A stretch of DNA of 42,346 nt from Lachnospiraceae bacterium (GTDB taxonomy: Bacteria; Bacillota; Clostridia; Lachnospirales; Lachnospiraceae). The notes beneath the pieces were generated by a model. The model was not told the origin of the DNA, made no database searches, and worked only from the letters and a program-made list of their open reading frames with translations. This document shows positions 1-42,346 of this stretch, piece after piece. Positions within the stretch are counted from its first letter, which is position 1. Every line of letters starts with the position of its first letter. The stretch is from assembly GCA_017619295.1 (NCBI GenBank), contig JAFZSQ010000055.1, positions 1 through 42,346 on the forward strand, read 5' to 3'. A program made the position numbers and the translations under genes.

Positions 1-29
1 CCCATCTGCACATGAAACGTGCAGATGGG
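1..29 (-). terminator. Hairpin at window edge, possible terminator of the ZIP-gene transcript
   Basis: A perfect 11-bp inverted repeat (1-11 with 19-29, 7-nt loop) lies 33 bases past the stop of the ZIP transporter gene. A minus-strand terminator would have its T-run at positions below 1, outside the window, so the call cannot be completed. The plus side has no T-run. Confidence 0.45.
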
Positions 30-61
30 GCCTGTCCCCGATTGCACCAACCAACTGCACC

Positions 62-838
62 TTAGCCTAACCCTACATCCAGTGCCATCATCAACATGAA
101 CCCGGTTGCAAAGCAAAGGGTTCCGGTGTTTGAATGTGTGGTCTCTATAATCTCGGGAATAAGCTCCTCTACTACCACGTAAATCATTGCTCCGGCTGCA
201 AAGCTTAAAAGGTAAGGCATAATGGGAAGGAAAATCCCTGATGCAGCCACCATAAGAAGAGCTCCTATGGGCTCAACGATTCCTGATAATGTGCCGTAAA
301 CAAAAGTCTTCCACTTGGGAAGTCCCTCAGACAGAAGGGGCATTGAAACAATTGCTCCCTCAGGGAAGTTCTGAATTGCAATACCGATGGCAAGAGCCAA
401 AGCTCCCATGAACGATATCTTCTCATTCCCGTGAAGCCATCCGATACATATGATTCCCACAGCCATTCCCTCGGGAAGGTTGTGAAGAGTTACTGCAAAA
501 ATAAGCTTTGTGGTTCTCTTTAATCCGCTCTTGATTCCCTCTTCGGAACTGTCAAGGTGAGTATGGGGAACAACCAGATCAAGGAAAAGGATAAAGAACA
601 TTCCAAATCCAAAGCCCACAACTGCAGGAATAAATCTGAGTTTCCCCATGTCAGATGACATTTCAAGGGAAGGCAGAATCAAGCTGAAGAATGATGCCGC
701 CACCATTACTCCTGCGGCAAAACCTGCAAAAGCACTGCGAAGTCTTGCTCCGATGCTGTCTTTGAAAAAATAGACGCAAGCCGCCCCAAGACTTGTTCCC
801 ATAAAGGGAATGATGATTACTTGCCAAATGCTAGCCAT
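62..838 (-). CDS. ZIP family divalent metal transporter (ZupT-like)
   Basis: Predicted cytoplasmic-membrane importer of zinc or other divalent cations, 258 aa with about eight hydrophobic segments. Two signature helices are visible: HNLPEGMAVG in the middle, and NFPEGAIVSMP shortly after it. These match the metal-binding HNxPEG and NxPEG motifs of the ZIP helices IV and V. A short acidic and histidine stretch (VPHTHLDSSEEG) sits in the usual variable loop. The length fits bacterial ZupT or GufA-type members. A GGAG lies 10 nt upstream of the ATG. The gene follows the lipase gene by 35 nt and is probably the last gene of that transcript. The exact metal cannot be read from sequence. Confidence 0.93.
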   Translation of the reverse strand: MASIWQVIIIPFMGTSLGAACVYFFKDSIGARLRSAFAGFAAGVMVAASFFSLILPSLEMSSDMGKLRFIPAVVGFGFGMFFILFLDLVVPHTHLDSSEEGIKSGLKRTTKLIFAVTLHNLPEGMAVGIICIGWLHGNEKISFMGALALAIGIAIQNFPEGAIVSMPLLSEGLPKWKTFVYGTLSGIVEPIGALLMVAASGIFLPIMPYLLSFAAGAMIYVVVEELIPEIIETTHSNTGTLCFATGFMLMMALDVGLG

Positions 839-873
839 TATTTAGATACTCCGTTTCAATATATAAATGATTC

Positions 874-2055
874 TTAAAAGCCCATTTCCTTTAATTCAGA
901 AACAAGGCCTACATAAAACTCTCTTACATCAAAGCCTTTGATGTTCTCCCTGTTAAGGTCAATCATGTCACCATGAGAAATGCCTCGTTTGCTTTTAGGC
1001 TCAAGCATGGTAAACTTCTCTCCCCAGGGGAATGATTTCTCACCCACGAGACCATCATTCTTGCCATCAAAATATTTTACAAGAAGATAGGACATATTTA
1101 AAGGGAATTGTCCGGCTATGGGATTGCTCTGGAAAGAACCCACAGACTGATAATAAACACCGGGGACATCCTTAATCTCCTCATTCATCTTCATGCAGGC
1201 TGAATGAGTAAGATCATTTACTCCATCCAGGAAGTCGGGATTAACGTCTCCAAGCTTTGCTGCTCCCGCATTATAAGCCTTGGCTATGGCTTTCTGCTGA
1301 GAGACAGGGATTTTACCAAGAAGATACTCTGCAAATTCGCAGCCTCTGTGAGGTGTGTTGATGGTTGTAAGTGATGCCACGTCTTCGGCCACGCCGCACT
1401 TTGCTATGGCATATCTCATATCAAGACCGCCCTTTGAGTGAGCAATTACATTTACTTTCTCGCAACCGGTCTGGGCTTTGATTTCCTTAATCTTAGAAGC
1501 CAACTGAGCTGCACACTCTGCAACACTGGCGGAACTGTTATGTTCGCCATAAAAGATAGTTGCGCCGTTCTTTATTAATTCGTCAGGAATTCGTCCCCAG
1601 TAATTAAGGTGCGTGAAATCCCTGAAGAAAATACCGTGAACCATCAAAAGAGGATACTTTGTCTTGCAAACCTGTTTATCCTTACGGCTTTCATCAAGTT
1701 TAATCTTTGCCTTCTCAAACTTAACCTCCGAATCGGCGGTACTGATGATTTTGAAAAGCAGTATCAAATGCACAATGGGGATAAGTCCGAATACCGCCCC
1801 CAGCACTCTCCATTTGATTCGAAGCTGGTTACAGTTAATATAGACAAGAATAATACCGATCCAGAACAGTATAAATTCAAGAGCAATTACCAAAACGAGC
1901 CTAATTATAAACCCTGCCGGCGATTCTCTGTATCCGGAAAAACCGAAGGGTTCTCTAAACAGGTCATATGCGTAATAACAGACAAACAGGCAGGTAGTGA
2001 TCAGGAAAATCTTCAGAATCACGCTGCCCGCTTTACATGCATTTAGTCTTTTCAT
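874..2055 (-). CDS. Membrane-anchored alpha/beta-hydrolase, lipase-like
   Basis: Three hydrophobic segments (about residues 12-32, 47-73 and 82-104) are followed by an alpha/beta-hydrolase domain from about residue 130. The domain opens with the oxyanion-type strand YPLLMVHGIFFRD. The nucleophile elbow is AHSKGG with Ser207, a G/A-x-S-x-G variant typical of bacterial triacylglycerol lipases. Asp334 (GKNDG) and His361 (ISHGD) are in the right order to complete the triad. The lipase domain lies after the third TM segment, so which side of the membrane it faces depends on an uncertain topology. The gene starts 23 nt after the small two-TM protein gene and may belong to its transcript. The substrate is unknown; lipase, esterase or acyltransferase are all possible. 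Confidence 0.8.
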   Translation of the reverse strand: MKRLNACKAGSVILKIFLITTCLFVCYYAYDLFREPFGFSGYRESPAGFIIRLVLVIALEFILFWIGIILVYINCNQLRIKWRVLGAVFGLIPIVHLILLFKIISTADSEVKFEKAKIKLDESRKDKQVCKTKYPLLMVHGIFFRDFTHLNYWGRIPDELIKNGATIFYGEHNSSASVAECAAQLASKIKEIKAQTGCEKVNVIAHSKGGLDMRYAIAKCGVAEDVASLTTINTPHRGCEFAEYLLGKIPVSQQKAIAKAYNAGAAKLGDVNPDFLDGVNDLTHSACMKMNEEIKDVPGVYYQSVGSFQSNPIAGQFPLNMSYLLVKYFDGKNDGLVGEKSFPWGEKFTMLEPKSKRGISHGDMIDLNRENIKGFDVREFYVGLVSELKEMGF

Positions 2056-2078
2056 TACTAATCTTCTTTCAAATCGTA

Positions 2079-2390
2079 TTATTCGCCATGAGCCCCTTTG
2101 TTCCTCAGCTTTTTAATAAGCAGGGGTATAGAAACGCCGACTAAAAACGCCACAACGGAAATTATAACATAAATTCCGGATTCGGGAGTCAGCATAAAGG
2201 AACCATAGGATGATGCTAAATCGCCTCCAACTCCAGGTCCTGACAAAAGGCCCACCTCACCCACAAGCGCTATTGCAATAAAACACGTCACTGCTGTAAG
2301 CGCCTTGGTGAGTTTTCTTTCCCGCGCCTTTTTTATCTCTCTACTGCGTCGTTTAATCTCTGTAATTGCTTGCTCGGATGTGTACTTCAT
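2079..2390 (-). CDS. Small two-TM membrane protein of cassette A (paralogue of the 10.6-kb gene)
   Basis: A 103-aa protein of unknown function. The start was set at the ATG ending at 2390 because GGAGG lies 10 nt upstream and the paralogue begins at the same residue. The upstream in-frame GTG at 2423 would add 11 residues with no match. The charged, probably helical cytosolic N-terminus contains EIKRRSREIKK. TM1 (about 29-50) is followed by an outside loop with GPG and YGSFMLTPE, then TM2 (about 72-91) and a basic tail. About half of all aligned positions are identical to the 101-aa protein at 10569-10874, including 19 of the first 21. It follows the beta-helix gene by 45 nt. It may be an assembly, export or anchoring partner of the secreted protein; this is inference. 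Confidence 0.85.
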   Translation of the reverse strand: MKYTSEQAITEIKRRSREIKKARERKLTKALTAVTCFIAIALVGEVGLLSGPGVGGDLASSYGSFMLTPESGIYVIISVVAFLVGVSIPLLIKKLRNKGAHGE

Positions 2391-2435
2391 ATAGTTTATG
2401 CCTCCGACATTTCCCCCCTTCACCTTATATAATTA

Positions 2436-4682
2436 TTACCTTTTTACTGTGCCACCATAGTATTTCATAAGGTTTAAAAATCCGCAATATCCTTCTTCAT
2501 TTAAAAGCTGCAAAGGACTTAGCTTTGCATTTGCGGGTATTACCACTTCATATTTCACACCCTGATACATAAAGTTAATAGTTACAGATAGCCCGGATCT
2601 GATTGCCTTGTCTATCAGTTCATAAGTATTTCGATTAAAACTCACATAATCTCCGGTATTGAAATACATACCGTTATTTGCAAGTAAACGTGCTCTATCA
2701 AGCTGTCCTGTTGAGATCATTTCCGATAATTGTTTTAAATAACTCTCAACCTGCTCATCAACTTTCCTTAACATATCACCATAGTCTTCAGATGTCGAAG
2801 AACTATCTCCCGTCACTTTGTTTGTCGCAGTTACCGAAACTGTATTTCCGGCTTGAACCGTTGATGTATCCGAAGCGATCGGACTTGGTGTAGGTGTTGG
2901 CATTGAGCTCTGAGCCTGTTTTATCGTTTCAACCGTTGTTCCTGCATCATATCTGTTTATACTACCCGTAGTAAGAGCACTTGTATCTGGATTTACTTCC
3001 AATCCCTGTCCGTTATAATCTCCTCCGGCTCCTATTGCTGCTCCGGCTCCAGCGGAAGATTCAGTGTTTCCCCCTGCAGCTGATACTCTTGCGCCTCCGG
3101 ATATGATAATTGAAGAGGCAGTTCCCCAAATGCCGCCGCCGATTCCGGCACCTGATTCTCCACCAACTGCAGTTACTGTTCCCCCGCTTATGGTAATCGC
3201 GTTTCCGGTGCCCGAGCCTCCTCCTCCAATCCCGGAGCCGTACTTTCCACCGGTCGCAGTTACAGTGCCGCCGCTAATTGTAATATTTCTACCCGCTTGG
3301 CCCAATCCGCCGCCTATACCGGCTCCATTACTTCCTCCTGTTGCTATTACCGTGCCATAGCTTATTGTTATATTCTCACCTTCTCCATATCCGCCGCCTA
3401 TACCGGCTCCACCATTACCTCCGATTGCCGTTACGGTTCCGCCACTTATTGAGATATTTTTACCAGCTTTACCGGTACCGCCGCCGATTCCGGCCGAATT
3501 GCTTCCTCCGTTGGCGTGTACTTCTCCGTGACTTATTGTAATTGTGTTCCCCTCACCATTATAACCACCGCCGATTGCCGCAGCCTGACTTGCGTTTGCA
3601 GTAACATTGCCTCCGCTTATTTCAATATTGGTTCCGTTGCCTCTCAATCCACCGCCGATTCCGGCGCCCATTCCGCCACCTCTCGCGTTTACTGTACCGT
3701 TTGTAATGGTGATGGATGAGCCACTATTGCCACTACCGCCACCGATTCCGGCGGCTTCATAGCCTCCGGTTGCTGTTACCGATCCGCCGCTAATAGTAAT
3801 ATCTGAGCCGGCACCTCCGTTACCACCGCCAATTCCTGCAGCTTGGTTTCCTCCTATTGCAGTAACGGTTCCGTATGTTATGGTAATCCCGGTTGCGTTT
3901 CCGCCTTTTCCGCCACCGATTCCAGCGCCGTAATCCTTATTTTCGGCAGTAACCGTTCCCCCATTAATGACAATATTTGATGCGGAGCCGTTTGCTCCGC
4001 CGCCGATTGCAGCCGCATTACTATTTACTGCCGCCTTCGCATTTACGGTACCACCGTTAATGGTAATATTTGACGCATTTCCGTTGGGACCGCCGCCGAT
4101 TCCGGCTGCAGAAGCTTCTGCTTCATTCATGTTGGCATTTATAGTTCCGCCGTTTATCGTAATATTTGTAGTATTCCTCTGACCTTGGGAGCTTCCGCCA
4201 ATCCCTGCACCACCGGATTGGCCATTAGCGTTAAGTACACCGTCATTATCAACATCATTGATTACAAGATAACCGGAATCGTCCTTTTCAAGGGCGGCAT
4301 ATCCTCCAAACGCTGATAAAGTATTGGTTCCTTCGAGTTCAATATTAACAGTACCTTCTCCGCTTACAGTAACCGCTCCCTGCAGGCTGAGTATATTGAC
4401 ATTTTCAAGAGTAACGTTAGCTGTGGCGCCATTTTCAGCACTGATACTAACGTTATTTGATGATGCGGAATCACTATTCCTGTTAGTGATTACCGGGGCA
4501 TCATCATTATTTGTGTTGCTTCCCTGAGAAACAGTCTGTCCTGAATCTGAAGCATGGACAGTTATTGCTCCATCCTCTGTGTAATAGGTGTCAGCAAGCG
4601 CAACGAGCGGTGTAGACAATACCATCATTGCTGTGATTACTGTACTTCCTACCACTTTCCCTACATATTTTCCTTTTTTCAT
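2436..4682 (-). CDS. Secreted beta-helix repeat protein with shared C-terminal domain (cassette A)
   Basis: 748 aa. An N-terminal signal peptide (basic start, hydrophobic core, likely cleavage after VALA near residue 30) precedes a low-complexity Ser/Asn stretch. Residues 85-150 look like the start of a Cthe_2159-type (PF14262-like) carbohydrate-binding beta-helix. Residues 158-560 hold 14 copies of an AGIGGG unit, mostly 28-29 residues apart, each with an ITISGGTVTATGG-like strand. A Pro/Thr linker (about 593-615) and a short helical stretch (about 635-670) lead to a C-terminal domain (about 676-744) that resembles the end of the secreted protein at 9004. No LPxTG, S-layer or choline-binding motif is seen. 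Binding to plant polysaccharide would fit the beta-helix family but is inference. AGGAAGG precedes the ATG. Confidence 0.85.
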   Translation of the reverse strand: MKKGKYVGKVVGSTVITAMMVLSTPLVALADTYYTEDGAITVHASDSGQTVSQGSNTNNDDAPVITNRNSDSASSNNVSISAENGATANVTLENVNILSLQGAVTVSGEGTVNIELEGTNTLSAFGGYAALEKDDSGYLVINDVDNDGVLNANGQSGGAGIGGSSQGQRNTTNITINGGTINANMNEAEASAAGIGGGPNGNASNITINGGTVNAKAAVNSNAAAIGGGANGSASNIVINGGTVTAENKDYGAGIGGGKGGNATGITITYGTVTAIGGNQAAGIGGGNGGAGSDITISGGSVTATGGYEAAGIGGGSGNSGSSITITNGTVNARGGGMGAGIGGGLRGNGTNIEISGGNVTANASQAAAIGGGYNGEGNTITISHGEVHANGGSNSAGIGGGTGKAGKNISISGGTVTAIGGNGGAGIGGGYGEGENITISYGTVIATGGSNGAGIGGGLGQAGRNITISGGTVTATGGKYGSGIGGGGSGTGNAITISGGTVTAVGGESGAGIGGGIWGTASSIIISGGARVSAAGGNTESSAGAGAAIGAGGDYNGQGLEVNPDTSALTTGSINRYDAGTTVETIKQAQSSMPTPTPSPIASDTSTVQAGNTVSVTATNKVTGDSSSTSEDYGDMLRKVDEQVESYLKQLSEMISTGQLDRARLLANNGMYFNTGDYVSFNRNTYELIDKAIRSGLSVTINFMYQGVKYEVVIPANAKLSPLQLLNEEGYCGFLNLMKYYGGTVKR
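3003..4211 (-). repeat. In-gene tandem repeat array, 14 units of about 85 bp
   Basis: The central part of the beta-helix gene is a direct repeat array coding for AGIGGG-x(5-7)-ITISGGTVTA units. Spacing between successive units is 28-29 codons in the middle of the array and 32-37 at the ends. Some units carry ITIxYG, ITISHG or ITITNG in place of ITISGG. Copy number could vary by recombination between units. Confidence 0.85.
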
Positions 4683-4750
4683 AGTGTTTTCCTTCCTGTT
4701 TGTTATAGGTCAAGGGGCATTTTTATGTTCATTTTCTGCCCTCTATATTT

Positions 4751-4780
4751 TTAGTTGCATCAAGAAGGAAAATTACTCAC
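4751..4780 (-). promoter_or_regulatory. Candidate ECF-type promoter of cassette A
   Basis: On the minus strand GTGAGTAAT (4780-4772) is separated by exactly 15 nt from AACTAA (4756-4751), 68 nt before the beta-helix start codon. An A/T-only stretch lies just upstream, like an UP element. The same two blocks with the same spacing precede cassette B at 10939-10910. The length of the gap suits a -35/-10 pair for an ECF sigma factor, and one is encoded at 12986-12414. The sigma assignment is inference. Confidence 0.5.
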
Positions 4781-4821
4781 TAAAATTTTTTAAATTTTTT
4801 TATTCTGCATAATGGATCAGC

Positions 4822-4929
4822 TTACTTATCTTCATTCTCCATTTTCTTATAGATTTTATAATGAATGCATGTAAGGCTGCTAAATACTCCCAGAGCAAGT
4901 GCCAGAATCCCTGTTATAACATATCCCAT
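4822..4929 (-). CDS. 35-aa single-TM membrane peptide downstream of the DUF3021 gene
   Basis: A short gene: ATG at 4929-4927, stop TAA at 4824-4822. A very strong ribosome binding site (GAGGAGG, 7 nt upstream) supports translation. The product begins MGYVITGILALALGVFSS, one hydrophobic helix, and ends in a charged tail (YKIYKKMENEDK). It lies 24 nt after the DUF3021 gene and so is probably the last gene of the CPBP-LytTR-DUF3021 transcript. Its function is not known. Small TM peptides next to regulators can modulate membrane partners, but nothing here shows that directly. Confidence 0.7.
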   Translation of the reverse strand: MGYVITGILALALGVFSSLTCIHYKIYKKMENEDK

Positions 4930-4953
4930 TCAAAATCCTCCTCTAACAATTCA

Positions 4954-5403
4954 TCATAACCTCTCATTTTCTGAGTTTTGATAGGCAAGCAAGGCCTCGT
5001 TCAATTCCCTGGCCCCGGCCAACTCAAATACATATTCTATCACAGATGAAAGGATAAATACCACTACTATTCCTATTGCAATTCCCGGCACAACACCCTT
5101 TCTCTCGGTGGGTATTGACTCCGCTGAATATGCCAGTGTAAGCATCATTGCCTCAATCACCAAAAGAACAACAGCCCTTCTTATGATAAGCATTTTCATG
5201 GATAATTCTTTTTCAGAATCTGTGAAAAAGCAGGGAATCACCCCAATGGCAGCATAGATTAAGGGCGAAAGAAAAACTTCATATCCAAACACCCTGTCAC
5301 TGTCGAACATTAATCCCAAAACCATAAGAAGAATAGATATTAATGTAACCAATATAAAGTAAAGCCTGAAGGCCTCTTCAAATCTCTTTCTGAACTTATT
5401 CAT
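4954..5403 (-). CDS. DUF3021-like four-TM membrane protein
   Basis: 149 aa with four hydrophobic segments (about 15-33, 43-60, 75-92 and 104-128) and a charged C-terminal tail. Small four-TM proteins of this type are routinely encoded right after a LytTR DNA-binding protein in Firmicutes, where they are thought to restrain the regulator. Here the gap to the LytTR gene is only 3 nt, and GGAGG is 6 nt before the ATG. The sequence fits that pairing, and the role as membrane inhibitor of the regulator is inferred from family context. Confidence 0.75.
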   Translation of the reverse strand: MNKFRKRFEEAFRLYFILVTLISILLMVLGLMFDSDRVFGYEVFLSPLIYAAIGVIPCFFTDSEKELSMKMLIIRRAVVLLVIEAMMLTLAYSAESIPTERKGVVPGIAIGIVVVFILSSVIEYVFELAGARELNEALLAYQNSENERL

Positions 5404-5406
5404 CTG

Positions 5407-5850
5407 TTACCTCCGCCCCTTAAGTGTATCCTTGAAGTCAGGCACGTATTTTCTGGAAATAACAATCTCCTCTCCGTTCTTTAGGAGGGCTGTATATCTG
5501 CCGCTTAATGCGGGTTTAATGGATTTTACCTTTAACAGGTTTAAAAGCATACCCTTCTGAACTCTTATGAAGGATTTGCCCTTAAGCATTTCCTCAAGTT
5601 CATAAAGCTTAAGTCTTAGTTCATAACTTTCCTTTGCTGTGTAGATAAAAAGCCGATTATCTACTGATTCAGCATAGAATACGTCAATAACAGGAACCTC
5701 TATGCTTTGACCCTCTACATAGGCGCATAGCTGTCCCTGCCTTGATTTTACAAAGGAAATTATTTCCTGTATGTTATCCGTTACTTTATGACATCTGATT
5801 TCCAAGACTTCAGGTTCTTCTGCGGGAACCTTTTTCAGTTTCAATTCCAT
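5407..5850 (-). CDS. LytTR-domain transcription regulator (no receiver domain)
   Basis: 147 aa, too short to carry a receiver domain. Residues about 45-145 form a LytTR DNA-binding domain: IPVIDVFYAESVDNRLFIYT-like strands, a YELRLKLYELEEML helix, FIRVQKGMLLNLLKVKSI, and a terminal ISRKYVPDFK. This class binds paired direct repeats as a dimer and often controls its own operon. The gene lies 17 nt after the CPBP protease gene and 3 nt before its DUF3021 partner. The ATG lacks a good ribosome binding site but has an extended -10 a few bases upstream (see 5857-5865). Candidate binding repeats lie at 6685-6715. Confidence 0.9.
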   Translation of the reverse strand: MELKLKKVPAEEPEVLEIRCHKVTDNIQEIISFVKSRQGQLCAYVEGQSIEVPVIDVFYAESVDNRLFIYTAKESYELRLKLYELEEMLKGKSFIRVQKGMLLNLLKVKSIKPALSGRYTALLKNGEEIVISRKYVPDFKDTLKGRR

Positions 5851-5856
5851 GAAACC

Positions 5857-5865
5857 ATTATAGCA
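5857..5865 (-). promoter_or_regulatory. Extended -10 placed to give a leaderless LytTR transcript
   Basis: TGCTATAAT on the minus strand (a perfect TGn plus TATAAT) ends 6 nt before the LytTR ATG, so initiation 6-7 nt downstream would start at or next to the start codon. The same ATG has no clear Shine-Dalgarno sequence. No matching -35 was found. It sits just past the CPBP stop codon. Confidence 0.35.
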
Positions 5866-5867
5866 GA

Positions 5868-6608
5868 TTACTTCGTTTTTTCCAGTTTAAGCCACATGGC
5901 GATGCTGTAAACCACGCTTATAACAATTGCCGCAATTACGGTGATAATCATTTCATTTTTAGCTCCGCCAAAAAACTGTGCGGACACCTCAGGCTTGTTA
6001 AATGCACTGCAGGAATTGTTTACTGCGTGGAATATCATGCAGGGAATGATGCTTCCACCCTTGTAGTAAAGTGTAACAAGCACAAAGCCCACAGCCACAG
6101 CAAATACAATCTGAAGAAGTGTCTCAAACAAATCCTGACCGTTTAACAGGTTAACGATATGACCGACTCCAAAGGTTATTGAAGAAACAATAATTGCAGC
6201 CTTTACATTGTTCTTGGCCATTCCTTCAAACAGAAATCCTCTGAAAAGAATTTCCTCAAGGAAGCCTACCCCAAACATGCTAAGCAGATAGCAAGCCGTT
6301 CCAAAAGCTGAGTAGTTAAATCTTAATCCGAAGAACAGGCTGCTGCATCCGATAAGGAAAAGGGGAATGAAGAACCAGGCTTTATACAATTTGTATGCCG
6401 GTTTAACCAGTCCGTATTTTTCCATAAGTCCGTTTCTCTTAATCCAGGAGAAGAGGAAAACCCCAAAGGCCACGTGGAAAATTGCAGAGGCAACTTTGAA
6501 TGTGCCTGTTACCTCCGATATATATTCTCCAAGGCTTGTTCCGATTACATAAATAACAATCATTATAACTGCAAATCTTACTTCACTCTTTTCATATAGT
6601 TTTTTCAT
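5868..6608 (-). CDS. CPBP family intramembrane metalloprotease (CAAX protease-like)
   Basis: 246 aa with about seven to eight TM segments. All three motifs of the family are present: EEILFR (Glu118, Glu119, Arg123), FGVGH (His150) and HAVNN (His194, Asn198), which form the glutamate/histidine active site. In bacteria these enzymes act in bacteriocin immunity, prenyl-type processing or regulated proteolysis; the substrate cannot be told here. AAAGGA lies 9 nt before the ATG, inside one arm of an inverted repeat (6611-6650) that could hide it. The gene heads a four-gene set with LytTR, DUF3021 and the 35-aa peptide, which lies directly upstream of the beta-helix cassette. Confidence 0.9.
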   Translation of the reverse strand: MKKLYEKSEVRFAVIMIVIYVIGTSLGEYISEVTGTFKVASAIFHVAFGVFLFSWIKRNGLMEKYGLVKPAYKLYKAWFFIPLFLIGCSSLFFGLRFNYSAFGTACYLLSMFGVGFLEEILFRGFLFEGMAKNNVKAAIIVSSITFGVGHIVNLLNGQDLFETLLQIVFAVAVGFVLVTLYYKGGSIIPCMIFHAVNNSCSAFNKPEVSAQFFGGAKNEMIITVIAAIVISVVYSIAMWLKLEKTK

Positions 6609-6610
6609 GT

Positions 6611-6650
6611 GTTATATTCCTTTCTTTCGTGTCGTTAGGTGGAATATAAC
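6611..6650 (-). promoter_or_regulatory. Inverted repeat over the CPBP ribosome binding site
   Basis: GTTATATTCC at 6611-6620 and GGAATATAAC at 6641-6650 are exact 10-bp inverted repeats with a 20-nt spacer. In the minus-strand mRNA the 3' arm contains the GGA of the CPBP ribosome binding site. A fold would sequester it. Alternatively the pair is a dimeric operator. Confidence 0.5.
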
Positions 6651-6684
6651 CCATAAATTCTGCCCATACAATAGGTAAGGAGCC

Positions 6685-6715
6685 AAGATGCACTATTGCT
6701 TTGTAAGATGCACTA
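6685..6715 (-). promoter_or_regulatory. 11-bp direct repeat, candidate LytTR binding site
   Basis: AAGATGCACTA occurs at 6685-6695 and again at 6705-6715, exactly 20 bp apart. Two direct repeats about two helical turns apart are the usual architecture of LytTR sites. The repeats lie upstream of the CPBP-LytTR operon and between it and glgX. Binding by the neighbouring regulator is inference. Confidence 0.4.
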
Positions 6716-6778
6716 AACTTTCATGTTTCCCCTTTTTTGATATCTGATGTATTATTAGAGAAAGGAGGTTACATAACT

Positions 6779-8917
6779 ATGGCACAGTTATCAAAGAAAA
6801 AAGCTGATAAGCCCAATGAGCATGTTCATTCCGCCAACAACATGCCTGCAACTTATCAGAAGTACCACCTTATTCCCTTTGACCATGTGGACGGTTTTGA
6901 TATTCGCCCCGGTTTCTATGATATAAACGGGGCAACCGCAATTCCCGGCGGAGTAAATTTCACCGTTCATACCACAGGCGGAACAGCTGTTGAGCTTCTA
7001 CTTTATCATCGCGGCGAATCCGAGGACAAGCCCTTCGCCGTAATACCCTTCCCCTCTCATTACCGTATCGGTAATGTATTCTCCATGATAGTATTCGGAC
7101 TGAATATCTATGATTTTGAATACGCATATCATGTAGACGGTCCTTATAATCCTTCAAAGGGCCTGATTTTCGACAAAACAATCCCCCTTTTGGATCCCTA
7201 TGCCAAGGCTGTTGTAGGTCAGAGCGTATGGGGTGAAAAGGGTCCCGTGGGCAACATGTATCGAGCAAGAGTCGTAAAGGACGATTTTGACTGGAAAGAC
7301 TTTGCTGACCCCTGCCTGCCCATATCAGATTTAATAATATATGAGATGCATGTTCGTGGTTTTACCAAAGACAAATCATCAGGCGTTGAGTTCCCCGGAA
7401 CCTTTGAAGGTATCCGTGAAAAGATTCCATACCTCAAAGAACTTGGTGTCAACGCAGTGGAACTGATGCCCATATTTGAATTCGATGAAACTCTGGATAA
7501 GCGTGAGTATAACGGAAAGCAGCTTTGCAATTACTGGGGCTACTCCACCACATGCTTCTTTGCTCCCAACACAAGTTATGCGGCTCATACCGAATATAAC
7601 CGTGAAGGAAACGAATTAAAGCAGCTTGTAAGTGAACTTAACAATAACGGCATCGAGGTAATTCTAGATGTTGTATTTAACCATACTTCCGAAGGAAATG
7701 AGCACGGCCCCGTAATCTCCTTCAAGGGCTTTGATAATCAGCTCTACTACATGCTGACTCCGGAAGGCTTCTATTATAATTTCAGTGGCTGCGGCAACAC
7801 CATGAACTGCAGTAATCCTGTGGTTCAGCAGCTTATTCTGGAGTGCTTAAGATACTGGGTTATCACCTATCGTGTGGACGGATTCAGGTTCGATCTTGCC
7901 TCAATTCTCGGTCGTGACGATGACGGTTCGCCCATGGCCAACCCTCCTCTCATGCAATCTCTTGCCTACGACCCTATTCTGGGAAATGTAAAGCTTATTG
8001 CCGAAGCCTGGGATGCAGGCGGGCTTTATCAGGTAGGCACCTTTGCTACCTGGAACGACCGTTGGGCTGAGTGGAACGGAAAATATCGTGACGATATCAG
8101 AAAGTTCTTAAAAGGCGATGAGGGCTCAATCTTCGGCGCCGCCTGGCGTCTAATCGGTTCCCCCGATATATATAAAGACAGCACTCACAACTCTTCCATC
8201 AACTTCATAACCTGCCATGACGGCTTCACCCTTTATGATTTGTTTGCATACAATGAAAAGCACAATGAAGCCAACGGCTGGAACAACACAGACGGTTCAA
8301 ATGATAATCACAGCTGGAACTGCGGCGCTGAGGGCGAAACAGATAATCCCGGGGTAAACGCCCTTAGAAGAAAGATGATGAGAAACGCCTTTGCCGTACT
8401 GATGTCAAGCCGGGGAACCCCCATGTTTTTGGCCGGTGATGAATTCGGAAACACTCAGTTTGGAAACAACAATCCCTACTGTCAGGACAATGAAATTTCA
8501 TGGCTTGACTGGCGTCTTCTTAAGAAAAATAAAAGTGTATTTGAATTTGCCAAAAAGGCAATCGCCTTCAGAAAGAAACATCCTATTCTCAGAGAACACC
8601 TTGGCACCAGCGGCCTCGGCTTCCCAGAAACATCCTTCCACGGCGTGAAGGCCTGGCAGGATAACTTCCAGGGTTATGACCGCTACCTTGGTGTAATGCT
8701 TGCCGGAAAGACTTCAGACGGCACCGAAGATATCGTATATGTGGCCATGAACACCTACTGGGAAGATCTGACTGTTGAGCTCCCCTCTCTTCCAAATGAA
8801 TTTCAATGGAAAGTGGCTCTCGACAGCTCCGACAAACCCATGAAGGAAGGAACAATTGTCTCCGGCAGCTTCGTCATCGAAGCCAGAAGCGTCGTGGCCC
8901 TTGTGTGTGTTAGCTGA
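6779..8917 (+). CDS. glgX: GlgX-type glycogen debranching enzyme (GH13 isoamylase family)
   Basis: 712 aa. The ATG at 6779 was chosen for the strong AAAGGAGG 10 nt upstream; the ORF opens 14 codons earlier without one. An N-terminal CBM48-like domain (about 35-130) precedes the GH13 barrel. The four conserved regions are visible: DVVFNHT (297-303), DGFRFDL with nucleophile Asp372, IAEAWD with acid Glu409, and ITCHDG with Asp481. The enzyme hydrolyses alpha-1,6 branches of glycogen or limit dextrin in the cytoplasm. It could be a broader isoamylase or pullulanase-type enzyme. It is one of two plus-strand genes, divergent from the CPBP operon and convergent with the DUF6273 gene, and no other glycogen genes are nearby. 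Confidence 0.93.
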   Translation: MAQLSKKKADKPNEHVHSANNMPATYQKYHLIPFDHVDGFDIRPGFYDINGATAIPGGVNFTVHTTGGTAVELLLYHRGESEDKPFAVIPFPSHYRIGNVFSMIVFGLNIYDFEYAYHVDGPYNPSKGLIFDKTIPLLDPYAKAVVGQSVWGEKGPVGNMYRARVVKDDFDWKDFADPCLPISDLIIYEMHVRGFTKDKSSGVEFPGTFEGIREKIPYLKELGVNAVELMPIFEFDETLDKREYNGKQLCNYWGYSTTCFFAPNTSYAAHTEYNREGNELKQLVSELNNNGIEVILDVVFNHTSEGNEHGPVISFKGFDNQLYYMLTPEGFYYNFSGCGNTMNCSNPVVQQLILECLRYWVITYRVDGFRFDLASILGRDDDGSPMANPPLMQSLAYDPILGNVKLIAEAWDAGGLYQVGTFATWNDRWAEWNGKYRDDIRKFLKGDEGSIFGAAWRLIGSPDIYKDSTHNSSINFITCHDGFTLYDLFAYNEKHNEANGWNNTDGSNDNHSWNCGAEGETDNPGVNALRRKMMRNAFAVLMSSRGTPMFLAGDEFGNTQFGNNNPYCQDNEISWLDWRLLKKNKSVFEFAKKAIAFRKKHPILREHLGTSGLGFPETSFHGVKAWQDNFQGYDRYLGVMLAGKTSDGTEDIVYVAMNTYWEDLTVELPSLPNEFQWKVALDSSDKPMKEGTIVSGSFVIEARSVVALVCVS

Positions 8918-8940
8918 TGGCGGCGCGATTTAATCAAAAC

Positions 8941-8978
8941 GGGCATCGGGAAATGACTTTCATCATTTCCCGATGCCC
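8941..8978. terminator. Bidirectional terminator between glgX and the DUF6273 gene
   Basis: A perfect 16-bp stem (8941-8956 with 8963-8978, 6-nt loop) lies between two convergent stop codons. The minus-strand side is followed by GTTTTG, the plus side only by TATTAATTCT, so it should be stronger for the minus-strand gene arriving from the right. Confidence 0.8.
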
Positions 8979-9003
8979 TATTAATTCTAAATCAAGTAAT
9001 GCC

Positions 9004-10551
9004 CTACTTGCCGTAATGGCCGTACAAGTATAATGGGCCGTACCAGGGAATTTTAGGGTCGGTCTTGACTTTCTTACCCGGGATTGTCACCTCATAATCC
9101 TTATATTCGTAGGTGTATGAGAATACAAGGGTAAGCTGGGGATTCTCTTCCAAAGTCTTCATGATATTTGAGGGAAGGGCTGTTCCTCCGCGCCAATATA
9201 CCGTTCTCTCACCGCCCAGGGATATAGCATAATCAAGTAAATCCTCTAAGGGGTCAAGATAATTGAATTCGGGTATATCTTCAGGTTCCTGAGGGGCTTC
9301 TTCGGAATCCTGTGTAGGTGTTGCAGCAACAGTTCCAACTCCGGATGATCCAAGTGCTGTCAGATTAATAATCCCCGATGAATAATCCGTCATATAGTTC
9401 CCGTTACACTGTTCCTGGAATACATAAAGTTTACACCCTGCAGGAGCAGCTGAGGGAATATTTATGCTTGCGATTCCGGTAGCAGATGTACAGGATGCGA
9501 TATTTCCGTAGTATAAAACCGTGTCGGAGGAATCAGTTATGATTGCAGATACATATTCATTTGTACCAATCTGTGCTCCACTGTAGCTGATTTCTGCGGT
9601 TCCGCCCGGTGTGAGTGTATCCAAATCTGTTCTACTTGCGGTGAAACTGCTTCGAGCAGAATCCGCAACGGTGAGTTTCCATTTCGTGTTTAAATTGGAG
9701 ACATTCACAAGTGTAAGGTCAGCACCTACAGTACCAGATAATTTGCCGTCTACAGCGGCAGATGTAAAAATAATAGCTGATAGATTTAAATTTAAAGCTG
9801 GGCGTATTGCAACCTCAGAAATGTCGACGCTTAATCCACTTGTGGACACTTCACCGTCAGCGTGGACATAAGCAGCTGAGAAATCATCATGGATACCTGG
9901 TGAGCGTAGCCACCACGGACCGCAGGGGCCATATTCCAATATAGCATAATTACTGGTATATGCGGTATCTTCAGCCAGGCGGCTGTTATCATCAGTGAAT
10001 CCGTATGTTGTGTTTCGAACCTCATCGATGGAAAGAAGCAATAGTTTATCTGTTGTATTGTTACCACCTGAAGTGCCATAATCAGGATTATCTGAGTTAA
10101 TAACGGAAGTATCAGCTATTGATGACATCTCCGCTCCCGAAAAAGCAGAATTTATAAAGTTATCATTCAACCAAGTACGAAGAGTACAAGATTCCCATGT
10201 AACTAAAGAATCGGATTCATTATATTCTTTGCAGTCAAGATTATCGTCTGCGAGCAAAAACAACTGACTGCCCGAATTCTGCAGTACTCTCCATTTAATG
10301 GGATCGACTCCTGTACCGCTTTGATTATATACGCCAAAATACACACTGTTCACCTGGGCTCCCTCGATATTTGGCGCACTTCCTCCTGTTACAATCTGCA
10401 AATTCTTCCCCGTTCCAGCTGCCTTTACAGTCATCTCCGTCCCTGGCAATACCGTAACGCATGCGATTACCGCCATAATAAGCCCAAGGGCCATTGTCAG
10501 TAATCTTCTAATGACCCCTTTTTTTGTTATAAAGTCCATTTTTGTTTCCAT
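9004..10551 (-). CDS. Secreted DUF6273 protein with shared C-terminal domain (cassette B)
   Basis: 515 aa. A Sec signal peptide spans about residues 14-45 (basic VIRR, hydrophobic core, VKAAG). Residues about 67-256 match the DUF6273 pattern: IKWRVLQ, LFLLADD, W-x-LRTWLN, a LLLLSIDEV strand, and WWLRSPG at 213-219 followed by VAIRPALNL. A beta-rich domain (262-400) and an acidic Pro/Glu linker follow. The C-terminal domain (448-515) contains TLVFSYTYEYKDYEVTIPG and PWYGPLYLYGHYG and resembles the end of the beta-helix protein at 2436. DUF6273 modules are found in secreted surface proteins of clostridia; no enzymatic role is known. GGAGG is 9 nt before the first ATG. It follows the small two-TM gene by 17 nt. 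Confidence 0.85.
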   Translation of the reverse strand: METKMDFITKKGVIRRLLTMALGLIMAVIACVTVLPGTEMTVKAAGTGKNLQIVTGGSAPNIEGAQVNSVYFGVYNQSGTGVDPIKWRVLQNSGSQLFLLADDNLDCKEYNESDSLVTWESCTLRTWLNDNFINSAFSGAEMSSIADTSVINSDNPDYGTSGGNNTTDKLLLLSIDEVRNTTYGFTDDNSRLAEDTAYTSNYAILEYGPCGPWWLRSPGIHDDFSAAYVHADGEVSTSGLSVDISEVAIRPALNLNLSAIIFTSAAVDGKLSGTVGADLTLVNVSNLNTKWKLTVADSARSSFTASRTDLDTLTPGGTAEISYSGAQIGTNEYVSAIITDSSDTVLYYGNIASCTSATGIASINIPSAAPAGCKLYVFQEQCNGNYMTDYSSGIINLTALGSSGVGTVAATPTQDSEEAPQEPEDIPEFNYLDPLEDLLDYAISLGGERTVYWRGGTALPSNIMKTLEENPQLTLVFSYTYEYKDYEVTIPGKKVKTDPKIPWYGPLYLYGHYGK

Positions 10552-10568
10552 TACAAAAGCCCTCCAAA

Positions 10569-10874
10569 TTATTTATCTCTTTTTTCCCTGAAATATTTAA
10601 CAAGTAAAGTTGCGCCTATGCCTAACAGGAAGCCTGCTACAGCGACTATTACGTATAGACTGTATTCCGGGGTTAATAAGAATGAGCCATAGGCTGTCAT
10701 AGCACCGGAATCTGATCCGGGACCGGTCAAAAGACCTATATCACCTACAATGACCATGACCAGTAAACAGCTTAATGCCATCAACCCCTTGTTTATTTTC
10801 TTTTCCCTGTCTTTTTTTATTTCTCTACTGCGCCTTTTAATCTCTGAAATTGCCTGTTCTTTTGTATATTTCAT
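10569..10874 (-). CDS. Small two-TM membrane protein of cassette B
   Basis: 101 aa, paralogue of the protein at 2079-2390, with AAAGGAGG 6 nt before the ATG. The layout is the same: charged N-terminal helix with EIKRRSREIKK, TM1 (about 29-50), an outside loop with GPG and YGSFLLTPE, TM2 (about 72-91), basic end. The near-identity of the cytosolic N-terminus (19 of 21 residues) suggests a conserved partner inside the cell. Here the small protein gene comes first and the secreted protein second, the reverse of cassette A. No matching family with a known function is recognised. Confidence 0.85.
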   Translation of the reverse strand: MKYTKEQAISEIKRRSREIKKDREKKINKGLMALSCLLVMVIVGDIGLLTGPGSDSGAMTAYGSFLLTPEYSLYVIVAVAGFLLGIGATLLVKYFREKRDK

Positions 10875-10909
10875 AGATTTCCTCCTTTTGGATTCATCCC
10901 TTCATTATG

Positions 10910-10939
10910 TTAGTTACAGAAAATAGAAATATTACTCAC
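10910..10939 (-). promoter_or_regulatory. Candidate ECF-type promoter of cassette B
   Basis: GTGAGTAAT (10939-10931) and AACTAA (10915-10910) on the minus strand, spacer 15 nt, 35 nt before the small two-TM gene. It is preceded by an A/T-rich tract. It duplicates the element at 4751-4780 and lies just past the terminator that closes the sigma factor operon. Confidence 0.5.
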
Positions 10940-10963
10940 CAAATCTCAAAAATATTTTTTTGC

Positions 10964-10989
10964 AAAAAAATAACACGCATCAGCGTGCT
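10964..10989 (-). terminator. Terminator overlapping the prsW stop codon
   Basis: On the minus strand AGCACGC-TGAT-GCGTGTT is followed by ATTTTTTT. The loop contains the TGA stop of prsW and the 5' arm is its last codons. It separates the long housekeeping-sigma-PrsW run from cassette B. Confidence 0.85.
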
Positions 10990-11603
10990 ATTCTTTTTCT
11001 TATAAAGTAAAGTATCACCGCCATGGTCAGAGGCAGCACATATCCAATGTATGAAGACAATCCCGGAGCCGACACCAGAAGGTTATATAAGGAATGAACA
11101 CTGGTTGAAAGGCTTAAGCCACCCATGATAACCGCAACTGAAAGAGCGCTCTTTCTTCTTAACATGATAAAGGCAAAAGTCATGGTCAGCACACTTACAA
11201 TATGCATTATGCCTACAGCAAACCCTCTGATCAGGATGTAGGGAAGGCTTTCCGATCCGGCAGCCAAAAGCTGGCACAGGTTTTCAAAGGTTGCAAACCC
11301 GGTTCCCAGTCCGGTGCAGGTCAGAATCAGTTCCTCATCATTGGGCTCAAACATAAACACATAGAGAAGCATGGGAATGAACTTTACTATTTCCTCAACC
11401 ACGGGGGAAATAAAGATTGACGTATCTTCTCGTCCCAAGGCGGCTTTAAGTTCCCAAAAGCCTCCTATATAGGCAGCAAAGAGACATGCTAACATCCCAA
11501 CCACAAAAGCACCGATAAACCTTTTGGTTTTATCCTTTGTAAAAGCCAGGGCTACAATGAGAGGAACCACTATGCAGATAAGAATATTCTCAGCGTAAAT
11601 CAT
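10980..11603 (-). CDS. prsW: PrsW family glutamic intramembrane protease
   Basis: 207 aa from the ATG ending at 11603, which has AAAGGTGG 7 nt upstream; an earlier in-frame TTG at 11627 is less likely. About seven TM segments. Family residues are present: EExxK (Glu70, Glu71, Lys74), ATFEN (Glu107), His134, and HSLYN (His170, Asn174). In Bacillus subtilis PrsW makes the first cut in the anti-sigma factor RsiW and so activates SigW. Here it is the third gene of a set starting with an ECF sigma factor, which supports a similar release role. A single-TM anti-sigma factor is not evident between them. The start overlaps the end of the upstream membrane protein gene by 14 nt, so translation is probably coupled. 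Confidence 0.85.
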   Translation of the reverse strand: MIYAENILICIVVPLIVALAFTKDKTKRFIGAFVVGMLACLFAAYIGGFWELKAALGREDTSIFISPVVEEIVKFIPMLLYVFMFEPNDEELILTCTGLGTGFATFENLCQLLAAGSESLPYILIRGFAVGIMHIVSVLTMTFAFIMLRRKSALSVAVIMGGLSLSTSVHSLYNLLVSAPGLSSYIGYVLPLTMAVILYFIRKRIAR

Positions 11604-12393
11604 TGAGTGCCCACCTTTTAAGAGCAAAATACAACACAGGTAACGTAAGAATGTTAAGGGCAGAGGCTATGATGTACCAGACTCCCTCACACATAAACAA
11701 AACCAGGTCACTCCAGAAGAATACGAAAAATGCCGTATACAAAGCCTTCATAACGTTGTCTTTGTCTCTGTCCAATAAACCCTTATAATCATAGGCTACT
11801 GCAAGGCCGGTAACAATAAACATCACAACATAGGCTGCAATGTCAAGTTCAACCCGGTATTCCTTAAAAATTATAGGTGCAAAGTTCAACGCAAATACGG
11901 CAAAGGTGCCCGCAACTGCAACTGCCTTCTCACTTTTCTTATACACTCCGGCATTATGGGTGCGCGAAACCACCACATAAAGAAAATATATGTAGGGCGG
12001 ACTGCATACAATGTCCTGCACCCACTCTCCTGACCACAGTATCCAAAGAACAATATTTAATCCAATAAACAAAATGGAAAAAAGCAAAGATGCGATGTGT
12101 AGATTTTTGTATTCATGGGCGATTTGGGTAAGACAGGCTCCCAAAAGAAGTAATGTAGCAGTTTTTGCTATTTCATCGGAGGAAAATGGCTTTCTGGTAT
12201 GAGGCCTTAAGAAATCATAAACTATCCAGTAGAGGTCCTCGAGGCTGTAACTTACCATTGCAAAAATAAAAAAAGAAATGGGGACAGAATTACGGCAGCG
12301 TCCGGAAAGCCTGATGCCGCCATAAACGATAGGTATCAGTACAAAGACCTGCACAGTAAATATAGCAATTTCAAGAATAATTGCGCTGCTCAC
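11590..12393 (-). CDS. Eight- to nine-TM membrane protein of unknown function
   Basis: 267 aa, almost entirely membrane: hydrophobic segments near 3-28, 36-60, 75-92, 98-118, 126-145, 157-178, 184-204 and two between about 214 and 255. No motif of a known transporter or enzyme is recognised. It sits between the ECF sigma factor gene (20 nt upstream) and prsW (14-nt overlap). The context suggests a sensor or a multi-spanning regulator of the sigma factor, possibly the PrsW substrate, but soluble loops are short and nothing resembles a zinc-finger anti-sigma domain. Treat the role as unknown. Confidence 0.7.
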   Translation of the reverse strand: MSSAIILEIAIFTVQVFVLIPIVYGGIRLSGRCRNSVPISFFIFAMVSYSLEDLYWIVYDFLRPHTRKPFSSDEIAKTATLLLLGACLTQIAHEYKNLHIASLLFSILFIGLNIVLWILWSGEWVQDIVCSPPYIYFLYVVVSRTHNAGVYKKSEKAVAVAGTFAVFALNFAPIIFKEYRVELDIAAYVVMFIVTGLAVAYDYKGLLDRDKDNVMKALYTAFFVFFWSDLVLFMCEGVWYIIASALNILTLPVLYFALKRWALNDLR

Positions 12394-12413
12394 TTATCGT
12401 CCTTCTCCATTTC

Positions 12414-12986
12414 TTACATATCCCATTCAAAGCCTTCCTTAATAAGCTCTTCTTTGGCTGAAGCTTTGCCTCTGGCAAGGAGGTTATAAACCTGCTTTCT
12501 GGTCTTTCTCATGACCTTCCCCACCGTATCAGCGTCCATATCTTCAAAATAGGTCAGATACAAAGCGGTTCTATAATCCAGGGGCAGTTTGTCCAAAGCC
12601 TTGTATAAAGCTTTGTCCCTTTCACTCTTAATGGTCACTGTCTCCGCCACTTCCGGGTCCTTCAATATGTCCTCATAATCTTCAAAAGGTACGGAGTCAG
12701 TTCTCAGATTCTTCCTTAAAAACCTGGAGGCCTGTTTAACAGCCACAGAATATAGCCAGGTCTTAAACAGTGAATTATTCAAACCGAGGAAACCGGATTT
12801 ACGGGAAATCACAATAGCAAAGCAATCCATCATGATTTCCTCAGAATCATCAATGTTATGAACGATTCTGTTGATAAAAAGGGTCAGAGGAACGTGATAT
12901 CTCTCAAAGAGGATACCCAATGCATCGTCCTCATTCCCGGACAGAAATCGGCTGTATAATTGTTCGTCGGTTTCCTTCACCTTCAA
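12414..12986 (-). CDS. ECF-type RNA polymerase sigma factor
   Basis: 190 aa. Region 2 spans about residues 10-85 (GILFERYHVPLTLFINRI and a DSEEIMMDCF helix), then a linker, then region 4 near 128-185 with LDKLPLDYRTALYLTYFED and a helix-turn-helix TVGKVMRKTRKQVYNLLARG. No region 3, so an extracytoplasmic-function type. The start is uncertain: a TTG at 12986 has GAGG 5 nt upstream, and a GTG two codons later has the same GAGG at 11 nt. It begins 12 nt after the cdd stop codon, so it is transcribed with housekeeping genes. It is followed by a multi-TM protein and PrsW, and is the best candidate to read the two cassette promoters. Confidence 0.9.
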   Translation of the reverse strand: MKVKETDEQLYSRFLSGNEDDALGILFERYHVPLTLFINRIVHNIDDSEEIMMDCFAIVISRKSGFLGLNNSLFKTWLYSVAVKQASRFLRKNLRTDSVPFEDYEDILKDPEVAETVTIKSERDKALYKALDKLPLDYRTALYLTYFEDMDADTVGKVMRKTRKQVYNLLARGKASAKEELIKEGFEWDM

Positions 12987-12998
12987 AAAGACCTCGTT

Positions 12999-13424
12999 CT
13001 AAAGTACTTTATCTCCCCTGAAAAGCCCCGGAAGCATCTCGTCCAAAGGCTTGATGTAATACTTTTCTTTGTTGACTGCCACAATTATAGGGAAATCATC
13101 CGGGCAGAACTCACACATAACCTGTCTGCAGATTCCGCAGGGATATGCGTAATCAGACAAAGGCTCATCTGCCTTGCCGCCAACGATGGCAATAGCCTTG
13201 AAATCTCGATGGCCTTCGCTTACGGCTTTAAATATAACGGTTCTCTCGGCACAGTTTGTGGCGCCGAAAGAAGCATTCTCTATGTTACAGCCTGTAATGA
13301 TGCTGCCATCCCCAAGAAGAAGGGCTGCCCCTACATGAAATTTAGAGTAGGGAGCATAAGCCATATCTCTTGCCTTGGCAGCTTCATCTATAAGCTTAAA
13401 TACTGTTTCCTTAGAAAGTTCCAT
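12999..13424 (-). CDS. cdd: Cytidine deaminase
   Basis: 141 aa, normal for the small homotetrameric enzyme. It deaminates cytidine and deoxycytidine to uridine in the pyrimidine salvage pathway. Zinc ligands and catalytic residue are in place: CAE with Cys58 and Glu60, and PCGIC with Cys96 and Cys99. GCNIENASFG is the substrate-binding strand. GGAGG lies 7 nt before the ATG. It follows the purine nucleoside phosphorylase gene by 21 nt, making a nucleoside salvage pair. Confidence 0.97.
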   Translation of the reverse strand: MELSKETVFKLIDEAAKARDMAYAPYSKFHVGAALLLGDGSIITGCNIENASFGATNCAERTVIFKAVSEGHRDFKAIAIVGGKADEPLSDYAYPCGICRQVMCEFCPDDFPIIVAVNKEKYYIKPLDEMLPGLFRGDKVL

Positions 13425-13445
13425 ATGAAAACCTCCGAAGTCAAA

Positions 13446-14267
13446 TTAGAATCTGGATACCACTGCCTTTACAAGGGCCTTAAACTGGGGCGCCACCTTA
13501 TCGGCAGCCTCCTGAACCTCTTTGTGTGAAAGGGGAACAGGTGAGAATCCTGCAGCAAGGTTAGAAATGCAGGAAATTCCACAGACCTTAACGCCCATAT
13601 GGTTGGCTGCAATGGCTTCAACAACGGTACTCATACCAACAGCTGAAGCACCAAGGGCCTTAATCATTCTGATTTCGGCAGGAGTTTCATAGCAGGGACC
13701 TGTAAGCTGGCAGTAAACACCTTCCTTAAGGTCGATGTTAAGCTTCTTAGCCTCTTCCCTAATAATTTCCTGAAGTTCCTTGCGATAAACATTGGAGTTA
13801 TCGGGGAATCTTACTCCAAAGGACTCATCATTGGGTCCGATAAGAGGACTGGGAACAAAGCAGCTGATGTGATCTGTAATCATCATAAGCTGACCTGCTT
13901 TAAATCCGTCGCCCATTCCGCCTGCAGCGTTTGAAAGGAAAAGGGTCTCAATACCCATTAATGCCATTATTCTTGTGGGAAGCACAACGTCCGTAACTGG
14001 ATATCCCTCGTAGTAATGTACTCTTCCCTTCATGCATACAACGGGGACGTCATTTACATATCCGAAAATGAACTTTCCGTCATGTCCGGGAACGGTGGAT
14101 ACAGGGAAGCCTTTAAGCTCGCTGTAAGCAACCTCCTTCTCAACCTTGATTTCGGATGCGAAATCACCAAGGCCGGATCCCAGAACTATACCTACTCTGG
14201 GCTTAAAATCTGTAATCTTTCTAAGCTGCTCGTAACAGCTTCTTACTTTATCATGTACTTCGCTCAT
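13446..14267 (-). CDS. punA: Purine nucleoside phosphorylase
   Basis: 273 aa, the size of the trimeric (type I) enzyme that splits inosine and guanosine with phosphate. The phosphate-binding GIVLGSGLGDFA is at about 26-37, FLSNAAGGMGDGFKAGQLM in the middle, and an ECF-like TVVEAIAANHMG late in the chain. GGGAGG is 7 nt before the ATG. It lies 29 nt downstream of tyrS and just ahead of cdd. The symbol follows the usual name of the type I enzyme; substrate preference is not proven by sequence. Confidence 0.95.
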   Translation of the reverse strand: MSEVHDKVRSCYEQLRKITDFKPRVGIVLGSGLGDFASEIKVEKEVAYSELKGFPVSTVPGHDGKFIFGYVNDVPVVCMKGRVHYYEGYPVTDVVLPTRIMALMGIETLFLSNAAGGMGDGFKAGQLMMITDHISCFVPSPLIGPNDESFGVRFPDNSNVYRKELQEIIREEAKKLNIDLKEGVYCQLTGPCYETPAEIRMIKALGASAVGMSTVVEAIAANHMGVKVCGISCISNLAAGFSPVPLSHKEVQEAADKVAPQFKALVKAVVSRF

Positions 14268-14296
14268 TCTGTATCCTCCCGGTAAAAACTCAATTT

Positions 14297-15520
14297 CTAC
14301 TTTACAACCTTCATGTAATTCTTTTTACCACGTCTTACAATCACGCCTTCACCCTTGAAGAAATCGGGATCATATAAGGTCTTGGGATCTGTAACCTTCT
14401 CATCGTTAACGGTTACGCCACCCTGCTCAACGGCTCTTCTTGCCTCTGAACGTGTAGGGCAAAGACCTGCGGCAACAACAACACCTACAATGTCAATCTT
14501 GCCGTCTCTGAAGTCCTCATCCTTAAGAGTTGTGGAAGGCATGTTCTCAAGGCTTCCTGCGCCGCTAAAGAGGGCCTTTGAAGCTTCCTTGGCCTTCTCT
14601 GCTTCCTCCTTGCCATGAACAAGCTTGGTAAGCTCATAAGCAAGGATATCCTTTGCCTCGTTAAGTTTAGCGCCTTCCCAGTCTTCCATCTTCTGAATCT
14701 CTTCGATGGGAATGAAGGTGAGCATCTTAATGCACTTAAGAACGTCAGCATCTCCAACGTTTCTCCAGTACTGGTAGAAATCGAAGGGTGATGTCTTGTT
14801 GGGATCAAGCCATACTGCATTTCCTGCGGTCTTACCCATCTTGTTTCCGTTGGAATCTGTGAGCAGGGTAATTGTCATAGCGTGGGCGTCCTTACCGAGT
14901 TTACGTCTGATAAGCTCAGTACCGCCAAGCATGTTACTCCACTGGTCGTCTCCGCCGAACTCCAGGTTACAGTTGTACTTCTGGAATAAGGTGTAGAAGT
15001 CGTAGGACTGCATAATCATGTAGTTGAATTCAAGGAAGGTTAAGCCCTTCTCCATACGCTGCTTGTAGCACTCTGCTCTAAGCATGTTGTTAACGGAGAA
15101 ACATGCACCAACCTCACGCAAAAGTTCAATGTAGTTAAGGTTAAGAAGCCAGTCCGCATTGTTAACCATCATTGCCTTGCCTTCGCCGAACTCGATGAAC
15201 TTCTCCATCTGGCGCTTAAAGCACTCAGCGTTGTGATTAATATCTTCGATGGTGAGCATCTTTCTCATATCTGACTTGCCGGAAGGGTCACCAATCATGG
15301 TGGTACCGCCGCCGATAAGGGCAATAGGCTTGTTTCCTGCTTCCTGAAGTCTCTTCATAAGAGTAAGAGCCATGAAATGACCTGCGGTAAGTGAATCCGC
15401 AGTACAGTCAAAACCGATGTAGAATGTGGCCTTTCCCTCATTAATTAATTTACTTACTTCCTCTTCGTTGGTAACCTGGGCAATAAGTCCTCTTGCCACA
15501 AGTTCGTCATATATTTTCAT
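14297..15520 (-). CDS. tyrS: Tyrosine--tRNA ligase
   Basis: 407 aa, the expected size. Class I synthetase signatures are visible: a HIGH variant in LTAGHF (about 45-50), GGDDQWSNM for tyrosine recognition, and a KMSKS variant KMGKTAG. A C-terminal S4 RNA-binding domain contains CPTRSEARRAVEQGGVTVN. No T-box leader could exist in the 26-nt gap to the VWA gene, so regulation by a local T-box is excluded; it is probably carried along by the long upstream operon. Confidence 0.97.
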   Translation of the reverse strand: MKIYDELVARGLIAQVTNEEEVSKLINEGKATFYIGFDCTADSLTAGHFMALTLMKRLQEAGNKPIALIGGGTTMIGDPSGKSDMRKMLTIEDINHNAECFKRQMEKFIEFGEGKAMMVNNADWLLNLNYIELLREVGACFSVNNMLRAECYKQRMEKGLTFLEFNYMIMQSYDFYTLFQKYNCNLEFGGDDQWSNMLGGTELIRRKLGKDAHAMTITLLTDSNGNKMGKTAGNAVWLDPNKTSPFDFYQYWRNVGDADVLKCIKMLTFIPIEEIQKMEDWEGAKLNEAKDILAYELTKLVHGKEEAEKAKEASKALFSGAGSLENMPSTTLKDEDFRDGKIDIVGVVVAAGLCPTRSEARRAVEQGGVTVNDEKVTDPKTLYDPDFFKGEGVIVRRGKKNYMKVVK

Positions 15521-15546
15521 AGTAAAACCTCCAAATAATTCTCAAT

Positions 15547-16752
15547 TTATCTACTAACCATCAACTTCTGCATGGCACGGTTCAAACCATCAACAGTAAG
15601 CTTAAACATGGGAATAAGCTCTTTTACCGCTGTCTCCGCTTCTCTCCAGGGAGCATGTCCCGGTGCCATCTTAGGATTCAGCCAAACGACCTTTTTGTAG
15701 TGACTCTTTACAAGTTTAAGCCAGTCATAACCACAAAGTCCTCCGTTCGGCCCCCTATAGTTGCCGTCAACGGAATAAAGTTCCTCCGGAGCCATCGCAG
15801 CATCCCCCACAATTATGACCTTGTAGTCGCTGTCAAGGTTCCTGAACATCCACTCCGTATCAATCCAATCACCGTTCTCACATTCCGGTGTCTTATAAAG
15901 CTTACTGTAAATACAGTTGTGGAAAAAATATACCTTAACGTCCTTATAGTGATTGGACTTATGTACCGATTGGAAAAGATCATTTAAAAGCTTGGTATAT
16001 GGAATCATGGTTCCGCCGGAATCCATTAATAGCAAAAGCTTTACGGCATTCTTTCTGGGCTTTTCCATGACAATCTGCAAGCACCCGCCATTATCGCAGG
16101 TCTTTCTTACGGTTCCGTCGATATCAAGCTCCGTTTCCGGAATATCAAGACGATTGGAAAACTGGCGAAGCTTTCTTAAAGCCTGGGTAAACTGCCTGTT
16201 ATCCATGACTCTGTCGTCTCGGAAATCTCTGTATTTTCTGGCGCCGATTACCGCAAAAGCAGACTGATAACCTGTGGTACCGCCCACTCTTACGCCTCCA
16301 AGGTTTCCGCCGGTATTACCGAACTGGGTCTTACCCATGGTGCCGATCCAGAAGGAACCGCCATTATGCTCGGAATCCTGGTCTCTCAAGCGCTCTTTAA
16401 ATTTCTCTTCAATATCTTCCTTGGATAAGGATGTCTCTTCCATCTGGTTAAGATAATCCTTCTCCATCTCTCCTGCCATATCGTTCATCTCATCGGAACG
16501 ATCAAGCCACCTAAGCATTTCGCTGGTAACTTCACGCTCCATGGACACGCCTTTAAAGCAGGATTCAAATGCCATATCGAACTTGTCGAAGTCCGTCTCA
16601 CTCTTTACGAGGCACATGCGGGCAAGATAATAAAAATCTGTAAGGCTTGAACCCGCCAGATTCTTATCAAGGGCTTCCTGTAAAGTCAGCCACTCACTTA
16701 ATGTAACTTTTAATCCCTTGTCTTTAAGGGCCTCGAAAAAGTTAACAAACAT
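15547..16752 (-). CDS. VWA domain protein (CoxE-like), partner of the MoxR ATPase
   Basis: 401 aa. The N-terminal half is helical and charged. A von Willebrand A-like domain follows from about residue 225. Its metal site reads LLLMDSGGTM, where the usual DxSxS is D-x-G-G-T, so one hydroxyl ligand of the MIDAS has changed to glycine. The later threonine and aspartate regions (IIVGDAAMAP) are present. VWA proteins encoded next to MoxR ATPases are thought to act with them as chaperones inserting metals or maturing complexes. It starts 2 nt after the ATPase gene. The client is unknown. Confidence 0.82.
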   Translation of the reverse strand: MFVNFFEALKDKGLKVTLSEWLTLQEALDKNLAGSSLTDFYYLARMCLVKSETDFDKFDMAFESCFKGVSMEREVTSEMLRWLDRSDEMNDMAGEMEKDYLNQMEETSLSKEDIEEKFKERLRDQDSEHNGGSFWIGTMGKTQFGNTGGNLGGVRVGGTTGYQSAFAVIGARKYRDFRDDRVMDNRQFTQALRKLRQFSNRLDIPETELDIDGTVRKTCDNGGCLQIVMEKPRKNAVKLLLLMDSGGTMIPYTKLLNDLFQSVHKSNHYKDVKVYFFHNCIYSKLYKTPECENGDWIDTEWMFRNLDSDYKVIIVGDAAMAPEELYSVDGNYRGPNGGLCGYDWLKLVKSHYKKVVWLNPKMAPGHAPWREAETAVKELIPMFKLTVDGLNRAMQKLMVSR

Positions 16753-16754
16753 TA

Positions 16755-17594
16755 CTACAGTTCACCTTTTTTAGCATTTACAAGTTCCAGGTCTTCATCC
16801 TTCTTAACGATTACGCCAACGAAAGGAAGAGCCTCTTTAATGCGATCAGCAGGAATTCCGCCAATCTGCAAAGCGTTAACCCAGTCAATAAGCTCTGATG
16901 TGCTGGGTTTCTTTCTTATATCTCTGAATTCTCTGATTGAATAGAACACATCCATTGCATTTTTAAGGAGATTCTCCTCAACCTGAGGATAATGTACCTT
17001 TACAATTTCTTCCATCAAATCCCTGTCAGGGAAAGCAATGTAATGGAAAATGCATCGGCGAAGGAAAGCATCGGGCAATTCCTTCTCCGCATTTGAAGTA
17101 ATAATAACAATGGGACGCTGTTTAGCCTTGATGGTCTCCTTTGTCTCATGGATATAGAATTCCATCTGGTCAAGCTCCCAGAGAAGGTCGTTGGGAAACT
17201 CCAAATCTGCCTTATCGATTTCATCTATCAAAAGCACAACCTGCTCCTCTGATGAAAAGGCCTCGCCAAGCTTACCAAGTTTAATATATTTGGCAATGTC
17301 GTCAACACCTTCAACACCAAACTGGCCGTCATAAAGACGCTGAATGGTATCGTACATATAAAGACCATCCTGTGCTTTGGTGGTTGACTTGATATTCCAG
17401 ATAATCAGTTTCTTGCCTAAGGACTTTGCTACAGCCTCGGCAAGCATTGTCTTTCCGGTTCCGGGCTCACCCTTTATGAGAAGGGGTTTCTTTAATGCAA
17501 TAGCGACATTGACAGCGCTTAAAAGTTCTTCGCTTGCAACATATTCGCCTGTTCCGGCAAAGCCGTTTTCATTGATTTTAGCAGTTTCGCTCAT
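16755..17594 (-). CDS. MoxR-family AAA+ ATPase
   Basis: 279 aa. The Walker A motif GEPGTGKT is at about 42-49, Walker B VLLIDEIDKAD near 120, sensor 1 IVITSN, and an arginine finger region in ELPDAFLRRC. A lid domain completes it. MoxR ATPases pair with VWA proteins, as here, and remodel or load target proteins using ATP. It lies 15 nt downstream of plsY. No metalloenzyme or complex gene nearby points to a client. Confidence 0.92.
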   Translation of the reverse strand: MSETAKINENGFAGTGEYVASEELLSAVNVAIALKKPLLIKGEPGTGKTMLAEAVAKSLGKKLIIWNIKSTTKAQDGLYMYDTIQRLYDGQFGVEGVDDIAKYIKLGKLGEAFSSEEQVVLLIDEIDKADLEFPNDLLWELDQMEFYIHETKETIKAKQRPIVIITSNAEKELPDAFLRRCIFHYIAFPDRDLMEEIVKVHYPQVEENLLKNAMDVFYSIREFRDIRKKPSTSELIDWVNALQIGGIPADRIKEALPFVGVIVKKDEDLELVNAKKGEL

Positions 17595-17609
17595 GTTTTA
17601 ATCTCCAAT

Positions 17610-18275
17610 TTACTTTGCGTCGTTCTTTTTGAAAAGATAAGTCTTTCTCTCGTTACCGTGAATGAGTCGACCTATATTTGCTCTGTGCTGATAATAAGCA
17701 AGGGCAACAATAATAAAGGTAATTATATATATCTCAATTAACGTTGCCTGTGATGATGAGCCAAGCATACCCTTCTGTCCCATGACTATCATCTGAACAA
17801 GTAATCCAAGATTCAACAAAAGGCTTCCCAAAGAAACATACTTTGTGATTGCAAAGGGAACTATAAACATAAATGCCGCAACGGGAATAAACCAGGGATT
17901 AACTGACAGGCAAAGTCCCGCTGTGCAGGCGATTCCCTTTCCGCCCTTGAATCCCATGAAAAAAGGATAATCATGTCCAAGAATTGCTCCCAGGGCAGCA
18001 TACATAACAAACAGATATCTAAGGTCAGGATAAATCTCACCTAAGGTGAATCTGATTAACAGCACTGAAAGAATACACTTTCCCGCATCTCCCGCAAATA
18101 CAACAAGTCCCGCTTTAGGCCCCATAACCCTTAAAGTGTTTGTTGTTCCGGCATTTCCGCTACCATGTTCTCTGATATCGATACCATGTGCTTTCCCGTA
18201 GAAATACGCCGTCTGAATCGTACCAAAAACATAACCTACAATCATGCTTATAAGTCGGAGTCCAACAATAATCAT
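17610..18275 (-). CDS. plsY: Acyl-phosphate glycerol-3-phosphate acyltransferase
   Basis: 221 aa integral membrane enzyme. It moves an acyl group from acyl-phosphate to glycerol-3-phosphate in the first step of phospholipid synthesis. Conserved segments are visible: [16 protein letters not shown] (about 37-52), [18 protein letters not shown] (about 99-116) and a late segment with [16 protein letters not shown]. Its ATG overlaps the der stop codon by 4 nt (ATGA). The der-plsY order is common in clostridia. Confidence 0.96.
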
Positions 18276-19609
18276 TTTTCCTCTCCTCTTTCCCTAATGA
18301 TAAATTTCAAAGGGGTTCCCTTAAATCCAAAGGTTTCCCTAATCTGATTCTCAATATATCTGGTATAAGAAAAATGCATTAATTCTTTGTCGTTGACAAA
18401 GATTACAAAGGTAGGCGGCTTAACCGCAACCTGAGTAATATAGTACAGACGAAGTCTCTTGCCCTTATCTGTGGGAGGCTGCTGCATTGCAACAGCTTCG
18501 GCCATAATCTCGTTAAGGACACCTGTTGCCACACGCATTGCATGGTTCTCGCTTACAACGTCAATTGTCTCAAAAAGCTTTCCAAGACGCTGACCTGTCA
18601 AAGCAGAAATATAAATAATCTCTGCGTAAGGCATGTAAGATAAGGTCATTCTTACCTTCTTTGTGAACTCATTCATGGTCTTGTCGGATTTCTCAACCGC
18701 ATCCCACTTGTTCACAGCAATAATTACTGCTTTGCCTCTTTCATGAGCAATTCCCGCAATCTTGGCATCCTGTTCGGTTACACCTTCGGCTGCATCTATA
18801 ACAAGAACTACAACGTCAGCCTTCTCAACCGCCGTAACGGTTCTGACAATCATGTAGTGTTCCAGTTCTTCTTTAATCTTATTCTTTCTTCGAAGTCCCG
18901 CTGTATCTACGAATACATACTGTTTCTTATTATATGTAATCTCTGTATCTACCGCATCTCTAGTGGTACCAGCAATATCCGAAACAATAAGTCTGTTCTC
19001 GCCAAGGAGCTTATTAATAATTGATGACTTTCCTACATTGGGTTTACCGACAATGGCAACTCTTATTCTGTCATCCTCTTCTTCAGTGCTTGTATCCTCA
19101 GGGAAAAACTTGATTACCTCATCAAGCATATCGCCGATTCCAAGTCTGTTAACGGATGAAATTGCGTGAGGTTCGCCGATTCCCAGGTTATAGAACTCGT
19201 AAACGTCACACTCATACTTCTTGAAATCATCAACTTTATTAACAACCAGAACCACAGGCTTCTTGGAGCGCCTTAACATATCCGCAACCTTGGAGTCTGC
19301 GTCTGTAAGGCCCTGCTTAACGTCAACCATGAACATGATAACGTCCGCGGTATCAATGGCTATCTGGGCCTGCTCTCTCATCTGAGAAACAATTATATCT
19401 TTTGAATCGGGTTCTATTCCGCCCGTATCAATCAATGTAAAATGATTGTCCAGCCACTCCACATCCGCATATATACGGTCTCTTGTAACTCCGGGAGTGT
19501 CTTGTACTATTGAAATTCTCTCGCCCGCAAGAACGTTAAACAAAGTACTCTTACCAACGTTGGGACGACCAACAACAGCAACAACGGGTTTTGTCTTCTT
19601 TTTAGCCAT
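18272..19609 (-). CDS. der: Ribosome-associated GTPase Der (EngA)
   Basis: 445 aa with two tandem GTPase domains and a C-terminal KH-like domain. The first P-loop is [12 protein letters not shown] (about 13-24) with DTPG and NKVD; the second is [12 protein letters not shown] (about 188) with DTAG and NKWD. Der is essential for 50S subunit assembly. AGAGGA lies before the ATG. It follows the DUF512 gene by 10 nt and overlaps plsY. Confidence 0.98.
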
Positions 19610-19619
19610 ACAAAATCCT

Positions 19620-20954
19620 CTATTCTAAACTTAAACCGGTAATTGAACTAACAAAATCGTATCCGCTTGATTTTACAATATCGGTCTTTACTTGTAAAGT
19701 TCTTTCAACCTCGGGAAGATGGATATCATCAAGGAAAACATCCTCTCCTGAACGAAGTACATTCTGAGGCAAAAACATAACATCTCCTAAGTCCTTGCCC
19801 TTAAGTTGTGCCATAATATCCTGAGCAGTAAGAAGACCTGAAACTGTAATCAGTTCCCCGAAGAAATCATTTCTGATTGCATACACGTCAGCCTTAAGCA
19901 AAGGTTCGATTTCTTCAAGTTTCTTGGCCATTCTTAATATGTAAGGATAAGCCAGCCTTCCTGTCACTATGGACACATGGCGGGGATTCTTAAGTTTTTG
20001 CCCGGAAGAAATAAGCTTGTCAACGGCATCCGCAAACTCAGTCTGCTGAAGGCGAAGCATTCCCACACCGTTCTCTAACTGCAGATATCCGTCGTATCTT
20101 TCTTCCTCGGGAAGCTCTCTGTCTGCCAGAATATACCATTCATCGGAAGCGTGAATGAAATGGGTCCCATGCTCGGCATATATCTTCTTCTGCCATTTCT
20201 CGATTATGTCAATGGTCTCTCCCGCCTCTTCCTTGTTGAAAGGCTCCAGTGGATACAGACCCTCTCGATGTTTGGAGAGGCCAACGGGAACCACTGAAAC
20301 GCTCTCTAAATAAGGCAGATATTTGGTCAGATCCCTTATGCTTCTGTCAAGCTCAGCCTTGTCATTAACGCCCTTGCAAAGAACTATCTGGCCGTTCATG
20401 ACTATTCCGCCCTCATAGAGCTTATCAACCTTCTTTAAAGCCTCCCCTGCGAACCTGTTGTGAAGCATCATGCAGCGAAGCTCCGGGTTGGTGGTCTGAA
20501 AAGATATGTTAATGGGCCCTAACCTGTAATCTATAATCCTTTGAATATCGTGGTCGGACATGTTAGTAAGAGTCACATAGTTGCCCTGCAAAAAGGAAAG
20601 TCTGGAATCATCATCCTTAAAGTACAGGGTCTCTCTCATGCCCTTGGGCATCTGGTCTATAAAGCAGAAAATGCACTGGTTATGGCAGGACCTGTAGTTA
20701 TCCATCAATGCATTCTCAAACTCGATACCAAGATCCTCGTCAGGGTCCTTGTCTATCTCAAGAATCCACTGCTCACCTGTGGGCTTCTCAATGAGAACCT
20801 CCAGGTAATCATCCTCAGTAAGATACTGATAATCAAATATGTCTTCTATTTCTTTATTGTTAACGGAAAGGATGGCATCGCCCACCTCAATTTCCATTTC
20901 TTCAGCTATTGAACCGGGTTTAATCCTGGCAACAACGTGTTTATTATCCTTCAA
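19620..20954 (-). CDS. DUF512 protein with PDZ and radical-SAM-like domains
   Basis: 444 aa. A PDZ-like domain (about 5-65: [22 protein letters not shown]-type pattern) is followed by a cysteine cluster CHNQCIFCF, the Cx3Cx2C signature of radical SAM enzymes, and [17 protein letters not shown]. The DUF512 domain takes up the rest. The reaction is unknown. It is encoded beside der in many clostridia, as here, which hints at a link to ribosome assembly or membrane lipid genes. The start is a TTG with GAGG 8 nt upstream; no ATG fits. Confidence 0.88.
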
Positions 20955-20989
20955 AATTTAAACCTCTTAAGAATTACGCATACATAATT

Positions 20990-21018
20990 ATTCTACCCCA
21001 AAACCCTTGACGTGTCAC
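20990..21018 (-). promoter_or_regulatory. Sigma-A type promoter of the DUF512-der-...-prsW run
   Basis: GTGACA (21018-21013), a 17-nt spacer, and TAGAAT (20995-20990) on the minus strand, each one mismatch from consensus, 35 nt before the DUF512 start. The -35 abuts the prs -35 on the other strand. Confidence 0.65.
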
Positions 21019-21036
21019 TAATATAAATGGTAAAAC
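21007..21036 (+). promoter_or_regulatory. Sigma-A type promoter of prs
   Basis: TTGACG (21007-21012), an 18-nt spacer, and TAAAAC (21031-21036) with a TG extension at 21028-21029, 35 nt before the prs ATG. It faces the DUF512 promoter; the two -35 boxes touch in TTGACGTGTCAC. Confidence 0.55.
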
Positions 21037-21070
21037 TTTAGTGTAATAACACTACAAACGAGGTTTGAAA

Positions 21071-22264
21071 ATGGCAAATTTAGAGCAGCTTGAAAAGGCT
21101 TTACCCTACGCTCCCATTAAGATCGTAGCGCTTGAATCCTCCAAATATCTTTCGGATGAAGTTAACGAATATCTGGTAGGTTTCAGACATGACATTAAAT
21201 CAAGAATAACCAAAGATCCTGCGTTCCACGGTTACATTGACGACGATTTCTTAACCAAATTCGAGGTTCCACGTTTCGGAAGCGGCGAAGCAAAATGTGT
21301 CTTCAACGAATCCATCAGAGGTAAGGATCTTTTTATAATTGTGGACGTAACAAACCACAGCCTTACTTACAAGATGAACGGCTACATTAACCACATGTCT
21401 CCCGATGATCACTATCAGGACCTTAAGAGAGTCATTGCAGCTGCCAACGGTAAGGCCAAGAGAATAAACGTAATTATGCCCTTCCTCTATGAGGGCCGCC
21501 AGCATAAGCGCACCACCAGAGAATCTCTTGACTGTGCATACATGCTTCAGGAATTACGTGATATGGGCGTTGACAACTTCATTACCTTCGATGCCCATGA
21601 CCCCAGAGTTGCGAATGCAACACCCTTAAGCGGTTTCGATTCCTTTACACCGCCCTATCAGTTCATCAGAGCCCTTTTAGGCAGTGAGGACGACTTAATT
21701 GTCGACAAGGATCATCTGGTTGTAATTTCGCCCGATGAAGGTGCTCTCGGACGTGCTATATATTTTGCAAACGTTCTTGGAGTAAACACCGGTATGTTCT
21801 ACAAACGTCGTGATTACTCCACCATCGTTAATGGCAAAAACCCCATCGTTGCTCATGAGTTCCTTGGTGACGAAATCGACGGCAAGGACGTAATCATTAT
21901 CGATGACATGATTTCATCCGGTGATTCAATGCTTGATACCGCAAGGCAGCTTAAGGAAATGAATGCCAAACGCGTATTTATCTGCTGTACCTTCGGATTA
22001 TTTACCAATGGTTTGGATGCCTTTGATAAAGCTTACGAGAAATGCTATTTCGATAAGGTAATTACCACAAACCTTAATTACAGAATTCCCGAGCTTCTAG
22101 AAAAGCCCTACTATGCTGAAGCAAACATGTCCAAATTCCTTGCTTCCATTATCGATTTCATGAACCACGACATCTCTCTTGCCAATGTTCATGAACCCAC
22201 CGAAAAGATTAAAGAATACCTCACCGAATACAACAATCGTATTGGCGAAGAGTTTTTACAATAA
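21071..22264 (+). CDS. prs: Ribose-phosphate pyrophosphokinase (long form)
   Basis: 397 aa from the ATG at 21071 (GAGG 7 nt upstream; a TTG two codons earlier is less likely). It makes PRPP from ribose 5-phosphate and ATP for nucleotide, histidine and tryptophan synthesis. The PRPP-binding loop VIIIDDMISSGDSM is in the second half, and FDAHDPR corresponds to the flexible catalytic loop region. It is about 80 residues longer than the usual 310-320 aa enzyme, with extra sequence at the N-terminus and in loops. Whether ADP/phosphate allosteric control is kept cannot be seen. Confidence 0.93.
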   Translation: MANLEQLEKALPYAPIKIVALESSKYLSDEVNEYLVGFRHDIKSRITKDPAFHGYIDDDFLTKFEVPRFGSGEAKCVFNESIRGKDLFIIVDVTNHSLTYKMNGYINHMSPDDHYQDLKRVIAAANGKAKRINVIMPFLYEGRQHKRTTRESLDCAYMLQELRDMGVDNFITFDAHDPRVANATPLSGFDSFTPPYQFIRALLGSEDDLIVDKDHLVVISPDEGALGRAIYFANVLGVNTGMFYKRRDYSTIVNGKNPIVAHEFLGDEIDGKDVIIIDDMISSGDSMLDTARQLKEMNAKRVFICCTFGLFTNGLDAFDKAYEKCYFDKVITTNLNYRIPELLEKPYYAEANMSKFLASIIDFMNHDISLANVHEPTEKIKEYLTEYNNRIGEEFLQ

Positions 22265-22276
22265 TTCTTTTAACTC

Positions 22277-22305
22277 GAAAGGCGTCCGCAATGCGGACGC
22301 CTTTC
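22277..22305. terminator. Bidirectional terminator between prs and the sensor kinase
   Basis: A perfect 13-bp stem (22277-22289 with 22293-22305, loop AAT) sits 12 nt past the prs stop. On the plus strand it ends CCTTTCTTAGG; on the minus strand it is followed by GAGTTAAAAG. Convergent genes meet here. Confidence 0.75.
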
Positions 22306-22338
22306 TTAGGTGACACACTATTTATTCTATGAAGGATT

Positions 22339-24957
22339 TTATTCCTTCGAAGCCGGCATAGCCACGGTAACCTTAAACAGGTCACCATCAAGGTAAATGT
22401 TGAACTTACCGTTCTGTCCTTCAGTAAGGCTCTTGGCAATTGAAAGGCCAAGTCCGCTTCCCTCGGAACTTCTTGAAACATCTCCTCTTATAAATCTTTC
22501 TGTCAGCTCATTTGCATTAATGTTTAATGCCTGAGCGGAAATATTCTTAATTGATACCCAGGTGTACATCACCTTGGCAATTTCCTCAGTCTTAAGGTTA
22601 ATATAAATCCTCGTCTGAGGCATAGCGTATTTGTATACGTTGTTGAGCAGGTTCTCAATTATTCTCCACATATGTCTGCTATCCGCAACAACTATAGGAT
22701 TGTCACACTCAAGCTCAGACACAACATTGAGACCTTTCTCTTCGAATTTATCCTCAAATTCCGCCACAGCCTGGTTAATAAGCTCGGCAAAATTGATGTT
22801 TTTCATCTCATAAACGACGTTGCCGGATGAAATCTTACTTGCTTCCACAAGGTCAACGGTAAGATGTTTAAGTCTCTGGCTCTTCTCATCAAGAACTTTG
22901 ATATAGCCTTTGACCTTCTCATCCTGAATATTCTCTCGCTTAAGTAGATCAACATAATTGATGATGGATGTTAAAGGTGTCTTAATATCGTGCGAAACAT
23001 TGGTGATAAGATCTGCCTTCATCTTCTCATCTTTCATACTTGTCTCAACAGCCGCATGAATACCGTCTCCGATATGATTTGCAGCTTCCGCAAGAGCGAC
23101 GTTGCTTCCGTGCATAACGGACGCGTTAAGTTTAAAGTTGGTCTCGCCGTTTCTGATGCGGTCGATTCCTTCTACAATTTCGTAACGCTCTCTTCTGCAT
23201 TTGATATGGAATAAGCCGATTGCAATATCTATTATTGCCATTACAAACAGCATAGCTGCTCCGAAGAATCCCTCTTCAGATCCGCCGTAATCAAGAAGAG
23301 TGGCGCTTATAAATACTACAACCAGGTTAACCAGCAGGAAAATAATGTAGGCAAGTATAACGAGTGCACTTCCCGGATGTTTTCCGCTGGCATCCTCAAA
23401 TCCCTTAATCATCTTATTACCAAGTATGGCAACAAGAGAATTGCTGAACAGGGTTCCTGCTTTACATCTTCTTATAAGGCTTAAGAAAACCACGCCAAGC
23501 ATGCAAGCCAAAACAAAGAAGCATATTCCAAATACAGGTAATGTGTACTGTCCCATGGAATTCATGATTCTGTTAATGTATTCATAATCAAAGGTAAACA
23601 ATGACGAAATCAAATACAAAAGGAATGCTAGAAGTACACAAATTCCAAGGAATACTTCCAAAGGAATATCGTCTGCCCCGTTAAGTTCAAGAACAGCTTC
23701 TCCGTCTTCAGACTTAACCCATCCGGTCTTAACAGCCAGGTAAATCATAAGTCCCGCAAAGAATGCCAGGCAAACAATGCTTCCTATAGCACACGCTGCT
23801 GTGGGTAATGTTTTTGAGTTGAATTTATTTCTTGCAGCGAAGTACTCATCTTCAACAGGATAGTCCTTATTGATACCAATCCAGATTTTTGAGTCATCGG
23901 GATAAGCGTATTCTATCTCATGGGATATAAGAATTGATCTGATATCCTCATTCCTTATATTGGTATTGGTCTGAACAATTAAATCATTAGGCGAATAATA
24001 CAAATACTTGCTGCTGTTATCCTCAAAGTATTTGTCGAGATCGCGCTCTTTTAACTTATCCGCATCTTCAATATTGGTGTGGTATACCTTCTGTCCGTTA
24101 GCGTCAGTCATTCTGACACAGTAAAGCACGTTGGTATTTCCCTCAAAATAAAGGGGACCAAGCCACTGATACTGGATATAGTTTGTATACACATTGTTGA
24201 TGGTCTTATCAATATCTTCAACAAGGTTATAATAATCAGCCCAGTTATTAACAAGCTGGTCAATATTCTTTCCGTCAATGGTACGGTATTTATTCTTGAG
24301 AATACTGGTATGTCCGTAATAATTTCCCATGCCGTCTTCGGTGATGTCATAAATCTTATCACTTTCAAGAGCATAGTTTACAGGCTGAAGCATCCATGTG
24401 TCCGGGATATAGTTACCCATCTTATCCTTAAGATGAGCATATTCCGGAAGCTGGATATTCATATCAAGGTTCTCGGCAGATACGCCGTAATTGTATAAGC
24501 TTACGTAAGCATCTTCATAATCTATGCCTGCGTTTGCCCATTTAAGTAAATCTTCTAAGTAAAATACGGCAGTTATACCATTGTTACCTGCCATATCTTT
24601 TCTGTGAGCATAGTTGGTAATATCGACTTGTTTCTTTCCGCTGAACAAGCCTTTTTCCTCAAACTGATGTTTAATAACCGAAAGGTATATTACGTCATCC
24701 ATGGACTTGTTGAAGAGTGTCTCGAAAACATTGGAGTCTTCAAAAACCTCATCAGAGGAAAAAATATCCTCATAAACAGTGAAGCCATAGTATGAATCGC
24801 CGGCTTGGTACATTGTCTGATTCTTTGTGATAAGCATCAGCAAAACCGAAAAAGCCAACAACAACTGAGCGATTAAGAATATAACTACTTTCTTAAACTT
24901 AGATATGGGTTTTCTTCTATGCAATACAGCTTTTTTAGTATTGTCTTTTTTGCCCAT
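22339..24957 (-). CDS. Membrane sensor histidine kinase
   Basis: 872 aa from the ATG ending at 24957, which has AAAGGA 5 nt upstream and overlaps the response regulator end; the longer ORF start is not supported. TM1 is at about 23-43, then a large extracellular domain (about 44-400) and five further TM helices (about 400-615). The cytoplasmic kinase has the HisKA motif NVSHDIKTPL with the phospho-acceptor His, an N box (IIENLLNNVYKYA) and a G box (EGSGLGLSIA). It is paired with the OmpR-type regulator just upstream. The signal is unknown; the architecture is common among Lachnospiraceae kinases. Confidence 0.93.
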   Translation of the reverse strand: MGKKDNTKKAVLHRRKPISKFKKVVIFLIAQLLLAFSVLLMLITKNQTMYQAGDSYYGFTVYEDIFSSDEVFEDSNVFETLFNKSMDDVIYLSVIKHQFEEKGLFSGKKQVDITNYAHRKDMAGNNGITAVFYLEDLLKWANAGIDYEDAYVSLYNYGVSAENLDMNIQLPEYAHLKDKMGNYIPDTWMLQPVNYALESDKIYDITEDGMGNYYGHTSILKNKYRTIDGKNIDQLVNNWADYYNLVEDIDKTINNVYTNYIQYQWLGPLYFEGNTNVLYCVRMTDANGQKVYHTNIEDADKLKERDLDKYFEDNSSKYLYYSPNDLIVQTNTNIRNEDIRSILISHEIEYAYPDDSKIWIGINKDYPVEDEYFAARNKFNSKTLPTAACAIGSIVCLAFFAGLMIYLAVKTGWVKSEDGEAVLELNGADDIPLEVFLGICVLLAFLLYLISSLFTFDYEYINRIMNSMGQYTLPVFGICFFVLACMLGVVFLSLIRRCKAGTLFSNSLVAILGNKMIKGFEDASGKHPGSALVILAYIIFLLVNLVVVFISATLLDYGGSEEGFFGAAMLFVMAIIDIAIGLFHIKCRRERYEIVEGIDRIRNGETNFKLNASVMHGSNVALAEAANHIGDGIHAAVETSMKDEKMKADLITNVSHDIKTPLTSIINYVDLLKRENIQDEKVKGYIKVLDEKSQRLKHLTVDLVEASKISSGNVVYEMKNINFAELINQAVAEFEDKFEEKGLNVVSELECDNPIVVADSRHMWRIIENLLNNVYKYAMPQTRIYINLKTEEIAKVMYTWVSIKNISAQALNINANELTERFIRGDVSRSSEGSGLGLSIAKSLTEGQNGKFNIYLDGDLFKVTVAMPASKE

Positions 24958-24979
24958 GGCATTCCTTTCCGGCAGGCTA

Positions 24980-25675
24980 TTATTGTTTCTCAATCTTATA
25001 GCCAACGCCCCAAACTACTTTTAAATATCTGGGTTCTTTGGGGTTAATCTCTATCTTCTCTCTGATATGACGAATATGAACAGCTACAGTGTTATCTGCA
25101 CCGATAGCTTCTTCGTTCCATATATTCTCATAAATCTGTTCAATAGAGAAAACCTTACCCTGGTTCTTAACTAACAAAAGAAGTATGTTGTACTCGATAG
25201 GCGTAAGCTTGATGATGTCACCGTCAACGGTCACCTCTTTGGTTTCGTCGTTGATGACTAGGCCACCTGCACTGAAAAGTGAGTTGTTGGTTACATTTAA
25301 GCTTCCCAATGTTGTAAATCTTCTGATATTGGATTTAACTCTTGCAATCAGTTCAAGGGGACTGAAAGGCTTTGTAATGTAATCATCCGCTCCGATGTTG
25401 AGTCCCAGTACCTTATCTGAATCTTCAGATTTCGCAGATAAGAAAATAATGGGTACTGTGGAGAACTCACGAATCTTTAATGCCGCATGTATTCCGTCAA
25501 GTCTGGGCATCATGATATCGAGAATTACCATTCGGATATCTTCTGAATCCTTCAAAGCTTCCAAAGCTTCCATTCCGTCGTAGGCCTTGACTATTTCAAA
25601 GCCTTCCTGCTGCAAATAAATCTCAATCGCTTCAACTATTTCTTTGTCATCGTCACAAACAAGAATCTTGTCCAT
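24980..25675 (-). CDS. OmpR-family response regulator
   Basis: 231 aa from the ATG ending at 25675 (AGAGGG 4-5 nt upstream). The receiver domain begins ILVCDDDKE, with phospho-acceptor Asp53 (VILDIMMPRLDG) and the switch Lys in FLSAKSEDSDK. A winged-helix output domain follows, with LTPIEYNILLLLVKNQGKVF and VAVHIRHIREKIE. The kinase start lies within 25 nt of its stop. Direct repeats upstream (25757-25772) may be its own binding site. Confidence 0.95.
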   Translation of the reverse strand: MDKILVCDDDKEIVEAIEIYLQQEGFEIVKAYDGMEALEALKDSEDIRMVILDIMMPRLDGIHAALKIREFSTVPIIFLSAKSEDSDKVLGLNIGADDYITKPFSPLELIARVKSNIRRFTTLGSLNVTNNSLFSAGGLVINDETKEVTVDGDIIKLTPIEYNILLLLVKNQGKVFSIEQIYENIWNEEAIGADNTVAVHIRHIREKIEINPKEPRYLKVVWGVGYKIEKQ

Positions 25676-25714
25676 TTTTCCCTCTTTCCTAATAAAGAAC
25701 ATCAATCGTTCTCT

Positions 25715-25772
25715 ATTATAAAAACATATGAATTTTAACAACAGTTTACGAAAATACTTAAGAAATTCTTAA
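25715..25772 (-). promoter_or_regulatory. Promoter region of the two-component operon with an 11-bp direct repeat
   Basis: TATAAT lies at 25720-25715 on the minus strand with a poor -35 17 nt away. Upstream, TTAAG occurs twice exactly 11 bp apart (25757-25761 and 25768-25772 on the plus strand read CTTAA), the spacing used by OmpR-type regulators. A poor -35 with an upstream direct repeat fits activation by the regulator itself; this is inference. The repeat overlaps the stop codon of the GH13 gene. Confidence 0.4.
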
Positions 25773-27577
25773 ACCACCCAGATACGGCCTTCGTAGGCTT
25801 TAAGCACCTCCGCATAGGGTTCGTCATAGTTTGAATATAATAGTCTTCCGTCCGGAACATCAAGAGCCGGAATCTCATGGGTTGCAAAGTTGCAGTCAAT
25901 GACGTAGGAAGTATCCTTGTCAAACCTTGCGTAGGTGTATCTTCCCTTCTCACCTATCAAAAGCTCATAATCTCCGTACACGAGCAAAGGATTCTCTTTC
26001 CTGATTCTTATCAGTTCCTTATAGGCATCCGTCATTGTAGGGTCAATTACCTGAATTCCCGGTTTCCATGGAAGCATCATCCTTGCGTGCTCTCTTGTTC
26101 CCGAAAGGATTATCTTGAAAGCCTCCTCAGGAGTCTTGCCCTTATCAAGAAGCTCCTTATAGTAACCCTTGGCCTCCACATCTGTTATCTGATCCATGGA
26201 TTTGAAGGGATAATTGGTGAGTCCCATCTCGTCTCCCTGGAAAACAAAGGGGGTGCCTTTTACAGTGAATTGCAAAACCGCCAGCATGGAACCAAGATAA
26301 AAGCGTCTTCTGGGATCGGTGTCGATTTTGCTTATCATCCTTGGATTGTCATGGTTATTATAAAAGAAGGCCTGCCAGCAGTTGTTACCGTAATTGGTTG
26401 TCCAGTTATGTATGAAATCTTTCAGGTAGTCAAGGTCATACCTGTAATCATCAAATCTTGTATGGCCGGGAGTTTCCAGATAATCGAAGGAGAATACCAT
26501 ATCAAGCTCTCCTCTTTCCTCTCCCGTAACCATTCTGGCCATATTCATTCCAAGTCCCGGAGTCTCGCCTACAGAAAAGGCATTAAATGGATCAAAGGCC
26601 TCTTTTCTTATTTCCTTAAGATAATCATGAAGCTTGGGTCCATAGAAATAATGCTCTATTCCGGTAAAACCCATTAACTCTCCGATAGCCTTATCTCCTT
26701 CGGGAAGTCCTTCATCCTTTGAGATGTAATTGATTACATCCATTCTGAAGCCGTCTACACCCTTTTCCAGCCAGAATTTAATCATGTCAATTACATCTTT
26801 ACGAAGGTCCTCATTTTCCCAGTTGAGATCCATCTGTTTTTTCGAAAAAAGATGTAAGGCCCAGAGTTCTTTATCTTCATAATAGTTCCAGGCGCTTCCC
26901 GAGAAAAATGACGTCCAGTTATTTGGAGCCTTATCCTTCTTCCCCTCCCTGAAATAGTAATATTTCCTGTAAGGGCTGTCGGGATTATTAAGAGCTTCCT
27001 TAAACCATTTGTGTTCATCGGATGTGTGGTTGACTACAAGGTCCATAATCAACCTCATTCCCCTGTCATGAATCCCCTTTACAAGCTCATCAAAATCATC
27101 CATGGTTCCGAACTCTTTCATGATCTTCCTGTAATCTCTTATATCGTAACCGTTATCATCGTTCGGAGAATCATAGATAGGCGAAAGCCAAATGGCGTCA
27201 ACACCAAGACCTTTAATATAATCAAGCTTCTCGATGATGCCTCTTAAGTCACCTATTCCGTCCCCATTTGAGTCATTAAAGCTTCTTGGGTATATTTGAT
27301 AGAGCACTGCCTCTTTCCACCATTTATGGCTGATTTCGCCGTCTTTGGGGGCATTGTATGAAGCATCTCGGTTTAGTAAGGTGGTAAAAGTATCAAGAAA
27401 GCCTTCGCTTATTTTGCCTCGGCTTAAAGAAGAAAGAGTTTTAAGCTTAAGATTCCCGATTATACCCCCCTTAACATATTTCTCTTTGATGTTGGCCTGC
27501 ATGAGAATCTTTGAAATGATGTCTCTTCCCACAGGGGTATTGTAGGCCTCTTTAATCCTGCTGTTTTTTGTAATCAT
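25769..27577 (-). CDS. GH13 alpha-glucosidase with an N-terminal extension
   Basis: 602 aa from the ATG ending at 27577, 4 nt past the yraN stop. The catalytic domain begins at WWKEAVLYQIYPRSF (86-100) and has the GH13 subfamily-31 pattern: DLVVNHTSDEHKWF, DGFRMD with nucleophile Asp280, SVGETP with acid Glu338, and NNHDNPR with Asp410. It resembles oligo-1,6-glucosidase, which releases glucose from isomalto-oligosaccharides in the cytoplasm; alpha-1,4 activity is also possible. The first 85 residues are an added helical region (NTPVGRDIISKIL) that most relatives lack. No signal peptide. It ends the rbgA-yraN operon and is an unusual passenger there. Confidence 0.92.
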   Translation of the reverse strand: MITKNSRIKEAYNTPVGRDIISKILMQANIKEKYVKGGIIGNLKLKTLSSLSRGKISEGFLDTFTTLLNRDASYNAPKDGEISHKWWKEAVLYQIYPRSFNDSNGDGIGDLRGIIEKLDYIKGLGVDAIWLSPIYDSPNDDNGYDIRDYRKIMKEFGTMDDFDELVKGIHDRGMRLIMDLVVNHTSDEHKWFKEALNNPDSPYRKYYYFREGKKDKAPNNWTSFFSGSAWNYYEDKELWALHLFSKKQMDLNWENEDLRKDVIDMIKFWLEKGVDGFRMDVINYISKDEGLPEGDKAIGELMGFTGIEHYFYGPKLHDYLKEIRKEAFDPFNAFSVGETPGLGMNMARMVTGEERGELDMVFSFDYLETPGHTRFDDYRYDLDYLKDFIHNWTTNYGNNCWQAFFYNNHDNPRMISKIDTDPRRRFYLGSMLAVLQFTVKGTPFVFQGDEMGLTNYPFKSMDQITDVEAKGYYKELLDKGKTPEEAFKIILSGTREHARMMLPWKPGIQVIDPTMTDAYKELIRIRKENPLLVYGDYELLIGEKGRYTYARFDKDTSYVIDCNFATHEIPALDVPDGRLLYSNYDEPYAEVLKAYEGRIWVV

Positions 27578-27581
27578 TTTG

Positions 27582-27938
27582 CTACCCCACAAAATCAAAT
27601 GCGTTTTTGTACCAGTTTATCTTGTCGCCGTCAATGGCGATAACATCGAATCTTACAGGAGTATCCATGGGATACCTCTTCTGATACAGGTAAGATACGG
27701 CCACATTGCTTATCTGCTTTTGCTTTGCAAAGTTCACGGCTTCGGATGCCGTTCCCTTGTTGGAGAAGGCTCTGTATTTTACCTCAAAAAAGACAAGATA
27801 CTCTCCGTCTTTACCAATAAGATCGATTTCTCCTGTCTTATGAAACCTGTAGTTTCTTTCTAGGACCGTTATTTTATTCTTCAGGAGGAAATCATATGCA
27901 CGATCTTCTCCTTCATTTCCGACACTTCTTTTATTCAT
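27582..27938 (-). CDS. yraN: YraN family nuclease-fold protein (UPF0102)
   Basis: 118 aa, the usual size. Conserved positions of this Holliday-junction-resolvase-like fold are visible: GEDRAYDFL, RNYRFHKTGEIDLIGKDG and FFEVKYR, matching the metal-binding E-x-D-ExK arrangement. The activity is not established. It starts directly after the FlhB-like gene stop codon, in the order rnhB-ylqG-ylqH-yraN known from other Firmicutes. Confidence 0.93.
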   Translation of the reverse strand: MNKRSVGNEGEDRAYDFLLKNKITVLERNYRFHKTGEIDLIGKDGEYLVFFEVKYRAFSNKGTASEAVNFAKQKQISNVAVSYLYQKRYPMDTPVRFDVIAIDGDKINWYKNAFDFVG

Positions 27939-28226
27939 CTACTGCAACTTCGTAAGTTTATTTTTAATCTTATCCATGTGATCCACAAACAGAAGGATTT
28001 CAGCCACAACTTCATAAAGCTCGGGAGGAATCATATCACCAATCTCGAGTTTTGAAAGTGTGTCCGCCAGTTTGTCATCCCTGTGTACGGGAACATCCGC
28101 CTTCTGTGCTTCCGAAATGATTTTCTCAGCCAGAGCTCCCTTACCTGATGCAATGACCCTAGGGGCATCGTCTGTGGGATCGTATTCCAGGGCGACCGCC
28201 TGTTTTACTTTCTCTTTGTCTGCCAT
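27939..28226 (-). CDS. FlhB C-terminus-like protein (YlqH family)
   Basis: 95 aa that match only the cytoplasmic domain of the flagellar export switch FlhB: AVALEYDPTDDAPRVIASGKGA, then ADVPVHRDDKLADTLSKLEIGDMIPPELYEVVAEIL. The self-cleaving NPTH of FlhB is replaced by DPTD (residues 16-19), so self-cleavage is not expected. No membrane part is present. YlqH-type proteins occur next to the FliK-like YlqG in Bacillus, as here. They may assist or imitate the switch, but the role is unsettled. Confidence 0.85.
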   Translation of the reverse strand: MADKEKVKQAVALEYDPTDDAPRVIASGKGALAEKIISEAQKADVPVHRDDKLADTLSKLEIGDMIPPELYEVVAEILLFVDHMDKIKNKLTKLQ

Positions 28227-28228
28227 AT

Positions 28229-29896
28229 TTAAGTCCTCACATCAAAGGAATGGTGTCCTCCGAAGACCTTAAGATTATCTGTCTTAAGAATCTCCTCCAT
28301 ACCGCTTGTTTCTTCTTCCATAAGGTTACATTTTGCATTCAAAGAATATCCTCTCTTTTCAAGACGACTGTTCAGGATATCCATATGATCTTCTATAAAC
28401 TTCAATGTCTCGTCATCCTTAAGCCTGAAGTTGGTATTAACCTTTGAATCCTTCATGGCAACATAGCAATCTACAGGACCCAGGTTATCCATGTCAAGAT
28501 GTAAAAAGGCGCTTACACTGCCATCCTTTGAAGCCAGGGAATGCTTATTTGTGTAAACAAACAGTTCTCCGTGCTGCTCTCCGTTTTGCATCTTAAGAGG
28601 CAGCTGAATATAGGTATACATGTTATTCAGCTGATTCATGAAGTCTATATTATTGTTAAGGTTTGTCACTGCCTGAGTTATGGGAGAATTGCTTCCCGCT
28701 GTCTCGTTGGCTTCAAGTTCCAAATGAGACAATCCGGTTCGAAGTCTCTGATACAGGGCTTCAATATTGCTTTTATCCGTAACTGCCTCCGGTGTAAGGG
28801 TCCATTTATTGACAATGGCTTCCTTAACCAGATTCTGGAATTCTTTGTCCGCAAATAATTCAGCTTTGGCTTCCGGAGTCTTGGCTGCAGTGTACATTTC
28901 AATAATGCGGTTCTCGATAGCCGCAGGCTGGTTTTCGTTTGGTGTTACAGAAGCTGAATTTGTGGCTGTTTGCTCCGCAACCACTTCTTTGTCCGCCGAT
29001 ATTGTTTGTGCTTCGACCTTATCACCACTGACAGTTAAAGGAATTTCCGCCTCGCTTTGTGCTGTAACGGGAGCAGTTGTTTCTGTGCTTATCTGAGGAG
29101 CAATCGTTGTCTGCTCATTCTCCGCAAGAATTGCCTCCGGATTATCTTCAGCAGCAATAACTTTGACACTTCCCTCAAGAAACTCTTCAGGGCTTTCCTG
29201 CTCCAAAATAACCGTATTTATAACCGCATCAAATAGAGCCACAGCCTTTGTGGGCTCACCCGACTGCATAAGAGTGTTAAATGCTTCAGGCAGTTCATTT
29301 ACAACGTCGGTAACTCCCCTTATTACCTGGTGGTTAAGATTCTTATAGTTGTTAAACTGCTCCAGATTTTCCCTTGTAACTTCTACACCAAGTTTATGGA
29401 GACATACAATATCTGAAGGTGGTACCTCTTTGTAGGTAACTACCTCCTTGAAAACCTCCTGAAGGCTTTCTCTGCTTACGCTCATTCCGTTCTTCATCAT
29501 GGAATCAGCCATCTCTATTGTTCTGTCGTTTGTTGGCAGTCCTGCCATATCAAGGGCTTTTAAAACGTTGGCATCAAGTCCCATATTCTCGAATAGGGGA
29601 CTTAAAGAAAGGGTGCCGCCCATGTTTGATCTGACTTCAAGTGTAAGAAGCTTGCCAAGTTCCAGCTCCATGTCATTCTCAAGTCTTGCATTTAAAACCA
29701 TGTCGTCAGTAAGCTTAATGGCGACTTCGCTTCCGGTTTTGGACACAATTTCACCCTGAATCGTCTGTCCGGCCTTCATTCCTGCGATGTAGCGGTTCAA
29801 TTTCAATGCCGCTGCAGGGTCTTCGTTCTTGCCGTTTCCGATTCCAAAGTTTGAAGCAGTATTCTGCATTCCGGACACAAGACTGTTAAGCCACAT
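28229..29896 (-). CDS. FliK-like (YlqG-type) protein
   Basis: 555 aa. The N-terminal part contains a beta-rich module (GQTIQGEIVSKTGSEVAIKL). The middle (about 260-330) is low in complexity, rich in Thr, Glu and Ala, and likely disordered. The C-terminal 130 residues (LPLKMQNGEQHGELFVYTNK, then FLHLDMDNLGPVDCYVAM) resemble the Flg_hook domain of the hook-length ruler FliK. Position between rnhB and the FlhB-like gene matches YlqG of Bacillus subtilis. Classical FliK acts with FlhB; this pair would be a shortened second version. A TAAGGAG precedes the ATG. Confidence 0.75.
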   Translation of the reverse strand: MWLNSLVSGMQNTASNFGIGNGKNEDPAAALKLNRYIAGMKAGQTIQGEIVSKTGSEVAIKLTDDMVLNARLENDMELELGKLLTLEVRSNMGGTLSLSPLFENMGLDANVLKALDMAGLPTNDRTIEMADSMMKNGMSVSRESLQEVFKEVVTYKEVPPSDIVCLHKLGVEVTRENLEQFNNYKNLNHQVIRGVTDVVNELPEAFNTLMQSGEPTKAVALFDAVINTVILEQESPEEFLEGSVKVIAAEDNPEAILAENEQTTIAPQISTETTAPVTAQSEAEIPLTVSGDKVEAQTISADKEVVAEQTATNSASVTPNENQPAAIENRIIEMYTAAKTPEAKAELFADKEFQNLVKEAIVNKWTLTPEAVTDKSNIEALYQRLRTGLSHLELEANETAGSNSPITQAVTNLNNNIDFMNQLNNMYTYIQLPLKMQNGEQHGELFVYTNKHSLASKDGSVSAFLHLDMDNLGPVDCYVAMKDSKVNTNFRLKDDETLKFIEDHMDILNSRLEKRGYSLNAKCNLMEEETSGMEEILKTDNLKVFGGHHSFDVRT

Positions 29897-29907
29897 GGAA
29901 AATCTCC

Positions 29908-30684
29908 TTACAAACTGTTTATATCAATAAAGTTCTTAATAAAGCTTCTTCTGTGAATGGGACAAGGGCCATACTTCTTTAAGGCTTCAATATGAGCTGC
30001 CGCACCGTAACCCTTATTGCTTGCAAAACCATACTCAGGGAATACTTCCTCATACTGAACCATCATCCTGTCTCTGGTTACCTTTGCAATGATGCTGGCT
30101 GCCGCAATGGACGCACTCTTGGCATCACCTTTAATTATGGGCACCTGCCAAATGGACTTATCTACATCAGGAATAGTCACGGCGTCATTTAAAAGAACCG
30201 CAGGTTTAACCCCTAACTTACTGATGGCTTCTCTCATGGCCTCATATGTGGCCTGGAGAATATTAATCTCATCAATTCGTTCAGGGGAAGCCATTCCGAT
30301 TCCCGTCGCAATAGCCTTCTCCATTATTTCATCATAAAGCTCTTCTCTTTTTTTCTCGGACAATTGCTTCGAATCGTTTATATATAAAATCTCACAATTT
30401 TTCGGTAAGATAACCGCTCCTGCAACCACAGGACCTGCAAGGGGACCTCTTCCCACCTCATCAATGCCGCAAATAAGGCCCTGATCCTCGTATTTATGCT
30501 CATAAATACGCATGGTTTCAAGCCTGGCAAGTTCCTTCTCATGGGCGGCAATTTTCTTTTTTGCGCTTTCCACAAGGTTCTGAACGGCTTTTCTCTCGTC
30601 TGAGGAATATTCCGATATAAATGAAGGCAGCTCATTATATGAAGCCGCCTGCAATTTTTCTTTGATAAACGAAGTCTTATCCAT
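29908..30684 (-). CDS. rnhB: Ribonuclease HII
   Basis: 258 aa. It cuts the RNA strand of RNA-DNA hybrids and removes misincorporated ribonucleotides. The catalytic start of the domain reads ICGIDEVGRGPLAGPVVAGA, giving the DEVG acidic pair, and further acidic residues follow (INDSKQLSEKKRE, LNDAV). The first 65 residues are an N-terminal extension with a helical region seen in Firmicute RNase HII. It lies between the second signal peptidase gene (stop and start touch) and the FliK-like gene. Confidence 0.97.
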   Translation of the reverse strand: MDKTSFIKEKLQAASYNELPSFISEYSSDERKAVQNLVESAKKKIAAHEKELARLETMRIYEHKYEDQGLICGIDEVGRGPLAGPVVAGAVILPKNCEILYINDSKQLSEKKREELYDEIMEKAIATGIGMASPERIDEINILQATYEAMREAISKLGVKPAVLLNDAVTIPDVDKSIWQVPIIKGDAKSASIAAASIIAKVTRDRMMVQYEEVFPEYGFASNKGYGAAAHIEALKKYGPCPIHRRSFIKNFIDINSL

Positions 30685-31224
30685 TTACTGATGAACTACC
30701 TTTCCAAATTTATCAAAAGGCCAAATACGAACCCATGCTTTGCCGATAAGCTCGCTTCTTTTAAGCTTGCCTACCTGTTCGAATCTGCTGTCGATTGAAT
30801 TGTTTCTGTTATCTCCAAGTACAAAGTACTCATCATCCCCAAGTTTAACGGGGTTGGCTGCGTTTCCGGGTTTCTGAATAATCTCCCTGCCGTAGCTCTC
30901 CTTAAGGAGTTCTCCGTCAATATAGATATTACCGTCATAATCGATCTGGACGGTTTCTCCGGGAAGGCCGATTATTCTCTTTATGTAATATGTATTATCC
31001 TCATATCTGTAGGGAAAAACTATTATATCGAATCTCTCGGGGTCATGAAATCTGTAGGAAATCTTATCAACCAAAAGGTTATCTCCGTCAGAAAGAGTTG
31101 CCTCCATTGAAGATCCTTCCACCTGAGTTCTCTGTCCCACATACTTAATCAAAAGAAAACATACTAAAAGAACGCAAAGAAGGTATAAGCTGGTACTTAG
31201 AATTTCTTTCAAAACACTTTTCAT
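30685..31224 (-). CDS. lepB: Signal peptidase I (second copy)
   Basis: 179 aa with one N-terminal TM segment (about 9-27) and an external S26 protease domain. The catalytic Ser is in EGSSMEATL and the Lys in YYIKRIIGLPGETV; the box E-like VLGDNRNNSIDSR is complete. It removes signal peptides from exported proteins. Its start codon is 18 nt downstream of rbgA, and rnhB follows at once. It is distinct from the other copy at 32104. Confidence 0.95.
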   Translation of the reverse strand: MKSVLKEILSTSLYLLCVLLVCFLLIKYVGQRTQVEGSSMEATLSDGDNLLVDKISYRFHDPERFDIIVFPYRYEDNTYYIKRIIGLPGETVQIDYDGNIYIDGELLKESYGREIIQKPGNAANPVKLGDDEYFVLGDNRNNSIDSRFEQVGKLKRSELIGKAWVRIWPFDKFGKVVHQ

Positions 31225-31242
31225 CTTTATTCCATTCCTTAT

Positions 31243-32100
31243 CTATTCGGGCTTTTCCAGGCTGATTCTGCCAAGTCGCCCTTTTCTGAAGTCATCCAAA
31301 AGAAGCATGGACGCCTTCGAAATATCCGGTTCTTCACCGGCTTTAAAACATTTTCTGTTTATTGCGATTCCCGTAAGAATATCCACATTTCCATCATCCT
31401 CGGAAATGCCGTATCGCTCGGCGAGGAGCCCTTTATAGTTGGCCTTTAAAAACTCGATTAAAGAAAGGGCAAGCTCGTCCTTGTTTAAAATATCATCATT
31501 AATGGAACCGATCATGGCAAGTCTCAGTCCCACGTCTTTATCTTCAAACTTAGGCCACAGGATTCCGGGGGTATCCAAAAGTTCCAGAGTCTTACTAAGT
31601 TTAATCCACTGTTTACCCTTTGTGACACCGGGCTTATTTCCCGTTTTGGCACAGGCTCTTCCCGCATAGGAATTAATGAATGTGGACTTGCCCACATTGG
31701 GAATACCCACAACCATTGCTCTGATGGGACGTCCTATAATGCCCCTCTTCCTGTCTCTTTCAAGCTTCTCTTTGCATGCCTCGTTAACCGCAGCCGAAAC
31801 GCTCTTAACGCCCTTTCCGGATTGGGAGTTAATCATGACAATGTTAAGGCCTTTGCTTTCAAAATACTGCATCCAGGCATTGTTAGCTCTCTCATCTGCC
31901 AAATCCGACTTGTTTAAAAGAATCAGTCTGGACTTGTTCTTCGCAAGATCATCTATATCTGGATTCCTGCTGCTTATGGGTACTCTGGCATCCAAAAGCT
32001 CAATCACCAGATCAATCAGGCCAAGGTTCTCCTGCATCATTCGCTTCGCCTTGGTCATATGTCCCGGATACCAGTTAATATTTATCTTATTATCACTCAT
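31243..32100 (-). CDS. rbgA: Ribosome biogenesis GTPase RbgA (YlqF)
   Basis: 285 aa circularly permuted GTPase: the G4 motif NKSD (about 62) comes before G1 GIPNVGKST (about 130) and G3 DTPG. N-terminal INWYPGHMTKAKR is the family signature. It acts late in 50S subunit assembly. It starts 3 nt after the first signal peptidase gene and precedes the second one. Confidence 0.97.
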   Translation of the reverse strand: MSDNKININWYPGHMTKAKRMMQENLGLIDLVIELLDARVPISSRNPDIDDLAKNKSRLILLNKSDLADERANNAWMQYFESKGLNIVMINSQSGKGVKSVSAAVNEACKEKLERDRKRGIIGRPIRAMVVGIPNVGKSTFINSYAGRACAKTGNKPGVTKGKQWIKLSKTLELLDTPGILWPKFEDKDVGLRLAMIGSINDDILNKDELALSLIEFLKANYKGLLAERYGISEDDGNVDILTGIAINRKCFKAGEEPDISKASMLLLDDFRKGRLGRISLEKPE

Positions 32101-32103
32101 AAT

Positions 32104-32688
32104 CTAATCAACAAACCCCATTTTGGCGCCGGCGACGCTCTTCTTGAACCAGGCCTTACCGATGATAAACTCTTTCTTCACCACACCGATATTGGCCGAT
32201 CTGCTGTCTTCACTGTTGTTGGCGTTGTCACCCAAAACAAAGAATTCATCACCTGCGAGAACTATTCGCTCTGCCGCAATGCCTGGATCGGAAATCTTAT
32301 CTCTTTGAATTCCGTCCACATATTCCTTGTCGTTTATAAGAAGCTTGCCGTTCACAATCTGAACGCTGTCTCCCGGAGTTCCCACAACCCTCTTAACGTA
32401 ATAATGTGAATTAACGTTACCGTTTGGGAGAAAAACAATTACATCTCCCGCTTTGGGCTGACTGAACAGGTATTTAAGTTTATTGATGTAAACGGTCTGC
32501 CCGCTGTATAAAGAAGGCTCCATGGAGTTTCCTATAACACCGGTTGTAATACCCATCATATAAACTATAACCGCAGCAATAAATGTTGTGGTAACAATAC
32601 CGAATATATAACTTATTATCTCTCTTATGAGAGCGGAACTTATTATCTTCTTTTTGGTGTAAAAACTAAGCCCTTTATGTCTGGCCAT
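32104..32688 (-). CDS. lepB: Signal peptidase I (first copy)
   Basis: 194 aa with a basic N-terminus and one TM segment (about 28-49). Catalytic Ser is in GNSMEPSLYSG and Lys in YVKRVVGTPGDSV; VLGDNANNSEDSR is the conserved late box. The protein is close in layout to the second copy but not identical. It is the first gene of the operon driven by the promoter at 32720. Two type I signal peptidases around rbgA suggest heavy secretion load. Confidence 0.95.
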   Translation of the reverse strand: MARHKGLSFYTKKKIISSALIREIISYIFGIVTTTFIAAVIVYMMGITTGVIGNSMEPSLYSGQTVYINKLKYLFSQPKAGDVIVFLPNGNVNSHYYVKRVVGTPGDSVQIVNGKLLINDKEYVDGIQRDKISDPGIAAERIVLAGDEFFVLGDNANNSEDSRSANIGVVKKEFIIGKAWFKKSVAGAKMGFVD

Positions 32689-32719
32689 ATATCGATTCTC
32701 CTACGCTTAAACAACAAAA

Positions 32720-32728
32720 ATTATACCA
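32720..32728 (-). promoter_or_regulatory. Extended -10 promoter of the lepB-rbgA-rnhB operon
   Basis: TGGTATAAT on the minus strand (TGn plus consensus TATAAT) ends about 31 nt before the lepB ATG and lies downstream of the rplS terminator. The -35 region is not consensus. Confidence 0.55.
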
Positions 32729-32783
32729 TATCTAGGCACAAAAATCGATAGAGGCATCTATTAAAAAAGTATTAAGAAGCAAC

Positions 32784-32814
32784 AAAAAAGCGCCTGCAGA
32801 TTACTGCAAGCGCT
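32784..32814 (-). terminator. Terminator of the ffh-rplS operon
   Basis: On the minus strand an 11-bp stem (AGCGCTTGCAG, loop TAAT, CTGCAGGCGCT, one G-T pair) is followed by TTTTTG. It lies 13 nt past the rplS stop codon. Confidence 0.92.
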
Positions 32815-32826
32815 CTTAAGAACAAA

Positions 32827-33174
32827 CTAACGAACTAACTCTTTAACCTTAGCTCTCTTACCTACACGATCTCTTAAGTATGTAAGTTTAGCACGTCTTA
32901 CTTTACCCTTTCTTACAACTTCGATCTTCTCTACGTTAGGGGAGTGAAGAGGCCAAGTCTTCTCTACGCCAACACCATTTGAGTTCTTACGAACTGTGAA
33001 TGTCTCACGGCTGCTTCCGCCCTGGCGCTTAATAACGGTACCTTCGAAAATCTGAATTCTCTCACGGTTACCCTCTTTAATCTTACCGTAAACCTTAACT
33101 GTATCACCTACGTTAAACTCATCCACGGTAGCTTTTAACTGTTCTGCTTCGATGTTCTTAATAATTTCGTTCAT
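32827..33174 (-). CDS. rplS: 50S ribosomal protein L19
   Basis: 115 aa. The second of two adjacent ATGs was chosen because AAGGAG is then 7-8 nt upstream. Family segments are clear: [41 protein letters not shown], and [20 protein letters not shown]. It sits at the 16S-23S subunit interface. It ends the ylxM-ffh-rpsP-khpA-rimM-trmD-rplS operon. Confidence 0.98.
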
Positions 33175-33255
33175 CATAAATCTCCTTGTTTAATGGATGT
33201 TCTTAATACGTATGTGTAACAGAGGACCATCTATTTCTATAGCAACGTTAATACT

Positions 33256-34446
33256 TTAGCACAAAGGTTCACAAAAGTAAAGGCTTTTTTTACTTATTCT
33301 GAACTGTAATTTCTCATATACTGACAGGGTTTCCGCTTCATTTACAGGCACGAGCTTAATGGGTAACTCTCCGGTAAGAAGCAAATCGTTGATTTCGTTT
33401 CTGATATTCCCTGTAACGTCGTCTACGACTTCCTTTGTACCAATGGGTACTCCCCTGGTATAAGCCACTTCCTTATACTCTCCGGAAAGCTTGAAACCTT
33501 GCTCCAAAAGAGGCCCCGGATTCGTACCTCTTAACAATACAGGAACCTTATCCAATCCATTTTCTTTGGCAAAATCATAAAACTCTCCGATTCCGGCCAC
33601 ATCTTTTGCGTAGAGGAGAACTTTGGTTTTTGCCGTATCAACAAGGGCCACTGCCCCATTAGAATCATATATAACTCTTAACCTGTTAAGCCTTATGGCT
33701 TCGGTCATATCGGAATTTATTGCCTTTTCGGCATTGAGATACTTAATGATTTCGCATTCTCTCTCATACTTGGCATATAAATCGGGGCGCTTTCTTGCGG
33801 TTCTTTCTTTGGCCGTTTCAAGGCGCCACTTCTCAATTTCTTTGTGGTTTCCCGAAAGCAAAACCTCGGGAACACCTTTCCCCATCCATACTTCAGGCCT
33901 TGAATACTGGGGGTATTCCAAAAGGTTACCTGAAAAGCTCTCAATTACACCTGAGTCCTCATTGCTAAGGACCCCCGGAACAAGGCGCGAAACCGCATCA
34001 ATCACAATCATGGCAGCCATCTCGCCGCCGGTTAATACATAGTCGCCTATGGAAATCTCGTCAGTCACTATCTCCTCAAGAACTCTCTCATCAATTCCCT
34101 CGTAATGACCGCAAAGGAAAATCAGGTCTTCCTCACCGGCAAGTTCCTCGGCAATACGCTGATTAAAGGTTCTTCCCTGAGGGGTCATAAATATAACCCT
34201 TGCATCGTGTCCGATACGCTCTTTCACAGCTTTGGCGCAATCAAACACCGGCTGTGCCTGCATAAGCATGCCTGCGCCGCCTCCATAAGGATAATCGTCA
34301 ACTTTCCTGTGCTTATCGGTTGTATAATCCCTGATATCATAGGTGTTGATGCTTATGTAATTGTTTTCCACTGCTCTTCCGATAATGCTGGTCATAAGGC
34401 CATTCTTCACCATATCCGGAAAAAGCGTCATAACATGGAAATTCAT
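33256..34446 (-). CDS. trmD: tRNA (guanine37-N1)-methyltransferase TrmD with a C-terminal extension
   Basis: 396 aa against the usual 240-255. Residues 1-235 are a normal SPOUT knot enzyme: HVMTLFP, DDYPYGGGAGM, LCGHYEGIDERV and GDYVLTGGEMA, which bind S-adenosylmethionine, and the late KRPDLYAKYE. It methylates G37 of tRNA to prevent frameshifting. The remaining 160 residues form an added domain with YEKLQFR near its end, faintly like the last strand of GNAT acetyltransferases. The last ten residues follow an A7 run and may be the product of a small frameshift. It starts 7 nt after rimM. Confidence 0.95.
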   Translation of the reverse strand: MNFHVMTLFPDMVKNGLMTSIIGRAVENNYISINTYDIRDYTTDKHRKVDDYPYGGGAGMLMQAQPVFDCAKAVKERIGHDARVIFMTPQGRTFNQRIAEELAGEEDLIFLCGHYEGIDERVLEEIVTDEISIGDYVLTGGEMAAMIVIDAVSRLVPGVLSNEDSGVIESFSGNLLEYPQYSRPEVWMGKGVPEVLLSGNHKEIEKWRLETAKERTARKRPDLYAKYERECEIIKYLNAEKAINSDMTEAIRLNRLRVIYDSNGAVALVDTAKTKVLLYAKDVAGIGEFYDFAKENGLDKVPVLLRGTNPGPLLEQGFKLSGEYKEVAYTRGVPIGTKEVVDDVTGNIRNEINDLLLTGELPIKLVPVNEAETLSVYEKLQFRISKKSLYFCEPLC

Positions 34447-34453
34447 AGACCTC

Positions 34454-34966
34454 CTAAATATCCATTAAGCCGTCCATTACATGAACGATTACTTTGCCTT
34501 CCTCAACATTAACTTCCTTGACGCACTCTTTGATGGCAGGGAAAAGAACCTCCTTCTCATCGGAGACTTTTACCACATACACGTCGTTTGCGCCTGTCTG
34601 CATAACTTCTGTAAGCTCGCCGATTTCATTGCCTTCATCGTCAAAGACCTTACATCCCATTAAATCAGCAATAAAATACTCGTCCTTTTTGAGCTTTACC
34701 GCATTTTCCCTGGTAACATAAAGGCTCTTCTTGCGATACTTTTCTATGCTTTCAATGGAATCATATCCCTCAAATTTGAGTATAACAAACTGTTTGAAGA
34801 ATTTGACTCCCTCAACTTTCAAATCAATATTTTCCTTGCCCGTATCAAGAATTACGGACATGTTCTTCTTAAATCTTTTAACATCACTGGTGGTGGGAAA
34901 AACCTTTACCTCTCCTCTAACACCGTGAGTTTGTGTAATAACACCTACCTGAAATCTGTCTTCCAT
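34454..34966 (-). CDS. rimM: 16S rRNA processing protein RimM
   Basis: 170 aa from the ATG ending at 34966, which has AAGGGA just upstream; the upstream extension is not supported. The N-terminal RimM barrel begins VGVITQTHGVRGEVKVFP, and the PRC-barrel half has DLMGCKVFDDEGNEIGEL and ANDVYVV with LFPAIKECV. It binds ribosomal protein S19 and helps mature the 30S head. It lies between khpA and trmD. Confidence 0.96.
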   Translation of the reverse strand: MEDRFQVGVITQTHGVRGEVKVFPTTSDVKRFKKNMSVILDTGKENIDLKVEGVKFFKQFVILKFEGYDSIESIEKYRKKSLYVTRENAVKLKKDEYFIADLMGCKVFDDEGNEIGELTEVMQTGANDVYVVKVSDEKEVLFPAIKECVKEVNVEEGKVIVHVMDGLMDI

Positions 34967-34990
34967 ATTTCCCTTTTCATTCAAGTGCAA

Positions 34991-35016
34991 TAAAGGGGCA
35001 TAAAAATGCCCCTTTA
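34991..35016 (-). terminator. Hairpin between khpA and rimM, possible attenuator
   Basis: A perfect 11-bp stem (34991-35001 with 35006-35016, loop of four) sits between the khpA stop and the rimM start. On the minus strand only TTGC follows the stem, so it may thin transcription or stabilise the upstream mRNA rather than stop it. Confidence 0.55.
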
Positions 35017-35024
35017 ACTACTGA

Positions 35025-35255
35025 CTAGTCTTCAATATCAACGTCAACTCTAACGTTGTCCTTAGAAGATGCCGCTTTAACAACGGCACGGATTGCTTTA
35101 GCAATACGACCCTGCTTGCCGATAACCTTACCCATATCGGAAGGTGCAACCTTGAGCTTAACTTTAACTGTCTTGCCCTCGGTAGACTCGGTAACAACCA
35201 CATCATCAGGGTTGTCAACAAGGGCTTTTGCCATAACCTCTACCAATTCCTTCAT
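35025..35255 (-). CDS. khpA: KH-domain RNA-binding protein KhpA
   Basis: 76 aa single KH domain with the RNA-contact loop GKVIGKQGRIAKAIR (GxxG as GKQG). It binds small and messenger RNAs, usually together with KhpB (Jag), which is not in this window. It lies between rpsP and rimM, its normal place in Firmicutes. Confidence 0.96.
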   Translation of the reverse strand: MKELVEVMAKALVDNPDDVVVTESTEGKTVKVKLKVAPSDMGKVIGKQGRIAKAIRAVVKAASSKDNVRVDVDIED

Positions 35256-35294
35256 ATTGTTTTACCTCCGGGTTAATTTCGAAAAAAGATTAAA

Positions 35295-35540
35295 TTACTT
35301 CTCGATGCCGGCTGCTTTAAGGATCTTGCCAACTACCTCTGTGGGCTGTGCGCCGTTTGCTAACCACTTCTTAGCAAGCTCAGCGTCTACCTTGAATGTA
35401 GAAGGATCTGTAGAAGGATCATATGTACCAATCTCCTCGATGAAACGACCATCTCTGGGAGATCTTGAATCTGCTACGATGATTCTGTAAAGGGGTGCCT
35501 TTTTCTGACCCATTCTTCTTAATCTGATTTTAACTGCCAT
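35295..35540 (-). CDS. rpsP: 30S ribosomal protein S16
   Basis: 81 aa, full length. The start [20 protein letters not shown] and the following [20 protein letters not shown] are the family signature. GGAGG precedes the ATG. The 79-nt gap to ffh contains TATAAATAAT-like sequence but no convincing promoter. Confidence 0.98.
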
Positions 35541-35619
35541 TTTTTTACCTCCGTAAAAACTAATTGATATTATTATTTATAGACGATAAAGAGTTCATAT
35601 TCTCTATATCTCAAATTAA

Positions 35620-37002
35620 CTAAAAGGGAAATCTTCCGCCTTTTCCCATTCCGCCGAACATCCCGCCAAGTCCTCCGAAGCCGCCGTGCTTCTTTCCGCC
35701 ACCAAACTGCTTCATGAGCTTCTGTGTCTGTTCGAACTGCTTGATGAATCGGTTAACCTCGGCAATGTCAACTCCTGCGCCCTTGGCGATTCTGAACTTT
35801 CTCTGAGGATTGAGAAGCTTAGGATCTCTTCTTTCCTTCTTTGTCATTGAAAGGACAATCGCTTCGGTATGAGCAAGCTGCTTGTCATTAACCATGGATT
35901 CAATATCGCCCATCTTTGATCCCATTCCGGGCATCATACCAAGAATTGAACCGATGCCACCCATGGAACGCATCTGCTTCATGGAATCAAGGTAATCCTC
36001 AAAGTCGAATTTGCCTTTCTTAAGGCGGGACATCTTATCCTTTTCGGCCTGCTCATCAAGCTCAAGATTGGCCTCAGATACCTTATCGATAAGGGAAAGC
36101 ACATCTCCCATACCAAGAATTCTGCTTGCCATTCTGTCGGGATAAAACTGTTCCAAATCGGAAAGCTTTTCACCCATACCCACGAACAATATAGGCTTTC
36201 CGGTAACAGCCTTAACTGATAAAGCCGCACCACCTCTTGTATCGCCATCCATCTTGGAAAGAACAACACCGTCGATTCCGATTCGGCTGTTGAATTCCTC
36301 GGCAACATTTACCGCATCCTGACCAGTCATGGCATCCACAACAAGAAGCGTCTGATGTACGTCAACCTTCTCCTTGATATCAACCAATTCCTGCATCAGT
36401 TCCTCATCTACATGAAGACGACCGGCTGTATCGAGAATTACAACGTTATAGCCTTCCTTTGTAGCCTTGGCAATTGCCGATTCGGCAATCTCCCAGGGCT
36501 TATAATCCGTACCCATGTCAAAAACATCGACATTCTGCTTCTCACCGTTAATTCTTAACTGATCAATAGCAGCGGGTCTGTATATATCACATGCAACAAG
36601 CAAAGGCTTCTTACCTTTGGTCTTAAGTTTGCCTGCAATCTTTGCTGTGGAGGTTGTCTTACCTGAACCCTGAAGACCGCACATCATAATAACTGTAACA
36701 GCCTTGCCGGGTTGAAACGCCAGCTCTGTGGTCTCATTACCCATAAGGGCAACAAGTTCTTCATTAACTATCTTTATAACCATCTGGCCGGGGTTAAGTC
36801 CGTTCATAACCTCTTCGCCGATGGCTCTCTCTTCAACTGATTTAATAAACTGCTTAACAACCTTGAAGTTAACATCCGCTTCAAGAAGTGCCATCTTAAC
36901 CTCTTTAAGAGCGGCTCTTACATCTACTTCGTTAAGTCTTCCCTTGCTTCTGAGGTTCTTGAAAACATTCTGCAGTTTATTTGATAAGCTTTCAAATGCC
37001 AT
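35620..37002 (-). CDS. ffh: Signal recognition particle GTPase Ffh
   Basis: 460 aa. N domain (about 1-90), then the G domain with GLQGSGKTTSTAKIAGKL, DTAGRLHVDEEL and SKMDGDTRGGAALS. The methionine-rich M domain begins near residue 310 (GGIGSILGMMPGMGSKMG) and ends in a Gly-rich tail (GGGKKHGG). Ffh binds 4.5S RNA and signal sequences and delivers nascent membrane proteins to FtsY. It follows ylxM by 10 nt. Its RNA partner gene is not in the window. Confidence 0.98.
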   Translation of the reverse strand: MAFESLSNKLQNVFKNLRSKGRLNEVDVRAALKEVKMALLEADVNFKVVKQFIKSVEERAIGEEVMNGLNPGQMVIKIVNEELVALMGNETTELAFQPGKAVTVIMMCGLQGSGKTTSTAKIAGKLKTKGKKPLLVACDIYRPAAIDQLRINGEKQNVDVFDMGTDYKPWEIAESAIAKATKEGYNVVILDTAGRLHVDEELMQELVDIKEKVDVHQTLLVVDAMTGQDAVNVAEEFNSRIGIDGVVLSKMDGDTRGGAALSVKAVTGKPILFVGMGEKLSDLEQFYPDRMASRILGMGDVLSLIDKVSEANLELDEQAEKDKMSRLKKGKFDFEDYLDSMKQMRSMGGIGSILGMMPGMGSKMGDIESMVNDKQLAHTEAIVLSMTKKERRDPKLLNPQRKFRIAKGAGVDIAEVNRFIKQFEQTQKLMKQFGGGKKHGGFGGLGGMFGGMGKGGRFPF

Positions 37003-37012
37003 GTATTGATCC

Positions 37013-37327
37013 TTATATTAACTCTCTTATGTCCTTAAGCTTTGATAAAGCTTCCCCCGGAAGATTCATCTTATCAAGTTCATCCAAAAGCTTGGATGCT
37101 TTATTGCCTCTCTCAATAAGCTTAAGTTTCTCTTCATATTCCGAAAGAGTCTTGTCACATCTCTTGACGAGATCATGCACTCCCTGCTTACTTATGCCCT
37201 CATCCTCGGCAATCTCATTTAAGGACAAATTATTGTATACAACATCTTCGTAAATTTTCTTCTGATGCTCTGTCAAAAGCTCTCCATAATAATCATAGAG
37301 AAGGCCTTGTTCAACGATTTTTTCCAT
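37013..37327 (-). CDS. ylxM: YlxM-family helix-turn-helix protein
   Basis: 104 aa from the ATG ending at 37327 with GAGGG 7 nt upstream; the longer ORF start would run through the promoter. A sigma region 4-like HTH is visible: [39 protein letters not shown]-type pattern. YlxM is found just before ffh in Firmicutes and modulates the SRP pathway. It is the first gene of the operon. Confidence 0.92.
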
Positions 37328-37361
37328 AGTGAAACCCTCGCAACATTTTGACACCTTTCCT

Positions 37362-37390
37362 ATAATACATAAACAATAAAGGCTTGTCAA
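37362..37390 (-). promoter_or_regulatory. Near-consensus sigma-A promoter of the ylxM-ffh operon
   Basis: TTGACA (37390-37385), a 17-nt spacer, and TATTAT (37367-37362) on the minus strand. The -35 hexamer is a perfect match and lies inside the 3' arm of the flavodoxin-side terminator hairpin. Confidence 0.85.
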
Positions 37391-37413
37391 GTATTTTTAC
37401 TTGACAAGCCTTT
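37378..37413 (-). terminator. Terminator downstream of the flavodoxin gene
   Basis: A perfect 16-bp stem (37378-37393 with 37398-37413, loop of four) begins 7 nt past the flavodoxin stop. The T-run after it is weak (ATTGTTTATG). Confidence 0.75.
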
Positions 37414-37419
37414 GAAATT

Positions 37420-37896
37420 TTAAATAAACTGGGAAGCCCATTCTTTAAGAGTTGTGCTTCTTACTATTCTCTTAAAGCGTTTGCCTTCCTTCACATTGGC
37501 ACCGGGAGCAAGTTTCTCGATATTCTTGCCCGATTCTCCGATATCGCTTCCGCCTGAGGTGCAGAAAGGAATAATGGTTTTGCCCTTGAAATCATATGAT
37601 TCCATGAATGTGTCGATTATTGATGGCTCTCTGTACCACCAAATGGGAAATCCAAGGAAAATCACTTTGTAATCTTCCATGTTTTGAAGCTTGTTCGCTA
37701 TTTCAGGTCTTGAACTCTTATCGTTCATTTCCACGCTGCTTCGGCTGTTCTTGTTCATCCAGTTAAGATCTGCCGACTTATACGGAATCTTTGGTGTGAT
37801 TGGATAAACATCGGCTTCAATAGCCTTGGCAATCTTAATAGCAATCTTGCCTGTGGTTCCCCCGGCGCTGAAATACGCCACCAAAATTTTACTCAT
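37420..37896 (-). CDS. Flavodoxin
   Basis: 158 aa. The FMN phosphate-binding loop is FSAGGTTGKIA (about 9-19), FPIWWYREPS (about 82-91) carries the aromatic isoalloxazine contacts, and FCTSGGSDIGESG is the third loop. It transfers electrons in the cytoplasm; related members are annotated as flavodoxin or NADPH-dependent reductase partners. An AAGGAAG precedes the ATG, 22 nt after the sugar-binding protein gene, so it may be a passenger of that transcript. Confidence 0.92.
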   Translation of the reverse strand: MSKILVAYFSAGGTTGKIAIKIAKAIEADVYPITPKIPYKSADLNWMNKNSRSSVEMNDKSSRPEIANKLQNMEDYKVIFLGFPIWWYREPSIIDTFMESYDFKGKTIIPFCTSGGSDIGESGKNIEKLAPGANVKEGKRFKRIVRSTTLKEWASQFI

Positions 37897-37918
37897 GTAT
37901 TTATACTTCCTTGGTTAT

Positions 37919-38905
37919 TTATTTGAGGCTTCCTACATTGTCCTTTGTAACAGGAACAAAAGGTACCCAAACATATTTTAGATTATCTGTTGAACCCTCA
38001 ACATCCTTCAAAGAACCACCGCTGCCCAAAGCCAATGCCGCATCTATCGCTGCATTACCCTGGCCTGCCGTATCCTGAAGAACTGTCATGTACATATCGC
38101 CATCGGCAACTGCCTGACGCCCGTCAGCTGTAGCATCGATTCCTGCCACAAGATACTGATGTGTATCGTATCCATTATCCTTAAGCCAGTTGATTGCACC
38201 GATTGCCATAGGGTCGTTATTAGCTATGATACAGTCAAAATGCTGCTCGGTCAATTTAAACATGTCAAGTTTTTCGTATGCCAATGTGTCTGACCAGGTT
38301 GCATAATCGCAGAATACTACATTCAAATCTACTCCATTATCCCAGAAGAAATATTTAACAGCATCCGTTCTGGGTTCAACTGCAGAATGTCCCTGGTCTC
38401 CTTTGAGAAGAATAACGTCAAGCTTAGAAGGTTTTCCAAGTCCATTCCAAATATATTCTGCCTGGAATCTTCCGGCATCCTGCTCGAAAGACCCAACATA
38501 GATATACTTGTCAGGCTTTAAGAAACTCTCTGATGGCTCATTATTGATAAATACAATAGGAAGGTCGCCTGCCGCTGCTTCCATCTGCAGTGTTGTTGAA
38601 GCATCTGCCAGTCGGCAAATGATAGCAGAATATCCTGCTTTGGCTGCATCTTCCAACTGCTGTTTCTGAACATCCGTGCTGTTTCCGGCATAAACAATAT
38701 CGATGCTGATGCCATCTTTGTTTGCTCTCTCCTGCATTGCTTCCACAAGTGAAATCAGGAATGTATCTGTATCATCGTGAAGGGCTAAAAGAATCTTTCC
38801 TTTTCCTCCTCCGCCTGCAGAGGAAGCTCCACATCCACATACGGAAACGGCCATAAGCACCGTAACCATCAAAACAACAATTGTCTTTTTCAAAACGTTA
38901 CTCAT
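37919..38905 (-). CDS. Sugar-binding lipoprotein (periplasmic-binding-protein type 1, MglB-like)
   Basis: 328 aa. The signal peptide ends in a lipobox-like VCGC with Cys25 the probable lipid anchor. The mature protein has the type 1 periplasmic-binding fold pattern: two matched lobes, IVFINNEPS, IIANNDPMAIGAINWL, VAGIDAT and VLQDTAGQG. This is close to the galactose/glucose-binding protein of the Mgl system. No ABC ATPase or permease gene is near. It is 11 nt downstream of the chemoreceptor gene, so it may present sugar to that receptor as a chemotaxis ligand carrier. The ligand is inferred from family only. Confidence 0.9.
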   Translation of the reverse strand: MSNVLKKTIVVLMVTVLMAVSVCGCGASSAGGGGKGKILLALHDDTDTFLISLVEAMQERANKDGISIDIVYAGNSTDVQKQQLEDAAKAGYSAIICRLADASTTLQMEAAAGDLPIVFINNEPSESFLKPDKYIYVGSFEQDAGRFQAEYIWNGLGKPSKLDVILLKGDQGHSAVEPRTDAVKYFFWDNGVDLNVVFCDYATWSDTLAYEKLDMFKLTEQHFDCIIANNDPMAIGAINWLKDNGYDTHQYLVAGIDATADGRQAVADGDMYMTVLQDTAGQGNAAIDAALALGSGGSLKDVEGSTDNLKYVWVPFVPVTKDNVGSLK

Positions 38906-38916
38906 GCTGCCACCTC

Positions 38917-40908
38917 CTAAATCTTAAACTGCTGAACATACGCTGTAAGAGTATCTGAAGTGCTTGCCAGCTCGTGAGAGTTGTCTGCGACCTCCTGGCT
39001 GCTCTGCGTAATGTTATTTGCCTGCTCAACCATTCTATGGCTGGTAACCAGAATCTCATCGGCACTGGCTGCCTGCTCCTCGGAAATGGCTGCTACGTTG
39101 GTAGCTACATCATCAACCTTTTCAACGTCCTGAATCATCAAATCAATGAGTTCGTTGGACTTCTCAATATTCTGATAAATCTGATCGAATGTCTCAACGG
39201 CTGTATTAATAAGCATTGTGTTCCTATCAATACTTTCAGCACTGATTTCAGCCTGGGAAACAACGGTCTTAATCGCTGTATGTACTTCACCGATAAGTGT
39301 GGCAATATTATCGGCACTGGCTGCGGAGTTCTGAGCAAGCTTCGCAATCTCACTTGCAACAACCGCAAATCCTCTTCCAGCCTCACCGGCTCTCGCAGCT
39401 TCGATTGAAGCATTAAGTGAAAGAAGGTTTGTTTCATCAGCAATTTCACCGATAACCTCAACGATCTTGGTAATCTCTTCAGAAGCCTTACCAACTTCGT
39501 TAATGGACTTAACAAGCTCGTCGTTGCCTTCTTTGATGCCCTGCATAGCAGCAGATACCTGCTCCATGTCGGAACGGCCCTTCTTACTGATTTCGACAGT
39601 TTCCTTCATACTGATATTAGCCTGATTTGAATTGTCTCGTGTATCGGAAACAACCATGGCAAGTGTACTTGCATTGTTGGCAATTTCTCCTACAGCTGCA
39701 GCAAGCTGGTCAACAGTATTGTTAAGGTTCTGCATTGCATCTGACTGAGCTCTGGATGCTTCGAACATATCCTTCGAAACTCTGTCAGAGTTATCGGACT
39801 GTTCTTTAAGTTTTTTGGATTCGTTATTAATTGATGAAAGCATCTTTCTCATGGACTCAACGAATTCCGAAACCTTGGAGCTCATAAGTCCAATCTCATC
39901 ATTGGTCTTATGTTCAACGGCAATGGTGAAGTCACCTTCCGTCATATCTGCAATGTTCTTTGTAATTCCGCCAAGAGGAGCAATTACTCTGGATACGAGG
40001 AAGTTAATAATCAATACAATAAGGACAATGGCAATTACACCTGCAATGGCAAGTGTATAAGTGAGTTTAACCACGTCACTCATGATTGTGGATTCGGGCA
40101 CATAAGAAACGAGAACCCAATCGGTTTCAGTAATCTCTTTGAAAGCTATTACATAGCCGGCTGCAGTTAAATTATCCCATTTACGGGCAGCAAGCTGTTC
40201 TGCAACCTTAGCCATCATAGGATCCGTATCTGATGTTGTTAATTTGCTTGAAACCCTGGCAGGATCCTGATGTGCAAGAATCGTGTTGTCGGAAATATCA
40301 ACAAGGAACGCTGCAGCGTCATCCATCTTGACACCCGAGTTAACTATGATACTAATCTGATCCAAAGACAAATCCGCAGCTATAACCTTAAGCTGGCCGG
40401 AACCATCATCCACCAAACCTGATGCCGAAATAATGGAAGCACCATTTGCATCGGTGTAAGCTGTACCATATGCCATATTTACTCTGGTCATACCCTGTTT
40501 AAACCAAGGCTGCTCAGTGGGGTGAGATATTTTCTTGCTGGATTCAGCGGCCTGATAAATTGTTCCTCCGCCTGTAGCAAGATATACACCATCTCGGCAG
40601 TATTTATTGAAGCCATAGTTAGCATCAATAATCTCCTGCATTTCGCCGGCTGTCGGCTGGGTTTTCTCAATTAAAAGCTTAACTGTTGAGAAATTCTGTA
40701 AATTCTCATTAAGCCAGGACTCGATGTTATCGGCCTGGTTTGTGATGGATGCGCTTAATTGTGCAGTTGCCATCTCAGACAAGCTCTTCCTGGAGAGATA
40801 TCCCGATATCAATACCAATACAAGGATAGTTACTATTACTGCAGGAAGTAAAAAAATCAAAAGCTTGTTTTTAATTTTGGTTTGCTTGCGCGCAGTATTA
40901 TTGCCCAT
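38917..40908 (-). CDS. Methyl-accepting chemotaxis protein with dCache sensor
   Basis: 663 aa from the ATG ending at 40908 (AAAGGAG upstream); the ORF opens 20 codons earlier without support. TM1 is at about 16-38, the extracellular double-Cache-like domain at 40-280, and TM2 at about 283-307, then HAMP. The MCP signalling hairpin tip reads [24 protein letters not shown]-type sequence and continues [15 protein letters not shown]. No C-terminal CheR-docking pentapeptide is seen. It controls the flagellar motor through CheA and CheW. The genes for cheV and a sugar-binding lipoprotein flank it. Confidence 0.96.
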
Positions 40909-40956
40909 ACTTCTCTTCTCCTTTATATATATTTGATAAAACCCATATTTGCTTAC

Positions 40957-40984
40957 AAAAAAGCCCAAGAAAATCTTGGGCTTT
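40957..40984 (-). terminator. Terminator of cheV
   Basis: On the minus strand AAAGCCCAAGA, loop TTT, TCTTGGGCTTT, then TTTTG. It lies 15 nt past the cheV stop. Transcription of the chemoreceptor could depend on partial read-through, as only about 48 nt separate it from that gene. Confidence 0.9.
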
Positions 40985-40999
40985 ATCGAGTGTAAATCT

Positions 41000-41899
41000 T
41001 TAATTCATGTTAACCAATCTGTCGATTTCAGTCACAAGATTTCCGATTTCAGGTTTTGAAAGCTGTGCATCCGCACCTAAGCTTTCACCTTTTCTTCTCA
41101 TCTCCTCATTAACAAGTGATGAGAAGATGATTACAGGCAGGAAGCTTGTGTCATCATTTGATTTAATCAGTTTGGTCAGGCGGTGGCCATCCATCTCGGG
41201 CATCTCAATATCAGTAACCACACAACCGATCTTCTCTCTTAAGTTACCGGCATCTCTGTACTCACAAATCTTATCCCATGCAAGTTGTCCGTTCTCGTTG
41301 GGAATAAGGTTCGTATATCCGGCCTTATGAAGAGAATCAACAATAAGTTTATTAAGTAAGGGTGAATCTTCCGCAATAAGAATGGGGATATCATTTCTGC
41401 TTCTCTCACCGAGAGCATCGATATCCGTAATCTTAAGTCCCGTTTCAGGGTTAATGTCAGAAACAATTTTCTCAAAATCAAGAATAATGATTAATTTCTC
41501 ATTAATCTTGATAATTCCCGTGGCAACACCGGCTTCCTGAATATTCACAGTAGCCGTAGGTTTAATGATTTCTTTCCAGGAAACTCTTGTAATTCCAAGA
41601 ACAGAATCAACGTGGAACGCAATATCCAGTTTATTAAAGTTCGTGATAATAAAAAGACCACCCGGTTCAGAACTGCCAAGCTGCAAACAATTCTTAAGAT
41701 CGATTGCAGTTATCATTGTGTCTCTTGGCATGAAAATTCCTTCAATAGACGGGTGTGCATTAGGAACCGGAGTTACCGGCATGTAATTGATAATCTCTTT
41801 AATCTTGGCAACGTTAATACCGTAGGAGTTACCATTTAGTGAGAATTCAAGCACTTCCAGTTCATTGGTTCCGCTTTCCATCAAAATATTGGTATCCAT
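41000..41899 (-). CDS. cheV: Chemotaxis coupling protein CheV
   Basis: 299 aa. An N-terminal CheW-like domain (about 13-155; [20 protein letters not shown]) is followed by a receiver domain (about 170-299) with [10 protein letters not shown] and the phospho-acceptor Asp230 ([12 protein letters not shown]). CheV couples receptors to CheA and aids adaptation. AGAGGTG precedes the ATG. It is transcribed from a region at 41964, downstream of the rRNA terminator. It serves the neighbouring chemoreceptor. Confidence 0.95.
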
Positions 41900-41917
41900 A
41901 GATTCACCTCTCTGTTT

Positions 41918-41951
41918 CTAATAAATATTAGAAAATGATAGTATTATCATT
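41918..41951 (-). promoter_or_regulatory. Two small inverted repeats in the cheV leader
   Basis: CTAATA-AA-TATTAG (41918-41931) and AATGATA-GTAT-TATCATT (41934-41951) lie between the candidate promoter and the cheV ribosome binding site. They may be operators or leader hairpins. Confidence 0.35.
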
Positions 41952-41963
41952 AATTTTACGTTA

Positions 41964-41972
41964 ATTATAACA
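41964..41972 (-). promoter_or_regulatory. Extended -10 promoter of cheV
   Basis: TGTTATAAT (TGn plus TATAAT) on the minus strand, about 65 nt before the cheV ATG, in A/T-rich DNA. The -35 is poor. No sigma-D (FliA) motility promoter was recognised. The rest of the gap from 41900 to 42116 is A/T-rich and shows no ORF with a ribosome binding site. Confidence 0.5.
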
Positions 41973-42024
41973 CAAATTCAAGAAAAAGATAGTTAAAAAT
42001 AGTATTTTTTTTAAATTATCGAAT

Positions 42025-42055
42025 AAAAAAATCACTGCAAAAATTGCAGTGATTT
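42025..42055 (-). terminator. rRNA operon terminator
   Basis: On the minus strand AAATCACTGCA, loop ATTTT, TGCAGTGATTT, then TTTT, about 62 nt past the 23S end. It also isolates cheV from rRNA transcription. Confidence 0.88.
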
Positions 42056-42116
42056 AACTTTGTACCTTCAAAACCGATACCGAATCAATCTAAACCAATC
42101 TAAACAAACCTTATCT

Positions 42117-42346
42117 GGAAAAGCCCTCGACCGATTAGTAAGTGTCAGCTGAACATGTTACCATGCTTACACCTCACTCCTATCTACCTTGTAGTCTTCA
42201 AGGGGTCTTACTTTCTTAAAGAAATGGGATATCTCATCTTGAGGGGGGCTTCACGCTTAGATGCCTTCAGCGTTTATCCCTGCCGGACTTGGCTACTCTG
42301 CCATGGAGTTGGTCTCCAACAGATACACCAGCGGTCCGTCCACCCC
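42117..42346 (-). rRNA. 23S ribosomal RNA, 3' end (partial)
   Basis: The last 230 bases of the large-subunit rRNA, read on the minus strand. Conserved stretches such as GGATAAACGCTGAAGGCATC and CTAATCGGTCGAGGGCTT are recognised. The gene continues past the window edge. The exact 3' end is estimated at about 42117. The spacer up to the terminator carries a tandem TTTAGATTGG repeat and no 5S rRNA. Confidence 0.96.

Follow-up and report, generated by a model that had tools for sequence, protein, structure and literature searches.

In Bacillus subtilis, the anti-sigma factor RsiW is described as a protein with a single transmembrane (TM) segment and a zinc-binding cytoplasmic domain, which is cut by PrsW and then by RasP (PMC5358783). 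The locus analyzed here resembles the SigW/RsiW/PrsW/RasP system, as outlined in that source, in combining an ECF sigma factor with a PrsW-family protease (PMC5358783). It departs from SigW/RsiW in that two small hairpin proteins, a multi-TM membrane protein, and a surface protein are brought together in one locus, and in that the target promoter stands before the second copy of the small protein. RsiW of B. subtilis is not known to be encoded beside PrsW.

Shorter regulators have also been described. An ECF sigma factor can be bound by a short class II anti-sigma domain of two helices, as reported for CnrH/CnrY (PMC7406223). Its likeness to the small proteins of the present locus lies in the short regulator only. 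CnrY is membrane-bound and comes from a Gram-negative metal-sensing system. Another small membrane protein, YxlC of the SigY operon, serves as an ECF regulator; to our knowledge, neither the SigY/YxlC operon nor the SigM/YhdL/YhdK operon encodes a PrsW. The small membrane proteins of the YhdL/YhdK complex are described as regulators of B. subtilis SigM (PMC6827917).

In Gram-negative cell-surface signalling, a TonB-dependent transducer is reported to shield an anti-sigma factor from proteolysis (PMC11637429). The likeness to the present locus is that a sigma-controlled surface protein is paired with the membrane regulator of that same sigma factor (PMC11637429). In contrast, the hosts considered here are of the Gram-positive type without an outer membrane, the protease is of the PrsW type, the partners are adhesin-like proteins and proteases, and any shielding would be hypothetical.

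The locus lies in a 42,346-nucleotide stretch of DNA from a Lachnospiraceae genome (the window), in which two cassettes, A and B, each pair an exported protein with a small two-TM protein. The two pairs resemble the output side of a bacterial signalling module in which surface proteins appear to be turned on through small two-helix membrane proteins, a membrane protease, and a special sigma factor; no name was found for such a module. Cassettes A and B are probably target units of a single ECF sigma factor, the small proteins being membrane regulators that likely act as anti-sigma factors and would be cut by PrsW.

Two cassettes and a control operon

The ORF table has the ORFs of both cassettes where a preceding sequence-only reading had placed them (Table 1), the small protein of A being counted from an inner ATG and the ORF listing starting at a GTG (2423). 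Exported protein A contains 13 Beta_helix_3 stretches in a Pfam scan, and the signal peptides of both exported proteins were judged by eye. The small proteins had been called paralogues, and they are, with 53 of 97 residues identical (E 1e-40 for the pair). The coordinates of A and B also agree with a reversal of gene order: promoter, exported gene, and small gene follow one another in A, whereas B has promoter, small gene, and exported gene. What the sequence-only reading observed on the two pairs stands, but it missed the sigma/PrsW operon of these pairs, which runs to 12986.

Table 1. Positions of the cassettes, control genes, and associated elements in the window.
Feature	Position	Strand	Remarks
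Small two-TM protein of cassette A	2079..2390	(-)	103 aa
Exported protein A	2436..4682	(-)	748 aa, beta-helix repeats and tail domain
Tail domain of A	2454..2660	(-)	profile match
Putative target promoter of cassette A	4750..4781	(-)	18.5 bits, rank 2 in window
35-codon frame, MGYVITGILALALG...	4822..4929	(-)	like TM2-only mini small 1 of L130, L140, and L162
Relic of sigma-gene 3' end (DELLEEDFEWDML) upstream of cassette A	4914..4955	(-)	overlaps stop of preceding gene
Exported protein B	9004..10551	(-)	515 aa, DUF6273 and tail domain
Tail domain of B	9004..9213	(-)	profile match; model pLDDT 95.3
Small two-TM protein of cassette B (small 2)	10569..10874	(-)	101 aa
Putative target promoter of cassette B, GGTGAGTAAT...TGTAACTAA	10909..10940	(-)	27.0 bits, rank 1 in window
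Terminator-like hairpin and T run between PrsW and cassette B	10964..10989	(-)	read from sequence
PrsW-family glutamic intramembrane protease	10980..11627	(-)	alignment begins at 11603
Multi-TM membrane protein	11590..12393	(-)	nine long helices in model
ECF-type sigma factor	12414..12986	(-)	190 aa, TTG start in ORF listing

Cassette B is preceded on its own strand by a control operon (12986-10980) that encodes an ECF sigma factor, a multi-TM membrane protein, and a PrsW-family protease. The sigma gene scores 68.2 bits with TIGR02937 (sigma70-ECF, cut-off 42.9), and seven other sigma factors tested likewise lie above that cut-off. Its product matches Sigma70_r4_2 above the cut-off (34.1) and Sigma70_r2 slightly below it (22.2, cut-off 24); only regions 2 and 4 are seen, as in ECF sigma factors, with region 2 remaining a sub-cut-off match. 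The membrane protein of the window gave no family in a Pfam scan. The protease gene matches PF13367 with 58.6 bits (cut-off 23.5), and in 20 relatives the residues E70, E71, K74, E107, N108, H134, H170, and N174 are invariant, comprising an E-E-x-x-K motif together with His and Asn positions. As the window protease falls below the cut-off of the PrsW equivalog NF033739 (30.9 versus 225), it belongs to a divergent branch of the PrsW family.

A recurring module in Clostridia

A pattern search with the PrsW of the window module produced 396 relatives, whose titles are mostly those of MAGs from Lachnospiraceae and other Clostridia, many of them from the rumen. The best 80 were kept as module loci; since these were chosen on PrsW, its presence there is no evidence. 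The order that recurs in them is sigma factor, small 1, membrane protein, PrsW, small 2, and exported protein. A sigma gene lies upstream in 74 of the 80 loci; in four of the six exceptions, no more than 1.8 kb separate PrsW from the start of the locus. The membrane protein is found in 79 loci, once as a joint ORF with PrsW, and small 2 in 69 (68 of the 75 with more than 700 nt of downstream sequence). Small 1 is present as a full copy in 40/80 loci and as a TM2-only mini form in 14/80, the ATG of the latter overlapping the end of the sigma gene in at least seven of the 14 (by eye). By profile, small 1 is absent in 26/80 loci, two of which have a mini form by eye.

The exact order sigma-small-membrane protein-PrsW-small occurs in 39/80 loci, and sigma-membrane protein-PrsW-small, as in the window, in 17/80; the window locus is thus of the type without a profile-detected small 1 in the sigma operon. 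The same order was found in 36 regions picked by the small protein, where the contig was long enough. One locus (L060) reads sigma-small-small-exported, without membrane protein or PrsW. In a survey of the class with a later small-protein profile, nine of 391 genomes, from several families, had a match at E 1e-6. The comparison of genomes thus yields a module with its own gene order and promoter and a variety of partners. This module offers a testable regulatory logic for the large surface proteins, most of them uncharacterised, that Clostridia of rumen and gut produce.

A promoter shared by the probable target units

The candidate target promoter elements of A and B are GTGAGTAA and AACTAA. 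With zero mismatches, TGAGTAA-N16-AACTAA occurs at two sites in the 2.75 Mb draft assembly, one before A and one before B, which bears out the earlier claim that the cassettes have a promoter in common. Across loci, a recurring sequence is found between PrsW and small 2, often 3' of a terminator-like hairpin. Fitting a motif to 27 non-redundant regions gave a log-likelihood of 216, compared with 119-143 in 12 shuffled sets run with fewer restarts than the real set.

A promoter matrix was made from 12 sites of other genera, chosen by eye among 38 regions (30 outside the genus). When both strands of the window were scanned with it, the next best site after those of B and A reached 11.3 bits. The matrix was also applied, at 14 bits, to 60 further regions behind PrsW, which were non-redundant and free of training contigs, of the own genus, and of sites with five or fewer mismatches from a training site. 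It matched 34 of them and 2 of 1200 shuffles; the other 26 regions score below 14 bits. Upstream of sigma, the same threshold gave a match in 1/51 regions. Given the top ranks of B and A, the matches behind PrsW, and the near-absence of the motif upstream of sigma, A and B appear to belong to a single regulon, with the sigma operon apparently outside it. Sigma factor, readable promoter, protease, and short regulator stand in one locus, and the promoter can help to predict the surface genes of the circuit.

The diversity of the exported partners would suit an often-shuffled surface-protein island that lies beside a sigma operon by chance, with no signalling link. Gene order is nevertheless fixed over many genomes, and the promoter is specific to the target units and nearly absent upstream of sigma, which leaves such a coincidence extremely improbable.

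Origin of cassette A

The relic upstream of cassette A has a 16-base identity with the end of the window sigma gene. From this sigma-gene 3' end and the frame like mini small 1, both placed before the promoter of A, we infer that a module was duplicated and that cassette A is what remained of one copy after the loss of its control genes.

Tail domains and exported partners

The tails of exported proteins A and B are only weakly similar in a direct BLASTP comparison (E 0.047 over 19 residues). With a profile of six tail domains that did not include A, the last 130 residues of A score 20.4 bits, whereas the best shuffle reaches 10.9. An iterated profile, with A held out, places A at 40.7, 42.6, and 43.2 bits and shuffles at no more than 9.3 (2000 shuffles made, 1614-1738 scored). 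By these profile comparisons, with held-out scores far above the shuffles, the two tails are homologous, as the sequence-only reading had supposed from their similarity. A comparison of the confidently folded tail domain model (pLDDT 95.3) with the PDB gave no clear match. In several loci, among them L053 and L014, a LysM-like end (so named by eye) comes after the tail domain. The domain therefore resembles a wall-side part of exported proteins more than a docking tag that the small protein would use.

A survey of 396 genomes of the family found the tail domain in 20, the small protein in 29, and both in two, which belong to one genus. The small-protein profile used there was built from five small proteins and applied at E 0.001, with 6 of the 29 genomes matching only at E above 1e-5. 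Eighteen of the 20 genomes with the tail domain have no small-protein match, and 27 of the 29 with the small protein have no tail-domain match. The idea that the tail domain keeps exclusively, or for the most part, to the neighbourhood of the small protein was rejected on the first of these counts. Among the complete partners of small 2, the tail domain is present in 7/31 and absent in 24/31. Six of these seven lie outside the genus (L133, L135, L158, L165, L193, and L197), and the domain also occurs in three partners of the sister genome, in addition to A and B. Considering the 7/31 complete partners, the three of the sister genome, and A and B, the tail domain is clearly over-represented among small 2 partners. 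An HMM survey had been proposed to see whether domain and small protein go together: they occupy mostly separate genomes, although the domain is enriched next to small 2. Recognition of the tail domain by the small protein, as had been proposed, is not supported by these counts, with 24 complete partners that lack the domain and 18 genomes in which the domain has no small protein. The domain is genuine, but it is not what ties the gene pairs together.

The exported partners themselves are varied. A partner-like gene (at least 150 aa and exported-looking, meaning that it passes a crude signal-peptide test) lies beside small 2 in 49 of 69 loci. Of these 49 genes, 31 are complete; 45 stand behind small 2, and the other four lie between it and PrsW. 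The remaining 20 loci have no exported-looking partner of at least 150 aa, some because of contig ends and others because of non-exported neighbours. Eight of ten scanned partners gave Pfam families, including leucine-rich, collagen-like, InlB-type, SLH, and trypsin-like ones.

The pairing of a small and an exported gene had been said to be kept through rearrangement, and this extends to many genera: the exported gene precedes the small gene in L054, L150, L156, L163, and L177, and the pair exists without a sigma operon in reach in L085 and in cassette A, 7.6 kb from the sigma operon. Such persistence would suit a small protein that is a membrane partner for the export, anchoring, or folding of the adjoining exported protein, with sigma only timing the pair, as would the relatedness of both the small proteins and the tails within the window and the tail domain in 7 of the 31 complete partners. 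This role is unlikely, however, since 40/80 loci have a full small 1 gene that is placed apart from any exported gene, with sigma on one side and the membrane protein on the other; the partners scanned are of unlike kinds; the tail is missing from most complete partners and an exported-looking partner from 20 of the 69 loci; and small 1 and small 2 both track sigma and PrsW (see below). Small 2 and its exported partner may yet be tied functionally, as the small gene is kept in reversed or distant target units where plain feedback would not need it.

Small proteins and a proposed circuit

By hydropathy profile, the small proteins consist of about 27 mostly charged residues, a TM segment, a short outer loop, a second TM segment, and a charged tail. 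In RsiW-type anti-sigma factors, the cytoplasmic domain carries the zinc motif HxxxCxxC. Neither the consensus of 51 small 2 proteins nor that of 35 small 1 proteins has a Cys or His in its N-terminal part, so the small proteins do not fit the RsiW type of zinc anti-sigma factor. When 44 small proteins were compared with known families, no anti-sigma family, nor any of the YhdL/YhdK or YxlC kind, was among the first 25 of 132 weakly matching families. The lack of both zinc motif and family match speaks against an anti-sigma role, as do the inner arm, very short for a sigma-binding domain, and the mini form, which has no inner arm.

Distances were compared in 30 loci by partial correlations, which may be inflated: those of small 1 and small 2 follow the distances of both sigma and PrsW (partial r 0.32 to 0.44, with 0/2000 permutations as high in each case), whereas those of the membrane protein follow PrsW (0.60) and not sigma (-0.15). 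This is the pattern expected of a link between sigma factor and protease. Together with the position and topology of the small proteins and the cutting of an anti-sigma factor by PrsW in B. subtilis, it leads us to read the small proteins as minimal anti-sigma-like regulators.

Alternatively, the multi-TM membrane protein could hold sigma, leaving the small proteins as accessory subunits of a protease complex. Its gene directly follows sigma where small 1 is missing (the 17/80 loci that include the window type), but its distances follow PrsW instead of sigma, its AlphaFold2 model (pLDDT 93.8) has no separate soluble domain, and the joint ORF of L159, in a MAG where a sequencing error is possible, suggests a partner of the protease. 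Sigma holding by this protein is therefore quite improbable.

For the small proteins as regulators cut by PrsW, we infer sigma binding, cleavage, feedback, and a signal as follows. The ECF sigma factor would recognise the GGTGAGTAA...TGCAACTAA promoter before each small plus exported unit, and the small hairpins would be membrane-bound regulators, most likely holding sigma through their inner arm. On a signal, PrsW would cut the small protein and free sigma, the multi-TM protein serving as its partner or as the sensor. The freed sigma factor would then make the surface protein together with a new copy of the brake, giving a feedback loop. If the anti-sigma role is true, PrsW signalling extends from zinc anti-sigma factors to tiny hairpins that travel with their targets. 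In loci without small 1, small 2 would have to act as the brake, yet it would be made only once sigma is active. Feedback alone also gives no reason for a small gene to be kept in a unit far from sigma, as happens in at least one case.

A doubtful but conceivable extension is that the surface protein shields the outer loop of its own two-TM anti-sigma factor from PrsW, as a Gram-positive form of cell-surface signalling. Loss or blockage of the surface protein, or binding of a ligand to it, would then expose the loop, free sigma, and restock that same protein. Guarding of this kind would account for both the feedback and the kept tie between small protein and partner, and, if it is true, partner swapping gives one sigma factor many independent surface sensors.

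A second locus in the same genome

The assembly contains a second locus, on contig C58, with two sigma, two membrane protein, and two PrsW genes, as well as three small proteins and a DUF6273 protein. The matrix scan found no target promoter of the type described above in this operon, and its sigma factors therefore probably read a different one. The C58 operon without this promoter, the 20 partnerless small 2 loci, and the 26 test regions below 14 bits count against the explanation of the pairs as sigma-controlled target units.

DUF6273 proteins were also considered as targets of a diversity-generating retroelement (DGR), and this was rejected: no DGR reverse transcriptase was found in the own genome (assembly 95.8% complete) or in the sister genome, the single RVT_1 match of the former being, by eye, a group II intron maturase and the latter having none. 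The tail of the C58 DUF6273 protein is lost at the contig end, and a matching tail ends contig C49; the sister genome has a DUF6273 plus tail gene in one piece.

Possible module remnants and reduced small proteins

Upstream of cassette A, which pairs an exported-protein gene with a small two-TM protein gene, a relic of the end of a sigma gene accompanies a small-protein frame reduced to TM2, and together they suggest that cassette A is the leftover of a duplicated module (ECF sigma factor, small 1, multi-TM protein, PrsW-family protease, small 2 and exported partner). Among related Clostridia loci, a TM2-only form of small 1 (mini small 1) was detected by profile in 14 of 80, these being the best 80 of 396 PrsW relatives, and in at least seven of the 14 the start codon (ATG) of this form overlaps the stop codon of the sigma gene. 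Two additional cases (L175 and L186) were recognized by eye.

Coordinates of features in the window and related loci
Locus	Positions	Feature	Remark
Window	4822-4955	Sigma-gene end relic and small-protein frame reduced to TM2	Upstream of cassette A
Window	4954-6608	LytTR regulator with membrane protein; CAAX-type (Rce1-like) membrane protease	Between cassettes A and B
L122	9106-9213	Mini small 1	
L130	9101-9211	Mini small 1	
L140	9101-9217	Mini small 1	
L162	4729-4854	Mini small 1	
L055	5284-6118	Small protein and 1544-aa exported protein	Behind ORF with weak sigma match (E 1e-3)
L159	1551-2846	Multi-TM protein and PrsW	Single open frame

The L055 pair is perhaps another unit carrying a sigma relic. 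Extra small-plus-exported units resembling cassette A occur in L084 and L085, which share one genome with L083 and come in addition to the sigma operon there; L084 is near a contig end, its exported frame split over two ORFs.

Variation in layout and partner

The DUF6273 gene differs between two species (L008 and L052) at clustered positions, a sequence pattern reminiscent of a variable region; no reverse transcriptase of a diversity-generating retroelement was found in either genome. Elsewhere, a short trypsin-like serine protease replaces the giant surface protein as partner, assigned by Pfam in L123 and L159 and by eye from C-terminal sequences in L169, L170, L174, L176, L180, L199 and L200. 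The joint frame of L159 may be a natural fusion or a MAG error. L060 displays a minimal sigma-small-small-exported arrangement, with neither membrane protein nor PrsW between the small genes.
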